Source of the DNA: Seison nebaliae
Taxonomy: Eukaryota; Rotifera; Pararotatoria; Seisonacea; Seisonidae
Length of the DNA stretch: 64,000 nucleotides
NCBI GenBank assembly: GCA_023231475.1
Contig: JALJEE010001258.1
Coordinates: 1-64,000 of the forward strand
Direction of reading: 5' to 3'
The number at the start of each line of letters is the position of its first letter. Positions within the stretch are counted from its first letter, which is position 1. This document shows positions 1 to 64,000 of this stretch, one piece after another. Below the pieces are notes generated by a model. That model was given only the letters and a program-made list of their open reading frames with translations, had not been told where the DNA came from and ran no database searches. Position numbers and translations under genes: made by a program.

Positions 1-221
1 ATAAATGAATAGAATATACAATTTATTTTTCTCAGTTACGTAACCGATATTTATTTTATTGGCAATGAGAAAATTTGACGAGATTGTCATTCGGCGTTTC
101 AGCTAGACAAACTAACAAGATCGAAAGAGAAAGAAGAAGTAAAGAAACATTGAAATCTCCAAAATTAATTATATAATTCATTTTTATGAAATAAATAATA
201 TTCAAACATTATTCTAACATA

Positions 222-293
222 TCCCATGTGGTCTAGGGGTTAGGAATTCGCCCTCTCACGGCGACGGCCCGGGTTCGATTCCCGGCGTGGGAG
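222..293 (+). tRNA. tRNA-Glu (anticodon CTC)
   Basis: A 72-base cloverleaf can be folded by eye. The acceptor 222-228 pairs with 286-292 with one G-T wobble, and the discriminator is G293. The anticodon stem TCGCC/GGCGA flanks the loop CTCTCAC, placing anticodon CTC at 255-257, which reads GAG (Glu). The D-arm (GGTCTAGGGGTTAGGA) and T-arm (GGCCCGGGTTCGATTCCCGG) match the eukaryotic tRNA-Glu consensus and supply internal A and B boxes for RNA polymerase III. No intron is present. Confidence 0.96.
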
Positions 294-297
294 AAAA

Positions 298-303
298 TTT
301 TTT
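298..303 (+). terminator. RNA polymerase III terminator of tRNA-Glu(CTC)
   Basis: A run of six T starts five bases after the mature 3' end. This is the normal position and length for Pol III termination. Confidence 0.8.
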
Positions 304-500
304 CAAAAGGAATATTGTTTTCACTGTATCATTTGAATGGATAGAATTAATTGGAATTTTTAAAATAAAAGAAATTTAAATTAATTTGATTTTAAATTTC
401 CTCGTATGTTCCATCTTATTACGATTAATTTCAGAGCATGATCAGACGATTGACAACGTGTACATATAATACAAAATTATAAATATCAACATCAAGTATG

Positions 501-572
501 TCCCATGTGGTCTAGGGGTTAGGATTTCGCCCTTTCACGGCGACGGCCCGGGTTCGATTCCCGGCGTGGGAG
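501..572 (+). tRNA. tRNA-Glu (anticodon TTC)
   Basis: This copy has the same 72-base body as the upstream tRNA-Glu but differs at two bases: one before the anticodon stem, and the first anticodon base (C to T). The anticodon is TTC at 534-536, reading GAA. Acceptor, D and T arms are intact. The pair covers both Glu codons and looks like a tandem duplication followed by an anticodon change. Confidence 0.96.
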
Positions 573-576
573 AAAA

Positions 577-582
577 TTTTTT
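577..582 (+). terminator. RNA polymerase III terminator of tRNA-Glu(TTC)
   Basis: Six T residues follow the tRNA within five bases. The short 3' flank gagaaaattttttc is shared with the first tRNA gene. Confidence 0.8.
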
Positions 583-1127
583 CTAATATTGAAAAAAAGC
601 GAATTGAAGAAAAATGAGAAAAAGTCAAATTGAAGAATCACATCAAGAAATTTGTGATCTTTACCGAAATAATTTGATTAATTATTGCCAAGATTCTTCC
701 ATTCTTATTACGATGTATTTCTTAAATAGATGAAAATTTAGAGACTATCTAGTCAATATATTTTCCAGCATTGGAGGAAAAAACTTTATAAAAGAAGTTT
801 TGATGGGATTAACAAATGAGAACATTCCATCAATTTCCATCAAATAACCATCAAATAATTTTCATTATCGACAATGCACTTGTCCATCCAACGACATAAG
901 ACGCAATTGGAGGGATTATTCGTTTGGCATCACATTAATTGTTTGAAGTATCATCGAATAATTTTGGCGTCAGTTAAAGAATGGTTTTCCAAAGAAATAT
1001 CTTCAAGTATGTGGCATGTTGGTGGAATAATGAATTAGAGTAAGAAGAAGTGTGTTTGGAGAGGCGAACACAAATGTTTATGTTGAAAGGAATGAATGAA
1101 TGAACATATCAATTGATTTTTATTACC

Positions 1128-1172
1128 CATAATAATTCCATTATAATTCCATAATAATTCCATAATAATTCG
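1128..1172. repeat. Short minisatellite of an ATAATTCC(ATT) unit
   Basis: Four consecutive near-copies of a unit containing ataattccat(a) lie in this stretch. It is AT-rich simple tandem DNA with no coding role visible. Confidence 0.7.
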
Positions 1173-3256
1173 ATCAATTATTCCAATGTTGTCTTTTTTG
1201 ACTTGGGTCAAACTAATGGACTACAAATGGTAATTTCATCCGTCTCAATTTAAAATCGATTACGTTTCAATATTGATCTCGTGAAATTTTAGGGGAGTAT
1301 TTTTAAATTCAAAATGTAATTCACGAAATGTTTGAAAATTTCATGTGGCACTCACGCAAATATTTTCCATTCCACTAACAAAATTTAAACTTAGGAATTG
1401 CGTGTAATTCTAATAGCAATTCAATTAGTGGTCAGTTGTTGACGATGTTAATCACAAAATCATTTCAAATGAAAAAATTGCGATAATTTTTTGAAAAAAA
1501 TTTTTAGTTTTCTATTTTTTTTTGGGGAAATTGATTTTAGTTTTTTCTTGATATTTTTCAAATTTTTACATTTAATTTATTTTCGTTCTCAGAATCCAAA
1601 TTGTTCCTCCATCGATAGAAATTTTTCGAGGTCGAATTAATAAGAGAAGTGGCGATGGATTTTGATATGGGGACGAGATGTGATAGATTGATTTATAATT
1701 AGAGAAGATGAATAATGTAAAATTGGATTATAGTTGGAATTTCATGGTTTATGCATCAACATAAACGATGATTAATAAAGTTGTTACAAGAATTGTTGCA
1801 TGTGCCGCTAACTGGAACTAAATGATTTGATGCTGACTCTTCAAGAGCACATTTGTTTTCAAGTTTCTTTTACCTGAACGTTTCTCTTCGCCATCAACAT
1901 CATCATCGAATGAAATGTTCATTTTTCATCAACAACTTCTCATTTTCAGACAATTGTCCGAACGGAGTTGAGAAAGTAGAATCATAAAATTTATTCATGA
2001 AATGCTTCTCTCCTCATTCAGCTAATGGACATGCTCTTGACGTCATGGCAGGAGAAGAAGGAAGAGGAGGAGAGAAGGCGGATGATGCAATGCCAATTGG
2101 TAAATTGGTTGGGAGTTCGTCCTGATTAATTGTAAATTTCGTCAACTTTGTGAGGCAGCTTAGAATGGTGAGGGAGAATGGGAAGCAGTAGGAGTGTCGA
2201 TTCTTGTGATTAGGTCGTCGGGAAGTGAAGTGAAAGAGGAAGATGTTGGTCGTGAGAGACGAAGTATTAAAGAGTTCACTTCTACGAATTCGGATGAAAT
2301 GTATCGATCAAATTGAAAATTAATTTATCTCCTATCACATCTCTTGTTACTAAAAATTTCATTTTTACGTCATTCGTCTAATATCGTCTTCTTCTTCTTC
2401 TTCTTTTTCTTCTTCTGATGTGAATGACGGAATAGAATGAAGAAATATATGAATGATAAATGTATGATAAGAGAATATATTTATTTTAGAAGAGAAAATT
2501 CTCATCATTCTTACCGAACGAATGAGATTCTCCTCGTTAAATTATTTCCTGCTCGTACGGTTAGATCTAACGCGAGAGTAATAACGAAAGAACAAAGATA
2601 ATGAGATGGCGGAAATGGAAGGAAAGAAAGTCGATTCATTTGGTGCGATTCCTTTTCATCATCTCTACACATTCCTACTCTTCACGTTCTCCCCTATTGT
2701 GCGTGCGTGTGTGTGTGTCTGTGTGTGTTGGGACAGAAGTGCTATGACTGAGCGGATTTTTGATAGGGTTCCCCCCACTTCCAGATAACTTTCCACTCCA
2801 TTGTGCATATTAGTGGAATGAATGTAACAAGAAGAAGAAGAAAAAAATGAGAGAGATGACGGAATGGGATTATAATGTCTTCTAACGACGACGAGATAAG
2901 AAGAAGAATGGTCTTACTAACTAACGAATTGACTTGTTTAGGCCGTCGAGTTAGTTAGTCGTCTTCGTCGTCGTCGTCGTCGAGAGTTATGTGAAGGGTA
3001 GAATGGAAGAGAATGGAATAAGCCTCAAAATCTGATTAAATTCAAAATTAAGAAGAACCATTTGCTGTTGTTGATCGAACGAATAAACAGAGGAACGGAA
3101 TGAATGACATGATCAAATATATCATGTTTTCATTCAATATTTCCAAACAATTCGGTTTAACAAATTGCTTATGACATAACATCCATTCATTAGAGTTCCA
3201 AGACATAGACGAAATAAATTCGTGTGTTACATGAAAGAAACTATAGCGATGGGCAG

Positions 3257-3316
3257 CAATAATAATAGTAGTAATAGTAGTAGTAATAGTAGTAATAGTA
3301 ATAGTGGTAGTAGTAG
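3257..3316. repeat. AAT/AGT compound trinucleotide microsatellite
   Basis: About 20 trinucleotide units alternate between aat, agt and tag-phase steps. It is interrupted, so it has probably been stable for some time. Confidence 0.85.
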
Positions 3317-5993
3317 GGGGAAGTGGAAATTATAATTCGTTTCGAAAATGTTGAGAAAAGAGGATTGGAATAGAATTGCATTAAAAGATCGATGACTGAA
3401 AGGATTGTGTATTTACATATTTTGTTCCCAAGTATTGTTCCTCCCGCCCAGTCGTTCCTGTCAGAAGTATATGAGCAAAATATTTATTTGTTTATTTCTC
3501 CTTCTTTCTCCCTAAATTCCTTCTTTCTTCATCAAAAAAAAGAAAGAAAAAAAAACAATTCTCTTATTCTGACTCTTATTTACTTCCTGTGTCGCCATTC
3601 GTTTCCCATCCCTCCACAACCAGACCAGACGAGAATGAGAGAGAATTGATTGGAAAAGATTAAAAAGATTCTGTTTAACCGGAGCAATTAAGAGTGGACT
3701 TGAGTCGATTAGAATGAGGAACATTCACTTCACCAGTCTGGATGGAGAAGAAGAAGTTCTTGTTGTCATGTAATTTCCACATTGCCTACCGACATTTCAC
3801 GGAAACATTCGTCTTCCGCTCTCATTTATTCATAAATCCTTTATACAACAACCTTCTCTCTTACCTCTCAATAAGTCATCGTATGTATCGTGTGGATATG
3901 GGAGGGCGGGAAACGGAATCGTTAAACACGATCACTTCCAACCAACTACTGTTCATGCTTAGCCGATTTTGTCGAGCCTGCTCTTAAGGGAGAAGAGTAA
4001 GATACGTCGAGTTTTAAATTTAGTTTGTATGAAGTGTGTTGGAATGTATGTACGTCATATATCCAATGTTGACACATCCAAGATAATCTCTTTAACAAAG
4101 CAAAACAGAATAATATCGTATTGTGCACACATGTTAACGCAAATGGAAACAGTTCGTGTTTTCCTTTCCCTTCTATGTACGTAGCATCATCCGTCGAAGA
4201 ATCGCGAATTTGCCTTCAAATTCCTTTCTTAACTGTCTTCCGTCCTAATTGATTATCTTTCTCCTTATCCTCTTCTCCCCATATAATGAAATATGTTGTT
4301 AGTAGAAATTCAGTTACAGTCGACGAACATCGACAATGGAATAACTGTCGAAGAGAATTTATAGTTAATGAATCGGATTGACTTAATTTTCAGTCAATTA
4401 TAAGAATTTCAAATAATTTCCTGAGCCTTTCTCTTCTACCCAAATTCTTATTTGCCAATTCCTATTATTATGTCATTGACGACACATATCCATGAACAGA
4501 TGAGAGTGATCTCTAGATGAATTGGTCACTCAACGACATCGATTGGAGAGAAAGGAATTAATCATTCGTAATTTAATAGTAAACCGAAGACGAGTTATAT
4601 TTGAAATGGAGATGTAAGATTAATTCAAAGTTGTTTGGAGACTGGTGTGAGAACGATGTTGAATGTCCTTGTCCCATCATTTCCAGTTCGAATTTGGAGA
4701 GTTATGAATAAATGATCCAATTCGAGAGGAATAGAGTGTGGTACGTAAAGTAGTATTGGTGGGGGAAAGATGAGGGTAGGAGATCGAACTGAAATTGAAT
4801 GACATTCCCGACATAACTGGAGATATGTTCGAGAGAGACAGAGAGACAGAGAGAATAGGAAACAAATTGCATTGGATTTTAGGGACTTGTTATTCCTTCG
4901 AACGAATTAGTCGTTTTGTGCAAAGTTAATGTAGATATATTTGAACATGCTCCTCTCATGTACGTGGCAAAGGAGTTATCGGGCGACTATAAAATTCTTT
5001 TTTTGGAATTTTCTGATTTTCCATCATTTCTACGTGTGAGAATAATAATAATAATAATAATGATAATAATATTGTGTAGATGTTGTGTGAGAAATAATTC
5101 ATCGCTTCAATTCCGATATGTATGCGGGCTGTATGGGAGAGATGTGTGCAGTGCATACATCTGTATGCGCGCTATATATCGACGCCGATGTAAGGTGAAC
5201 ATTCTTCGCATATAATTCGAAAACAATCGAAACACATATGAGAATGAAGAAATTGGAAATAATGAGAAAGTTCAAAAAAGAAAAATTGAAAAAAAAGAAA
5301 GGATGGTGAAAAAAGTAAATGGAGTTGTCGAAGAGAAAACATGTGGTGTATGGACATGTCGATAATTGTGGGGAGGAAGAGTGTGAGGAGAAGGAAGTGC
5401 CAACTATTGACATTGGCCCCTTGTCAATTAGTTTCCAATCGATATTAATTCACATAGTGAAATTCGCCAAATATAATTTAAAGTTTCATTCAATAATTAA
5501 AAATGATGGTAAGGTCAAAATGAATCTCCTAATTATTTCAATGAGTTAATGAAATAATTCGATTGGGGAAAATGGCGAGCGGAAGTGAAATTGTAATGTT
5601 GATAATGAAATTGATTCCTAACGTTATTCAAGTTGACCCCTCCTCCCCTCCTCGACAATTCTTCCAATAATAGTCATGTAATTAGATTGGATAACCATTT
5701 TCCTTATCATTCACCTCGTCGTCTCACAAACATCCATCCATTTAGCCATCCATCGACGACTAACTGATGTGTTGAGTTATTTGTGCACATTGTTTTTGTG
5801 TATGTGCGCGCATGTGTGGAGCTGATTAGATGTTTCATCTTCGCCTTTTTCATTCATTTCCAACAGTTCATTTCTCATTGCACTTTGTCTGCTCCACTCC
5901 TCTTTCAACTACTACTACTACGATTATTTCTTGTGATAAATGTAAATTGATGATGGTCTGTGAGGGATGGTGAGAGAGTGTTTCCTATTTCAC

Positions 5994-6037
5994 TGTGTGT
6001 CTGTGTGTGTGTGTGTGCGTGTGTGTGTGTGTGTGTG
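5994..6037. repeat. (TG)n microsatellite
   Basis: About 22 TG steps with two interruptions (ctg and cgt). It lies roughly 520 bases before the rdgB start codon. Confidence 0.9.
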
Positions 6038-6559
6038 GAGGATTGGAATGAAATGAAATGATTGCATAGAACAATGTTATATTGAGTGTGAAAAGTGGTG
6101 TATCCGAACGAAATTAATTCAAATCTCTCTATTTCAACCTTAACAAATTAAATATTGGTACGATGTCAGTGTCTGTCCATAAAACCGATAGAGAGAAAGA
6201 GAGAATATATAAACATGTGTAAGTGAATGAACGAAACTTACATAATATACATAAGGACATATAACCGTCGAAAGAGAAAATTGTCCGTAAAGAGAGAAAG
6301 AGAGAGAGAGAGAGAATGGATAGAACACATGACGATTATGATGGTAGGGAGGAGGAGGAGGAGGAATGTGCTGTATGGGAATTGATGGAACGGTAGCATA
6401 TTAGAAATAATATTATATACGATATAAATTTCTTGAAGGAAACCATTAGAGAAGTATCTGTCGAGTGGGCGAAAGAGAAGAACGAAGCAAAAGGAGAAAG
6501 GACTATCAATCTTTCCTTCTCTAATTCCTCTCAAATCTGATCGTCGAGTGTGAATACAC

Positions 6560-9139
6560 ATGCTGATCAGAGAATATCGAATACCGATACCCATGTCGGT
6601 GGACGAGTATCGTATTGCACAACTCTACATGATACAGAAGAAGACACGTACAGAAACGACAGGTGAGGGAAATGGTCTGCAAATCGTGGAGAATCATGCG
6701 TACGAAGACGAGAATGGGAGTGGACAATATACACTCAAAATTTATCATGTGGAGAAGATGTTGCCCAATTGGTTGAAGCGTCTTCTGCCCAAGAACGCAC
6801 TCGAGATCTATGAGGAAGCTTGGAACTCTTATCCTTATACGAGAACGACATATAAAGTTCCATTGTCCAATCGATTCTCGATCGATATTGAAACAAAATA
6901 TTTCGACAATGATCTCGGCGATAAATTGAACGTTTTCAATTTATCTCAAGACGAATTGAGTCGTCGACAATGTCGTCTCATTGACATGGTGAATGACGAA
7001 CAAGCGCCCAACTCGGAAGAAGAAGATTGTCGACTTTTTGTCTCCGCCAAATCGAAACGAGGTCCATTGAAAGAGAATTGGCTCGAAGAACGACGATTGG
7101 CCTTGACGGAAGAACGCACCACCGAACTACCAATTATGTGCGCTTACAAATTATGTCGAGTGGACTTCCGATATTGGGGCATTCAATCCACTGTCGAACA
7201 ATTCATTGATGATATCGCTCTTTATCGAACGATGTTACGCGCTCACCGTCAAGCATGGTGTTGGCAAGACGAATTCTACAATTTTCAAATTGAAGACATT
7301 CGTCAATTGGAGGACGAAACTCAACGACTCGTTAACGAACGAATGAAAACTATTAAACCAACAACAAAAACAACAGCAACAACAACAACCACAATTTCGA
7401 GTTCTTTAACCAAATCAACAACAACAACATCATCATCAACATCATCATCAACAACAATATCAACAACATCGAATTTGAAGAATGATAAATTTTTAAATAA
7501 TACGACAAATATCGAACCATCATCATCGTCGTCGTTGATGGTTTTGGAAGATGGAGATGAATCCACCACAAATGATCGAGTGATAAGACCGAAGAATTTA
7601 TCGATCAATTCAACGAGAACGATAGAGAATGAGGATGAGAATGACGATTTTTTCGATTGTCAATCGCAATTCGGTTCGACATATTTCTCGAGTCAAAAAC
7701 CGTTTCCTGTTCGACGTATCCATCTTTTGATAACGACACGACCGACGGACAATAAAGAGTCGTTGGACGAATTGAAGCGATTGAGAGAGTGTTTGGGAGA
7801 GAGACGTAGCGTAACTTATTTCAACAAGTCAGATGAGAATATTCGAAAAAGTGAAGGAAATGGTCGTCTGATAATGACGACAAATGACGAGCGAGATGAG
7901 ACGAATGTCAATAATCGATTATCAGTGGATGATATTGACGTAGAAAAGAAGACGATGCGACGAAATGAGAGAAATCGTCAAAGTTTCCCACCCGCTGCCA
8001 CTCAACTTCATGAGAATGATGAATTGATCGCTGAATTGATGATATTCGATCTCTTCAACAAATATTACGAACATTGGATTGAGAAATATGGATTGCATTA
8101 TCTCAAGAATACGTCGTCGTCATCGATATCGGTTGAACAATTATTAATTTTAACATCGAATTCTTATTATCTTCAAATTCTCAATGAATTCATCGAACAA
8201 TTGAATGAGCGTTTAAAACGATTATTTAATCATCATTATTCTACTACATCCATCTCTCTCGTTACGAACGACACAATTTCTGCCGTTCTTCTTTTCGATG
8301 CTCTTATGCTCAATAATCATCGATCAACAATGCAAGATGAATTAATCAATTTCATTTTCAATTATGATACAAAACATTTATTAAAATCGATTAATCTTCA
8401 TAAAACTGACAATATAAATAATAACTTAAATAATTTAAATTCAAATAATTATAATGATAATTTGCGAGAGTTCAATCATCTTCCATCCGATCAATCATCA
8501 TCAAATAATCGGAAATCAATTTCGTCAATTGATGGAAAAGGTTTTCGTCCACTCTCCGCCATCTTGCCATCCGGTGAATCGATTCAATCGATCAATACTC
8601 TCTTTTATGCGTCCTGTTCCAATGTGTCATTACTCGATCAGAATTATTCGAATTCCATAAAAAATCCTCCGAACTTCCTTCGATCCTCCTCCACGTCAAC
8701 CATCACTTCCGCCACGCCCACCATCTCCCGACTCCACAACGATCGTGACGACTCCGACGACAGTTTCGATATTTCGTCACCACCAACGATGTTTTCGCTA
8801 GTGGAGCCAGTACCGTCACCGCCACCGTCGCCACCAACCGTCATTGCCAAAGAGGAGAATAGCGCCATGAATTTACCGTCGCCAATACCGTCGTTGACTT
8901 TGTCGGCCGTTTCGGCGTCCGATAAACAGGAATCTCGATCGATCGGTCGCAAAATGAAGAGAGTGACCGATACATTTCGTCAGCAATTCAATCATCATAA
9001 TCAACCATCGTCCAACAATCATCAGACATCGATGAATGTTGTCGATCGAAATAAATTAATAAAAAGTCGAACGAAAATGAATTTCTCATGTATCTCTCAT
9101 AACAATTCATCAGAAAACGAATTTTTCGATGTTACTTCC

Positions 9140-9172
<33 letters not shown>

Positions 9173-10171
9173 AATAATTTAAATAATTTTAATAATCAAA
9201 AATCAAATATTTCCAATGATAATAATTCATTAACATTATCAACAACATCAACTCTCACTAAATCAATAATCAATAACAACAACAACAACAATAATAATAA
9301 TAATAATAATAATAATTTAAATAATGAAAATCAATCGATATCATCAGTCGATACGACGGATGGTGCCGAAAGTTTCTCTCTCATGTCTTTCGAGAGGATT
9401 TATGCGGAAATGTTTCCCGATAAGAAATGTCTGGTAAAGTCGGCAGATCAATTGATTTCTCGTCTCCATATCCTCCCACAACAATCGATATTGATTAATA
9501 CGAATTTGGCGATCATTCTCCGATATCGATCGATGAGAATGAAAGACGCGAATATCAAGATGAATTTCGAGTCGTTGATTGACGAGTCGAATATTCGCTT
9601 CCTCAACATCCAATCGGCTAAGCGAATATTGGAGAATTCATTGAATGAAATATTTTTTCCATATCGGACACTCACCACCATTCCCTCCGTCGACAATTGT
9701 CTAGAAGAGGAAGAAGATGAAGTGAAACGAATGAATGTCATCGATTTCGTTTGGAACGATAATTTCTCTTGTCTCATCGATCTGATGAGAAGTTCGATGA
9801 GATTCCAAACGAGTCCATCATTCCTCCAAAACGAATCATTAATGGAAAAGAATGAAAAGAATAAAAAAGAAGATAATTTCACCAATTTATCATTGAAGAA
9901 TAATGTGGAGAGGAGAGTTCTTTTTCGTAATCTCTCCGCTAATCATCGATGTAATGACGTGATTTGTATGAAAGGTGAAACGGCAGTTATTCGAGCGAAA
10001 TTCTCTTATGGTCCATTCGATTTATTTCCATTAACAAATGAGAATGTTCATTTATTCATAGCAAGAGGTGTCTCTAATACTTGTTCTTCTACCACCTCTC
10101 TTATATCATCGAAACGATCATCTTTCCTCTCATCTAACACATTTCCAAAAGATCTCAACAACAACAACAAC

Positions 10172-10210
<39 letters not shown>

Positions 10211-11638
10211 AATAACGGTAAAATGAAAAAAATGATGGAAAATGAATCGAATATCGATTGGGAACATGTGGCGACGGCAGTCACGTCATCGAGTGGTCGT
10301 GTTATTTTATCAATTGCCACGTCAAAATTGTCGAGTGGTGTCCACTCGTTGAAATTCGTCACTTCCATTGATGATACTTCGACGGATTTTTTATTATTAG
10401 TCACTACGAAGAAATTGGACGCGATTCTCTTCAATTTCGATGGGGCATTGACTGCGAGTTTATCGTTACGTGGTCGTGATCCCAAATTGAGACCAGGAGT
10501 CATCGACGTAGTACGATGGTGGCAACAGAATGGTTATCTCATAATTTATGTTAGTGCACGTCCCGACAATCAACGACGTTACATTCTTCAATGGTTTTTC
10601 CGTCACAATTTCCCATTTGGCTTAATTTTCTTTTGTGAGAGTTTGTCACGCGAACCTCAAAAACAGAAACGTGAAATGATTCAAACACAATTGATCAATA
10701 CTCGTTGTATCAATTTCCATCTGATTTACGTTTCGGCACGTGACCATCAACTTTATTCGTCGTTCGGTTTATCATTGAAGAATATGATATTTATAGCTCG
10801 ATCGAAACAACTTTCATTGAATCGTTCTTTACAAACCGCTCATAGTTCTAACAATTCTTTAAATCTCACAAATCATCAAACAAATTCAAATTCTAATATA
10901 AATAATAAAGAAGAGAATTTGTTAAATAATAATTATTCAAATTCCTGTTATTCGAAATTGAAGAAAGATAAAGAGAAAAATAAAAATCATCATCGTACAC
11001 GTCAACAACAACAACAACAACCATCACAAGAATTATTGATGGATATTGGAGAGAGTTATTCGGAGCATTTACAACTCCTTCAATCATTCCATAAATGCAC
11101 CAATTTCAATTCATCATCATCATCATCATTATCATCATCAGCAACAACAACAACAACAATAACGTCATCGGGACAATCATCGAAAAATATTAAATTATCA
11201 TCATCGCCACCGTTCCAATTGTCTACACCATCATCAATCAACACTCCATCGACATCGTCACTTTCGACGACATTTACTGAAGCATCGCTGGTCGAATCGA
11301 AACCGTCAAAGAATGAGAATATTTCCAGATCATATATCGATCTCTCATCGTTCATTGAACGACCCGTCTTTTTTTATCAGTTGATGTCGACGGCCGTCAT
11401 CTCCACTACTTTCCACTATTTCCAGCAACAGATCGCGTCGGATTTCTCTCGAAAATTCTCCTTCATTATCATGATGTGGAATAATAATGTTCGACGAACG
11501 TCCATCAATCGTAATATCAGACACAGATTTTTGGGCACGACCGATTGCGCAAAAGAATCTCACGAATCCTCATCTCATCGAAATAAATTCTCTCGATTGT
11601 TCAGTGGCAATCATTCGCCCAACTATCCCAAAGAATGA
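6560..11638 (+). CDS. rdgB: RdgB / PITPNM class II phosphatidylinositol transfer protein
   Basis: This is a single open frame of 1692 residues without introns. The start is fixed because the protein begins MLIREYRIPIPMSVDEYRIA, the typical family N-terminus. Residues 1 to about 255 form the PITP lipid-exchange fold (PI and phosphatidic acid in the family). An FFAT-type motif in an acidic tract (DDFFDC, about 362-367) should bind ER VAP proteins. A diverged DDHD-like region follows; its nucleophile-elbow equivalent (about 565-584) reads LVTNDTISAVLLFDAL without a GxSxG. The C-terminal LNS2 domain spans about 1240-1420 (FNFDGALTASLSLRGRDPK near 1290). Known role: lipid transfer at ER-plasma membrane contacts to refill PI after phospholipase C signalling. 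It is longer than usual relatives because of poly-Asn tracts (about 860-880, 905-925, 1200-1217) and Ser/Thr tails. Confidence 0.95.
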
Positions 11639-11659
11639 CTCCATTTCCCAATTTTTGTA

Positions 11660-11665
11660 AATAAA
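11660..11665 (+). promoter_or_regulatory. Poly(A) signal of rdgB
   Basis: AATAAA lies 22 bases after the TGA stop. Position and sequence fit cleavage just downstream. Confidence 0.65.
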
Positions 11666-14600
11666 AAACAAATTGACTCAAATCTCAATTTATTATTCGT
11701 CGAAATCAGCTTCTTCCAATCGAATCTTCAATTGGAATTTTTCCCCTTTTCTCCAACAAACTGTTTTCTCTAACATTCTTTCCTTCCACTTCGACAACAT
11801 ATCCGTTTCTAGTCAATTCATTATTATCATCATCAACTTTAGGACAAGAATCATCGTGAAATTATTAAGAATTAAAAAAAAAACTTTTTTGCTCGAACTT
11901 AAATTTAATTTTACTCAAAATGTTTGCTTATACAAAAGAACACCAATCCCCCTAAAAAATACCATGATGACACATTCCTATTTTCCTTCGATTTACTTTT
12001 TCTTCCTTTCGAGACGCGTGCCTAACACTCATTCGTTCCGCATCATGCCCAATAGTCAGAGTACCGTTGAAGAAAAACGAATCGATGTCAAAAACTTTCT
12101 GAAAAAAAAAGTCTTTTTAACACCAAATTCATCTTTTCTCGCACCTTTTCAAAGTCAAATTATTCGTATTCGGTTTAGATTATATTTCTAATTATTTATT
12201 TATCTCTCAATAAATTTTATTCAAAACTGGTTTTACTCGAAATCTTTGTTTACTCGAAAAATGGAAAAAATTAAATATTAATATTAAATTTGAAAGATTT
12301 CAATCGAAAATTTTGAGTTTTAGATCAATTTCGGAAATTTGAAATGAAAATTTTCCGTCATGACGAGGGAGAGAAAGAAGAAGTTGGATTGTAATTAAAC
12401 AAATAAGAAATTGTGTTAAAGATTCGGCAATCGATTTTGATGAAATGTTTCCAGGATAGTTCTCAAGATTTGTAAGTAAAGGAGGAATGGTGGGAGACTT
12501 CCGTTTTTTCAACATTTCTCTCCGTTTTCAATTTCATTACACAAATAACGATCGGCCCACTTGGGAATAAGTAGAATATATGCCCGTTTAGTGTGATTTG
12601 AGGTTTGTTGGACGTCCATAAAGGAACGTCGGATGTGTGTGTGTGTTGGGAGAGAAGAGAACTTGATATAAATTCGACATACACCCACGTCGATTCTGAC
12701 GGAAATACACATACTTAATATTCTTTAATTGGAATTATAGTTGTTCACTATTATTTATTATCGTCAACAACAACAAGAAGAAGAAGAAGAAGAAGAATGA
12801 GCGAGCAGCAATATCATCATGAGAATATGGTGTTTAAATTCTATATATTTATTACAAATAGATATGGTGTAAATCGCCGAATATTAAAAGGAAATAGAGT
12901 TTAATGGTAACCTATCGACAGAAGAAGAAGAAGAAGAAGAAGAAGAGAATTCTTCATTTATCGCCTATTAAATAACTTATGCTTGGGAAGGAATACTCGA
13001 TATCGTCTAGTTCAATTTTAAAAAAGTTTTGTAGTTTTCTCTTCTTTTCTTCTTCCCACACGCTCAATAGAATACGACCTCATACCAGAACAAATTCCTT
13101 CATCACCTTCTTTCGCCATTCGATACTTCGTGTTCATTTCCCAGATTTCCACTCCACCACCAACACAAGTGTAGGGAATGGGAAGTGGTTGTCATAAATC
13201 GTAAGCGAACGATGGGCAATCAATTTCTATTCAAAACGGTAGGCGTCATTATTAGTGGAGCTCTCACCGGCGTTGTTCGGAGTGGAGAGGAAGGAGGAGT
13301 AAATTGTATTTGAACGTTGAGAATGGGATGTCGAGATTTTCTGGAGGTAAAACATCGATTTGCTTGTGAGGAAAATTGGTGAGGGATTCTAGGAAATAAG
13401 TCGATGACAAAACAATAATGGTTGAATGACGATAACTACAATATCGATGAATGAATAAGTAAATTTTCGCAGTAAGTCTTAATGATTTCGTCAGTCATTG
13501 TTCAGACAATGTTACCACAATTCATCATCTTCTTCTCCATTCAATTCTTTCCTTCTCTTATATAAACGTCGACAACGACTTCATTCATGGAACATCAAAA
13601 TAATAATTTTTATTACCATTCTTAATATTACGATCATGATCAACAGTTTAACAAATTTCTTTTATTATTATTACTTCTCATTCTCATTCCATCACTACCA
13701 TCACTCCCTACTACACGTACTTTACAGTCGAACGTACCCATATACATGTAGTGACTTGAAGAACAATAATAACTGAAAGAAAAAAAAATGAAAAACAAAA
13801 TTGAATAGAAATCATTATGTCTCAAATCGATATCAGCATAATGATTATTATAATCATGGAACTTTTAGAAAACTTTTTTTTTCGAAACTAAAACTAACGA
13901 ATACTAATTTGTTAAGTTGAAAAGAAAACACAGAGGATTTTACTGATTGACTAATTTTTCATTTTGTGCCATTTACTCTCAGAGAAACATAAAAAAATGA
14001 CATCGACAAACATCGTTCGTGCGGTTTTGTGATGGACAGAATGTAGAATTTGAAAAGATTTTTCCTTTCCTCTAATTATTCGTCATTGAACAGATGTCTT
14101 TTTCCTTGTCGACGAATGGAGGGGAGAATGTTAGAAAGAAGTTGTTTCTCCCAAGAATAATTCATGGAAATTTTCATATTCCTCTTCCACCTCATTCACC
14201 TCATCATTACCATTATCATTAAATTCTTCTTCCTCTTCTTTCGTTTTCGTGGGAGGGTAAGATTCATAAATCTTTCTACTACAAAACATTTCGTTTAACG
14301 ATGAGTTACGATGTAGCTAAAGGTTCCCACAAATTGGATGAATTCAAATGCCACTCCATCCATATATCAGCTGATGGTGATAAATTAGAATGAAGTGACT
14401 TGTTTTCTAAAAACCACAATCACTCTTGCCGTACCAACTACACGTACTATGACATATTTATATACAATTCTCACTTATGAGATGATGAAGGACTCGATCC
14501 AAGGATTTAACCAAATAACTAGCTCGATAGCTCGCTAGGTAGCTCACTAGTTCGCTAGCTAGCTAGCTCGATAGGTAAGAGAATGAGCGTAGAAAAGAAC

Positions 14601-16732
14601 AGAAGTACTACACTTTATACGTCGTCTTTTATTCGTTGAATTTATTCGTTTCTTTTTGAGAAAATTTCAAATGATGTTGCTAACAGCGATAGAAATTCTA
14701 TTCTAATAAATGTTCCACGTTCAATGACATAATTTGAAGGAAGTAGAAGTATTTTCTTACATCGTCAATCTCTCCTTATCGTTACTACTCGTCTTGTATT
14801 TTTGTCTACCTCACACGACGTGTACTGCCAACTGAGTAATCGTTCATATGATTCCGATCATGTGGCAAATATGAACTTATCTTATCGCCATCAATCAGAT
14901 GTCGAGCTAAACATGAGAAGAACTGCCTCCCAATAAAGAGCACGTCGAGAATGAGACAGTTATCAAATTGAAATGTTATATGAAATAAAAAGATTGTCGA
15001 ATACTTTTCTCATAATTCTGAAGAAAAGAAAAACATTCAGAACAACTTTTCCGGAAACCAATTCATTCAATTCCTTTCTTCTTTATGAGTAACAAAAGAG
15101 AAATTTCTTCTTATCAACTTTCACTCATCATCACAAATAATCTCTTGCTCTCTGACTGGTTAGTCAACGGGATTGCCTCAGTCAAGTGGATAGTGGAAAT
15201 TCATTCAATTCCCTATCAGCTGTACGTATACTAAGGGGAGTGCTTATATCATATGATCATTCTCATGAAGTATATTGCACAGGTTTCTTTCTCATTATGT
15301 TGTTTCCTCTAAAAACAAAAAATATGAATTCAATTCACTCTAATTCCACCACTCCATTACAATGATTGTGAAGCTCAAGAAATGGCTGTGTGTCCAGACT
15401 ATTCCCAATATTTATAAAATATTTTTAATGGAAATGAGTATATTGACATTTTTTTTTATCGATTCAATTTATCAGAGCAGATCTCTTCAATGAATTGAAG
15501 TAATTGAGGATGAATGTAAAGATTTAGTGCTGAAAGATATTTGCCTTTTCAGTTCTCAATTTTCATCGTTGTTCTTTTTAGAGACGTAAACAAACAGCAA
15601 ATCCGTCCGTATGAATGAAGCAATCAGTCGTTTGTTTACGTTTGATTATGAATTAGGAGAAAGTTAGACTGAGACCACGATCGGAAATGAATTCCAATGA
15701 ATCTTTTGCATATGTTATCCGAAAGCGATATTATTCAATTCCTTCTCATTCTTCTCAATTCTCTCTCCCAATCCGCCACTTCCACTCGGAGGGGAGTTTC
15801 TTATAGTTCGAGTAATTCCTTCGTATTTACAACACAGAAAATTGTTCCCTCATCAGTTTCAAGATGAAATTTTATCGATTAGGACGAGTGTGTGCACGTG
15901 TGTGTGTGTGTGTGTGTATTTAGTGTTGTTTTGTGGCATCCGGTAGATGTGTGAGGACACTTCTTTTTGTGTACCGGGAGAATGTGGTGAAAGGAAGAGG
16001 TCGTAACGTCAATGTCATTGGGAGGAAATGGCGGGGAGTATGTTGACAAAATTGACGGCAACTAATATATCTTCATTGGGAACTTCATCAATTTGCATGT
16101 TTTGTTCTTTCTCTCATTCGTTAGGTATCATTCTTAGGTTGCCATGACAACGACCGATTATTGTGACATGACGAGGGTGACGTTAGGGGAAATATCTAAA
16201 TTCGTTTTTGATTATTCTCAGACATATCAACAACTGATGAATCGTTATTGAAGGAAGGTGTTGTGATGGGCTATTATCATTGAGACGATATTTGAATGTT
16301 GAAAGGAAAAAAGAAATTTAAACTTCTCATTCTTCGAATTCTTCTTATTAATATTGGGTATATACCTTTCGTTAATGAAGGGAAACGGTTGGGTTTGTAT
16401 GGAACGGGAGGAATGTCCCGTCCGATTACATTTCCTTCATTCATAAAACGATAATGGACTATTGAGTTGGTGAAGTATCAATATTCCTCTTTCCATTGAT
16501 ATGTTACTTGAATTGATTGCATTGACAAGTCAATTTATTTCGATAAATTATCATTAATTTCCTTCTCCCAATTTTCTATGACTCTTCGCCTTCCCTTCCA
16601 TTTTTCTTCTTTCGTATTTATCGAAATCGCCATTCGTCATTCATTTTTTTTAATTAATAATTTTCTATTTCCATCCAACAAATTGAATTGATTGAATTGA
16701 TTGTGGGACATCATCAGCTCCATTAATGTCGT
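11666..16732. other. Intergenic spacer between rdgB and the Ig/FN3 receptor gene
   Basis: About 5 kb. A 172-residue open frame at 11,673-12,191 has AT-driven composition and no domain, so it is not called. (GAA)n tracts occur near 12,775-12,798 and 12,921-12,945, a (TG)n tract near 15,891-15,917 and a CTAG-rich block near 14,520. Nothing else is recognisable. Confidence 0.55.
14519..14577. repeat. Degenerate tandem TAGCTCGC/CTAG repeat
   Basis: A run of 4-8 base steps built from tagct, cgctag and tcgatag. It is rich in CTAG palindromes, a tetranucleotide otherwise uncommon in this window, and could form hairpins or slipped structures. Confidence 0.7.
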
Positions 16733-19700
16733 ATGGATGTCAGATTACATCTTTCGTTTATATTCAATCTCATCCACATCATATCCGCCCTCCATCTATC
16801 CGTTGACGACGGTGAGATACTGAGGAAACATGAAAATTATTCCGTCTACAATTTGACGGACGAACGACTGCCAATACATCTCAATTGTTCTTCATCAATT
16901 TATCATGAATTTAAAAATGGTTCCATTCAACTATTCTCATCTACCACCGTCGACACGACGAAGACGACGAATATCCATCGAAATGATTTGAATAAGATTT
17001 GGTTGGACGATAGATATGTCAATGGACTGCATTGCATCAATTATATGAATAGCACATATGTCTTAGAGAAATCATTCCACTTCTATTCGACTCGTTTACA
17101 ATGGAAGGAGAAATTACAATCAAAATTGGTACGTGTCGGTGAACGCATCGAATTAACTTGCTCAATTATTCCATTTATTCAACACATTCACTTCAATTGG
17201 ACATTCTCACCTTATTCCAGTTTATTCATCAACAACAACAACGAAAATGGGTCGGAATTCGAAGATCGGAAAAGTATTCGAATTACCAGCAAATATCATT
17301 TCATTACCGTCGAATGTACCGTACAAGAGACAAATGGAGAAATGATGTTGACCACGAGAGCAAATTTCACTTTGATCAGTTTATTTTCCGTTTTTCTTTT
17401 ATTCTCATCATTCGCTCGTCAGTTCCCATAACCATCGAAGCGGTTAAAGGTGATTCCATCATCATCGATTGTGCATATGACGTCAACATTAACCAACCGA
17501 TCAATTGGTTCTATGAAAATCTGACGGCCATCACTCCAATCACCTCTCCAACATCTCATGTTCAATACCGTTCGAACGGTAGTCTATTCTTCAACAACAT
17601 CACATTGGACGATGGTATTGTCATTATTTGTTATCAGAATCGGAAGATGATCAAATCATTCCAAATAGTCGTTCTATGTTCCCATTTCTCCATTTCTACA
17701 TTTCATAAATTTTTCGTCAATTCAGATTTCGATTCACAATTCTACGAAGAACCAGCTAATCAAACTAATGTTATTTCAGGATCGAACATTTATTTGAATT
17801 GTCTACCACCCAATTCCTTTCCAACGGTGACGGTTCGTTGGATGAAAGACGGAAAATTACATGAAACGATCGAAACGGATGAACGAATAAAAGGTTAATA
17901 ATTTGATGATAATTTGATGATAAAAATATAAAAATTTTATTTTAAAGAATTTCATAATGGAACGTTGATCATAAACAATTCGAAGTATAATGATAGTGGC
18001 CGATATAGTTGTCGAGCGATTAATGATCGAGTGGCACCGTTCTATCGAGAATCGAAAATGGCTTTCGTCGACGTTAAAGGTTCGTTGAATTAGTAAAATA
18101 TTTCCATTTTAAATTTCAAATTTTTGATAGGAATTCCTGAATTCACTAAAGATTATGATTCGACTATCGTGGTCGATTGGGTGAACACGACCATTTATTG
18201 TCCCATCATCAGTCATCCACCAGCACGTTATGTTTGGACATTGAACAACCAGATTGATTGGCAGGAGATGATAGAGATCAAGTGAATTTAAATTTGAATC
18301 TATTTAAATTTAAATTTTCTTTCAGTGACAACAAATTGACATTTCTTCAATTTCCAACTGATCGTCAATTCATCGATATCGAATGTTCGGCAACGAATCA
18401 ATATGGAGATTTAGTTGCTAATCTGGACAACATAACTTTTCCTCTCTTACCACTGCCATTGGAGAATCGGTTAAATGTGGAATTGATTGAAAATGGAAAT
18501 GGTTCGATTGCGAAGAAAACGGTACAGAATTCACTCTCAAACCATCAGGATAACGTCACCAACACCACTCCTACTACCACCACTACCATATTAACAAGTG
18601 TCACCAGTTTGTCATTCGATCTTCTCACAACAACGACGACAACAAGGAAAACCGTCGAAACGACATCTAAACGGAAAATAATTTATAATTTTTTAGGAAT
18701 TCCTATGAATGTCGATGAATCACCTACATCTACAACTTCACCTCCTCCTTCGTCGACTAGTACCCAAACAACAACAACAACATCAACAACAACTTCAATT
18801 AGTGAAAATGAAGAAACCGTTTCGACGTTTTCCAATGGAAATCATTTAAATATGAAGAATAGTCAAACTTTGAACGATATGATTTTCCCATCTACCACTC
18901 AACTCACTCCGATGTTGTTAACAGGTGAGGAGGATGGTGAGGAGGACGGAAATGGTTTCATTTGGAAGACGATGGAAATCGGTCCCCGATACATCGAATT
19001 ACAATTGCGGAGAATGAATAATGAATCGTTACCATATCGTGGATCGATCGAGATCGATGTAGAAGAAACGTCAGCCAATTTAGGAAATGGTTAGAAATTT
19101 AAAAATTTTTATAAATAATTAAAATTTTTAAATTAAATTAATTGTCAATTGAATAGTTAAAAGGACATCTCATCATTTCCAATTACTCCAACGATATTAT
19201 CATGAGGACATTCTCATCGACAGTATCATCCACGACAATTCGACATCATCTTATTATATTTGGAGGAATTGGTATACGATGGATTACTTCAACAAGAATG
19301 CCAATACAATTCTCCGGACCGATATGAAATTTCTAAATTTGAAAAATAATACAAATTATCTCATAATGGCGTCGGTTGATGGTGAGAAGAAATCCATCGT
19401 TTTCAAAGGCTTAACGCAAAATTTCGGTTAGTAATTTCAAAAGAGAAAATAATTGAATATTTTTGATTTGCAGTCGATCTGGTATGGAAATATAACGTGA
19501 CAAATCGAACGGGAACATCAATGAAATTTAATTTCGCCGTTTCATTTTCATTTTCCCACTCTTAAACTGTATGTGTGTTGGACAGTTGAATGAGATCGGT
19601 GAAAAATTGAACGAGTTGGATTTCCAAGTGAGGAATGTGGAGACGAAAGACGTTTCTTATATCAAATGGTTGAAAGTCGGTCCCCCACCATACACCATAG

Positions 19701-22101
19701 AAATGAAGTTAAATTTCTTTATTTTAATTTAAACACGATAAATTAATTAAAAATTAATTAATTAACTTAAACAGTCAATTGGAAGAGAATGAGACATATG
19801 AATTATCTGTATGTAATTCATATCGTTGTTCTGATATGACACAATTAATAGGAAATATTCCATCAGTTAAAGGTTTTCAAAATAATTTTCAAAATATTTT
19901 TCATTTAAAATTTGATTTTGTAGAAAGGGTAAAGGAACCAATGAATGGAAATGAGGAAAGTGCGATAAATATCGATGATCAAGTGCCGTTATTGGTGCAG
20001 AATGTTGAGATGAATATCATGAACGAGAAAGACTTTCCCCAAACCAACGTGCAATTGTGGTGGAGTATGTTGAAGAATGGAAACGAATTATATGGAACTC
20101 GAAGTCGAATACGATTCGGTATCGATAACCACATTTGTGAGAACGTCGACAAATGGAACAATGAGACATGGAACGATCAGAACTCTTTTGATTTGGGCGA
20201 TCGAATTTACAATAACATTATCATTCCACTTTCCATATATCTGCAGAAATCGGCCATTTTCAATCCAGTTTGCACCGCCATCATTCTGAGAACGGAACGA
20301 TTATCAGATAAACATTTATCTTCCGATTATTCCACCGCGACCATCACATATGATGGGAAGATCGAAAAACGGTTTTTTTCCACCATTCCCAATCGACAAT
20401 TACCAGCCGTTACCACCACCACTGCAACCACCACCCAAATCACCAACACTCAATCCTCAACAATGTCGATGAATTTGTTGAAGAATCAATATTACTATTA
20501 TATCGGTTCATAATTTCCTTCATCATTTCCATCATTTTCCTTTTTAGATGGTATTCGTTTGAATGAAGTCGCCATCACCAATCAGACGAATGACGCATTC
20601 GAAGTGACGTGGATGACGAACGATCAAGTAAGAGATCAATACCAAATGGCCATTTATGATAAAGTGAAAGATCATTTCGATGGTTTTCATTTGACCGTCA
20701 GAAAATTGAAAGAACTTCAAGACGCCAATCCACTTTACACCAAACGATTCGCTCCCGACCAATTCAGTACTTGGATCAGGTTTTCATTATCTTTTTTGAT
20801 AATAATTTGTTTTAAATTTAAATTTTTCTTTCAATTTCCAGTACAGCAAATACGTCGGCAAATGATATTTTGGAAGTTCAAGTCAATAATTATGGAACTC
20901 TCCCAAACAACGAAACGATTATTAGTCATATTCATGGGAAAGTTTATCATATCACATCGAACATGATCGACGAAAACGGAAATGAAGAAGAAATAAAAGA
21001 AGACAATAACGGCGACAATTTACTTTCCTCGTTTCTTTTTTTTTGAAAATTTTAAAAACTTTATTTTCATTCTCAGAACTTCGACGATCACTACTCGAAG
21101 TAGCGCCAAAACGAATTTACCAAATATCGGAATAATAACCGTCAGCAAATCGCCAATTATCATCAGTACTACAACGACCACAATGATGATAATGACATCA
21201 TCAACACAAGCAAATACTGTAACAACAACAACACAAATTACTATGGGAATAACAACAACGCGTGTTACTAGTAGTCAAACAACGAGAGATACTTCAATTA
21301 GTCCTTCAACTATTACGAATTCGAATATTAATAATATTTCGGATAATGGAAATGAGATAAAAGTGGAAGATAAAAATTCAATTAAACTTCGAGTAGAAGA
21401 CGATTTGATTAATGATCCTCAATTGACATGGGATTTCGATATCAATCAATATTTGAAAGAAAATTTAAAGAATGTTGATAAAGAGATCGATTATGATGGT
21501 AATTATGATTATAATAAAGAGATAAATTCATTTGAATTGAAAATTGATAATAACTATTTTTATTTGCAACCCGATAATCATCAATTCCCGTTGCCACCAA
21601 CCAACCAATTGTGGACTCCACTCGAGACACATAACACGAATTTGCGAATAAAACCCACAATGAAATTAGTTTATTTACTCGATCAGATTCCAAAAGATGT
21701 TTATTCTCCTATCAACTATCTTCCCAATAATGTGCCAATTCGATTGGATTACGCTAAGCCTAATAATTTATCCGTTTCTACTCATCGCGAATTCTACGTA
21801 CTCAATTGGGAGGACGAGAGAAGAGGAATGAAATCTGATTCTGTTCTCGTCACGTTATTGGAATTGGAACGACAAACGGATAATTGTCCGGAGAGACCGA
21901 ACCTTCAAAATTCTCCAAAATTCACCAGATACCAATCGAATGTTAATGAGAAATATTTTTTGATTGATCATTTCGATGAGAAGAAATGTAATTATTTTTC
22001 CATAACGAACGAAAACCATCGAAATGCTCAATATTCAATTGAATCCGATTACCAAATGATTTCATCACCTGAACATTATCAAACGGAAATCGTCACAACT
22101 T

Positions 22102-22134
<33 letters not shown>

Positions 22135-22135
22135 T

Positions 22136-22185
<50 letters not shown>

Positions 22186-24346
22186 ATATTACTACTACAA
22201 CTACGACATCTATTGAAACGACGACAGAAAATTCGGAAAAGGAACCATTGGAAAAGTTGAGCATTCGATCAATTCAGTTGAAGGAAACTGATGATTCATT
22301 GAACGTTGAATGGACGGTGAGTAACGAGTATTTAATTCCTCTCTAATTTCCCTCCCTAATTACCTTTCTTTTCAGATGAATGATATGGAAATGTTTTCCA
22401 ACTCCTCCGACATGTACTCGAAAGTTGAACTTATCAACTCCAATAACAAGAAAGTTGTTCATGAAAGAAACATTCCTAATACACGAAACTCGTATGATGT
22501 GAGATGGGAAGACGTGATCGATCCGGAAACAAAAGAATTGCCTAACCCTTATCAATTATTGGCGGTACAATTGACACTGATGGCGAAGGGAAAGTCAGGA
22601 AGTCAACAAAAGAAATTCTATCAAATTTCAAATTCATTATACGAAAAATTGAAATTACGTTATCAAACTACTACAACAAGTACAAGTACAAATAGTAGGT
22701 TTTCGATAACTGAATCACATCCATTCATTACCACCATAACGACGACGATGGGTGTGGCAATAAATATTCCACTTTATGGTGAGAATGAGAGAGATATTCG
22801 ATTAGATTCCAACGATGTTATTGACACTGTCGAATTGACAGTAATTTCGTCGAATTTGCGCTCAAACATTCTCTCCGACGTCAAAGTCGAATGGAAAGTC
22901 ATTTTTCAAATTTGAATTTAAAAATTGAAAATCATCTTTTAATCATCGTTGCAGGAATTGAAGGACATCTATCAAGGACTAAATTTGGATATGGCGACGA
23001 ACGATCTCCAAATGGAATTTCGAGCACGACCAACCAATTACAGTTGGTTGACGAACGGAATGACTCGGACGTTTAGGAAACGATTAAATGAATCACAATC
23101 GATTTTGAAACAAGTTCCTGATAATATGACATATTTATTAGGAATGCGATTCTCCCCCAAAAATGCGAATGTTATAACGAACAAATATGATTGGAGTAAA
23201 GAGATAGCATTCACTAAGAAGGATTCGAAATTGGTGATTGATAAAAATTCTGATGGTTTCGACGTCGCATCTCTCACACCATTATTCGTCATTCTTGGAC
23301 TGTTGTTGTTAATTGTGACGATAATTGTCTGTTTTCAATCGGCAACTATTCGAAGACGATTTCCCAAACTCACCAAACGTACGACGTCGTGGGCGAGCAC
23401 ATCAGAATCGTCGTTATCGACTCAATTGGAAGTGAGAAAGATAAATAAAAATAACGAGAAATATGCGAAGGCTCATCTTCCTGATTATGTGGATTATGCG
23501 AAGGAGAATGTCCGTACGAAAAAATTTACATCTCATCCATTATCTAAGAACGAGATTGTTCATCAAACGGCGATGGAAACGAGAAGAGGAAAAACTTCGA
23601 AGAATTCTGATGATTTCGATGTCTCGTCAATCGACGACGACGAATATGACGATTATAATGGAATTAAATTCAATAACAAGAAAAAAAAGAGACGAAATAA
23701 ACATCAGAAAGAGAAGATTTATACTTTATCTCCAATCACTCCAAATGACAACAACAACAACAACAACAATAATAATCAGATAAAGAATGAACTCGATGAC
23801 GATCCAGAACTTTATTCGAGTACGGGAAAATATTCGAATTATTTCGAGACGAATGAAAAAAATAATAAATCGTCCAATTCGAATACTCTCACCAATTCGT
23901 CGTATGCAAATCCGTTGCAAACGATACAAATCAGAAAACATTCTCAATCTTTATCCAATGATGATGTGGCGGAGAAGAAAACGGTCGTTACATCATTCGA
24001 TCTCTCCGAAGACGATGTCTCACCAAACAAGTTTCCCGTATTCGGTGCTAACGACTTCTATATTAACCAACGAACATTGGAACGAGAAGATGACGAGAAA
24101 TTATCGGTGGAATCACTTCAATATGGTCCGTTGACGGAAGTATTCACAGCCAACGTTCCTGTTGTCAATATCAAAGATCAGATGTATGCTGCTCTCCCCG
24201 TCACCACAACTGAATGGATGGATATGGATAAGAAGCAACTCTCATCCGCCAATACCAATACCAGTTATGGAGATGAGATTGGAAAGATTCCTCAGACATT
24301 ATCCTTCGAACAATGGCAACAATTGCAACGATCGAAAAGAAGTTGA
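16733..24346 (+). CDS. Large Ig/fibronectin-III type I membrane receptor, 16 exons
   Basis: Sixteen exons join in frame to 2275 residues: 16733-17378, 17423-17677, 17726-17893, 17948-18079, 18131-18281, 18326-19089, 19157-19426, 19474-19538, 19586-19707, 19775-19872, 19924-20505, 20548-20779, 20842-21030, 21077-22316, 22376-22897, 22955-24346. Residues 1-19 look like a signal peptide. About five Ig-like modules follow, the fourth with a classic YNDSGRYSCRA. A Thr-rich linker leads to several weak FN3-like modules (FEVTWM, LNVEWT, VKVEWK) split by more Thr-rich mucin-like linkers. One membrane segment (TPLFVILGLLLLIVTIIVCF, about 1920-1939) precedes a 336-residue cytoplasmic tail with acidic, basic and poly-Asn patches. 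The Ig5-FN3 plan recalls Robo, turtle or sidekick-type adhesion receptors, but no diagnostic tail motif was recognised, so the family is left open. N-terminal exon choice is the least certain part. Confidence 0.85.
22101..22205 (+). repeat. Coding (ACT)n tract, poly-Thr
   Basis: About 33 ACT/ACA/ATT codons in a row encode an almost pure Thr run in exon 14 of the Ig/FN3 receptor. Most units are the identical codon ACT, so the tract should be length-polymorphic. The product would be a mucin-like, probably O-glycosylated spacer. Confidence 0.9.
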
Positions 24347-24358
24347 ACGGAGAGATTA

Positions 24359-24364
24359 AATAAA
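24359..24364 (+). promoter_or_regulatory. Poly(A) signal of the Ig/FN3 receptor gene
   Basis: AATAAA begins 13 bases after the TGA stop at 24,344-24,346. Confidence 0.6.
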
Positions 24365-24435
24365 TTAAGATAGATGGAATATTAGTAATTCCATCAACAA
24401 AACATTTTCCATTTTCACAATTCATACTTTTATAC

Positions 24436-24665
24436 TTCATAAAATTAAAATTAATAAAATTTAAAAATTAAAATTAGAAATTAAATTAAACTAAATTAAA
24501 ATTAGAAATTAAATTAAAATAAAATTAGAAATTAAATTAGATTAAAATTAGAAATATAATTAAATTAAAATTAGAAATCAAATTAAATTAAAATTAGAAA
24601 TTAAATTAAAATAAAATTTGAAATTATATTAAAATTTGAATTAATGAAATTTACAAAATCAATAA
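24436..24665. repeat. AT-rich tandem repeat between convergent genes
   Basis: Degenerate units of aaattaaaattagaaatt recur about ten times. The block lies between the 3' ends of the Ig/FN3 receptor and TBC1D20. Composition is nearly pure A/T with sparse G. Confidence 0.8.
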
Positions 24666-24995
24666 AAACATTTCTCTATAGCGACGACGACAAACAAAGA
24701 AAGAAAGAAAGAAAGAAGGATGATATAGAAAGGAACGAAATGAAGTGAAATTAGAAAGAAAAAACGATCGGGAAAAAAAGTGAAACGGTTCGATTTGATG
24801 GATTTCCTGAAAAATTAAAGAATAATTTCAACTAAAAATTTCATTTTCAAACTATAAAATTTTCATATACAAATATGATGGAATAAGATTGAGAATAAGA
24901 TGTAAATTTCACAGGTGTACATCGAGAAGGCGAATGAGGAAAGGAAAAATAAGCGATGACATTTCCGGAATTATTGGTCGATATCGAGAAGAGAA

Positions 24996-26780
24996 TTAGA
25001 AGAATCGATTCATCATTTTCGTGACGATATTCAAATGATTATCCGTTATCATTGTGGTGGTGGGTGAATAAAAGATGACAGCCATAATTCCGATACCGAT
25101 AACAGACGCCATTGCCCATGATGCTGGTCGATTGATGAAGGAGATTGTATGTTTTCTCACCGTCAATGTCCCTGATGTTTTGGCATGATTATTATTATTA
25201 TTTGAATTTATTCCACTTCTCTCGTCTAACATCTTCTTTCTCACACTCCAATTATCCAGCATTCCATCGAACGTCGAGGGTGGAGCGGCAGCGAAAATTT
25301 CCAAAGTCTTCTCGAACAATTGTGGGAGATTTGTCGAACCTGTCAATCGACGTAATGTGGCATGGAGAGTGACGAAATCGTCGTTTTCCAACACTTTCTC
25401 CCGCTCCAACACAATGATGCCCACACACATATATATGATAGTTTTCGGATGTTTGGCTGCCAAGAGAAATTCGAAAATTTGCTGACAATAATTTAATGAG
25501 TCGATATCGTGACACATCCAAGTGACGAGCCAAGACACGGCAAAATTGGCCGTTTCGTGCTGAGAGAGATAAAGACGTTCTGCCAATTCCTCGTCCACTT
25601 CATTCAATAACGGTACGATAAATCCCAATAATTTTTGTGCTTCCGTCATCGTCTCTGCCATATAATCATCGAAATGATGTAATGTGAGAGATTGAAGGAA
25701 GTTGATGAGTTCATTGTCTAATTTGATCATTGATCGATCGTCATTTGATTGATTAGTCTGATGAACAATTTGATCGAATAGGAAAGTGAGAACGAATGTG
25801 AAAATGATATCATGAAATCCTTGATAATAATGAAGATGTTTATTATTGTCCAATATCCACAAAATGATATTTCTCGTTTCGTTTATAAGGAAATTGCCGA
25901 TTTTCTCTTTATCTTCCGTCGTCATCATCATATGAGGAAAAAACGATTCGTTGAATGTGGAATTGAGTCGTTTTCCTAATCGATTGACATCAAGTGTAAT
26001 TTGATTAAAATAAGAATTCTGTTTCAATTCTTCTTCATTCACAAACATCGAATGTCGATGTTGTGGGATGGGTTCATTCGAATTTCTTAATCCTTCTTCA
26101 AATCCATATGAATTTGTCATATTTCCTTTTCTCTGTCTCAAATAATTCTCATTATGTTTCTCCAATGTCCTCATTCTCATACGACTATTAAACCGTTCAG
26201 TTGACATCTCATTCTTCTCATCATTTGATGATTCATCATTTGTGATTGTTGTGGTAAGTGTCGAATCGACATCATTAATGAAACTGGAACTATCTTCCGA
26301 AATTGAATTTTCCGTCCCGTACAAACCACGAATGACCCGTCGCCAACAATCTCGCCGATATTTCTGTCCCATGGACGTGATAGGCCAAATTCGGTCGCCC
26401 GCGTTTTGAGTGCCCAATAACGGATTGAGGAAGATCATTCGCAATTCCTCCAACGTCAAATTCGTTATATAATCGAATTTCCGCTCGTCAATACATTTGT
26501 TGATTGAGCAAATGAATTTCGTCTTTTTCAAACGTTTTATCAATTTCTTCAATTCGATTTCGATCTCTAACGATCGTTTCTCACTCTGATCCAACACATT
26601 GCCACTATTCACCAAATTACTAATTGTTGGCGATGTGATCGACGACGAACTGAACGTCGAATTGGAGAGATTATCCAAAATCGGAATATTTTCCGGTGTC
26701 GACGATTCTCGCGCCACTATTGGCCTCAATTTCCCATCGACTTTTTGCGGTCGTCGCAATCGAACACCTGAAGTATCCAT
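24996..26780 (-). CDS. TBC1D20: TBC1D20-like Rab GTPase-activating protein, ER-anchored
   Basis: A single-exon open frame of 594 residues. The TBC domain carries the arginine finger IxxDxxR as ITLDVNR (about 261-267) and the glutamine finger in HYYQGFHDI (about 315-323), the dual-finger mechanism of TBC RabGAPs. Downstream blocks such as FAVSWLVTWMCHD and the hydrophobic C-terminal anchor (WAMASVIGIGIMAVIFY, about 555-571) match TBC1D20, a RAB1/RAB18 GAP of the ER membrane in other animals. An insertion of about 90 Ser/Asn/Glu-rich residues lies before the arginine finger. The start at 26,780 is the first in-frame ATG of a long open stretch. The gene is convergent with the Ig/FN3 receptor. 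Confidence 0.92.
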   Translation of the reverse strand: MDTSGVRLRRPQKVDGKLRPIVARESSTPENIPILDNLSNSTFSSSSITSPTISNLVNSGNVLDQSEKRSLEIEIELKKLIKRLKKTKFICSINKCIDERKFDYITNLTLEELRMIFLNPLLGTQNAGDRIWPITSMGQKYRRDCWRRVIRGLYGTENSISEDSSSFINDVDSTLTTTITNDESSNDEKNEMSTERFNSRMRMRTLEKHNENYLRQRKGNMTNSYGFEEGLRNSNEPIPQHRHSMFVNEEELKQNSYFNQITLDVNRLGKRLNSTFNESFFPHMMMTTEDKEKIGNFLINETRNIILWILDNNKHLHYYQGFHDIIFTFVLTFLFDQIVHQTNQSNDDRSMIKLDNELINFLQSLTLHHFDDYMAETMTEAQKLLGFIVPLLNEVDEELAERLYLSQHETANFAVSWLVTWMCHDIDSLNYCQQIFEFLLAAKHPKTIIYMCVGIIVLEREKVLENDDFVTLHATLRRLTGSTNLPQLFEKTLEIFAAAPPSTFDGMLDNWSVRKKMLDERSGINSNNNNNHAKTSGTLTVRKHTISFINRPASWAMASVIGIGIMAVIFYSPTTTMITDNHLNIVTKMMNRFF

Positions 26781-27543
26781 GAGTTAAATTCACGAAATTT
26801 ATTCACTTCACTTTGATTCAAACAATCAACATTGAAGAATTGAACTAAAAATTCACAGAAAGAAAAAACTAAAAGAAAATGGAAAAATCACTTCCAATTC
26901 TTTCCACACAAATAAAATATTCAAAAATTTTTTCAATTTTATTCACTCTTATATACAACCGACATAGCTACGTAGTTAAACGTATCTCCATTATTTTCAT
27001 TAATCATTCTTCTCCTCTTTCTCACTTATTCTTCTCATTCTTTCTCTCAAATTACTTTTCTCAATTTTTAGCCTTTCTCTCCCATCCTCCAACCATCTTT
27101 TCTTCCAATATTTCCATTTAATTCTTCCATCATATAACCATCTTTTCTCTCACAGTATTCTTTCTTAAAAAACGCTTATCAGTCGATAAAATCTATTTAG
27201 AATGGAAATTAAAAAATTTAATGATAATTTAAAAATGAAAATTTTTTAAATTATTTTTAATATTTAAAGATAATTTTAAATAAAAAATTGTAAAATTTTT
27301 AATTAAAATAGAAAAGTTTTATGATAATGTTTTATGGAGAGTAGAAAAATTTTATTGATAATCTTTTATGGAGAATTGAAAAATAGAATGATAATTTTAT
27401 ACGGATAATTAAATAAATAGAATGATAAAGTTTTGGAGAATGGGTCTTTAGGAGAGAGAAATAGAACTGATCAGTTATCTTTATTCTAGAATCGTGACAG
27501 AAAGTGAATTCTCTTTATGAATGAAAATGAGTAGAATAAAATG
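26781..27543. other. Intergenic spacer between TBC1D20 and the Ly6 gene
   Basis: AT-rich sequence with repeated 'ttttatggagaa' phrases near 27,310-27,450. It should contain the TBC1D20 promoter (minus strand). No coding potential was seen. Confidence 0.5.
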
Positions 27544-27549
27544 TTTATT
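27544..27549 (-). promoter_or_regulatory. Poly(A) signal of the Ly6-domain gene
   Basis: TTTATT on the plus strand is AATAAA on the minus strand, 18 bases beyond the stop codon at 27,567. Confidence 0.6.
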
Positions 27550-27566
27550 GGATGAAACGAGCCATA

Positions 27567-28124
27567 TCATCGTAAGAAGAATGGAATGAGAACTAGAAGA
27601 AGAGTCTTGCCGACTGTGACCAATTCTCCCGAATTACATTTGTTTCCATTGCAACAATAGAATTGGGATTTATCAAGAAACTCTTTCTTCGTCTTCTCAC
27701 TCTCTAAATTGGGAAGAAGATAATTCTTCGATTGACATTCCGCTTTAGTTGCGCATCGACGTCGCACATCTACAACAGAGGAATTATGAAAGACAAATTT
27801 ATTCTATCACTACACCTAACAATTATAAGTGGCTGATTCACGAGTCAGTTTCGAACTATTCGTTTTCTCCATAGCTGGTGGGAAAATGTATTTCTTTAAT
27901 TTAAATTTTAAAAAAAAAACGGAGAAAGATGCAATGGTAACCATACATTGAGTATGGTCTTTGGGACACTGTTCAATTTTGAATATGGTGACGGGCGCGC
28001 CTTCGACGTAAGATTCTCTACATGACGGGTCGTTTTGATTGTTGGTCAAGCAAGTGTAGCAATTTAATGAGTAAAAAGTTGAAGGAAGGAAACTACAAAG
28101 TAATAGAACCAGAATCATTTTCAT
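27567..28124 (-). CDS. Ly6/uPAR-domain GPI-anchored protein
   Basis: Three exons on the minus strand (28124-27942, 27893-27821, 27769-27567) join to 152 residues; the introns are 48 and 51 bases. A signal peptide (MKMILVLLLCSFLPSTFYS) precedes the three-finger fold start LNCYTC. The disulfide pattern continues with DPSC, CPKDHTQC and RRRC and ends in the hallmark CCNGNKCN. The hydrophobic tail (GELVTVGKTLLLVLIPFFLR) fits a GPI-attachment signal. Such proteins are extracellular ligands or modulators; no specific partner can be named. The exon 1-2 join is the weakest point: an alternative acceptor at 27,875 would need a different donor and would lose a cysteine. Confidence 0.82.
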
Positions 28125-28933
28125 TAAAATGTTCGTTAGGAATTATACCAAAATATATTTATAGTAAGAGAGAAATGAACAGATTCGTGTAAGTGGACAC
28201 CAATTCAAACGTTAATGTATCAGATTCGATTTCAATCGATTATTTACTGATTTCAACGTTTTCTTCTTTTCGCACTACAATCGAAATTTAAACATTGTAA
28301 TTTTAGATCTCACTATACGTCCTTATCAAAACATCGACATCAATTAACAACGAAATCATAAAGAAGAATTAGCAAACACTTATCTCTGTCGAATGGCAGA
28401 CCTTTCCATCTCTTCCGATATGTTCCACCTAATTATCTATCTCAATTAATCACGTTTCTATAAAATTCCATAACATGTCGAATTTTCCTATAATGTAATT
28501 TGGAAAGTGTTTCAAGGACTCTCTACTTCTACTCTCCCATTTCATCCAATTCTTATCAATTCAAATGATTTCCATACAACTTTCAAATTTATCATGTTCT
28601 AGTTCGATTGACCCGATTCCATTTCAACCCACTTGCTACCCTTCTCCAACACCACCACCACTATCACCACTTCTTATCTCACTTCATCAAATTAATTCGA
28701 ATTATCATCTAAATATTATCAATTTCTCACAGTTTATTCCTATTTGCTGTTGAACTCCCAAATAAAATTATGTTAAACGAAATAATATAATTAAATTAAA
28801 ATTAAATTAATAATTTTTCAAATTAATAAGTTAGAAGTTGATGAACTACATAAGGAAATATTAAACAATTTTCTTTTCTAATAAATATGATGACCAAAAA
28901 TTGGTCGATCTGGGTCGAAATATTGTTTTTGAT
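28125..28933. other. Spacer between the Ly6 gene and the hAT remnant
   Basis: About 0.8 kb of AT-rich DNA. The only open frame (28,565-28,753 plus) is pyrimidine- and Pro-rich noise. It probably holds the Ly6 promoter. No inverted terminal repeat for the hAT copy was recognised here. Confidence 0.5.
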
Positions 28934-30253
28934 CTATTCGTCGTAGAAAAATTTCAACGCTACCGACTTGTTAGCGTGAAGAAATGTTAGATTGGAAAAG
29001 TTTTCATCGGTGAGACAATTTCTTTTCGGGATGTAAATATTCCTCGCCGATGAGAACATTTTTCCCGACTTTAAAGAATTTATGGAGATGCAATTAATTC
29101 CTTTAACAATTTTATAAAGAATGGGCAAAGTTTTTTGGTTTGTTAACCAATATTCTTCGAAACCTTCATGCTTCAAACGCTTACGTTCGATGGAATACCT
29201 AGCCATATCATCCGATAAATCCTGATTCTCTTCAACTTTTTCTTGTATAGCGTTGAATTTTATTTGCCCCGTATCGGTATATTCCAATTGTTCGTCATCG
29301 TCATCGGGATAAACTATTGTTTCAATTTTGAAAGATTCGCAAACGTTACTCAATATTGACGCCAATTTATCTCCGACCAAATTCTTGTTCATTTTTTTCA
29401 ATTCCCGTGGTCCGAACGAAGGATTAACGTATGCTGCGGCGATAAGGAATTTATTTTCCAAATAACCCTCGAGCCGTTTTTCCAGATTTTTACAAATATC
29501 GGAAACAGCCTTAAGGTAAGATCTATAAAATCTTTCCGTTGCGGCTATTTCTGAATCCCGTAATTCCTCCGAAGAACTAAAGCAGTTACTTATATGATCG
29601 CTGACGTCCTTCTTTATATTATCATACCATTTCATTAAGGAATATGTATATTGAATAATTATCTCTGTCCTATCTTTCATCATTTGTTCTGTAAAACCCT
29701 TAAGCGGTTCGAAAAACAAAATTAATGTTGAGAAATCGGGCAAATCTTCATATTTTATTCATTGTAAAGGAATTTTATTCTTTAAAATTGATTGCAACAT
29801 CAGATATGTGGAGTTCCATCTTGTAACAACGTCCAGCTTCAATTGTGGAATTCTGATATTGGGAGACGATTTCAATTCCTCCAGTTCATGGAAAATTGTG
29901 GGCAATTTTTTAACTTGTAGAACAAGGTTTTTCCAACTCTTCACTGTGCCGCGAACAAAGGTGTTATTTTCCAATAAATCCTTTGAAACTAAATTTGTTG
30001 AATGAAGAATGCATTTCAAGTGTTCGAATCCTGAAAACGCGCTTATCATATTCGAGGCACTATCTGTGCAAACATTTCGTAACAAATCGATATTTATATT
30101 CTTATTTCGTAAATAGTTCATTATTGTTGTTCTAATGTTTTCCGCAGTATGTTCTTCAACAAAAGGAATCATCGCCAAACCAAACTTTTCAATCTCAAAA
30201 TTGTTCACAATTCTTATCGCTAAACTAATAAATCTGCTCTTAGCATGATTCTA
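28934..30253 (-). pseudogene. hAT-superfamily transposase remnant
   Basis: A minus-strand frame reads from about 30,253 to 28,934, broken only by one in-frame TGA at 29,761-29,759. The upstream half shows hAT catalytic-core features: RFISLAIRIV, the acidic CTDSASNM, a conserved CILHSTNLV (C..H) and TRWNSTYLML. The downstream half ends in the hAT C-terminal dimerisation region (YWLTNQKTLPILYKIVKGIN, then MFSSARNIYIPKRNCL). The N-terminal BED zinc finger and clear terminal inverted repeats are missing. It is therefore a truncated, probably inactive copy. The almost intact frame implies fairly recent loss or past domestication. Confidence 0.88.
28934..30253 (-). mobile_element. Class II DNA transposon fragment (hAT)
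   Basis: The extent is given by the transposase remnant only. Target-site duplications and terminal inverted repeats could not be defined, so the true borders may lie outside these coordinates, for example near the 18-base repeats at 30,485-30,551. Confidence 0.6.
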
Positions 30254-30484
30254 ATTTCTTATTCTTTTATTATTTACTTTTTTATTTCTTATAATATTTC
30301 ATTAAAAATATATATTATTTTACTCGTACAAACAAAATTACCTTTTTATTTCTAATTTTTGAGTTCGTATTGTGGAAACTGACTAGATTGTTCTCTATCC
30401 GTATCTTTATTTATATAAGAAAAGGAAATTCCTTATCTACTTCTCTCTCTTTCAGTCAATAGAACAGCCTGAAAAAATATGTAT

Positions 30485-30551
30485 ACAAAAGGGTGCCGTT
30501 TTGTACATTTTCTCATTTTTTAGAAAAAAATATAAAAGGGTGCCGTTTTGT
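30485..30551. repeat. Duplicated 18-base palindromic element
   Basis: The sequence aaaagggtgccgttttgt occurs at 30,487-30,504 and again at 30,534-30,551, 47 bases apart. The first copy is flanked to give acaaaagggtgccgttttgt, an imperfect palindrome. It lies between the hAT remnant and the clathrin fragment. Confidence 0.85.
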
Positions 30552-30556
30552 CCTAG

Positions 30557-30812
30557 ATTCGTCCGATTATGGGATTGGAAAGGAGAACATCACCTTCGAC
30601 ATCGGTGACGATGCAATCGGATAAATATATTTGTGTGCTCGATCGAAATTTCGAGGATAATTCGAACACGCTCATAGTGTTGGATTTGGAGGATGTGGAA
30701 AATCTGTTGAAACGACGAATGAGGGCAGATTAGGTCATAATGAATCCTTCCGATAAGATCATCGCACTCAAATCGGAGAGAATATTTCAGAGCTATTGTT
30801 AACCCAGCTTTT
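30557..30812 (+). pseudogene. Clathrin heavy chain N-terminal fragment (broken)
   Basis: Two adjacent plus-strand frames match the start of clathrin heavy chain. The first (YGIGKENITF, about 30,568-30,597) shifts at about 30,598 into a second (VTMQSDKYICVLDRNFED, then NTLIVLDLED). After an in-frame TAG at 30,731-30,733 the same frame continues VIMNPSDKIIALKSERIFQ and then stops again. These correspond to the first blades of the terminal beta-propeller, which binds adaptors in clathrin coats. One frameshift plus two stops within about 80 residues make it non-functional. The codon preference (TCG, CGA, GAT, TTG) still matches native genes, so it is a copy of a host gene. No other part of the gene was found nearby. 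Confidence 0.75.
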
Positions 30813-31685
30813 CCCAGGAAAACCATGCCTAATATCGGATGAGGCATTGTTTTCTCTATTACTTTCGCACCGTCGGAAGGTTGATCGAAATTGAGATACA
30901 ATTCTCGAACTTGAAAACGGAAATTTTACCCCACTCAACCATCGAAATATCTGATAATTTCTCAATTCGTTATTTATGACGAATTGAACTGTCAATTTCA
31001 TCGTCGAATTATTTTCTTTAAATTATTTATTTGTCTCATGAGATTTGTTGTCTGTTTTATTCAATTTACTTTCCATTTAGAAAAGCATGAGATAGAAATG
31101 AAATGGAGAAATTTGAATAAATTCCATCATTTCGTCCATTTCTTCTCATTATCCTTTATTTTCGACCTTCGACCAATTTTATAATCTGTAATTTTCATAA
31201 AGTTATTCATAAAGAAAAATATGAAAATAAAAAAATTGTAAAAGAAATGGACTTTTTTATTCGAAAAAATTATATGAGAAATTCTCATTGAGAATAATCA
31301 TCCTAAGAGAAATGGAGAATTGATGAATTTCTTTCATTGTCGATGACTGGTAGTTCGTCGTAATTGCCTCAATTTCTTCTTATGTTGTTGACATGTCCTA
31401 TCGGTGAGGGGGAGGAAGGATAGATATAAATGAAGTAAATGTGAGAAGTTTTCGTATTTGCGTCGATTGGACAAATGAAGGAGTGACAACTGCAATAAAA
31501 GAGATTCGATTAGTATGAGTAGAGTGAAATGAGAAATGTTTTTGGTGAGGAATTTGCTGAATAAATTGAATTTAGTCAGAAAATCGAATTTCCGTTCCGA
31601 TTAAACGGTTGAGGAGCAACATGATATAGACTAGTAAGATGATTAGTGGTGTCGTTTCTATACAAAATAATGGAATGGGATGTCG
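30813..31685. other. Spacer downstream of CDC14
   Basis: About 0.9 kb. Minus-strand open frames at 30,590-31,001 overlap the clathrin fragment in antisense and are taken as shadows. The rest is AT-rich and holds the CDC14 3' UTR. No other feature was recognised. Confidence 0.5.
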
Positions 31686-33912
31686 TTACCTCCACTGATT
31701 ATTACACCAGAAATTATCACTCTTTGAATTGATTGATGATGTAGATGTGGTGAGAGGATTGATCAATTGATCATTCGAATTGTGATGATTCAATTGTTTG
31801 TTCGATAAAAAATGAAGTAGATGAGGTTTCTTCGGTACGAGAAGTTGTTTTGGATTATTCAATTTTGATTTAGTCGCTAATAATTCGATTTTGTTCGTCG
31901 AATGATGGTTTTTCTGATGGTATTGGAAATTGGCGTTCGAAGTAAGAATAGTAGAAAATCGATTTTCATCGTTGCGTATCGGATGAGAGGGGACGATATC
32001 ATCGACGTTCCTCGAACTCTTCGTCGCTTTCAATCGATTTCTCTGATGTAATTTCTCGTGTTTGACTTTCAGTAACGAATCGGCTTGACCTACCACGCCG
32101 TTCCGTTCCGAAATCGAATAAGTAGACGACGATTTGAAGATGTTCTCATTCGATTCGATCATTTCGTCAGGTTTTCCATTCGGAAAAAATTTGAAATCGT
32201 CGAAAATGGATGCAGTACAACTATTATCGTATTTCCGATAGACGGTGACTTTGAGATATTTTCGGTGGATGGTTGATGGATATGTTCGTTCCCATAAGAC
32301 TTGTTGGATTTTTTGAAGATGTGATTGCTGCTCACCGATGATGGAGCCGGGTCGACAAATTCTTATCCAGCCAATCGCCTCCACAGCGGAATAGCCATAA
32401 TGTTTCATTAGATATACTCCGATTAAGTAGCCGGTACGTCCCAAACCGGCTAAAATTTAATTTAAAAAATTTTTAAAAAGTTTTATAAAAAAGTTATTTA
32501 TAATAATATATGAAGTTAGGAAACCTTTGCAATGGACAGCAACTGCTCCGTCCGTATTTTCACAGACGTTCAAAAACCGTCGTATGATATCGACGGATGG
32601 ACAACTGCCATCTTCGAAATACATTTGATAATGATGAAAGCCTTGAGTGGTGAAGTCGTCGGGATTGTACATCTCCCGATTCAGTTGGACGATACTGTGA
32701 ACATTTTTCTTGTGGAAATAATCGAAATATTTGGCGGGAGGATGGTACGAATATCCTTCGTAACGTCCCTTGCCTATCGGACTACTGAAAGCCAATAATT
32801 TCCCAGGTATGATCCAATTAAGATCTCCATTCTCTACTCTCTAAAACAAATGAATGGAGGGAGGAAGGAAGGGAGAGAAAAATGATTATGAATGAATTGC
32901 CGTTTTATTCATCTAAATTTTAAACTTCCCAATGTACATATTCACCATAATCGAATGTGTCGAACAGAAATATTCCATTAGCCTTCGCCTAAATTATTCA
33001 TTAGAATGAGATGAGTGGAATGATTGAAAGATGAAATGATTCTCCTCTTCCTCATTTCACAAGAGTATTTCATTCGTCTCTTTCACATTTTTTTTAAGGG
33101 GCAAAAGATGTTTGTGCAAAAAACAACGTTCTTGTTGTTGTTCTTGTTGTTTTTAATGAGAGTAAAATAATTTATTACTTACCTTAGCAACGGCGGAAAT
33201 GCAATGTTCAACCGATAATTGAAATAATGATCTTCCAGCACTGGCATCTCTAGTTCCCCATAAAATTTCCAAACCGAAAAATTATTAGATAAAATAATTT
33301 ATTTGCAATCACAATATTCAGAATAATAAGAAGAATCTCAGAAATTAGTTCGATTATGATCAGGAATTAATTTTGAGAAGCAAGTAGTAAAAGAAGTGAA
33401 TGGAATGAATAATAACCGATATTTCAAAAATTCATGTCGTCCATTAAGCTTCTTATAAACATGTTTTGGATCAGCCCCACACAACACCTAAAGAAAGAGA
33501 GAGAGAGAAAGAGAAACAATATGAATGATATGTAGAAGAGGATTCCGATCAAATTGAGCAAGTAAATTGCATTAAGCGAACGACACATGAAAGTGGAGGA
33601 TTGAATGTTGGAGGTAAAAAAATTTGTGAAAAATTCTCTTACCAACAGCGTAACATCCGATGAGGAATGCATTATTTACAAGTTCATTCTCACTCTTCTC
33701 CGTACATTGATGGACGACTTGTTTGTGATGTCGGAGCAATGTGTCCATCTTCTGACAATAGCGATACAGTTTCGCCAAGTTGGGAGGACCGAAATCGGCA
33801 TTGAAGGCAACATATTCGATGTAGAACTGCGCGTCAAAATATAAGATATTCTGATCATTCTCCTCGTCCACTCGTCGACCATTTGATGAATTGATATGGA
33901 AATGTAATCGAT
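31686..33912 (-). CDS. cdc14: CDC14 dual-specificity phosphatase (first exon not found)
   Basis: Six minus-strand exons were assembled: 33912-33647, 33487-33417, 33249-33183, 32988-32926, 32840-32525, 32449-31686. They read RLHF, then [51 protein letters not shown] and [13 protein letters not shown], then the phosphatase loop HCKAGLGRTG and [15 protein letters not shown]. This is the standard CDC14 A/B-domain layout. The catalytic Cys and Arg of CX5R are present; an intron falls inside the loop (HCK|AGLGRTG). CDC14 removes Cdk-type phosphates (pSer-Pro) and acts in mitotic exit, cytokinesis or repair. The tail is Ser/Asn/Lys-rich and unconserved. The N-terminal exon (roughly 10-40 residues) must lie upstream of an acceptor at 33,913. 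Donor GTTGGT after exon 33912-33647 was chosen because it preserves frame and homology, unlike GTAAGA four bases later. Confidence 0.9.
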
Positions 33913-33919
33913 CTATCGT

Positions 33920-36065
33920 CGATAGGATAATCGAAATTGAGAAGTAATTTAGGGAAAGTTAGGAGGAAAATCAACTAGGAATGATTGTGATTTTCGTCGT
34001 CATTTCTCTCTCTCTGGTTCTCTCTAGCGTACCATCGATCGAGCGAGCAGAAGATTAATAGTGTGGTCGACGCAAGTCATAGGATGACGGTACGATGAAT
34101 TATCAGCTTTGAACGAAACGTTGATCGGCAACTTTTCCTTTTGTACTTACTTTTCAGAATAAATAAATATTTCCTAAGAAGAAAACAAAGAATTATTATG
34201 TTTGTTCATTGCCATTCCTTCTTTTTATTAACACTATTCAATAATTGGTTGAATTTCTTATAGTATCTAACTAGTAGCGAATTGTCAGCCCCCTCCAACT
34301 GTCGAGATGTTAAGCAATCGTTCCGATTAGACGAATCGAATGTTTGGTTATTTATTGTCGTTTCCATGTAAGTCATTCATGTCGAATGAGTTCATATACA
34401 TCATATTTATTATATTCCCTTCCGATTATTAAGTGAACAGTTAAAGAGAAAATCTTTCATAACACTTTCCTTTCTAATCAATTATTATAAATCGAACATT
34501 CTACTACTCCTCTCCATCTGTGTCGAGTCGTGCTATACACACGTCAAATATCTATGTACATTTTTCACCTTATTCTCAATTTCGCCTCTCGGCACTTCGA
34601 TGAGAATTGGCCATACTAATAACATATATATCCCCCCGCCACGCCATCCAACGTCATTGGGAGAGCAAAATTCTTTATGATTGCCCCTTATGTAATCTTT
34701 GTGATTGTTTCAATAATTCTTCTCTGTTGTACTGGAATATCTCGCTCATTCTCATCGATAGATGAAAGAACTTTCTCTTTTTATTTCGACTTATCACGAA
34801 TGAGAGAGAGGGAGAGAGTTCCCTAAAAATTTTTTAACGGAACAATCAAAAAGAAAGTTTTTATTAAAAACTTTTCAATATCAATTTCTCTTTTGTGTAT
34901 TCTTTAGAAATTTTCAAATTTCTCATTCAAATCATTTACCGATTAATTCTCCTATCAATTCACATTATTTTCACATTTTCACCAATAATTCATTCTTCTA
35001 ATAAAATTAAATAATATTTTATCAGAGTCTCAAATTAGTCGATTGTCACTTAGAGAAATTTCCATAAATTGATTCCGTATGAATAATTTCATTGAAAGTT
35101 TCTTTGAAACAAGTTGAAATTGAAGTCACGACTGAAGTTCGATGTTATTCCATCTTATTTAACTAGTGGACGATGATGATGGTGTGAAGGAATCGAGTGA
35201 GAAATTGAAGGAAAAAGAAGGGGAATTATGAGGAAATATAATTCGTAGGCTGAAACAAATCGAACTTCTCATAAACTTCACATAATATTTTTCGTTATTT
35301 CATCAGAAAAACGGACCGGATGATGATTATAATGCAACATGATAAATAGGAGAAGGATAGAGTGAATTGGAGTGATAGCATCTCTCCAATCATTCTCAGT
35401 TGTTCGATGAGTTGATGGCGCTAGATTATTTTCTTCTTTTCCTTCGTATCATTCCTTCATATTATTGAGTAGACAATCATTGATGAGATTACCTCAATTT
35501 CTTATTCCTTCATAATCGCCACAACGTATTAGAGTGCACATGTGTCTCTTCCTTTCAAATCGACTTAACATAATAAAGTTCTCATGTGAATAGGAGAATG
35601 ATAATGTCATTAACGGAAAATGAACGTGCATTTTATTGAAATGAGAGAATTTTTTTTTTGATTTTTCTGAAACATTTTCTCCTCAACAAACATTTCTTCT
35701 GCTCGAGTGACATGCCGAAATGAATGTCATTAGAAATTCGGTATGTGTGTGTGTGAGAATGATGAATGTCCATTGTCTGATATCTATTCATCCTCCATCC
35801 TTGTGAAATGAAAGAGAAATTTCAAGTTCATTTTCGTTGATTCGCATAGGATGAAAATCGAATGAATTTCATCAACAAGTTTAATGAAATGAAGTGAGAA
35901 ATGGAATGTTGTAATAATATATTGCTATTTTGAAGTGTCATTAATTTCACATTTAGAGAGGGCAGTTGCGTGCCATTCTTTACACATGTTGCCCAACTAA
36001 TAATCATATAATTCTTCCCATCCCCAAATAAGTGAAAATATATGCCATTTATTTCATGTGCTCTC

Positions 36066-36099
<34 letters not shown>

Positions 36100-36981
36100 G
36101 GAGAAATTGGTTTATTAAATCTTCACAATCTAATGAATTGGATGATATGTCTAACTGTTATCTCTCGATCATATCCGTCTTCCCAATAACAATGATAAAT
36201 AAATCAATATGATAACGATTCATTAATAAATAATAAGCTAAACGGATCGGATACATAAATTTTCCTCTCTCTTACATCATCTCAGACATGGGCATCATAC
36301 AAACGATTCTCAGTATCTGCCACACACTTTCCATGTCCCGGAAAGAGGATGTGCAGAAGAAATATTATTCCCCCACCAAAATCAGTTGTCAAATTTAAAT
36401 TCGTTAAAAGAAATTAATCTTCTCAACTTATCTCATTTCTTCCTCTCCTTCCTTATCACAATTCAGATTCTAGAGAAGATTTATGTTGAACAACATCATT
36501 ACCTCATCGAAAAGGACGAAAAAGATCATAAGTAAATTGTTCTCTTTCTTTTCTTCATTATGTGCTCGATTTTTTTTTAGTTTTTTCTATTCTTACGTGA
36601 ATTCTGTTTCGTTTCAATGATTCATTTGTTCCTATGTCTTTTTAGTTCTATCATATCTTCTTTCTCATTTATTATTATTTTAAAATTCTATTCAAAATTT
36701 CTTTCCTCGAAATTTCTTCCAATATTTCTCCTCCATAATTTTACCAATTTTTTTCCAATTTTCTTCATCGAAAACTTTGAAGAATTTTATTCTGATGAAT
36801 AATGAGATGAAGAGGATTGCTTATTATGTAGAGGATAATAAATGCATTCGATTTCTCAAAAAAACATAACTAAACGATCTTATCATCGGACGCGAGAGAA
36901 CGAGAAATGATGAAATTTTCTTTGTGAAATTCAAATTTGCTTTTGTATGAGAATGATTGTTCGATTATTCTCTATATATAT

Positions 36982-37015
<34 letters not shown>

Positions 37016-37937
37016 CCATCTTCATCACCATCTTCTTCTTCTTCTTCCTGAAATGTCAACAATAGGCGATAGGATAGATAGATAGATAGATAGATAGATA
37101 TATCTTCTTTATACGAATCGTTTCAATCCCTATTCGTTTTAATATCTGAAATTTTTCTCAATAAAAAATTGTAAATTTCACTCAATTCAAATTTCTTCTC
37201 TCTCTCTCTCTCTCTCTCTCCATCATCCTGATAATTTATGATCGTTCGCGAAATAAGGAATTGAACAAATATCGGACGACTCATCGGACAAATTCCTCAA
37301 ATTTCTCTTCAACTGACACGTAGTTGGGTGATTAATCGAACGACTGTTTGGAAGTGTGCATTGTTGGTGCAATAATTGGGCCGATGCGATTAATTTAAAT
37401 TTCATTTCAAAGAATTTCTTCTATTTGTTTTGTTTGTTGTCTATCGTCGATTCTGCGCTCATTGAAAGTTTGGGAGATTGGAATTCAATTCGTCCATCTG
37501 AAACTCTATTCTTCTATTCCAATCGCTGCCATCTCATAATTGTATTAGTGAACATCTTCTACTGCGACTACTACTACGACTATTACTACTACTACTACTA
37601 CTACTACTACGAATACATCTACTGCTGCTACTGTTGCTCTTGTGTGTGTGTCTGTGTCTCTCTCGTGTACAAGAGAGTGCTCCCTTCGACTTCCTCCATT
37701 CTCTTATTGATGATGAAATGAGAATTGTCTATTTATTCCTTTCAAAAGCGAAAAATACTGTTCTATTCGAAATTAATTTTTCTCAATTCTAAACACATCG
37801 TTTGAGGAAAAACAGCATATAGGATTCTAACTCAACAATCGATTACTTCTCCCCTGACTGCCCACTCCACAAATATTTATATTTCTTTTTATCTTCTCAT
37901 CTGCCCTCCATATACTTCTCATCTGCCCTCCTCCCAA
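33920..37937. other. Divergent intergenic region between CDC14 and AMPK alpha
   Basis: About 4 kb without recognisable exons apart from the missing CDC14 first exon, which probably lies here on the minus strand. It contains (GT)n at about 36,066-36,098, (ATC)n at about 36,981-37,015, (GATA)n at about 37,075-37,101, (CT)n at about 37,198-37,220 and a (TAC)n tract at about 37,562-37,612. Both the AMPK and CDC14 promoters should be in this interval. Confidence 0.55.
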
Positions 37938-40712
<2,775 letters not shown>

Positions 40713-40794
40713 TCGGACTTTATTTATCTATCTCTCTCTCTCTTCACATATTTATCGTTCATTCAAACCGTTGAATTTCGTTTATCAACTCATC

Positions 40795-40800
40795 AATAAA
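40795..40800 (+). promoter_or_regulatory. Poly(A) signal of AMPK alpha
   Basis: AATAAA lies 82 bases after the TGA stop. Confidence 0.55.
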
Positions 40801-40844
40801 GTTTAGCTGATGGAAATAATTCCATTTATATGGTAAACAATTTT

Positions 40845-41062
40845 TTATTAGAGAAAAAATTTTAAAAAAAATATTATAATTTTTAAAAATTTTTAAAAAA
40901 AATTTTTAATGTTTAAAATTTTTAAAAAAAAATTTTTAATGTTTAAAAATTAAAAAAAAAATTTTTATATTTTTAAAAATTAAAAAAAAAATATTATAAT
41001 TTTTAAAAGTTGAAAAAAAAATATTATAATTTTAAAAAATTGAAAAAAAAATTTTTTATTAA
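40845..41062. repeat. AT-rich tandem repeat between convergent genes
   Basis: A 40-50 base unit (aaaaaaaatattataatttt plus ttaaaaattt variants) recurs about five times. It separates the 3' ends of AMPK alpha and Snapin. Confidence 0.8.
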
Positions 41063-41147
41063 AAAATTTCAATTGGAATTCTCATCACAAATCTCAAAGT
41101 TTACGTATGAGACTATGTCAAATTATGGAATTGGATAATTTTTTTGT

Positions 41148-41572
41148 TCATTTCATTATTTCGTTCATCGAATTCTGTGTTCGTTCCAATCGGAACTAAA
41201 TTGAAAGATGATAATTATTAATATAAGATAGAAAAAATATGTGAATAACATTTACTCCCGCCAATATCGTTTGTGTGTTTAACATTCGTTTGCGGATTCG
41301 CATTAATCGTTTCACTTCCTCATCAATCTTCGGCAATTGGGACATGTTCTCTTCGATCCTATGTATAACTGAAACGATAAGATATTGAAAACGATTTTGA
41401 AAAAAGAAAAAGAAACCATTTGCCAATTGTGTCAATTGGACGTTCAATTGAACTTGCGATTCTCTACACATAAATTGGAGGAGTAGGAGAGAATGAATGA
41501 AAGTAACTGAGCTTGAGCGAAGTTCTTGTCTAATTGTTTGATGACATCGATGGTCGTTCGTCCCAGACTCAT
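41148..41572 (-). CDS. Snapin: Snapin (BLOC-1/BORC subunit)
   Basis: Four small exons (41572-41508, 41463-41417, 41368-41250, 41195-41148) join in frame to 92 residues; introns are 44, 48 and 54 bases. The block QESQVQLNVQLTQLAN, then IDEEVKRLMRIRKRM, NTQTILAGVN and RLERTQNSM aligns with the coiled-coil core of Snapin. Snapin is a helical subunit of the BLOC-1 and BORC complexes, which govern lysosome-related organelle biogenesis and lysosome positioning, and it binds SNAP-25. The protein is shorter than the usual 130-140 residues at both ends, keeping mainly the coiled coil. It lies just downstream of, and on the same strand as, the RAD51-like gene. Confidence 0.85.
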
Positions 41573-41878
41573 ATTTGAAAGAAGAAAAAAAAAACGGTTT
41601 TTTGATGGTGATAATTTTTTTCGTGCAGATCGAAATGAATGGACGGAATTTAAATGGAGAACAACATCAATTTGCTGTTGGGGAGAAAGATGAATGAGAG
41701 AACAATAAATTTATTTATTATTCGTCCAGAATCTGGTTATGTAAATCGAAAAATTTTTGATGAATTCATTTCTTCTAATTGGAAATATCGTCGATTGGTT
41801 TGATCGGAATCGTCTGAGAAATGAAGAGAGAATTTGAAAAAGAAAAATAAGCTCGAGAGAGAAATGAAAGAAAAGAAT
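41573..41878. other. Short spacer between Snapin and the XRCC2-like gene
   Basis: About 300 bases holding the Snapin promoter and the upstream gene's 3' UTR. TTTATT occurs at about 41,709-41,714, a candidate minus-strand poly(A) signal. No other feature was seen. Confidence 0.45.
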
Positions 41879-42514
41879 TTAACTCATCACATAATGGTTT
41901 CCGGTGGTGACGATATATTTCGTTTGAATGAATTGTCGCCAAATTTCTTCTTCACTTCTCATACGAAATGATCGATTACTGGTGATGAGTAGACCGGGAA
42001 CACGATCGAGAACTGAGAGAATTAAACGTAATTTCGTGAAATAAAATTCGACGACATGTTTCCGTTTGAAACTCAATTCGATTCCATTCGGATAATTCAC
42101 ATACTCTTTCCGATGACAATCGTCGTTGGTGAAAGATTGGAGGAGAGTGTCCAATCCGTCCACGATGAGAATTCGTCTCGTTGAATGTTTCATCAATTCG
42201 ATGGGCAACAAATTATCGATAATATCGTCACAATGACCTTCATCACAACATTCCACAATTCGGAGACGATCCATCAATCTCTTCACTTCTGACGCACTTC
42301 CATATTCTCTTAATAACATTTCGTGTAAACGACACACGTCCACTTTACCACAAATCTTTATAAATATCACTATGCATTTCGTCTTTGTTAACAAATGACA
42401 AATGATAGAAATTAGAAGACGATCCTTTCCAATTCCAATCTTGTCAAACAATTCCACCGTTCTTCCTTTACATAATTTCGTGTCACAGATCTCTCGCACT
42501 ACTTCAGATTGCAT
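41879..42514 (-). CDS. XRCC2-like RAD51 paralogue with degenerate Walker A
   Basis: A single-exon frame of 211 residues. The order of elements follows the RecA core as in XRCC2: a beta strand leading to a Walker A-like KIGIGKDRL (about 26-34), a KVDVCRLHEMLL helix, Walker B RILIVDGLDTLL (about 114-125), a helix rich in Leu (FYFTKLRLILSVL), and LLITSNRSF followed by a beta pair near the C-terminus. RAD51 paralogues promote RAD51 filament assembly in homologous recombination. The Walker A lysine is kept, but the leading Gly and following Thr/Ser are both replaced (Asp), so ATP hydrolysis may be lost. RAD51D or a nematode RFS-1-like assignment cannot be excluded. The N-terminal linker domain is absent, as in XRCC2. 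Confidence 0.65.
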   Translation of the reverse strand: MQSEVVREICDTKLCKGRTVELFDKIGIGKDRLLISIICHLLTKTKCIVIFIKICGKVDVCRLHEMLLREYGSASEVKRLMDRLRIVECCDEGHCDDIIDNLLPIELMKHSTRRILIVDGLDTLLQSFTNDDCHRKEYVNYPNGIELSFKRKHVVEFYFTKLRLILSVLDRVPGLLITSNRSFRMRSEEEIWRQFIQTKYIVTTGNHYVMS

Positions 42515-42784
42515 ATCTATCTCTCTCTCTTACTTGATTCTTTATTACAAATGGTATGTGTGTTTGTCGACCTCACACACTTCGATCACTCTCGATCTTT
42601 TATTACAATTGTGCTAAACTTTAAAATATTTCAAAAAATAAGAACTCGGACAATTGTCGTGTATAATTCTTATGAATATGACACACAAGGATAAGATAAA
42701 TACGAATAAGAAGACCAATTCGTTACTCAATGTCAAATTACCACGTTGTTCATAAGTCGAATAAAATTTAGGTAATAAATAGAT

Positions 42785-43020
42785 TAAGAAAATTGAAATT
42801 GAAATTTGAAATTGAAATCCAATTTATTTTTTTTTTGAATAATTAGAAATTGGATTTTTGTTTTCTAAATAAATTGAAATTGAATGAAATCCAATTTTTT
42901 TTTATTGAATAATTAGAAATTGAAATTTTTTTTTTTTGAATAATTAGAAATTGAATTTTTGTTTTTTAAATAAATTAAAATTGAATTTTTGTTTTTTTGA
43001 ATAAATTGAATGAAAATGTA
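42785..43020. repeat. Degenerate tandem repeat, ~45-60 base unit
   Basis: The phrase gaataattagaaattg followed by a T-run and taaattgaaattgaa recurs at least four times with variable T-run length. It lies between the divergent starts of the XRCC2-like gene and the Tctex1 gene. Confidence 0.75.
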
Positions 43021-43130
43021 GAAATATTGTGAAGTAAAAGAGAAAGTGAATTTTCATTTTAATTCTTAATCAGTTTCATTAATTTCATTCCGTCGTTCAT
43101 TTCCAGTTGTCAATTACGTTGAGAGGGAGA

Positions 43131-43865
43131 ATGTTAGGGGGAAAATTGAGTAAAGTAAAAATGAATCCCAAATTGAGCGCGATGAGCATGTTCAGTTCAT
43201 TCACTCGCACACCCAGCACTCTATTCGATTGTTCACTTTTATTCCTTCCCAATCCTTCTCATCATTTCATCAATCAGATTTTGATGTGGAGAAGAAGACA
43301 CGTCCTCCAACACCAATTCAGGTGTTGGAAGCGGAAACTGATCGGAAACGTAGTAAAGAGAAAAAATATTTAGATAATCGAAAAGACATCGACGAATATT
43401 CGAGTAATCGAGGTCGACTCGATCAATTGCTAAGTCGATTACCACTTGGATTAGATCGATATTTTTTTGATACGAACGTCAGTTATTTAGCGAATATTCC
43501 TAAAGTAAAGGAGGTGCCAAGTGAGACTGTCGATGAACTTCATCGACATTTAAGACGAACTTTCGAGGATATTTTTAGAGGTTCAATTCTTATTATCATC
43601 TTATCGATGATTCGATTTCGTTTTAGGAAAGTCTTATAATTTCGATACTACACCAATACAATTGAAATCAGCCACTAATCGACTACGAGAGATCGTCAAC
43701 AGACATTTCACACGAAAATTCGTTGTGATGACATCGGCCGGTCCCAAATTGATGATGCTGACTCATGGCTTACGTTGTCTCTGGGATACGAGTACGGATC
43801 TCGTTCTCGAACTGAAGTACGAGAATCAGAACTTATGGGTAAGAGTTGCTATCATTCTATTATGA
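43131..43865 (+). CDS. Tctex1-domain (dynein light chain Tctex-type) protein
   Basis: Three exons (43131-43230, 43278-43580, 43627-43865) join to 213 residues. The last about 100 residues match the Tctex1 fold: SATNRLREIVNRHF, then KFVVMTSAGPK, then LRCLWDTSTDLVLELKYENQ, equivalent to the W-D..tDg..v.yeN segment of DYNLT proteins. The first half is a charged extension rich in Lys/Glu/Asp, so it is a Tctex1-domain-containing protein (DYNLT2B/4/5-like), not the short core light chain. Known relatives bind dynein intermediate chains, cilia or cargo. The end is uncertain: a strong GTAAGA donor follows LW at 43,838, so another short exon could replace the final eight residues. The true start may also be in an exon ending before 43,106. 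Confidence 0.75.
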
Positions 43866-44421
43866 CAATTAATTAATTAATTAATTTAATTTCAATAATT
43901 TCTATTAAAAAAAAGTCAGAATGACCATCTGAAACACTTTAAGTACTGAAACTGTAAATTTTGGGTCGAAATAAATTTATAATTTTTCTTCTAAAAATCC
44001 CTTTATAGAAATGATTAAATCAATTTTTCATAATCATCTAAAACGAAATTATCCATCTTAATCATTCCTTACTTTCATTGATATCGATCAATTTTTTTCA
44101 AATCTCATAATTTCAATTATTTTCATGATTTTGAAAGGAGAAAAATTGATAATCAGAAAAACAGTCTCACAACAAGTTGTTCGATTAGGCCAACATTTGA
44201 AATTGGTGACAATGCGTAAATGATGAATTAGACGTATATAATACTTCATTGTTATATAATGTTAAGTAAGGATATATTTTCATTCGAATTCATCGAGTAA
44301 TTTCAGTGCGGAGGAGAGTTCATGAGAAAAAATTAATTTAAATGATAAATTTCTTTTTTTGTCAATTTAATCTCTTCAAAGATATTTCCATCCACTTTTA
44401 ATATTGGTTCGATATATAAAG
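43866..44421. other. Spacer between the Tctex1 gene and Spinster
   Basis: About 550 bases of AT-rich DNA with cgaaataaattt near 43,968, a candidate poly(A) signal for the Tctex1 gene. It should contain the Spinster promoter. No other feature was recognised. Confidence 0.45.
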
Positions 44422-46432
44422 ATGGAAACGAAAACGGACGACGAACCAATTGGGACGACGTCGAATATCATCAACGAGAATAATTTGGGTAGAACAAACG
44501 ACAGTTTCGAGAACGAGGAAAATCATTCGATCGATGACGGAGATCATGTCATATTCAACGATAACAATAACAACAATAATGAGAGGGATGAAGAACGACA
44601 TAAGTTAATGAAAAAATATACGACGGTGGGTGTGATGGTATTGATAAACACGTTGAATTATATGGACCGATTTACGGTCGCTTCGGTTTTGGATAAAATT
44701 CAAAAATTTTACCAAATTTCAGATTCATCCGCTGGATTATTGCAAACGGTTTTCATCATCTCCTACATGTTACTCGCACCAGTTTTCGGATATTTGGGCG
44801 ATCGAGTCAATCGGAAGATTCTCATATTGGCTGGTATCACTTTCTGGTCATTGACCACTTTATTGGGATCGTTTGTACCGGCCGACAATTTCGGAGTTTT
44901 CGTTTTCTTACGAGCACTAGTGGGAACGGGAGAAGCGTCTTATTCGACGATGGCACCACCAATTATTGGTGATTTATTCAAAGGCAGACAACGATCGTTA
45001 ATGTTGTCAATTTTTTATTTGGCCACTCCACTCGGTAGTGGTTTGGGCTTCATTATCGGTTCGAATGTGGCTGATATTTTTGGTGATTGGCGATGGAGTT
45101 TACGAGTCACCCCAGCTATCGCCGTCATTTGTATCGTATTATTAGCGGTTTTAGTGGAAGATCCGAAAAGAGGTGACGCTGATGTCGGTGTCAATATGGT
45201 ATCTCATTCGACATTTAAAGAAGATTTGATGGATCTGTTGACAAATCGTTCGTATATCGGAACGACTTTCGGTTTTACATCTGTCGCGTTTGTAGTGGGC
45301 ACTTTGGTATGGTGGTCACCAAATATGATCAGTTACGGATTAAAAGCTCATTTAAAGAGTGGAGATCGAGTATCTTTATATTTCGGATTGATAACTATTT
45401 TGGGAGGAGTAATCGGTGTAGTGAGTGGTTCGAATATCGCTAATTGGTTGAAGGAACGAAGATGGCCTGAAGGAGATCCATTTGTATGTGCTTGTGGCAG
45501 TCTGTTATGTATCCCCTTCCTAATCATTGCCATTACTCAGACATTCAATATCAATTTCTTCATTTGGTTTTCCATCTTCCTTACCATCACTTTACTCTCT
45601 CTCAATTGGGCACTTGTCTCTGACATCACTCTCTATACCGTCGTCCCGACGAAGAGATCGACGGCGAATGCACTCCAAATTCTCACCTCACATTTATTGG
45701 GTGATGCCGGCTCTCCTTACTTCATCGGCTTAGTTCAACTTAAAATTTAAATTATTATTTTAATTATTATTATTATTTTAAAATTTAGATATCTGATTCC
45801 ATCCGTCATCGACATGAAGACTCATATTTCTATCATTGGTATTCGTTGTCTTTAGCACATTACATCTGCTTCTTCGTGTGCATTATAGGTGGAGCATCAT
45901 TCTTGTTCACGGCACTCAATGTGGAAGGAGATCGAAAACGCGCTACCGCACTTATGCAAGGTTCAAATTTCCATTAATTATCTTCCTTCCTCACCATCAT
46001 TCTCCAATTATTCACCATCATATCTTCTCCTCGTATGTGCGTGTGTAGAGGAGTCTCATCGTAGTCAAATTAACGAATTTGAGACTTATGAATCGGATGC
46101 TGTAAAAAAGCTGCGTAGTCTTTCTCAGGTATAGAATATAAACAAAACTTTTTTAATAAACAAATTTTTTCTTTTCATTTCAAATAACAAATTAACCAAC
46201 TCTAACCCCAAATAGAATTAATCGACTAATTTAAATGTATAATTTAAAAGAATTTATTTAAAAAATTTATTATTTTTAAATTAATTTTTTCCGTTTTCAA
46301 AAAGCATGTGCTGGAGAAAATACGATAAGGAATCCGACGTTCAACAAAGAGAATAATTTGGGAAAAATCAATTCGAACGACGATGACAATGAAGGAGATG
46401 AAGATGATATCGATATCTCAACGAACGCGTAG
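44422..46432 (+). CDS. spin: Spinster / SPNS-type MFS lysosomal lipid transporter
   Basis: Exons 44422-45732, 45789-45960, 46049-46117 and 46305-46432 give 559 residues. After an acidic, Asn-rich N-terminus, transmembrane segment 1 carries INTLNYMDRFTVASVL, the spinster signature. GYLGDRVNRK is the MFS loop 2-3 motif, and VGTGEASYSTMAPPIIGDLF is highly characteristic of spinster proteins. About twelve membrane segments are visible, the last ones spanning exons 1-2 (GGASFLFTALNVEGDRKRA). Relatives sit in lysosomes and export lysophospholipids or sphingosine-1-phosphate with H+. The third junction is uncertain: the canonical-looking CAG|GTATAG donor at 46,129 breaks the frame, whereas CGTA|GTCTTT at 46,118 keeps it and leads to an acidic tail with typical codon use. 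Confidence 0.93.
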
Positions 46433-47302
46433 AGAATTAAACTTTATTTCTGTTTCATTTCTCGAAAATCCAAGTCGTTATTCCGATGATTGATATGATA
46501 TCGAACATTCCTTCTATTTATTACCATAATCTATTCAGCAGTTTCCCTTCTGTTTGACAGATGAAAAAGAGAATTCTGCCAATTCTATTTATTTTATTTT
46601 ATTTTATTTCTCCTCATTCATCGTCTCATTTGAACGAATGAATGGATTTATTCACTTTTTTTTATTGAAATGAAAAAGAAAATTTTTTTGTATAAAATAA
46701 AAACTCGATTGAACATTATTTCATCAGCGACTAGTGAGACAGTGTAACTAGACAAGTGACACACATTAAGAGAGACCACATGATCAGCCTCTCAACCATG
46801 GAAACGTTGCATAAAATTCAAGAACGTTCTATTCATTCAAAAATTCATTAGTTGAAAAAGATATTGGGGAAGAATAAAATAGAGAGAGAGAGAAATGAAA
46901 TGTGTCTGCCCTTAAAACTCAATTTATTTTACATGTCCATAATCGGATTGATACGAATGTCAAATTGATTAATTTCTCTCAAGTTTCTTTCTGAAAAAGA
47001 AACGAACATTTTTTACATGAACTTTCTTCGTCCGTGTGAAATTTTAAAATTTGTTTTCAATCATCCTCAAACAGACGTAGTTGTGAGTATGGAAATTGAT
47101 CAACATAAAGTAGCTCATAGTAATCAAATGAAAGTTTCCTTTCCACTAGACACTGGAGTGGGGAGAGGGGGGAGGTAGAGATACATATGGTTATTTTTGG
47201 AATACATATTTTCTCGAGAAGACCAGATGTATTCGTTTTGAATGGAAAGTTGCGTTACGTTTGGAAGGAAGAAATGTTTAATTCTAAATAATAATGTTCA
47301 AT

Positions 47303-47336
<34 letters not shown>

Positions 47337-48216
47337 GAAAAACAATATGATATTTCTGATGATACTAAATAACATGAATAATTCTTCTACCCTCAACAAC
47401 CTCCCAATCAGAGGAGAGAGGAGAAGAAATTTATTTATATATTTAATCAGTAAATTTTCATAATTAAACAAAATAGAATTGAAGGACTTTCATTGTCTAA
47501 TAGTTCATCATGCTCATTATCATCGTGTCTTATGGTATTGGAGGGGAAAAAACCTCCGTTTAATCGAGACGAATAGAACTATTAGAGAATTGAGTAGAGA
47601 ATTGAGGTTTCCACATTCATCCACTTCCTCTCCTCAATTCTTCCGATATTTCCAAATGTCTCTCAACAATTTCTCCTTTTGAAATTCTTTCAAAATTTCA
47701 AATTCCAATTTATGTACTACCCTTATGTTTTACTAGTTTTATTCCAATTTTCTTTTTAAAAACTAGTTCATCGTTTGGTCATGTGTGTTGTGTGTCGTTT
47801 CAGCCGTCATGAATTCTCACGACGAAATCGATAATTTGTATAATTCTATTTGTTCCTTTACGTTTCCTTCTCACATGAATAACCTCGTCAAATGTTCTTC
47901 TACAAAATTCTACAACAACAATAATAATAACAATAATAATAACAATAATAATAATAATAATAACGTTTTATCAATTAAATTTGAATTAAATATTTTTCAT
48001 TCCAATTGAATGATACCCAATGGACAAATGAATTGATCCGATTCCATTCTAAATTGTTGACTTGTCAAATTGAATAAATCTTGTTTAGCCTAATAATATA
48101 TTTAATTATTTCCGGTTTGTTTCCGTTCGTTCAGATCTGTCTGAAAAAGAGTGATCATTTGAATTGCATGAGCAGAAATCAGAGAACGTTCGTCATTAAA
48201 TTCTCTTTGGATTTGG
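46433..48216. other. Spacer upstream of the IP3 receptor
   Basis: About 1.8 kb. AATAAA at 46,696-46,701 may end the Spinster mRNA. A (GAT)n tract lies at about 47,303-47,334 and an (AAC/AAT)n tract at about 47,917-47,964, the latter in a short frame starting at 47,809 that is not called a gene. The IP3 receptor promoter and 5' UTR are probably here; tttcag acceptors at 47,803 and 48,134 could bound 5' UTR exons. Confidence 0.5.
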
Positions 48217-51200
48217 ATGTCATACACTTCGAACGACAATGGCTTCCTCCACATCGGAGACATCATCACTCTCTATGGTAATGCTGACCATTCTGGTTAC
48301 ATTTATACGATGGGGTTTCTTTCTCTTTCGTTTGTTTTCTCCTCAAATTTATTTTCATAGTATTATTGATGATCGAATGTTCATCAGGAAGAATGATGAT
48401 GTGGGAAATGAAGAGGATTTGTCCTCCGATCGTTTCAGAGGTTTCCATCCAAATTTCCATTTAATTCAAATTTCGTCATGAAATGAATCATTTACAGATT
48501 GTTTATTCCGCATTTGTAATTGTTACAAGTATAATGCACAAAAGCAATATTGGCATGCATTGCAACAACGGAAGGAAGCATGTCAATATCGACCTCATTT
48601 AGAAATGCCGATGGACGACTGGTCGCATCGTACGCACAAATACACCGATCGATTCATTCGGAAATTGAAGGTTTGTTACACCATTTTATGATTGTGGAGA
48701 ATTGTCCAATTAACATATCATTCTCGTATTTGAGAGCGAGTACGAAAAATAAATTATTAAAAAAAACGAGTTTGTCTCGTTGAAATTGAAAATAGAAGAA
48801 AAAAAATAATGAAAAAGATTTTTGAAATTTGAGGGAAATAATTTCAAATCCAAATGGATTTCGATGAAAATTTTCGCTTTTTTCCCATTTTTTCACTTCG
48901 ATTTTACGACGACTATAAATTGAGCGTTGTATTAGGCTTTCTTTGCATTTCATTAATCCATTCATTTTATTCGACATTCATTAGTTCCGTTATTCCATTT
49001 CATTCATCATGTCCCTCAATTTCAATGTGATCGAATCTACTCCGGACTATATGAACAATGAATCGTCTTCTTCTACTTTTACCGCCACACCCAACCAATT
49101 GTCGATGTCTCCTATTTTTGACGTGAACGATGAATTTCGTTGTCTTACTCGTAGCTCGAACAAATGTGGTACTTCTATTCAATCTAGTCTCACGACTAAT
49201 GGTAAAATTCATTTGAATTCCAATTCGAATATTCTCAAAAGTGGTTATGTCGAACAACAGAATAACAATCATTCCGTTTTCAATTTCGATATGTCAATTA
49301 CCAACTCCAAGTCATCGATTGAAAGTAAGATTTCTGATCTCTATCTGACATCATTGACGGATAAGTCGGATTTAAGTAACGACTCTCACACCACGAAAAA
49401 CCATCACATCATTGGAGCGTATGATCAATCGCCCGATAGCGAACCAGAATTTAAATTAGCCGATTTAAATGACGACACTTCATTAATTGAAGTATGCAGT
49501 CAGAATAAATTCCCAGTTCGTTTTGAACTTCTCACGACCTTCTAATTCTTCTCCGTCTTCTAGGGATGTTTAGAGAGCGACCAACCTTTCCGACTCGCAC
49601 ACCGACAGACACAAATGTCCTGCGAAAGTTTTACCGTTTGTTCTCCCCCGGCTAACCAGGTAACCATCGAATCCACCAACCAAATGAACCGGGTTGGTGA
49701 TGAAGTGAGTTTGAAGGAATTTGAAACGAATCATTCCTTCAACTCCGTCACCGAGTTCTATGGTTCGCCGCAGACTTGTGTTCTACCCTCATCATTTCCA
49801 TCGTCGTCCGGTGATAGTGAATTCATTAAAGATAAGAACTTATCCAATTCTAAAGAGTGTCAGGCCATTCTCTCATTGAAAAGGGACATGGATCAACTCT
49901 CCGATTCATCCGACAACGAATCGATTTCAGGGAAAACTGGCGCCGTTTACGTACTCGAAGTTTGTGGTACTCTCCCCGTCCTTTGCGATTTATTACGAGA
50001 TCGTCGAATCCATTTTACTGCGGATAGATGTCATGATAATGTGAGACGAGTCATCGCTACTCCTCAATTCAAGACGATATCGACACAGACATCAGATTGA
50101 TATGATTCTCGATCATTATTGAACGAAATTGATGAATGAAATTAAATAATAATAATAATAATAATTAAATTTAAATAATTCGATTTTTAATGAATTTTTC
50201 CATTTTTATTAAATTTTTCGATGGATTCGATTCGAACATTTTCTTTTTCTATTTAATTTCTTTTTTACCTAAGAAATATTAAATGATATTAGTTCGTATA
50301 ATTGTAGATGAGAAATTTAATAATTTTGTGCTCGAAGAAATTTCAATGAAATTTCCAATGTTTCCCGGATGAATATTAATAAGAGGATTATCTCCTCTTT
50401 CCACGAGTGCTTCCTCATCAACACCGATTACATGAAACACCATCTCTTAAGAACACCATCGGAAGATGGTAGTAAGAAGGAATTCGAATAAAATTAATCA
50501 ATAAAAATACATTAGCATCAGCCCTCGAACACTATTACATGTGACATAATTTCCCGTCGAATTATTTATGTTTTATGTCACTTATTTTTAGAAGGAGGGA
50601 GAGCACGCTTCCTGGGAGAATTCGTAGTCGGAAAAGTATGTTATAGAATTATAATTCTTTCGTGTCATTAATCGGAGTGTAAGAAGAAATATGTTCGAAC
50701 TGTGAACTTGTTTTCAATTACAACAAATAAAAATCAATATTCGACTTTCCTCCCCTCATTCCCACCACTTCTCAACGACTCTGCACAATTTTCCCGCTCA
50801 ACATTTCTCTGTAGTTATCCTCAGCTGAATTGATGACAACTTCACACCAATCAACTCTACTTCAAACTTCATTTCCTTCCTTCATATAAATACCTGAACA
50901 TCTCCCACTTTCTCCTCCACATTCCCCCTTAATTTTCCATTCGTTCACAACTCGTTACCGTCTGTGATGGTTCGAATGATCTGTTGGGGGAAATCATTTC
51001 GAATTTTCCAGAATTTTTTTTTGAAAAATTCATAAATAATGTTGGAGAAAATGAAATTTTTGATTGATGAATATCAAAATTATTGACTGATTGTGGTAGA
51101 TCGATGGTGATGATAATGATATTAATTAGGATTATAAATATTTCATGATTTATCTCACATCAGTGTCGTGAGAATGAAGATGTTGAAGAGAAGTTGTTTT

Positions 51201-54200
51201 CTCCAATCGCTGTTAGTTTTATTAAGATTAAGAATGGATTGTGAGAACGATCGTTTTAAAATCGATTTTCTTCCTTTCTCTCAATCGAATATTCATCGAA
51301 TTGAGAAAGTTTTTTTTTCTTTCCGAAGTATCAATTGGATGTACGAGAAGTGTAAGCAAGAGTAAAATTGAAGGTTATAAGCCGGAATTTATCGAATTTT
51401 CTATGGTGGCTCATTGGGAGAAGTTTTATAATATTCCTGGGAATATTTCTTATAATAGACATTGTCCCCCCAATATGTGTTGGGGGAATGGAGGGCGGGA
51501 GGTAGAGCAAAGAGTTATTTTGTTAATGATAATGATGTTGTTTAATTTACTTTTTTTAATATTCAACTTATCTCGTCGCAATAGGAACGATGCATTTCTT
51601 CTTCTTCTTTTTCTTCTTCTTCTTGTTCCCTTTTCTTCAACAAATGAATTTTTCTTCCATTTACACTTTATTCCATACCCGACATGGAGACCGATGTAGA
51701 ACGTTACTCAACTCGCTACATTGGACGCAAATATTTCATTTGTCACCTTATTCTCCAATATCACTCTCACAACAATTCTGAAAAAGAAAGATCGACATCC
51801 ATTGTACGATTATCGTATTTGTTCGGCTTCTGTTGGATGATGAGCAAATATCCTATTTTATTTGTTTCCTTCGAAATATCATTATCGGATCGACGGAAAT
51901 GAGATATAATCATATCATTCCTGGGAACATCCTTCTAACATCCTCTCCCCTAACTAAACTTTTCTGTTAATTGGAACGATTTCATATCGATCCATTTCGT
52001 CACCAACATCATTCGACGGCCATTTCCATGATTATTCAGGAATCATAAAAAATATTTCAATTTTTTTATTTTCGTTCAGTTTCCTAAAATTATGATTGAT
52101 AATTTATGAATTTTCAAATTCCATTTAAATTTAGTTTAACCGGTTGTTTTGATGAGAATTTATGAATTTAAAATTTATGATAAAAAAATGGCTGGAAGAA
52201 GAAATTTCGAGGGATTAACACGGAGATTACTATGATGACATCCATTCTTCTATTCTGGAGATATCTCAGAATTTTCATGTACTTTTCAAAGTTGATCGTC
52301 GTGTGAAACGAAGCCCGAAATGGACAGTTTTGGCTAATAAGGAAATATTAGGGTTGTTGTTGTTGTTGTCGTTGTTGGATTGTTGGTTAGTTTGAAATTT
52401 GGTTGCTCGACAGAAATTGAATAGAGGAGGGGACGGAGAGAGGAAAGAATAATGTTAAGATTAATGTTGTAAGGACCATGAGATTTGTCATCATCCCAAT
52501 TGTCATCTCATTCATATTAATAAATGGAACGACAAGTTTCGTTATAAGATTATGTTTCAGTGTCACCATATTAACTCATGACATTAACTCGTTATTGGAT
52601 GTTGTATCTCTCTTGTCATAATCAATGGAAGAGAGGAATGGTATGGACGAATTGTAATTTAGATCAGTCCTTCCTTCTCCCTCAATTATAGATCACTTCA
52701 GGCTATATGCACTGAATCTTTAACAAAGCAAAAGGGAAACGAGAAAGATGATGATGATGATGATGATGATGATGATACGATGACTACCACTACTAGTCAT
52801 GTTAGTTGGCATTCGAATAGTCAATCATTTGCCTTTTCTCAAATGTCGTTTCCTTCCTTTCCTCGCCTTCCTCCCCAATAGTCGATACTTTATTATAAAA
52901 TATTAGACTGTCGTAGAATCGAGTGAAAAGTCGTAGAATAAGATGTAAAGTCGATATTGTCTCTTCGTCCTTCGTCTCTTAATTGCTTCTGTCTCCCGCA
53001 TAGTTTTCCTTTGGTGCGATTTTTACCTTCTTATTTTTCTTCCTTTAATTCTCATCATCCATTCATCACTGCATTATGTCAACACGTTTGCTTCATCTGC
53101 TACAACAATATTTTCCTGCATGATTAATTACTTATAGCTTATTACACAGATGTATCCGTGTAGACATGTGTGAGATTGTGTGTGGTGGTGTGCGCGCGCG
53201 TGTGTGTGCATGAGTGCGAATTGGTGTGTCGAGGGGAATATGTTGGTACGAGTGTATCCGTTTATGTTCACTTTATTTCTTCTTTATTATTCCCATATTA
53301 TTCCAAAAGATATTGATAGGAAATATTAACAATTCATTTTTATTCCATCTATTCATCACCATCTTGTGCCGGGCAACTAATGTTGTGCACATTATATTAG
53401 ATTCTCAGATTCTCTCAAATATTCAATTCATCTTCTTCTCTCCAATTAATATCCGAATGAATCCTCTTCCCATTCTCTTCTTTCTGCTCCCACTCCAACA
53501 CTCTCCCCCAACATATTCAATGAATTTATTAGAATTTCAATTTTATCCTTCTTTCCAAAAAGAAAAAACGATGTCAAACCGTATTCGAATCAGATGAACA
53601 TGTATCACACTCCAATTCTGTTCTCGTTCTCCACCTTCCAATTATTCCTATTAACATGCCGATGTATCAAATCATTATTACGATGATTTCCCATTCAATT
53701 TGAGTCATGTAATCGGAATTCGCTCCCAACGAAAACTTTCACACTTCTCTTCCATTCCTCCTCCCATTCATTCTCCTTTCCATGTCCATCGATGGAGAAA
53801 AAGAAACTTCATTTCTACAATTCACCTTATGAAGATTCCGTTTGTTCATTTGCTCCCAAATAATCTCGACAATCAAATTGAAATGCTTCTCCAATTATTT
53901 TATTATCGGGGAATGAGAGGCAAATGTCAAAGAGACCGAACTCGTCAATCTGGTGTGGGAAACCAGGAGGAAATATGTTTTCGCATTTTCTTTAAATTCT
54001 CGTTCGTTCTTTCCACTAATCCCTCTCAAATGACCCAAATACTCTTCCCCTCATGTTCCTACTACGAACGATAATTGCACTTCCTTCCCTCGTTCGTTAA
54101 TCTGATAGTCAGGCCGGTTGACGGCTGACGGGGAGGGGAGACGTCGAGCTGAATAACAAAGAGTACACAGAATATGCGAGGACATCGTGATAAGGAGGAA

Positions 54201-55034
54201 ATTCCAATGGAAACGATTGATAAGTGAGAGAAGAATGTTTACAATATTAGTTGACGTCAGAATTTTTGTATTTTTCTTCTTATTGTTGCCCGCCCGAACG
54301 GCGAGAAAGAGAGAACAGAAGAAGGTGATAAATACAATGTTTATATTGTTGTTAATAATCATCATTATGATGATCGATGTTATATCAATGATTTTCAAAT
54401 TTATTGTTGACTAATAAGAAGTGACATCTATTGTTCATATCAATTCTTCTTCTTTCTTTCCATCATATTCCATCATTCATTTCATTGTTTTCAGTCGTTG
54501 GATGATTGTTGAGCGAATGTGCACAATCAGTGCACAAAAATTCCTGCTACCATATATTATGGAATATCTTCTGCCGATAATTCTCATAATGATAATCATG
54601 ATGGTGATGATGATGAGAGTGTTATTGGGGGAGAGCAAGAAAGGAAGAGAAAGAGCAAAAAATGAACCATCTTATTTGAAGAGAATTTCGAATCTTTTCT
54701 TAATCGTCATTTGATCTACGTTCTCATCATTAAGTCATTTCTCCTTTCTTCCCGTCAACACTCGATAGTTTGTGCATATTGTGAAGTGTCTTCCCACCCT
54801 AATATTCTTTCGCTTCATTCTAACTGCCAATTTTCATTCATCAATTCCATTGCCATAAAGACGATGACTATATTGATAATTATCATTAAATTTTATATGT
54901 GTTGACAAAAAATAAATTCTTTACCGTCACATATCATCTCCAAACAGGAATTGATGTTTGACTACGTATACTATCGATTATATATCGATACGTTTCCACT
55001 CGAACTGATCGGACTGATATCGAACAGTTCACAA

Positions 55035-55065
<31 letters not shown>

Positions 55066-58000
55066 TTAATAAGTTTAACAAATTATTCTTGTTCACCAGC
55101 ACTTTTCTTGGAAAGAATTTAAGAAGAAGAAATTCCATAAGTGTTATGTTATAGGGAGAACAGGATTTCTACTAAATAAGCAAGGAGAATCGTTCATTTT
55201 CTTGCCCAGTCGTTGCCAGTTTTAGCTGTGGAGAGGAGAAGTAATTGATGTCAAATAAAGTTTATTGAATTCAAGTTAGTTGTAATGAGACAGAATTTCC
55301 ACTGTTATTTCTCTCCAGCCAATAATCTAATTTGGCATTGATACTGAAAATGTTGTATAAGTCGCTGGTAATTAGGAGGGAGCACGAATTGGTCGTCGTG
55401 TGAGTGAGGAGAAATGTCAGAGATGGAAGTGAAGGAATAATGTTATTAATGGAAAGATTAAGTTTGATAACGATCATCAAACTATCATCTTATTATACGG
55501 CATATTAGTGATAACAATAATATTATTATTAGTCTGAATGGAATGTCGGTGGTGGTTGTTCGTTATTTTTGTTATGATGTCTGACTCAATGGGGAATGGT
55601 TTGAAGGAAATCGGGAAAATAATTATTTGGAATATTTTTAAATGATAATCATCGATTAATTTCATGTTAGTCGTCGCGAGTCAATTGATAGAGTTGTGCG
55701 AGTCGTTCATATATTTTCTTATTATTCATCCTAACATTCTCTCCCCCCTTATGTTACTTGCTATTTTTGGTTGATTTGCAATTGCCTGCTCTCGTACAAT
55801 TGCGCTAATTCGGCATTATAATTGCATAAACATATTCATCATAAATATCTTATAATAAAGCAGATTTCCTAATAAATACACTAACAAGAAGAAGAAGAAT
55901 AACAACAACAACAACTGTTGGAGTATAGGACCAATCGGAGTTTTGTGTACATGAAGAAGAGGAGGAAGAGGAAAAAGATGAGGAATATTTTAATACGTAT
56001 AAAGAATAAGGGGACAATACTGGGGGGTCGCAGTAACCGACAAACAAGAACGACAAAGAGGGGAAAAGAAGACAAGAAGGAAAAATCCAAAAGATTCATG
56101 AGAGAACAGTTGAGTTGTCGGAGTGGGCAGGATGGTGGGTATTGTAAGGGGGAAGGATATCACCAAATTAGTTAAATGAGAAATTAGACTCAACTCCATT
56201 AATCTCATTAATTAGTTGAGAAAGTGCAACAGTGAAAATTATAGATCAATAAGTACGAACATTATAGTCATCTTCATAATCGATAACATCCGAACAGGAA
56301 TGATTAATGAAAGATTCTCGTCCGAAATGACGAAAAGTAGCTGATAAATGGAAGAAAAAGAAGAATTACTGAGAACATACTTAATCTTTCCATTTCGGCA
56401 TTGGCCTGGAAGTAATTGTGTAATTTTATCTAATATCATCGATCTAGACAGAAGGAAACGATATGGAAGCTAATTATCATCCCTGCCATTATAGAGTGCG
56501 AACGGTCTTCTATTTTCAGTAGTCCGAAAGATAAGTTGTGGAAGATAAAGGTTAGAGAAAGGAGATTGTGCAACTTCCACTACGCTCGACGGTTGGCCGC
56601 TCATAATCTTAACTCGATAAAGATCGATCCTTCAACCTCCTCCAATCCTACGTCGTCCACTGATGTGATTTGTTCGCTTCTTCTTTCCTTTTTGTACTTT
56701 AACAACTACGAGATTAACTTTCAATGTTCCATGAATGTGCAATTATGTGTGTGCGTGCGTGTGTGTATGTGTATATGTATATTCGGATGTTCATTTGAAT
56801 GATTTCATTGGAATCATTGAGACATTGAGGTGAGTGTATACGCGATTTTATCATTCTACACACAAGATAAACATTCGGGTGGATGTTGGTGGCGATGTAT
56901 GTGGAACATTATCTGATGAAGAATATGTAAATATTATCAGGAAATTATTCGCTGTAATCATGCTCCCCCTCCAACAAAAAAAATAATAACGAACAATCAC
57001 CTCATTAACGTTCGGAATAAAATTCCTATAAAAATCAATCATCTTTCTCCTTTTCTTTCTAATGCAACTTACAACAATGTAGCAATAATTTCGGTATATC
57101 ATCCATCCCCCCTTCCTCACCAACCTCCCCAACAAACACATAAATTATATTCGTGCTGATATTCAACACCCATTTAGGTTAAGTTAGAAATTCTCCATCA
57201 TCATCATCATCATTATCATCGCCCAGAGGGATAGACCTTCAATATAATTCATACTAGAATTATATCTATCTATCTCCGATTGGTGTTAATATAATCATGA
57301 TTATGATGATGATGATGATGATGATAATAATAATGATGATAATGATGATCTTCATTGACAATGATAACGTTTAGAGACGCAAGACCATCACATGAAAATT
57401 CGACAGTGACTTATTTACTTTTATTTACTTATCATCTCATAAATTATTTTAAACTTTCCATCATTCGTCAACCTTCTGATTCGTTTGCCCATGAGCACTA
57501 CACTGATGTTTATCGCTTGCTCTTACACTCATCGAATTTCTGATGAAGGAGAATTGGCGGTTATCCACCAGTGATGGTGGTCATGATAGTGCAAAAATTA
57601 AAGTTCAATAAATCATTCAAAAAGAAGATTTTGATTCTTATTAGGCGATATGTCAAATGTTATGGTATGGTGACAGTGTATTATACGAATTGTTTACAAT
57701 TGTCATGTTTGACTAATTCCTTCAATTTCTCATCGTCTAATCCTTCATTTCCATTTCTATGTTATGCTCGATAAGAAAGTTGTAAGAAATTTTTAATTTG
57801 TTTGTCAACTTTCCTCATCTCGAACATCGGTCGGGAGTGATGAGTTCCTATTTATTTCTCTTATCTGCTCCTACGACTTGGTCGATGGGGTGAAGGGGGC
57901 AGTCGGTGGAGGGGGCATTGGGAGTGGAACACTAGGGAATAATTAACAGTGAAAATGATTTGCTTTCTCTTCTGTCAAGAAGGAATGATTGAGAGGAATT

Positions 58001-61000
58001 GTTAGGGAAGTGGCGAGAAGGGAATGTGTTAACATCCAATTTGTGAGATGAGCACAAACGAACAATAATAAAAATGGAAAAAATCGGATTGAGTTCGTTC
58101 GTTTCAATTTGGTTTGTCATCGTTTATGTTTCATTAAATACACTCTTGTTCTCCTCAGATATTTTTTCATTTTTTTCTTTTTTTCTCTTTTTTTTTTCCT
58201 TTTCGTTCCATCTAACGTCGTCATTACTCGTCGTTATTCCCAATTACTTTTCTCATATTTTCCTTCCATCACAATAAGACGATTCTTTATCATACATTTT
58301 ATTATTCACACTTCTCTCCTCACCAGTACGAGACACGAGCGGTACCGTTACTTTTTCGATTACCCAATCGGCATATCTCATTATCATACGCTCCCCCCAC
58401 TACTTAAGTTAGTTAGTTTCTGGTAATTTATTTTTAAATCTTTTTTTATGATTCTTATCTATCATTCTTCATCTCTCCGACTCATGTCATTACAGCGAAC
58501 ATCTTCTTATCAACTGATGGCGAGTTGTTACCTTGAGTGGGAGATATCTCACGAAATTGAGTCTTTATTCTCTTTATTAATTCTCCATTAATTCCAACGA
58601 ATGTGTAATCGGGAGAAGATCCGAAAATCTTTCAATCTATTCCTATTAATCTGAAAAAAGTGAATGTGACAATGTGCGCATGAAATGGAAAAATTAGAAA
58701 TTCCTTCTACCATTTCCCCACCTTTTCTCCCCAGTCACATGCTCTTCCAAGCTACGCCATTTCTTCTTTTCTAACATCTTGTCTCCTGATTATGTCCATA
58801 CGTTATTGACAGATGTGTGTAGTCGTTGCCTCTTCTACTTGGTGATGGTGGAGCGAATGTCGTTGTCTCTTCTACTTCTGATGGAGAATGTCGTTGTCAG
58901 TTTTGTTTTTGTTTCGGGAGGGGAGATGGGAGAAGCAGAAGATAAAATACATTTACAAATTAATTATCATCGTCCTTTCATTTGGGTGTAGAGTTAATTA
59001 ATTAATTCAAACCGAATGAACATTCGCGACCATCTTATGGAAAAGATGACAGATATTCTCCTCAATCGCTTTATTACTCTGCCATAATCTGCCCAGTCTC
59101 TTCAAATATCAGTGTCTCTCCAATTAAATGAGACAATTGTATGTTCTTCTTCCAAACGTCACTATCGTCATCCATGTCAACATGTACGACTTCGCTCCAA
59201 CACTTCATTCATTAGAGGAATCGAATAATTCTATGCAAATATTCTGCTCGTCCTCTCCCCACACACATTCCACTCTGTGACATATGTAGATAACAGTGTT
59301 TAATTCTTCTCTTCATTTTTTCATATTCGCACTACTGAAGGAAAACATCAACTCTTATCTACTTCATTCCCTCCCTTATTCGCTCATTGTTTCTTTTTCT
59401 TTTTGGGATATTCCTCCACACCTCAAACATGTGCACATTCAGTGCACATTATTTTTCTCTTGTCATTGTTGTCGTTCGTCTTCCCATTCTCTTTCGGAAG
59501 ACGGAGGAATATAATTGAAACATCTAATAAGGCTTCACCACATCATTCAACTTCTCCTCCCAATAATACCTTCTCGAATGGTCGGAGAAAATTTACTTTC
59601 TGGTGCTCCTACACAATTTTTCATACCCATCTAATATTCTTATCAATGCAATATAATTCCAATTATTTTTCTCTAATTTCTCATATCATACGACGGTTAA
59701 GAAATGATATTCTTCTCATTTCCATTCCTAAAGCACCATCTTCCAATACCATCACCAATACCATCACCAATACCGTCACTAATACCATCACATTCAAATG
59801 TCCATCCGTTCTCTTAATGATGATGATCATCATCATGATGATTGAGAGAAGAAACCTCTTAATAAAATTTATGTGATTTTGATTTGATGATTTGAATGAA
59901 TTCCAGGAAAATTGTCATGAGTCAATTATTCGGATTATGATTCCTGTGCGAAAGAACCGAAAGCACATTTTCAATTTGTTTCATGAAAAGCGAATGTAAT
60001 TTAAGGAAAGAATTTCTCCCATACTCGTTCGTTGTCTAATCGACTTCACTCAATCCGATTCTTCATATTCTATTTCATTCCATTTTATTTTCTCTTTTTT
60101 GGTATTTGCCTTTTTTGTTGTAATTTCCGCCCGCACACCTCTTTCACTCGTGTCCTTGATTTGGGAGAGAAGACAGATAATTTTATCCCAACTCATTGGC
60201 AGTTTGTTTGAAAATAATCGATTTTATCTAATTGTTTTTTTTTAATTTTCTTCCTCCTCTTCACCCCTGCAAATCAACCAACCAAACCAATACAGATAGA
60301 TAGATAGTCAGCTAGAGAGTTAGGTAGATATTGTGATCAAGACAATTGTTTGATCCCAACACTTTGGTATACATGAAATATTCGCCATCATATCTATAAG
60401 ATCAACCGACTCATTCTCATCAGCTACACAAAAAAACCTTAATTGAATTCATTCGAAAATTGAACATTTGACGGTCGAAAGGTAAATGTCGGCTGTGTCG
60501 AAAACCAGCCAAGATACCATTGGGACTGGCGGATCACGGAGACGTGATATCAAACTAACCGATTTCTACTTATGTAAAGCGTTGGGAGAAGGTTCGTTCG
60601 GCAAAGTCATTCTGGCTTACCATCGCCAAACGTTAAGGTTTTATGCAATTAAAGTGCTCAGCAAGAAACGGATTGTCAAATCGCGACAAATCGATCACAC
60701 CCTAAATGAACGTCGTTTACTCAATTACGTAAATCATCCATTCGTCGTTAAAATCAATTTCACTTTCAAAGACAATTCCAATCTGTATATCGCTTTGGAA
60801 TATTTGTCGGGAGGAGATCTATTCCATTATTTGCGGAAGGAGGTCCGATTCAAAGAGCAGAAATCTCGATTTTATGCGGCGCAAGTATTTCTCGCTTTCG
60901 ACTACCTTCATACACGCCACATCGTCTATCGGGATTTGAAGCCCGAAAATATCATGATCGATTCGGACGGATATTTGAAAATTGTCGATTTCGGTTTCGC

Positions 61001-64000
61001 CAAAGAAGTGCAGGGCAGAACGTGGACGTTGTGTGGAACGCCCGATTATTTAGCGCCGGAAATCATCCAGAATAAACCGTATAATAAAGCGGTGGATTGG
61101 TGGGCGTTCGGCATTCTCGTTTGGGAGATGTGTCAGGGCGAACCACCGTTCAGCGGTTCGAATCATATGGAATTGTATGAGAATATCGTCAAATGTGAGC
61201 CTCATTATCCCTCTCGCTTCTCGAGCGAATTGAAGGACTTGCTGAAGAACATTGTCATTGTCGATACAACGAAACGTTACGGTTGTCTTCGACGCGGCAG
61301 TGAAGACATCCGAGCACATGCCTGGTTCAAAGACGTCCATTGGAAGACGATTTATAATCGGCAGGAAAAGGCTCCTTATGTGCCGCGAATAAAATACAAG
61401 GCCGAACCCGATCTCTATAAGGGCCAAGAGATCACGCTGAGAATATCTGCTACCAATTTGTACGAAGACGAATTCAAAGATTTTTAAACGAATCCATCAA
61501 TTCCTCCAAAATCATCCCAGTGATTATATAGAAAAGGAATTCAAATTCATTTCATAAGAAAACCGTAAAAAATAGTAATCACCAGAAGATGAAAAATGAT
61601 GAAGAAAGACAAAAACTGAAACTGTCATCACAAAAAAATAATTGAACTTTCTAATTGTTTTAATGTTCCTCCCAAAAATGTGTTACTCTATAATGATGTC
61701 ACTCTTATTTTGATTATCATTTCTTTCTACATGTAAAAATATCGATAGCTTTCATTTCGTTCTCGTAAAAACACTTCTTCTTTTTCAAATAGTTTCTTTT
61801 CCTTCACACACACACACACACCACCACCACCACTTAACCAAATCCTTTCCATGTGGTCCTTTGAACATAATTCAAATTTCTTCACCATTACCATCACCAT
61901 TACCATCACGATCAACATTATGATAATCATCCATTTGACATCAGGTCGAAAATATATTTAATGAAATCATTGTCTTTCCGCCAATATCCATTCACGTCGG
62001 TTCGAAGTGTGTCCAATTTGGACGATTCGATTTCTATGAGAAATTCTCCCCATCTTTTTCACCGTCACTGGAAAGAAAGAGAGAGAGAGAGTGTTGGTGG
62101 CGAGTCGACTGAAATTGCCGAATTCCCTTCAAACCGATTACCCACCATAACAAAAAAAAACTTATTCTTCATAACCATTTTTCCAAATTGCGTTAATGTG
62201 CTCACAATATTCTTTCATCATATTATTATTCTCATTCTCCAAACCATCACCATTACCACCAATAACTACCACCACTTCATCTATGAACATGTGGGGATTG
62301 GTTCCATCCTTCCTCTTCTCCTCCTGCCCCCCTTCCCCTACTTAAAACACCATTCTTTCAATATTTGTAATAATATATATTTCTACGCGTAAATCTAAGT
62401 GAAATTTGTATCGTCTCATTCGTCTCATTCGTTAAGTGATGACGGTAAATGGGACAGATGAATAGGAATGATATATTACAAAAATCGATTGACCAAACCT
62501 TTCAACTTTTTGCTCAAATTATCAAATGAAAACTCTTTTATTTTCTTTGCTTAACTTATATTATACTCATTTATTATTATCTTCTTCTCCACGGGACGAA
62601 AACCAGACGAGATGAAACGATTCATTTCACTCTCAAGTTCCAATGTTGTACTTATTCACAATAACTTTTCCTCCTCCTAACAACTCCATTCGAGAAATCG
62701 ATTTCAAACGTATCATCTCAATGAAACACCCTTCATAGAATGGGAAAGGAATGATAATTTCTCTTCTATCCTTTCCCAATAGCCAAACAGAAGTGAATGA
62801 AATCATATCATTATGATTATGTCTACAACTGTTGCTCTTCATTCTTTCTCACACTTAGATTATAGACGGGAGACTTGAATATATGCATCCTATATACCTA
62901 TATATTTACGTTGACATCTATATCTATTTTAACATTTTACGAATTCTGGTCAAAAAATAAACGATTCTGTACCAAAACGAACAACAATTACTTTTCTTCG
63001 CTTTCTCTCGAATTCAGATAGAGAAAGTCGAATTCTTTTATAATTTATTAATAAATTTTTTAAAGATTTAATTCATTCGTATTATCATTTCCACACAATT
63101 TCAACACAATATTAACACAATATTAACACAATATTTATTCGATAAGAAACCATTTAAAAATTAACTAGATATGATAAGAGAAACAGATATAATAATTTCC
63201 AAATACTTTGCTAAGATTCAAATATCTCAAAAATTACAATTCAATTTTAATTCATTTAAAAAAAAATGAATTAAATTTAGCGAAAATTCTCATAAACTTA
63301 AGTCGAGTTCTATGGGAACTGTTGGAGAAAATATTACCAAAGAAATAAAATAAATAAATTTAGAGTTAAATAAAATCAAATATTCGGTGAATATAATAAT
63401 ATGAATATTTTATGGAAATTTAATGGAAAAACTTTTATTTTGTAGCAAATCGGAGATATGGAGAAGAAGCAGAATAAAGAGGAAGATATCAATATGGCAG
63501 GAACGGCGTTACAATACGGATGTGCTATTCAAGTTTAGTTAGATTAGATTGATGGAATAAATTTCAAATTATTTTCCAGTTATATCACGTGAAGAGTCAT
63601 CGATTTTTGACGATTCACAAGCATCTCTCAGCGCAACAAGAGAAGAATGCGATGAGAGTGACACTCGACCGATGTGGAAATGATGGGTCATGGGTTCGGA
63701 TAGAGCCCTATTTCAAAATCCGTCGATTTGGAGATTATGTGTTGGAGGGAGATCGAGTTCTTTTGCGACCGATGAACAGTTCTCAATCATTACATGTGAG
63801 TAAGAGAGAATCATTGACCGATCCATATTGTCATGAAGTGAATTGTTTCCCCGAGACGTCTCGATTAACCGATTGGAAGTTGAATGTTTTTATGAATTTT
63901 AAGGACAACATGTCGGACGTGTTGAAAGGAGGTAGTGTCGTTCGTTTGTTTCATGCGGAACAGGAGAAGTTTCTCACCTGTGGCAAATATAAGAAAGATG
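48217..64000 (+). CDS. ITPR: Inositol 1,4,5-trisphosphate receptor, 5' part (runs off window)
   Basis: Exons 48217-48314, 48361-48440, 48498-48670, 63446-63532 and 63580 to the window end form one frame. The start MSYTSNDNGFLHIGDIITLY matches the family N-terminus, then IIDDRMF, RFRDCLFRICNCYKYNAQKQ, MEKKQNKEED and QYGCAIQ, followed by EKNAMRVTLDRCGNDGSW and VVRLFHAEQEKFLTC. This is the suppressor (beta-trefoil) domain and the start of the IP3-binding core; the binding arginines and the channel lie beyond the window. The product is the ER Ca2+ release channel opened by IP3. Intron 3 (48,671-63,445) is ~14.8 kb while the other introns are 46-57 bases. Exon 3 ends and exon 4 starts in phase 0. 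The intron hosts two other genes on the same strand. Confidence 0.93.
48914..48920 (+). promoter_or_regulatory. Candidate TATA box of the nested unknown gene
   Basis: TATAAAT lies 95 bases before the ATG at 49,009 inside the IP3 receptor intron. A start site about 30 bases downstream would give a 5' UTR near 60 bases. Confidence 0.4.
49009..50100 (+). CDS. Unrecognised Ser/Asn-rich protein nested in the IP3 receptor intron
   Basis: Two exons (49009-49515, 49564-50100) split by a 48-base GT-AG intron join in frame to 347 residues. No domain was recognised. The first two thirds are rich in Ser, Asn, Asp and Thr with no signal peptide or membrane segment, so a soluble, largely disordered protein is likely. 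The C-terminal third is more ordered: SLKRDMDQLSDSSDNES, then GAVYVLEVCGTLPVLCDLLR and DNVRRVIATPQFKTI. Codon use (TCG, CGA, GAT) resembles the real genes. It starts about 340 bases after IP3 receptor exon 3. An acceptor at 48,984 could in principle splice exon 3 onto it in frame, making a truncated receptor isoform, but an independent gene is the simpler reading. Confidence 0.6.
50101..60485 (+). other. IP3 receptor intron 3, gene-free part
   Basis: About 10 kb between the nested unknown gene and the PKA gene. No conserved exon, tRNA or transposon was recognised. It contains (GAT)n at about 52,749-52,777, a GT/GC alternating tract at about 53,178-53,208, (GA)n at about 55,036-55,062, CAT/GAT tracts near 57,190-57,350 and an (AATACCATCACC)-type repeat near 59,745-59,790. 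Two near-identical 17-base GTGCAC-N5-GTGCAC elements occur at 54,519 and 59,431. It may include 5' UTR exons or the promoter of the PKA gene. Confidence 0.5.
59746..59792. repeat. Minisatellite of AATACCATCACC unit
   Basis: About four copies of the 12-base unit, with ccgtcact variants, lie in the IP3 receptor intron upstream of the PKA gene. Confidence 0.75.
60486..61487 (+). CDS. cAMP-dependent protein kinase catalytic subunit (PKA/PRKX-like), intronless
   Basis: A single exon of 333 residues. AGC-kinase landmarks in order: GEGSFGKV (glycine loop, about 35-42), YAIKVLSKK (ATP lysine), YLSGGDLFHYLRK, YRDLKPEN, DFGFAK, the activation loop WTLCGTPDYLAPE with the PDK1-site Thr, and DWWAFGILVWEM. 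The C-terminal tail ends in EDEFKDF, the FxxF hydrophobic motif that closes PKA-family kinases. It phosphorylates Ser/Thr downstream of cAMP when freed from regulatory subunits. The protein lacks a second-position Gly, so no N-myristoylation is expected. Asp replaces the usual Glu in GTPEYLAPE. PKA-C and PRKX are not separated by what can be seen. The gene lies wholly inside IP3 receptor intron 3 on the same strand, preceded by aggtaaATG. The absence of introns is compatible with a retrocopy or with lineage-wide intron loss. Confidence 0.93.
   Translation: MSAVSKTSQDTIGTGGSRRRDIKLTDFYLCKALGEGSFGKVILAYHRQTLRFYAIKVLSKKRIVKSRQIDHTLNERRLLNYVNHPFVVKINFTFKDNSNLYIALEYLSGGDLFHYLRKEVRFKEQKSRFYAAQVFLAFDYLHTRHIVYRDLKPENIMIDSDGYLKIVDFGFAKEVQGRTWTLCGTPDYLAPEIIQNKPYNKAVDWWAFGILVWEMCQGEPPFSGSNHMELYENIVKCEPHYPSRFSSELKDLLKNIVIVDTTKRYGCLRRGSEDIRAHAWFKDVHWKTIYNRQEKAPYVPRIKYKAEPDLYKGQEITLRISATNLYEDEFKDF
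61488..63445 (+). other. IP3 receptor intron 3, 3' part
   Basis: About 2 kb after the PKA stop, containing its 3' UTR. A (CA)n tract lies at 61,806-61,822. A 143-residue frame at 61,961-62,392 has codon-like bias only in its first 50 codons and then degenerates; it is not called. Three tandem acacaatat steps occur near 63,098-63,134. The intron ends in ttttattttgtag. Confidence 0.5.

Follow-up and report, generated by a model that had tools for sequence, protein, structure and literature searches.

The receptor gene and its predicted long intron

The window, by which we mean the whole 64,000-base stretch of DNA analysed here, corresponds to bases 1-64,000 of contig C265 (168,724 bp) in an assembly of Seison nebaliae (Rotifera, order Seisonacea) that totals 36.0 Mb in 846 contigs. 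Its final part holds the 5′ portion of an IP3 receptor (calcium channel) gene, which we modelled by reading past the window end: seven exons on the + strand between contig positions 48,217 and 72,308, encoding 3,022 amino acids, with two further genes enclosed in the third intron (Table 1). All six introns are GT-AG, and they measure 46, 57, 14,775, 47, 49 and 49 bp. An earlier note on this DNA, made from the sequence without database searches, had described the coding sequence as stopping at 48,670 and restarting at 63,446 with matching phases, and this is confirmed at the DNA level, with a gap of 14,775 bp: the donor GTTTGT follows the KLK codons, the acceptor TTTTGTAG immediately precedes exon 4, and both sides are in phase 0. 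The same note had called this intron exceptional and had placed two co-oriented genes inside it; the first point holds when the intron is set beside the receptor's five other introns of only 46-57 bp, and we find both the intronless kinase frame and the two-exon gene, each on the + strand.

Table 1. Features of the receptor locus, in contig positions (identical to window positions up to 64,000)
Feature	Position	Strand	Description
IP3 receptor exon 1	48217..48314	+	98 bp, ATG start; with exons 2-3 matches IP3R N-termini
IP3 receptor exon 2	48361..48440	+	80 bp; joined model, N-terminal homology
IP3 receptor exon 3	48498..48670	+	173 bp; KLK end, phase 0
IP3 receptor intron 3	48671..63445	+	14,775 bp, GT-AG, no N
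Nested gene 1	49009..50103	+	Two-exon gene; matches the Seison nebaliae database entry SNEBB_008532 (347 aa)
Apparently non-coding DNA	50104..60485	.	10.4 kb between the guests; without genomic copies except short simple-repeat matches
Nested gene 2	60486..61487	+	Intronless PKA-group protein kinase, 333 aa
IP3 receptor exon 4	63446..63532	+	Begins QIGDMEKKQN; contains the start codon of the database protein (63,458)
IP3 receptor exon 5	63580..71613 (window holds 63580..64000)	+	Joined model
IP3 receptor exon 6	71663..71989	+	Beyond window, joined model
IP3 receptor exon 7	72039..72308	+	Beyond window, joined model

The predicted protein has the features expected of an IP3 receptor within one gene, namely the N-terminal domain, RYDR_ITPR domain matches (64,555-65,175 and 66,577-67,017) and the pore sequence GGGIGD, the last of these present in the joined model. 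Exon 5 alone, with 8,034 bp, makes up most of the receptor.

Evidence that the two halves belong together comes from homology across the long intron. The first 286 residues of the joined protein align collinearly with IP3R type 1, 2 and 3 chains (best E 2e-74), which bears out the earlier proposal that the residues flanking the gap are contiguous in the family. The joined N-terminus matches 38 solved-structure sequences at E<=0.001, among which IP3Rs rank first and ryanodine receptors next. Exons 1-3 by themselves find IP3R N-termini in all 18 sequences retrieved at E<=0.01, with a best E of 1.3e-18. When the protein of exons 1-3 is searched against the genome, the three matches at E<=10 are these three exons themselves, so the assembly holds a single copy of them. 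Genome searches with Ins145_P3_rec and RYDR_ITPR return two loci only, C265 and C830, the latter of which we read as a ryanodine receptor locus. As far as these searches could see, the assembly contains no other partner candidate for either half of the receptor. From protein homology and splice phase, we infer that exon 3 is joined to exon 4.

The database protein from this contig presents a different 5′ end. It has 2,901 amino acids, carries PF08454, PF01365, PF02815, PF08709 and PF00520, and begins MEKKQN at 63,458, just past the long intron; it equals the seven-exon model from residue 122 onward, and the first 121 residues are missing. It crosses three of the modelled introns and is therefore a spliced model, and since it starts only after the long intron, its gene builder did not make the 48,670-63,446 junction. 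Exons 1-3 were apparently missed in this model, perhaps because of the length of the intron. The start at the exon 4 ATG could instead be taken at face value, with the receptor being N-truncated and exons 1-3 forming a separate or dying piece. On the other hand, exons 1-3 have kept open frames, matching phases and their resemblance to IP3Rs, the QIGD before the ATG would be translated only if exon 4 is spliced to something upstream, and the DM at this point matches the DL of IP3R1. We consider a receptor that exists solely in truncated form to be quite unlikely; an N-truncated isoform may coexist with the full-length protein.

The enclosed genes

Nested gene 1 is 98% identical to the database protein SNEBB_008532. 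In the database splice, exon 1 spans 49,009-49,515 and is followed by a 48-bp intron and by exon 2 from 49,564, giving 347 amino acids; an alternative choice ends exon 1 at 49,491, with a 72-bp intron and 339 amino acids. A Pfam search of both halves gave no match at E<=1, and among 868 database candidates the gene's own record was the only match at that threshold. With in-frame coding scores close to zero (-4.5 and -3.0), the case for nested gene 1 as a coding gene is made by its long open frames and by the database model; the other frames score mostly strongly negative, one antisense frame of exon 2 reaching +18.3, above the in-frame scores.

The second guest can be assigned with more detail. 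Among solved structures it matches PKA-C alpha best (E 4e-115), and the catalytic motifs are intact, comprising the glycine loop, K72, YRDLKPEN, DFG, TWTLCGTP and APE. The protein ends in F-x-x-F, a terminal motif shared with kinases of the PKA/PRKX group. Judged by its closest solved structures and its intact motifs, it is an AGC kinase of that group. No named PRKX is found among the matches listed (120 of 6,310 proteins). The alignment starts at residue 22, compared with 38-39 in PKA-C, and the N-terminus is therefore shorter than that of PKA-C. Compared with nine animal PKA-C proteins, the nested kinase shows 52.9-55.8% identity, and a gene on contig C696, which has short introns, shows 76.2-80.0% to the same nine. 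In a tree of 20 rows that included no PRKX reference, the C696 gene groups with PKA-C (support 95), and the nested kinase falls on a long branch outside the group formed by PKA-C and the kinases of C234 and C465 (support 80). It thus lies outside animal PKA-C, where an orthologue would be expected to group, and we call it, on these sequence comparisons, a divergent PKA-group paralogue. Besides the conserved PKA-C gene (L017, on C696), several divergent PKA-group kinases occur in the genome; those of C234 (L010), C465 (L031) and C746 (L032) are 44-47% identical to the nested kinase. Another kinase-like stretch lies elsewhere in the window at 38600-39067 and contains three stops in six-frame reading (one TAG and two TAA), perhaps reflecting introns.

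An origin of the nested kinase as a retrocopy was considered from its intronless state, which proves uninformative: 38 of 139 kinase matches in the genome, the nested kinase included, are likewise stop-free over nearly the full profile (from position <=5 to >=258, in our own reading of the match table).

Signals for independent expression of the guests are putative, consisting of TATA-like and AATAAA-like motifs. TATA-like motifs on the + strand precede the start codon of nested gene 1 by 95 bp (48914..48919) and that of the kinase by 91 bp (60395..60400); both are leads only and were chosen after looking, and about 5.5% of intron positions have such a motif 70-110 bp upstream, a range that was itself set after looking. 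At the 3′ side, AATAAA occurs 384 bp past the stop of nested gene 1. For the kinase, the 1.4 kb past the stop contain no AATAAA and only AATATA variants, the AATATA being at 464 bp and the first AATAAA at 1,469 bp. Across both strands of the window, AATAAA occurs 222 times compared with 151.6 in dinucleotide shuffles, and none of 100 shuffles reaches the observed count.

The remaining intron sequence and its contiguity

Between the two guests lie 10.4 kb in which we searched for hidden genes. Of the 18 open frames of at least 80 amino acids, 10 were scanned with Pfam; nine had no match and one had a sub-cut-off match to DUF2740 (E 0.038). The best coding scores (19.8 and 16.0) are similar to those of the reversed sequence (19.9 and 17.9). 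An Rfam search of the intron returned nothing at gathering scores. The sequence gives 50 short genomic matches, of which 49 fall within query positions 7,178-7,264 and the other within 2,632-2,680, and both sites are ATG/GAT simple repeats; beyond these, the sequence is unique in the assembly. Counted from gene ends, no other non-coding run in the 238.7 kb examined is as long, the next gaps measuring 7.4, 6.9 and 6.1 kb. That sample covers little of the genome and is not a random one, and the ranking comes from a crude coding-score model that overlooked exons 1-3 and nested gene 1, so that its raw top gap of 15.2 kb is too long. In a compact genome, such a stretch free of detected genes could hold regulatory DNA of either neighbour. 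At the opposite end of the window, two tRNA-Glu genes stand side by side (222-293 and 501-572, anticodons CTC and TTC).

The arrangement could also be an assembly error, in which a foreign two-gene block has been placed into what is really a short intron between receptor exons 3 and 4. The assembly is a draft in 846 contigs, and PMC8351084 describes published assemblies (of 3,301 and 14,609 contigs) made from pooled animals of two strains, circumstances that speak for such an error. However, on either side of the block the receptor has the expected order, orientation and phase, splice sites mark both edges, and a random insertion would need to land exactly inside an intron. Neither an N nor a shared repeat is seen at the block edges; the window as a whole contains no N, and, short simple repeats aside, the intron has no repeat that would invite a misjoin. 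We thus regard a misassembly as unlikely.

Two complete genes between the receptor halves also raise the question of trans-splicing, with the halves made as separate transcripts and joined in trans. Spliced-leader trans-splicing is known in bdelloid rotifers, as described in PMC1925144 and PMC3795323. Against this, the known 23-base rotifer leader, taken from the sequence given in PMC3795323, was not found at up to 3 mismatches, a search that a diverged leader could escape, and ordinary cis-splicing is sufficient to account for the gene. We regard joining in trans as highly improbable. A broader version, in which a 5′ gene of three exons and a receptor body made as its own transcription unit are joined in trans, or in which poly(A) choice within the nested genes decides whether full-length or N-truncated receptor is produced, seems to us very unlikely.

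A possible link between kinase and receptor

PKA phosphorylates IP3 receptors in vertebrates, and the earlier note had found the physical nesting of a regulator within its target suggestive. Such a functional claim would come on top of the nesting itself, with the enclosed kinase regulating the enclosing receptor. The nested kinase does keep its catalytic motifs, and in an alignment with Xenopus IP3R1 the first of the two vertebrate sites RRDS and RRES, which we take to be the PKA sites of IP3R1, corresponds to TRYS in Seison, so that the serine and one arginine are kept. The second corresponds to EMKD, and RRxS is thus kept at neither site. A third Xenopus motif, RKPS, aligns to RRPS a few residues after GGGIGD. 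Motif counts in the Seison receptor are at the level of chance: [RK][RK]x[ST] occurs 5 times compared with 4.9 on average in shuffled sequences, of which 275 of 500 have at least 5, and R[RK]xS twice compared with a mean of 1.3 (184 of 500 reach 2). Moreover, the gene that groups with PKA-C is the one on C696, another contig. The regulator-target idea therefore finds no support here; we think it very doubtful that the kinase acts on its host, and coincidence is the better reading. PMC3786989 regards gene nesting as mostly neutral, and in the 109 human and 752 fly pairs it covers, expression of host and nested gene is not significantly correlated.

Interpretation

We read the arrangement as a single functional IP3 receptor gene that carries, in its third intron, two independent genes of the same orientation. 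This is the best explanation and a likely one, and the nesting itself is most probably incidental. At the DNA level both guests lie wholly within one host intron, the intron itself being predicted. Transcription of the receptor would run through both guest genes, the long intron would be removed by ordinary cis-splicing, each guest would have an intronic promoter of its own, and the poly(A) sites of the guests would mostly be passed over during receptor transcription. Read-through of the nested poly(A) sites, which the earlier note had drawn from co-orientation, follows only if the receptor is made as one transcript.

Several observations count against this explanation. At 14.8 kb, the intron exceeds the receptor's other introns in length roughly 250-fold, the database protein starts past it, and same-strand overlaps are described as selected against (PMC2330155). 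The distance from the kinase to its first AATAAA and the near-zero coding scores of nested gene 1 also belong on this side.

A rotifer gene that is otherwise compact can thus contain a long, gene-bearing intron, and database models of genes with such introns can lose their N-termini. If the 2,901-residue protein were taken as the Seison IP3 receptor, partial loss of the N-terminal domain would be wrongly inferred. If other seisonids or Acanthocephala share the arrangement, the locus would be well suited to studies of same-strand nesting and of read-through at poly(A) sites.

Comparison with known systems

EGOT within ITPR1 is a human case of a gene nested in an IP3 receptor gene. Our literature search found nothing on nested genes with an IP3 receptor, nor on EGOT nested in an ITPR1 intron, and for rotifers the listings returned for nested genes and introns held nothing on this arrangement. 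What we describe appears to be another case of a known kind, ordinary gene nesting.

Nested genes are common in animals, and PMC3786989 puts the share of intron-nested protein-coding genes at about 6% for Drosophila, 2.1% for C. elegans and 0.5% for human. As with these, each Seison guest is a complete gene that would lie, with a reading frame of its own, in a single predicted intron of its larger host, and a functional link between host and guest is not evident. What differs is that two guests occupy the host strand in one intron, in a gene whose remaining five introns measure 46-57 bp. PMC2330155 reports same-strand overlaps to be under-represented in five animal genomes, whereas both Seison guests are parallel to their host; in sharing the host strand, they resemble the parallel nested pairs that make up 75 of 749 human overlapping pairs in the same report. 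The nested kinase, for its part, is like the PKA-C/PRKX group in its match to the PKA-C alpha structure, its catalytic motifs and its F-x-x-F end, and unlike PKA-C in its lower identity, its shorter N-terminus and its tree position outside PKA-C and the C234 and C465 kinases.
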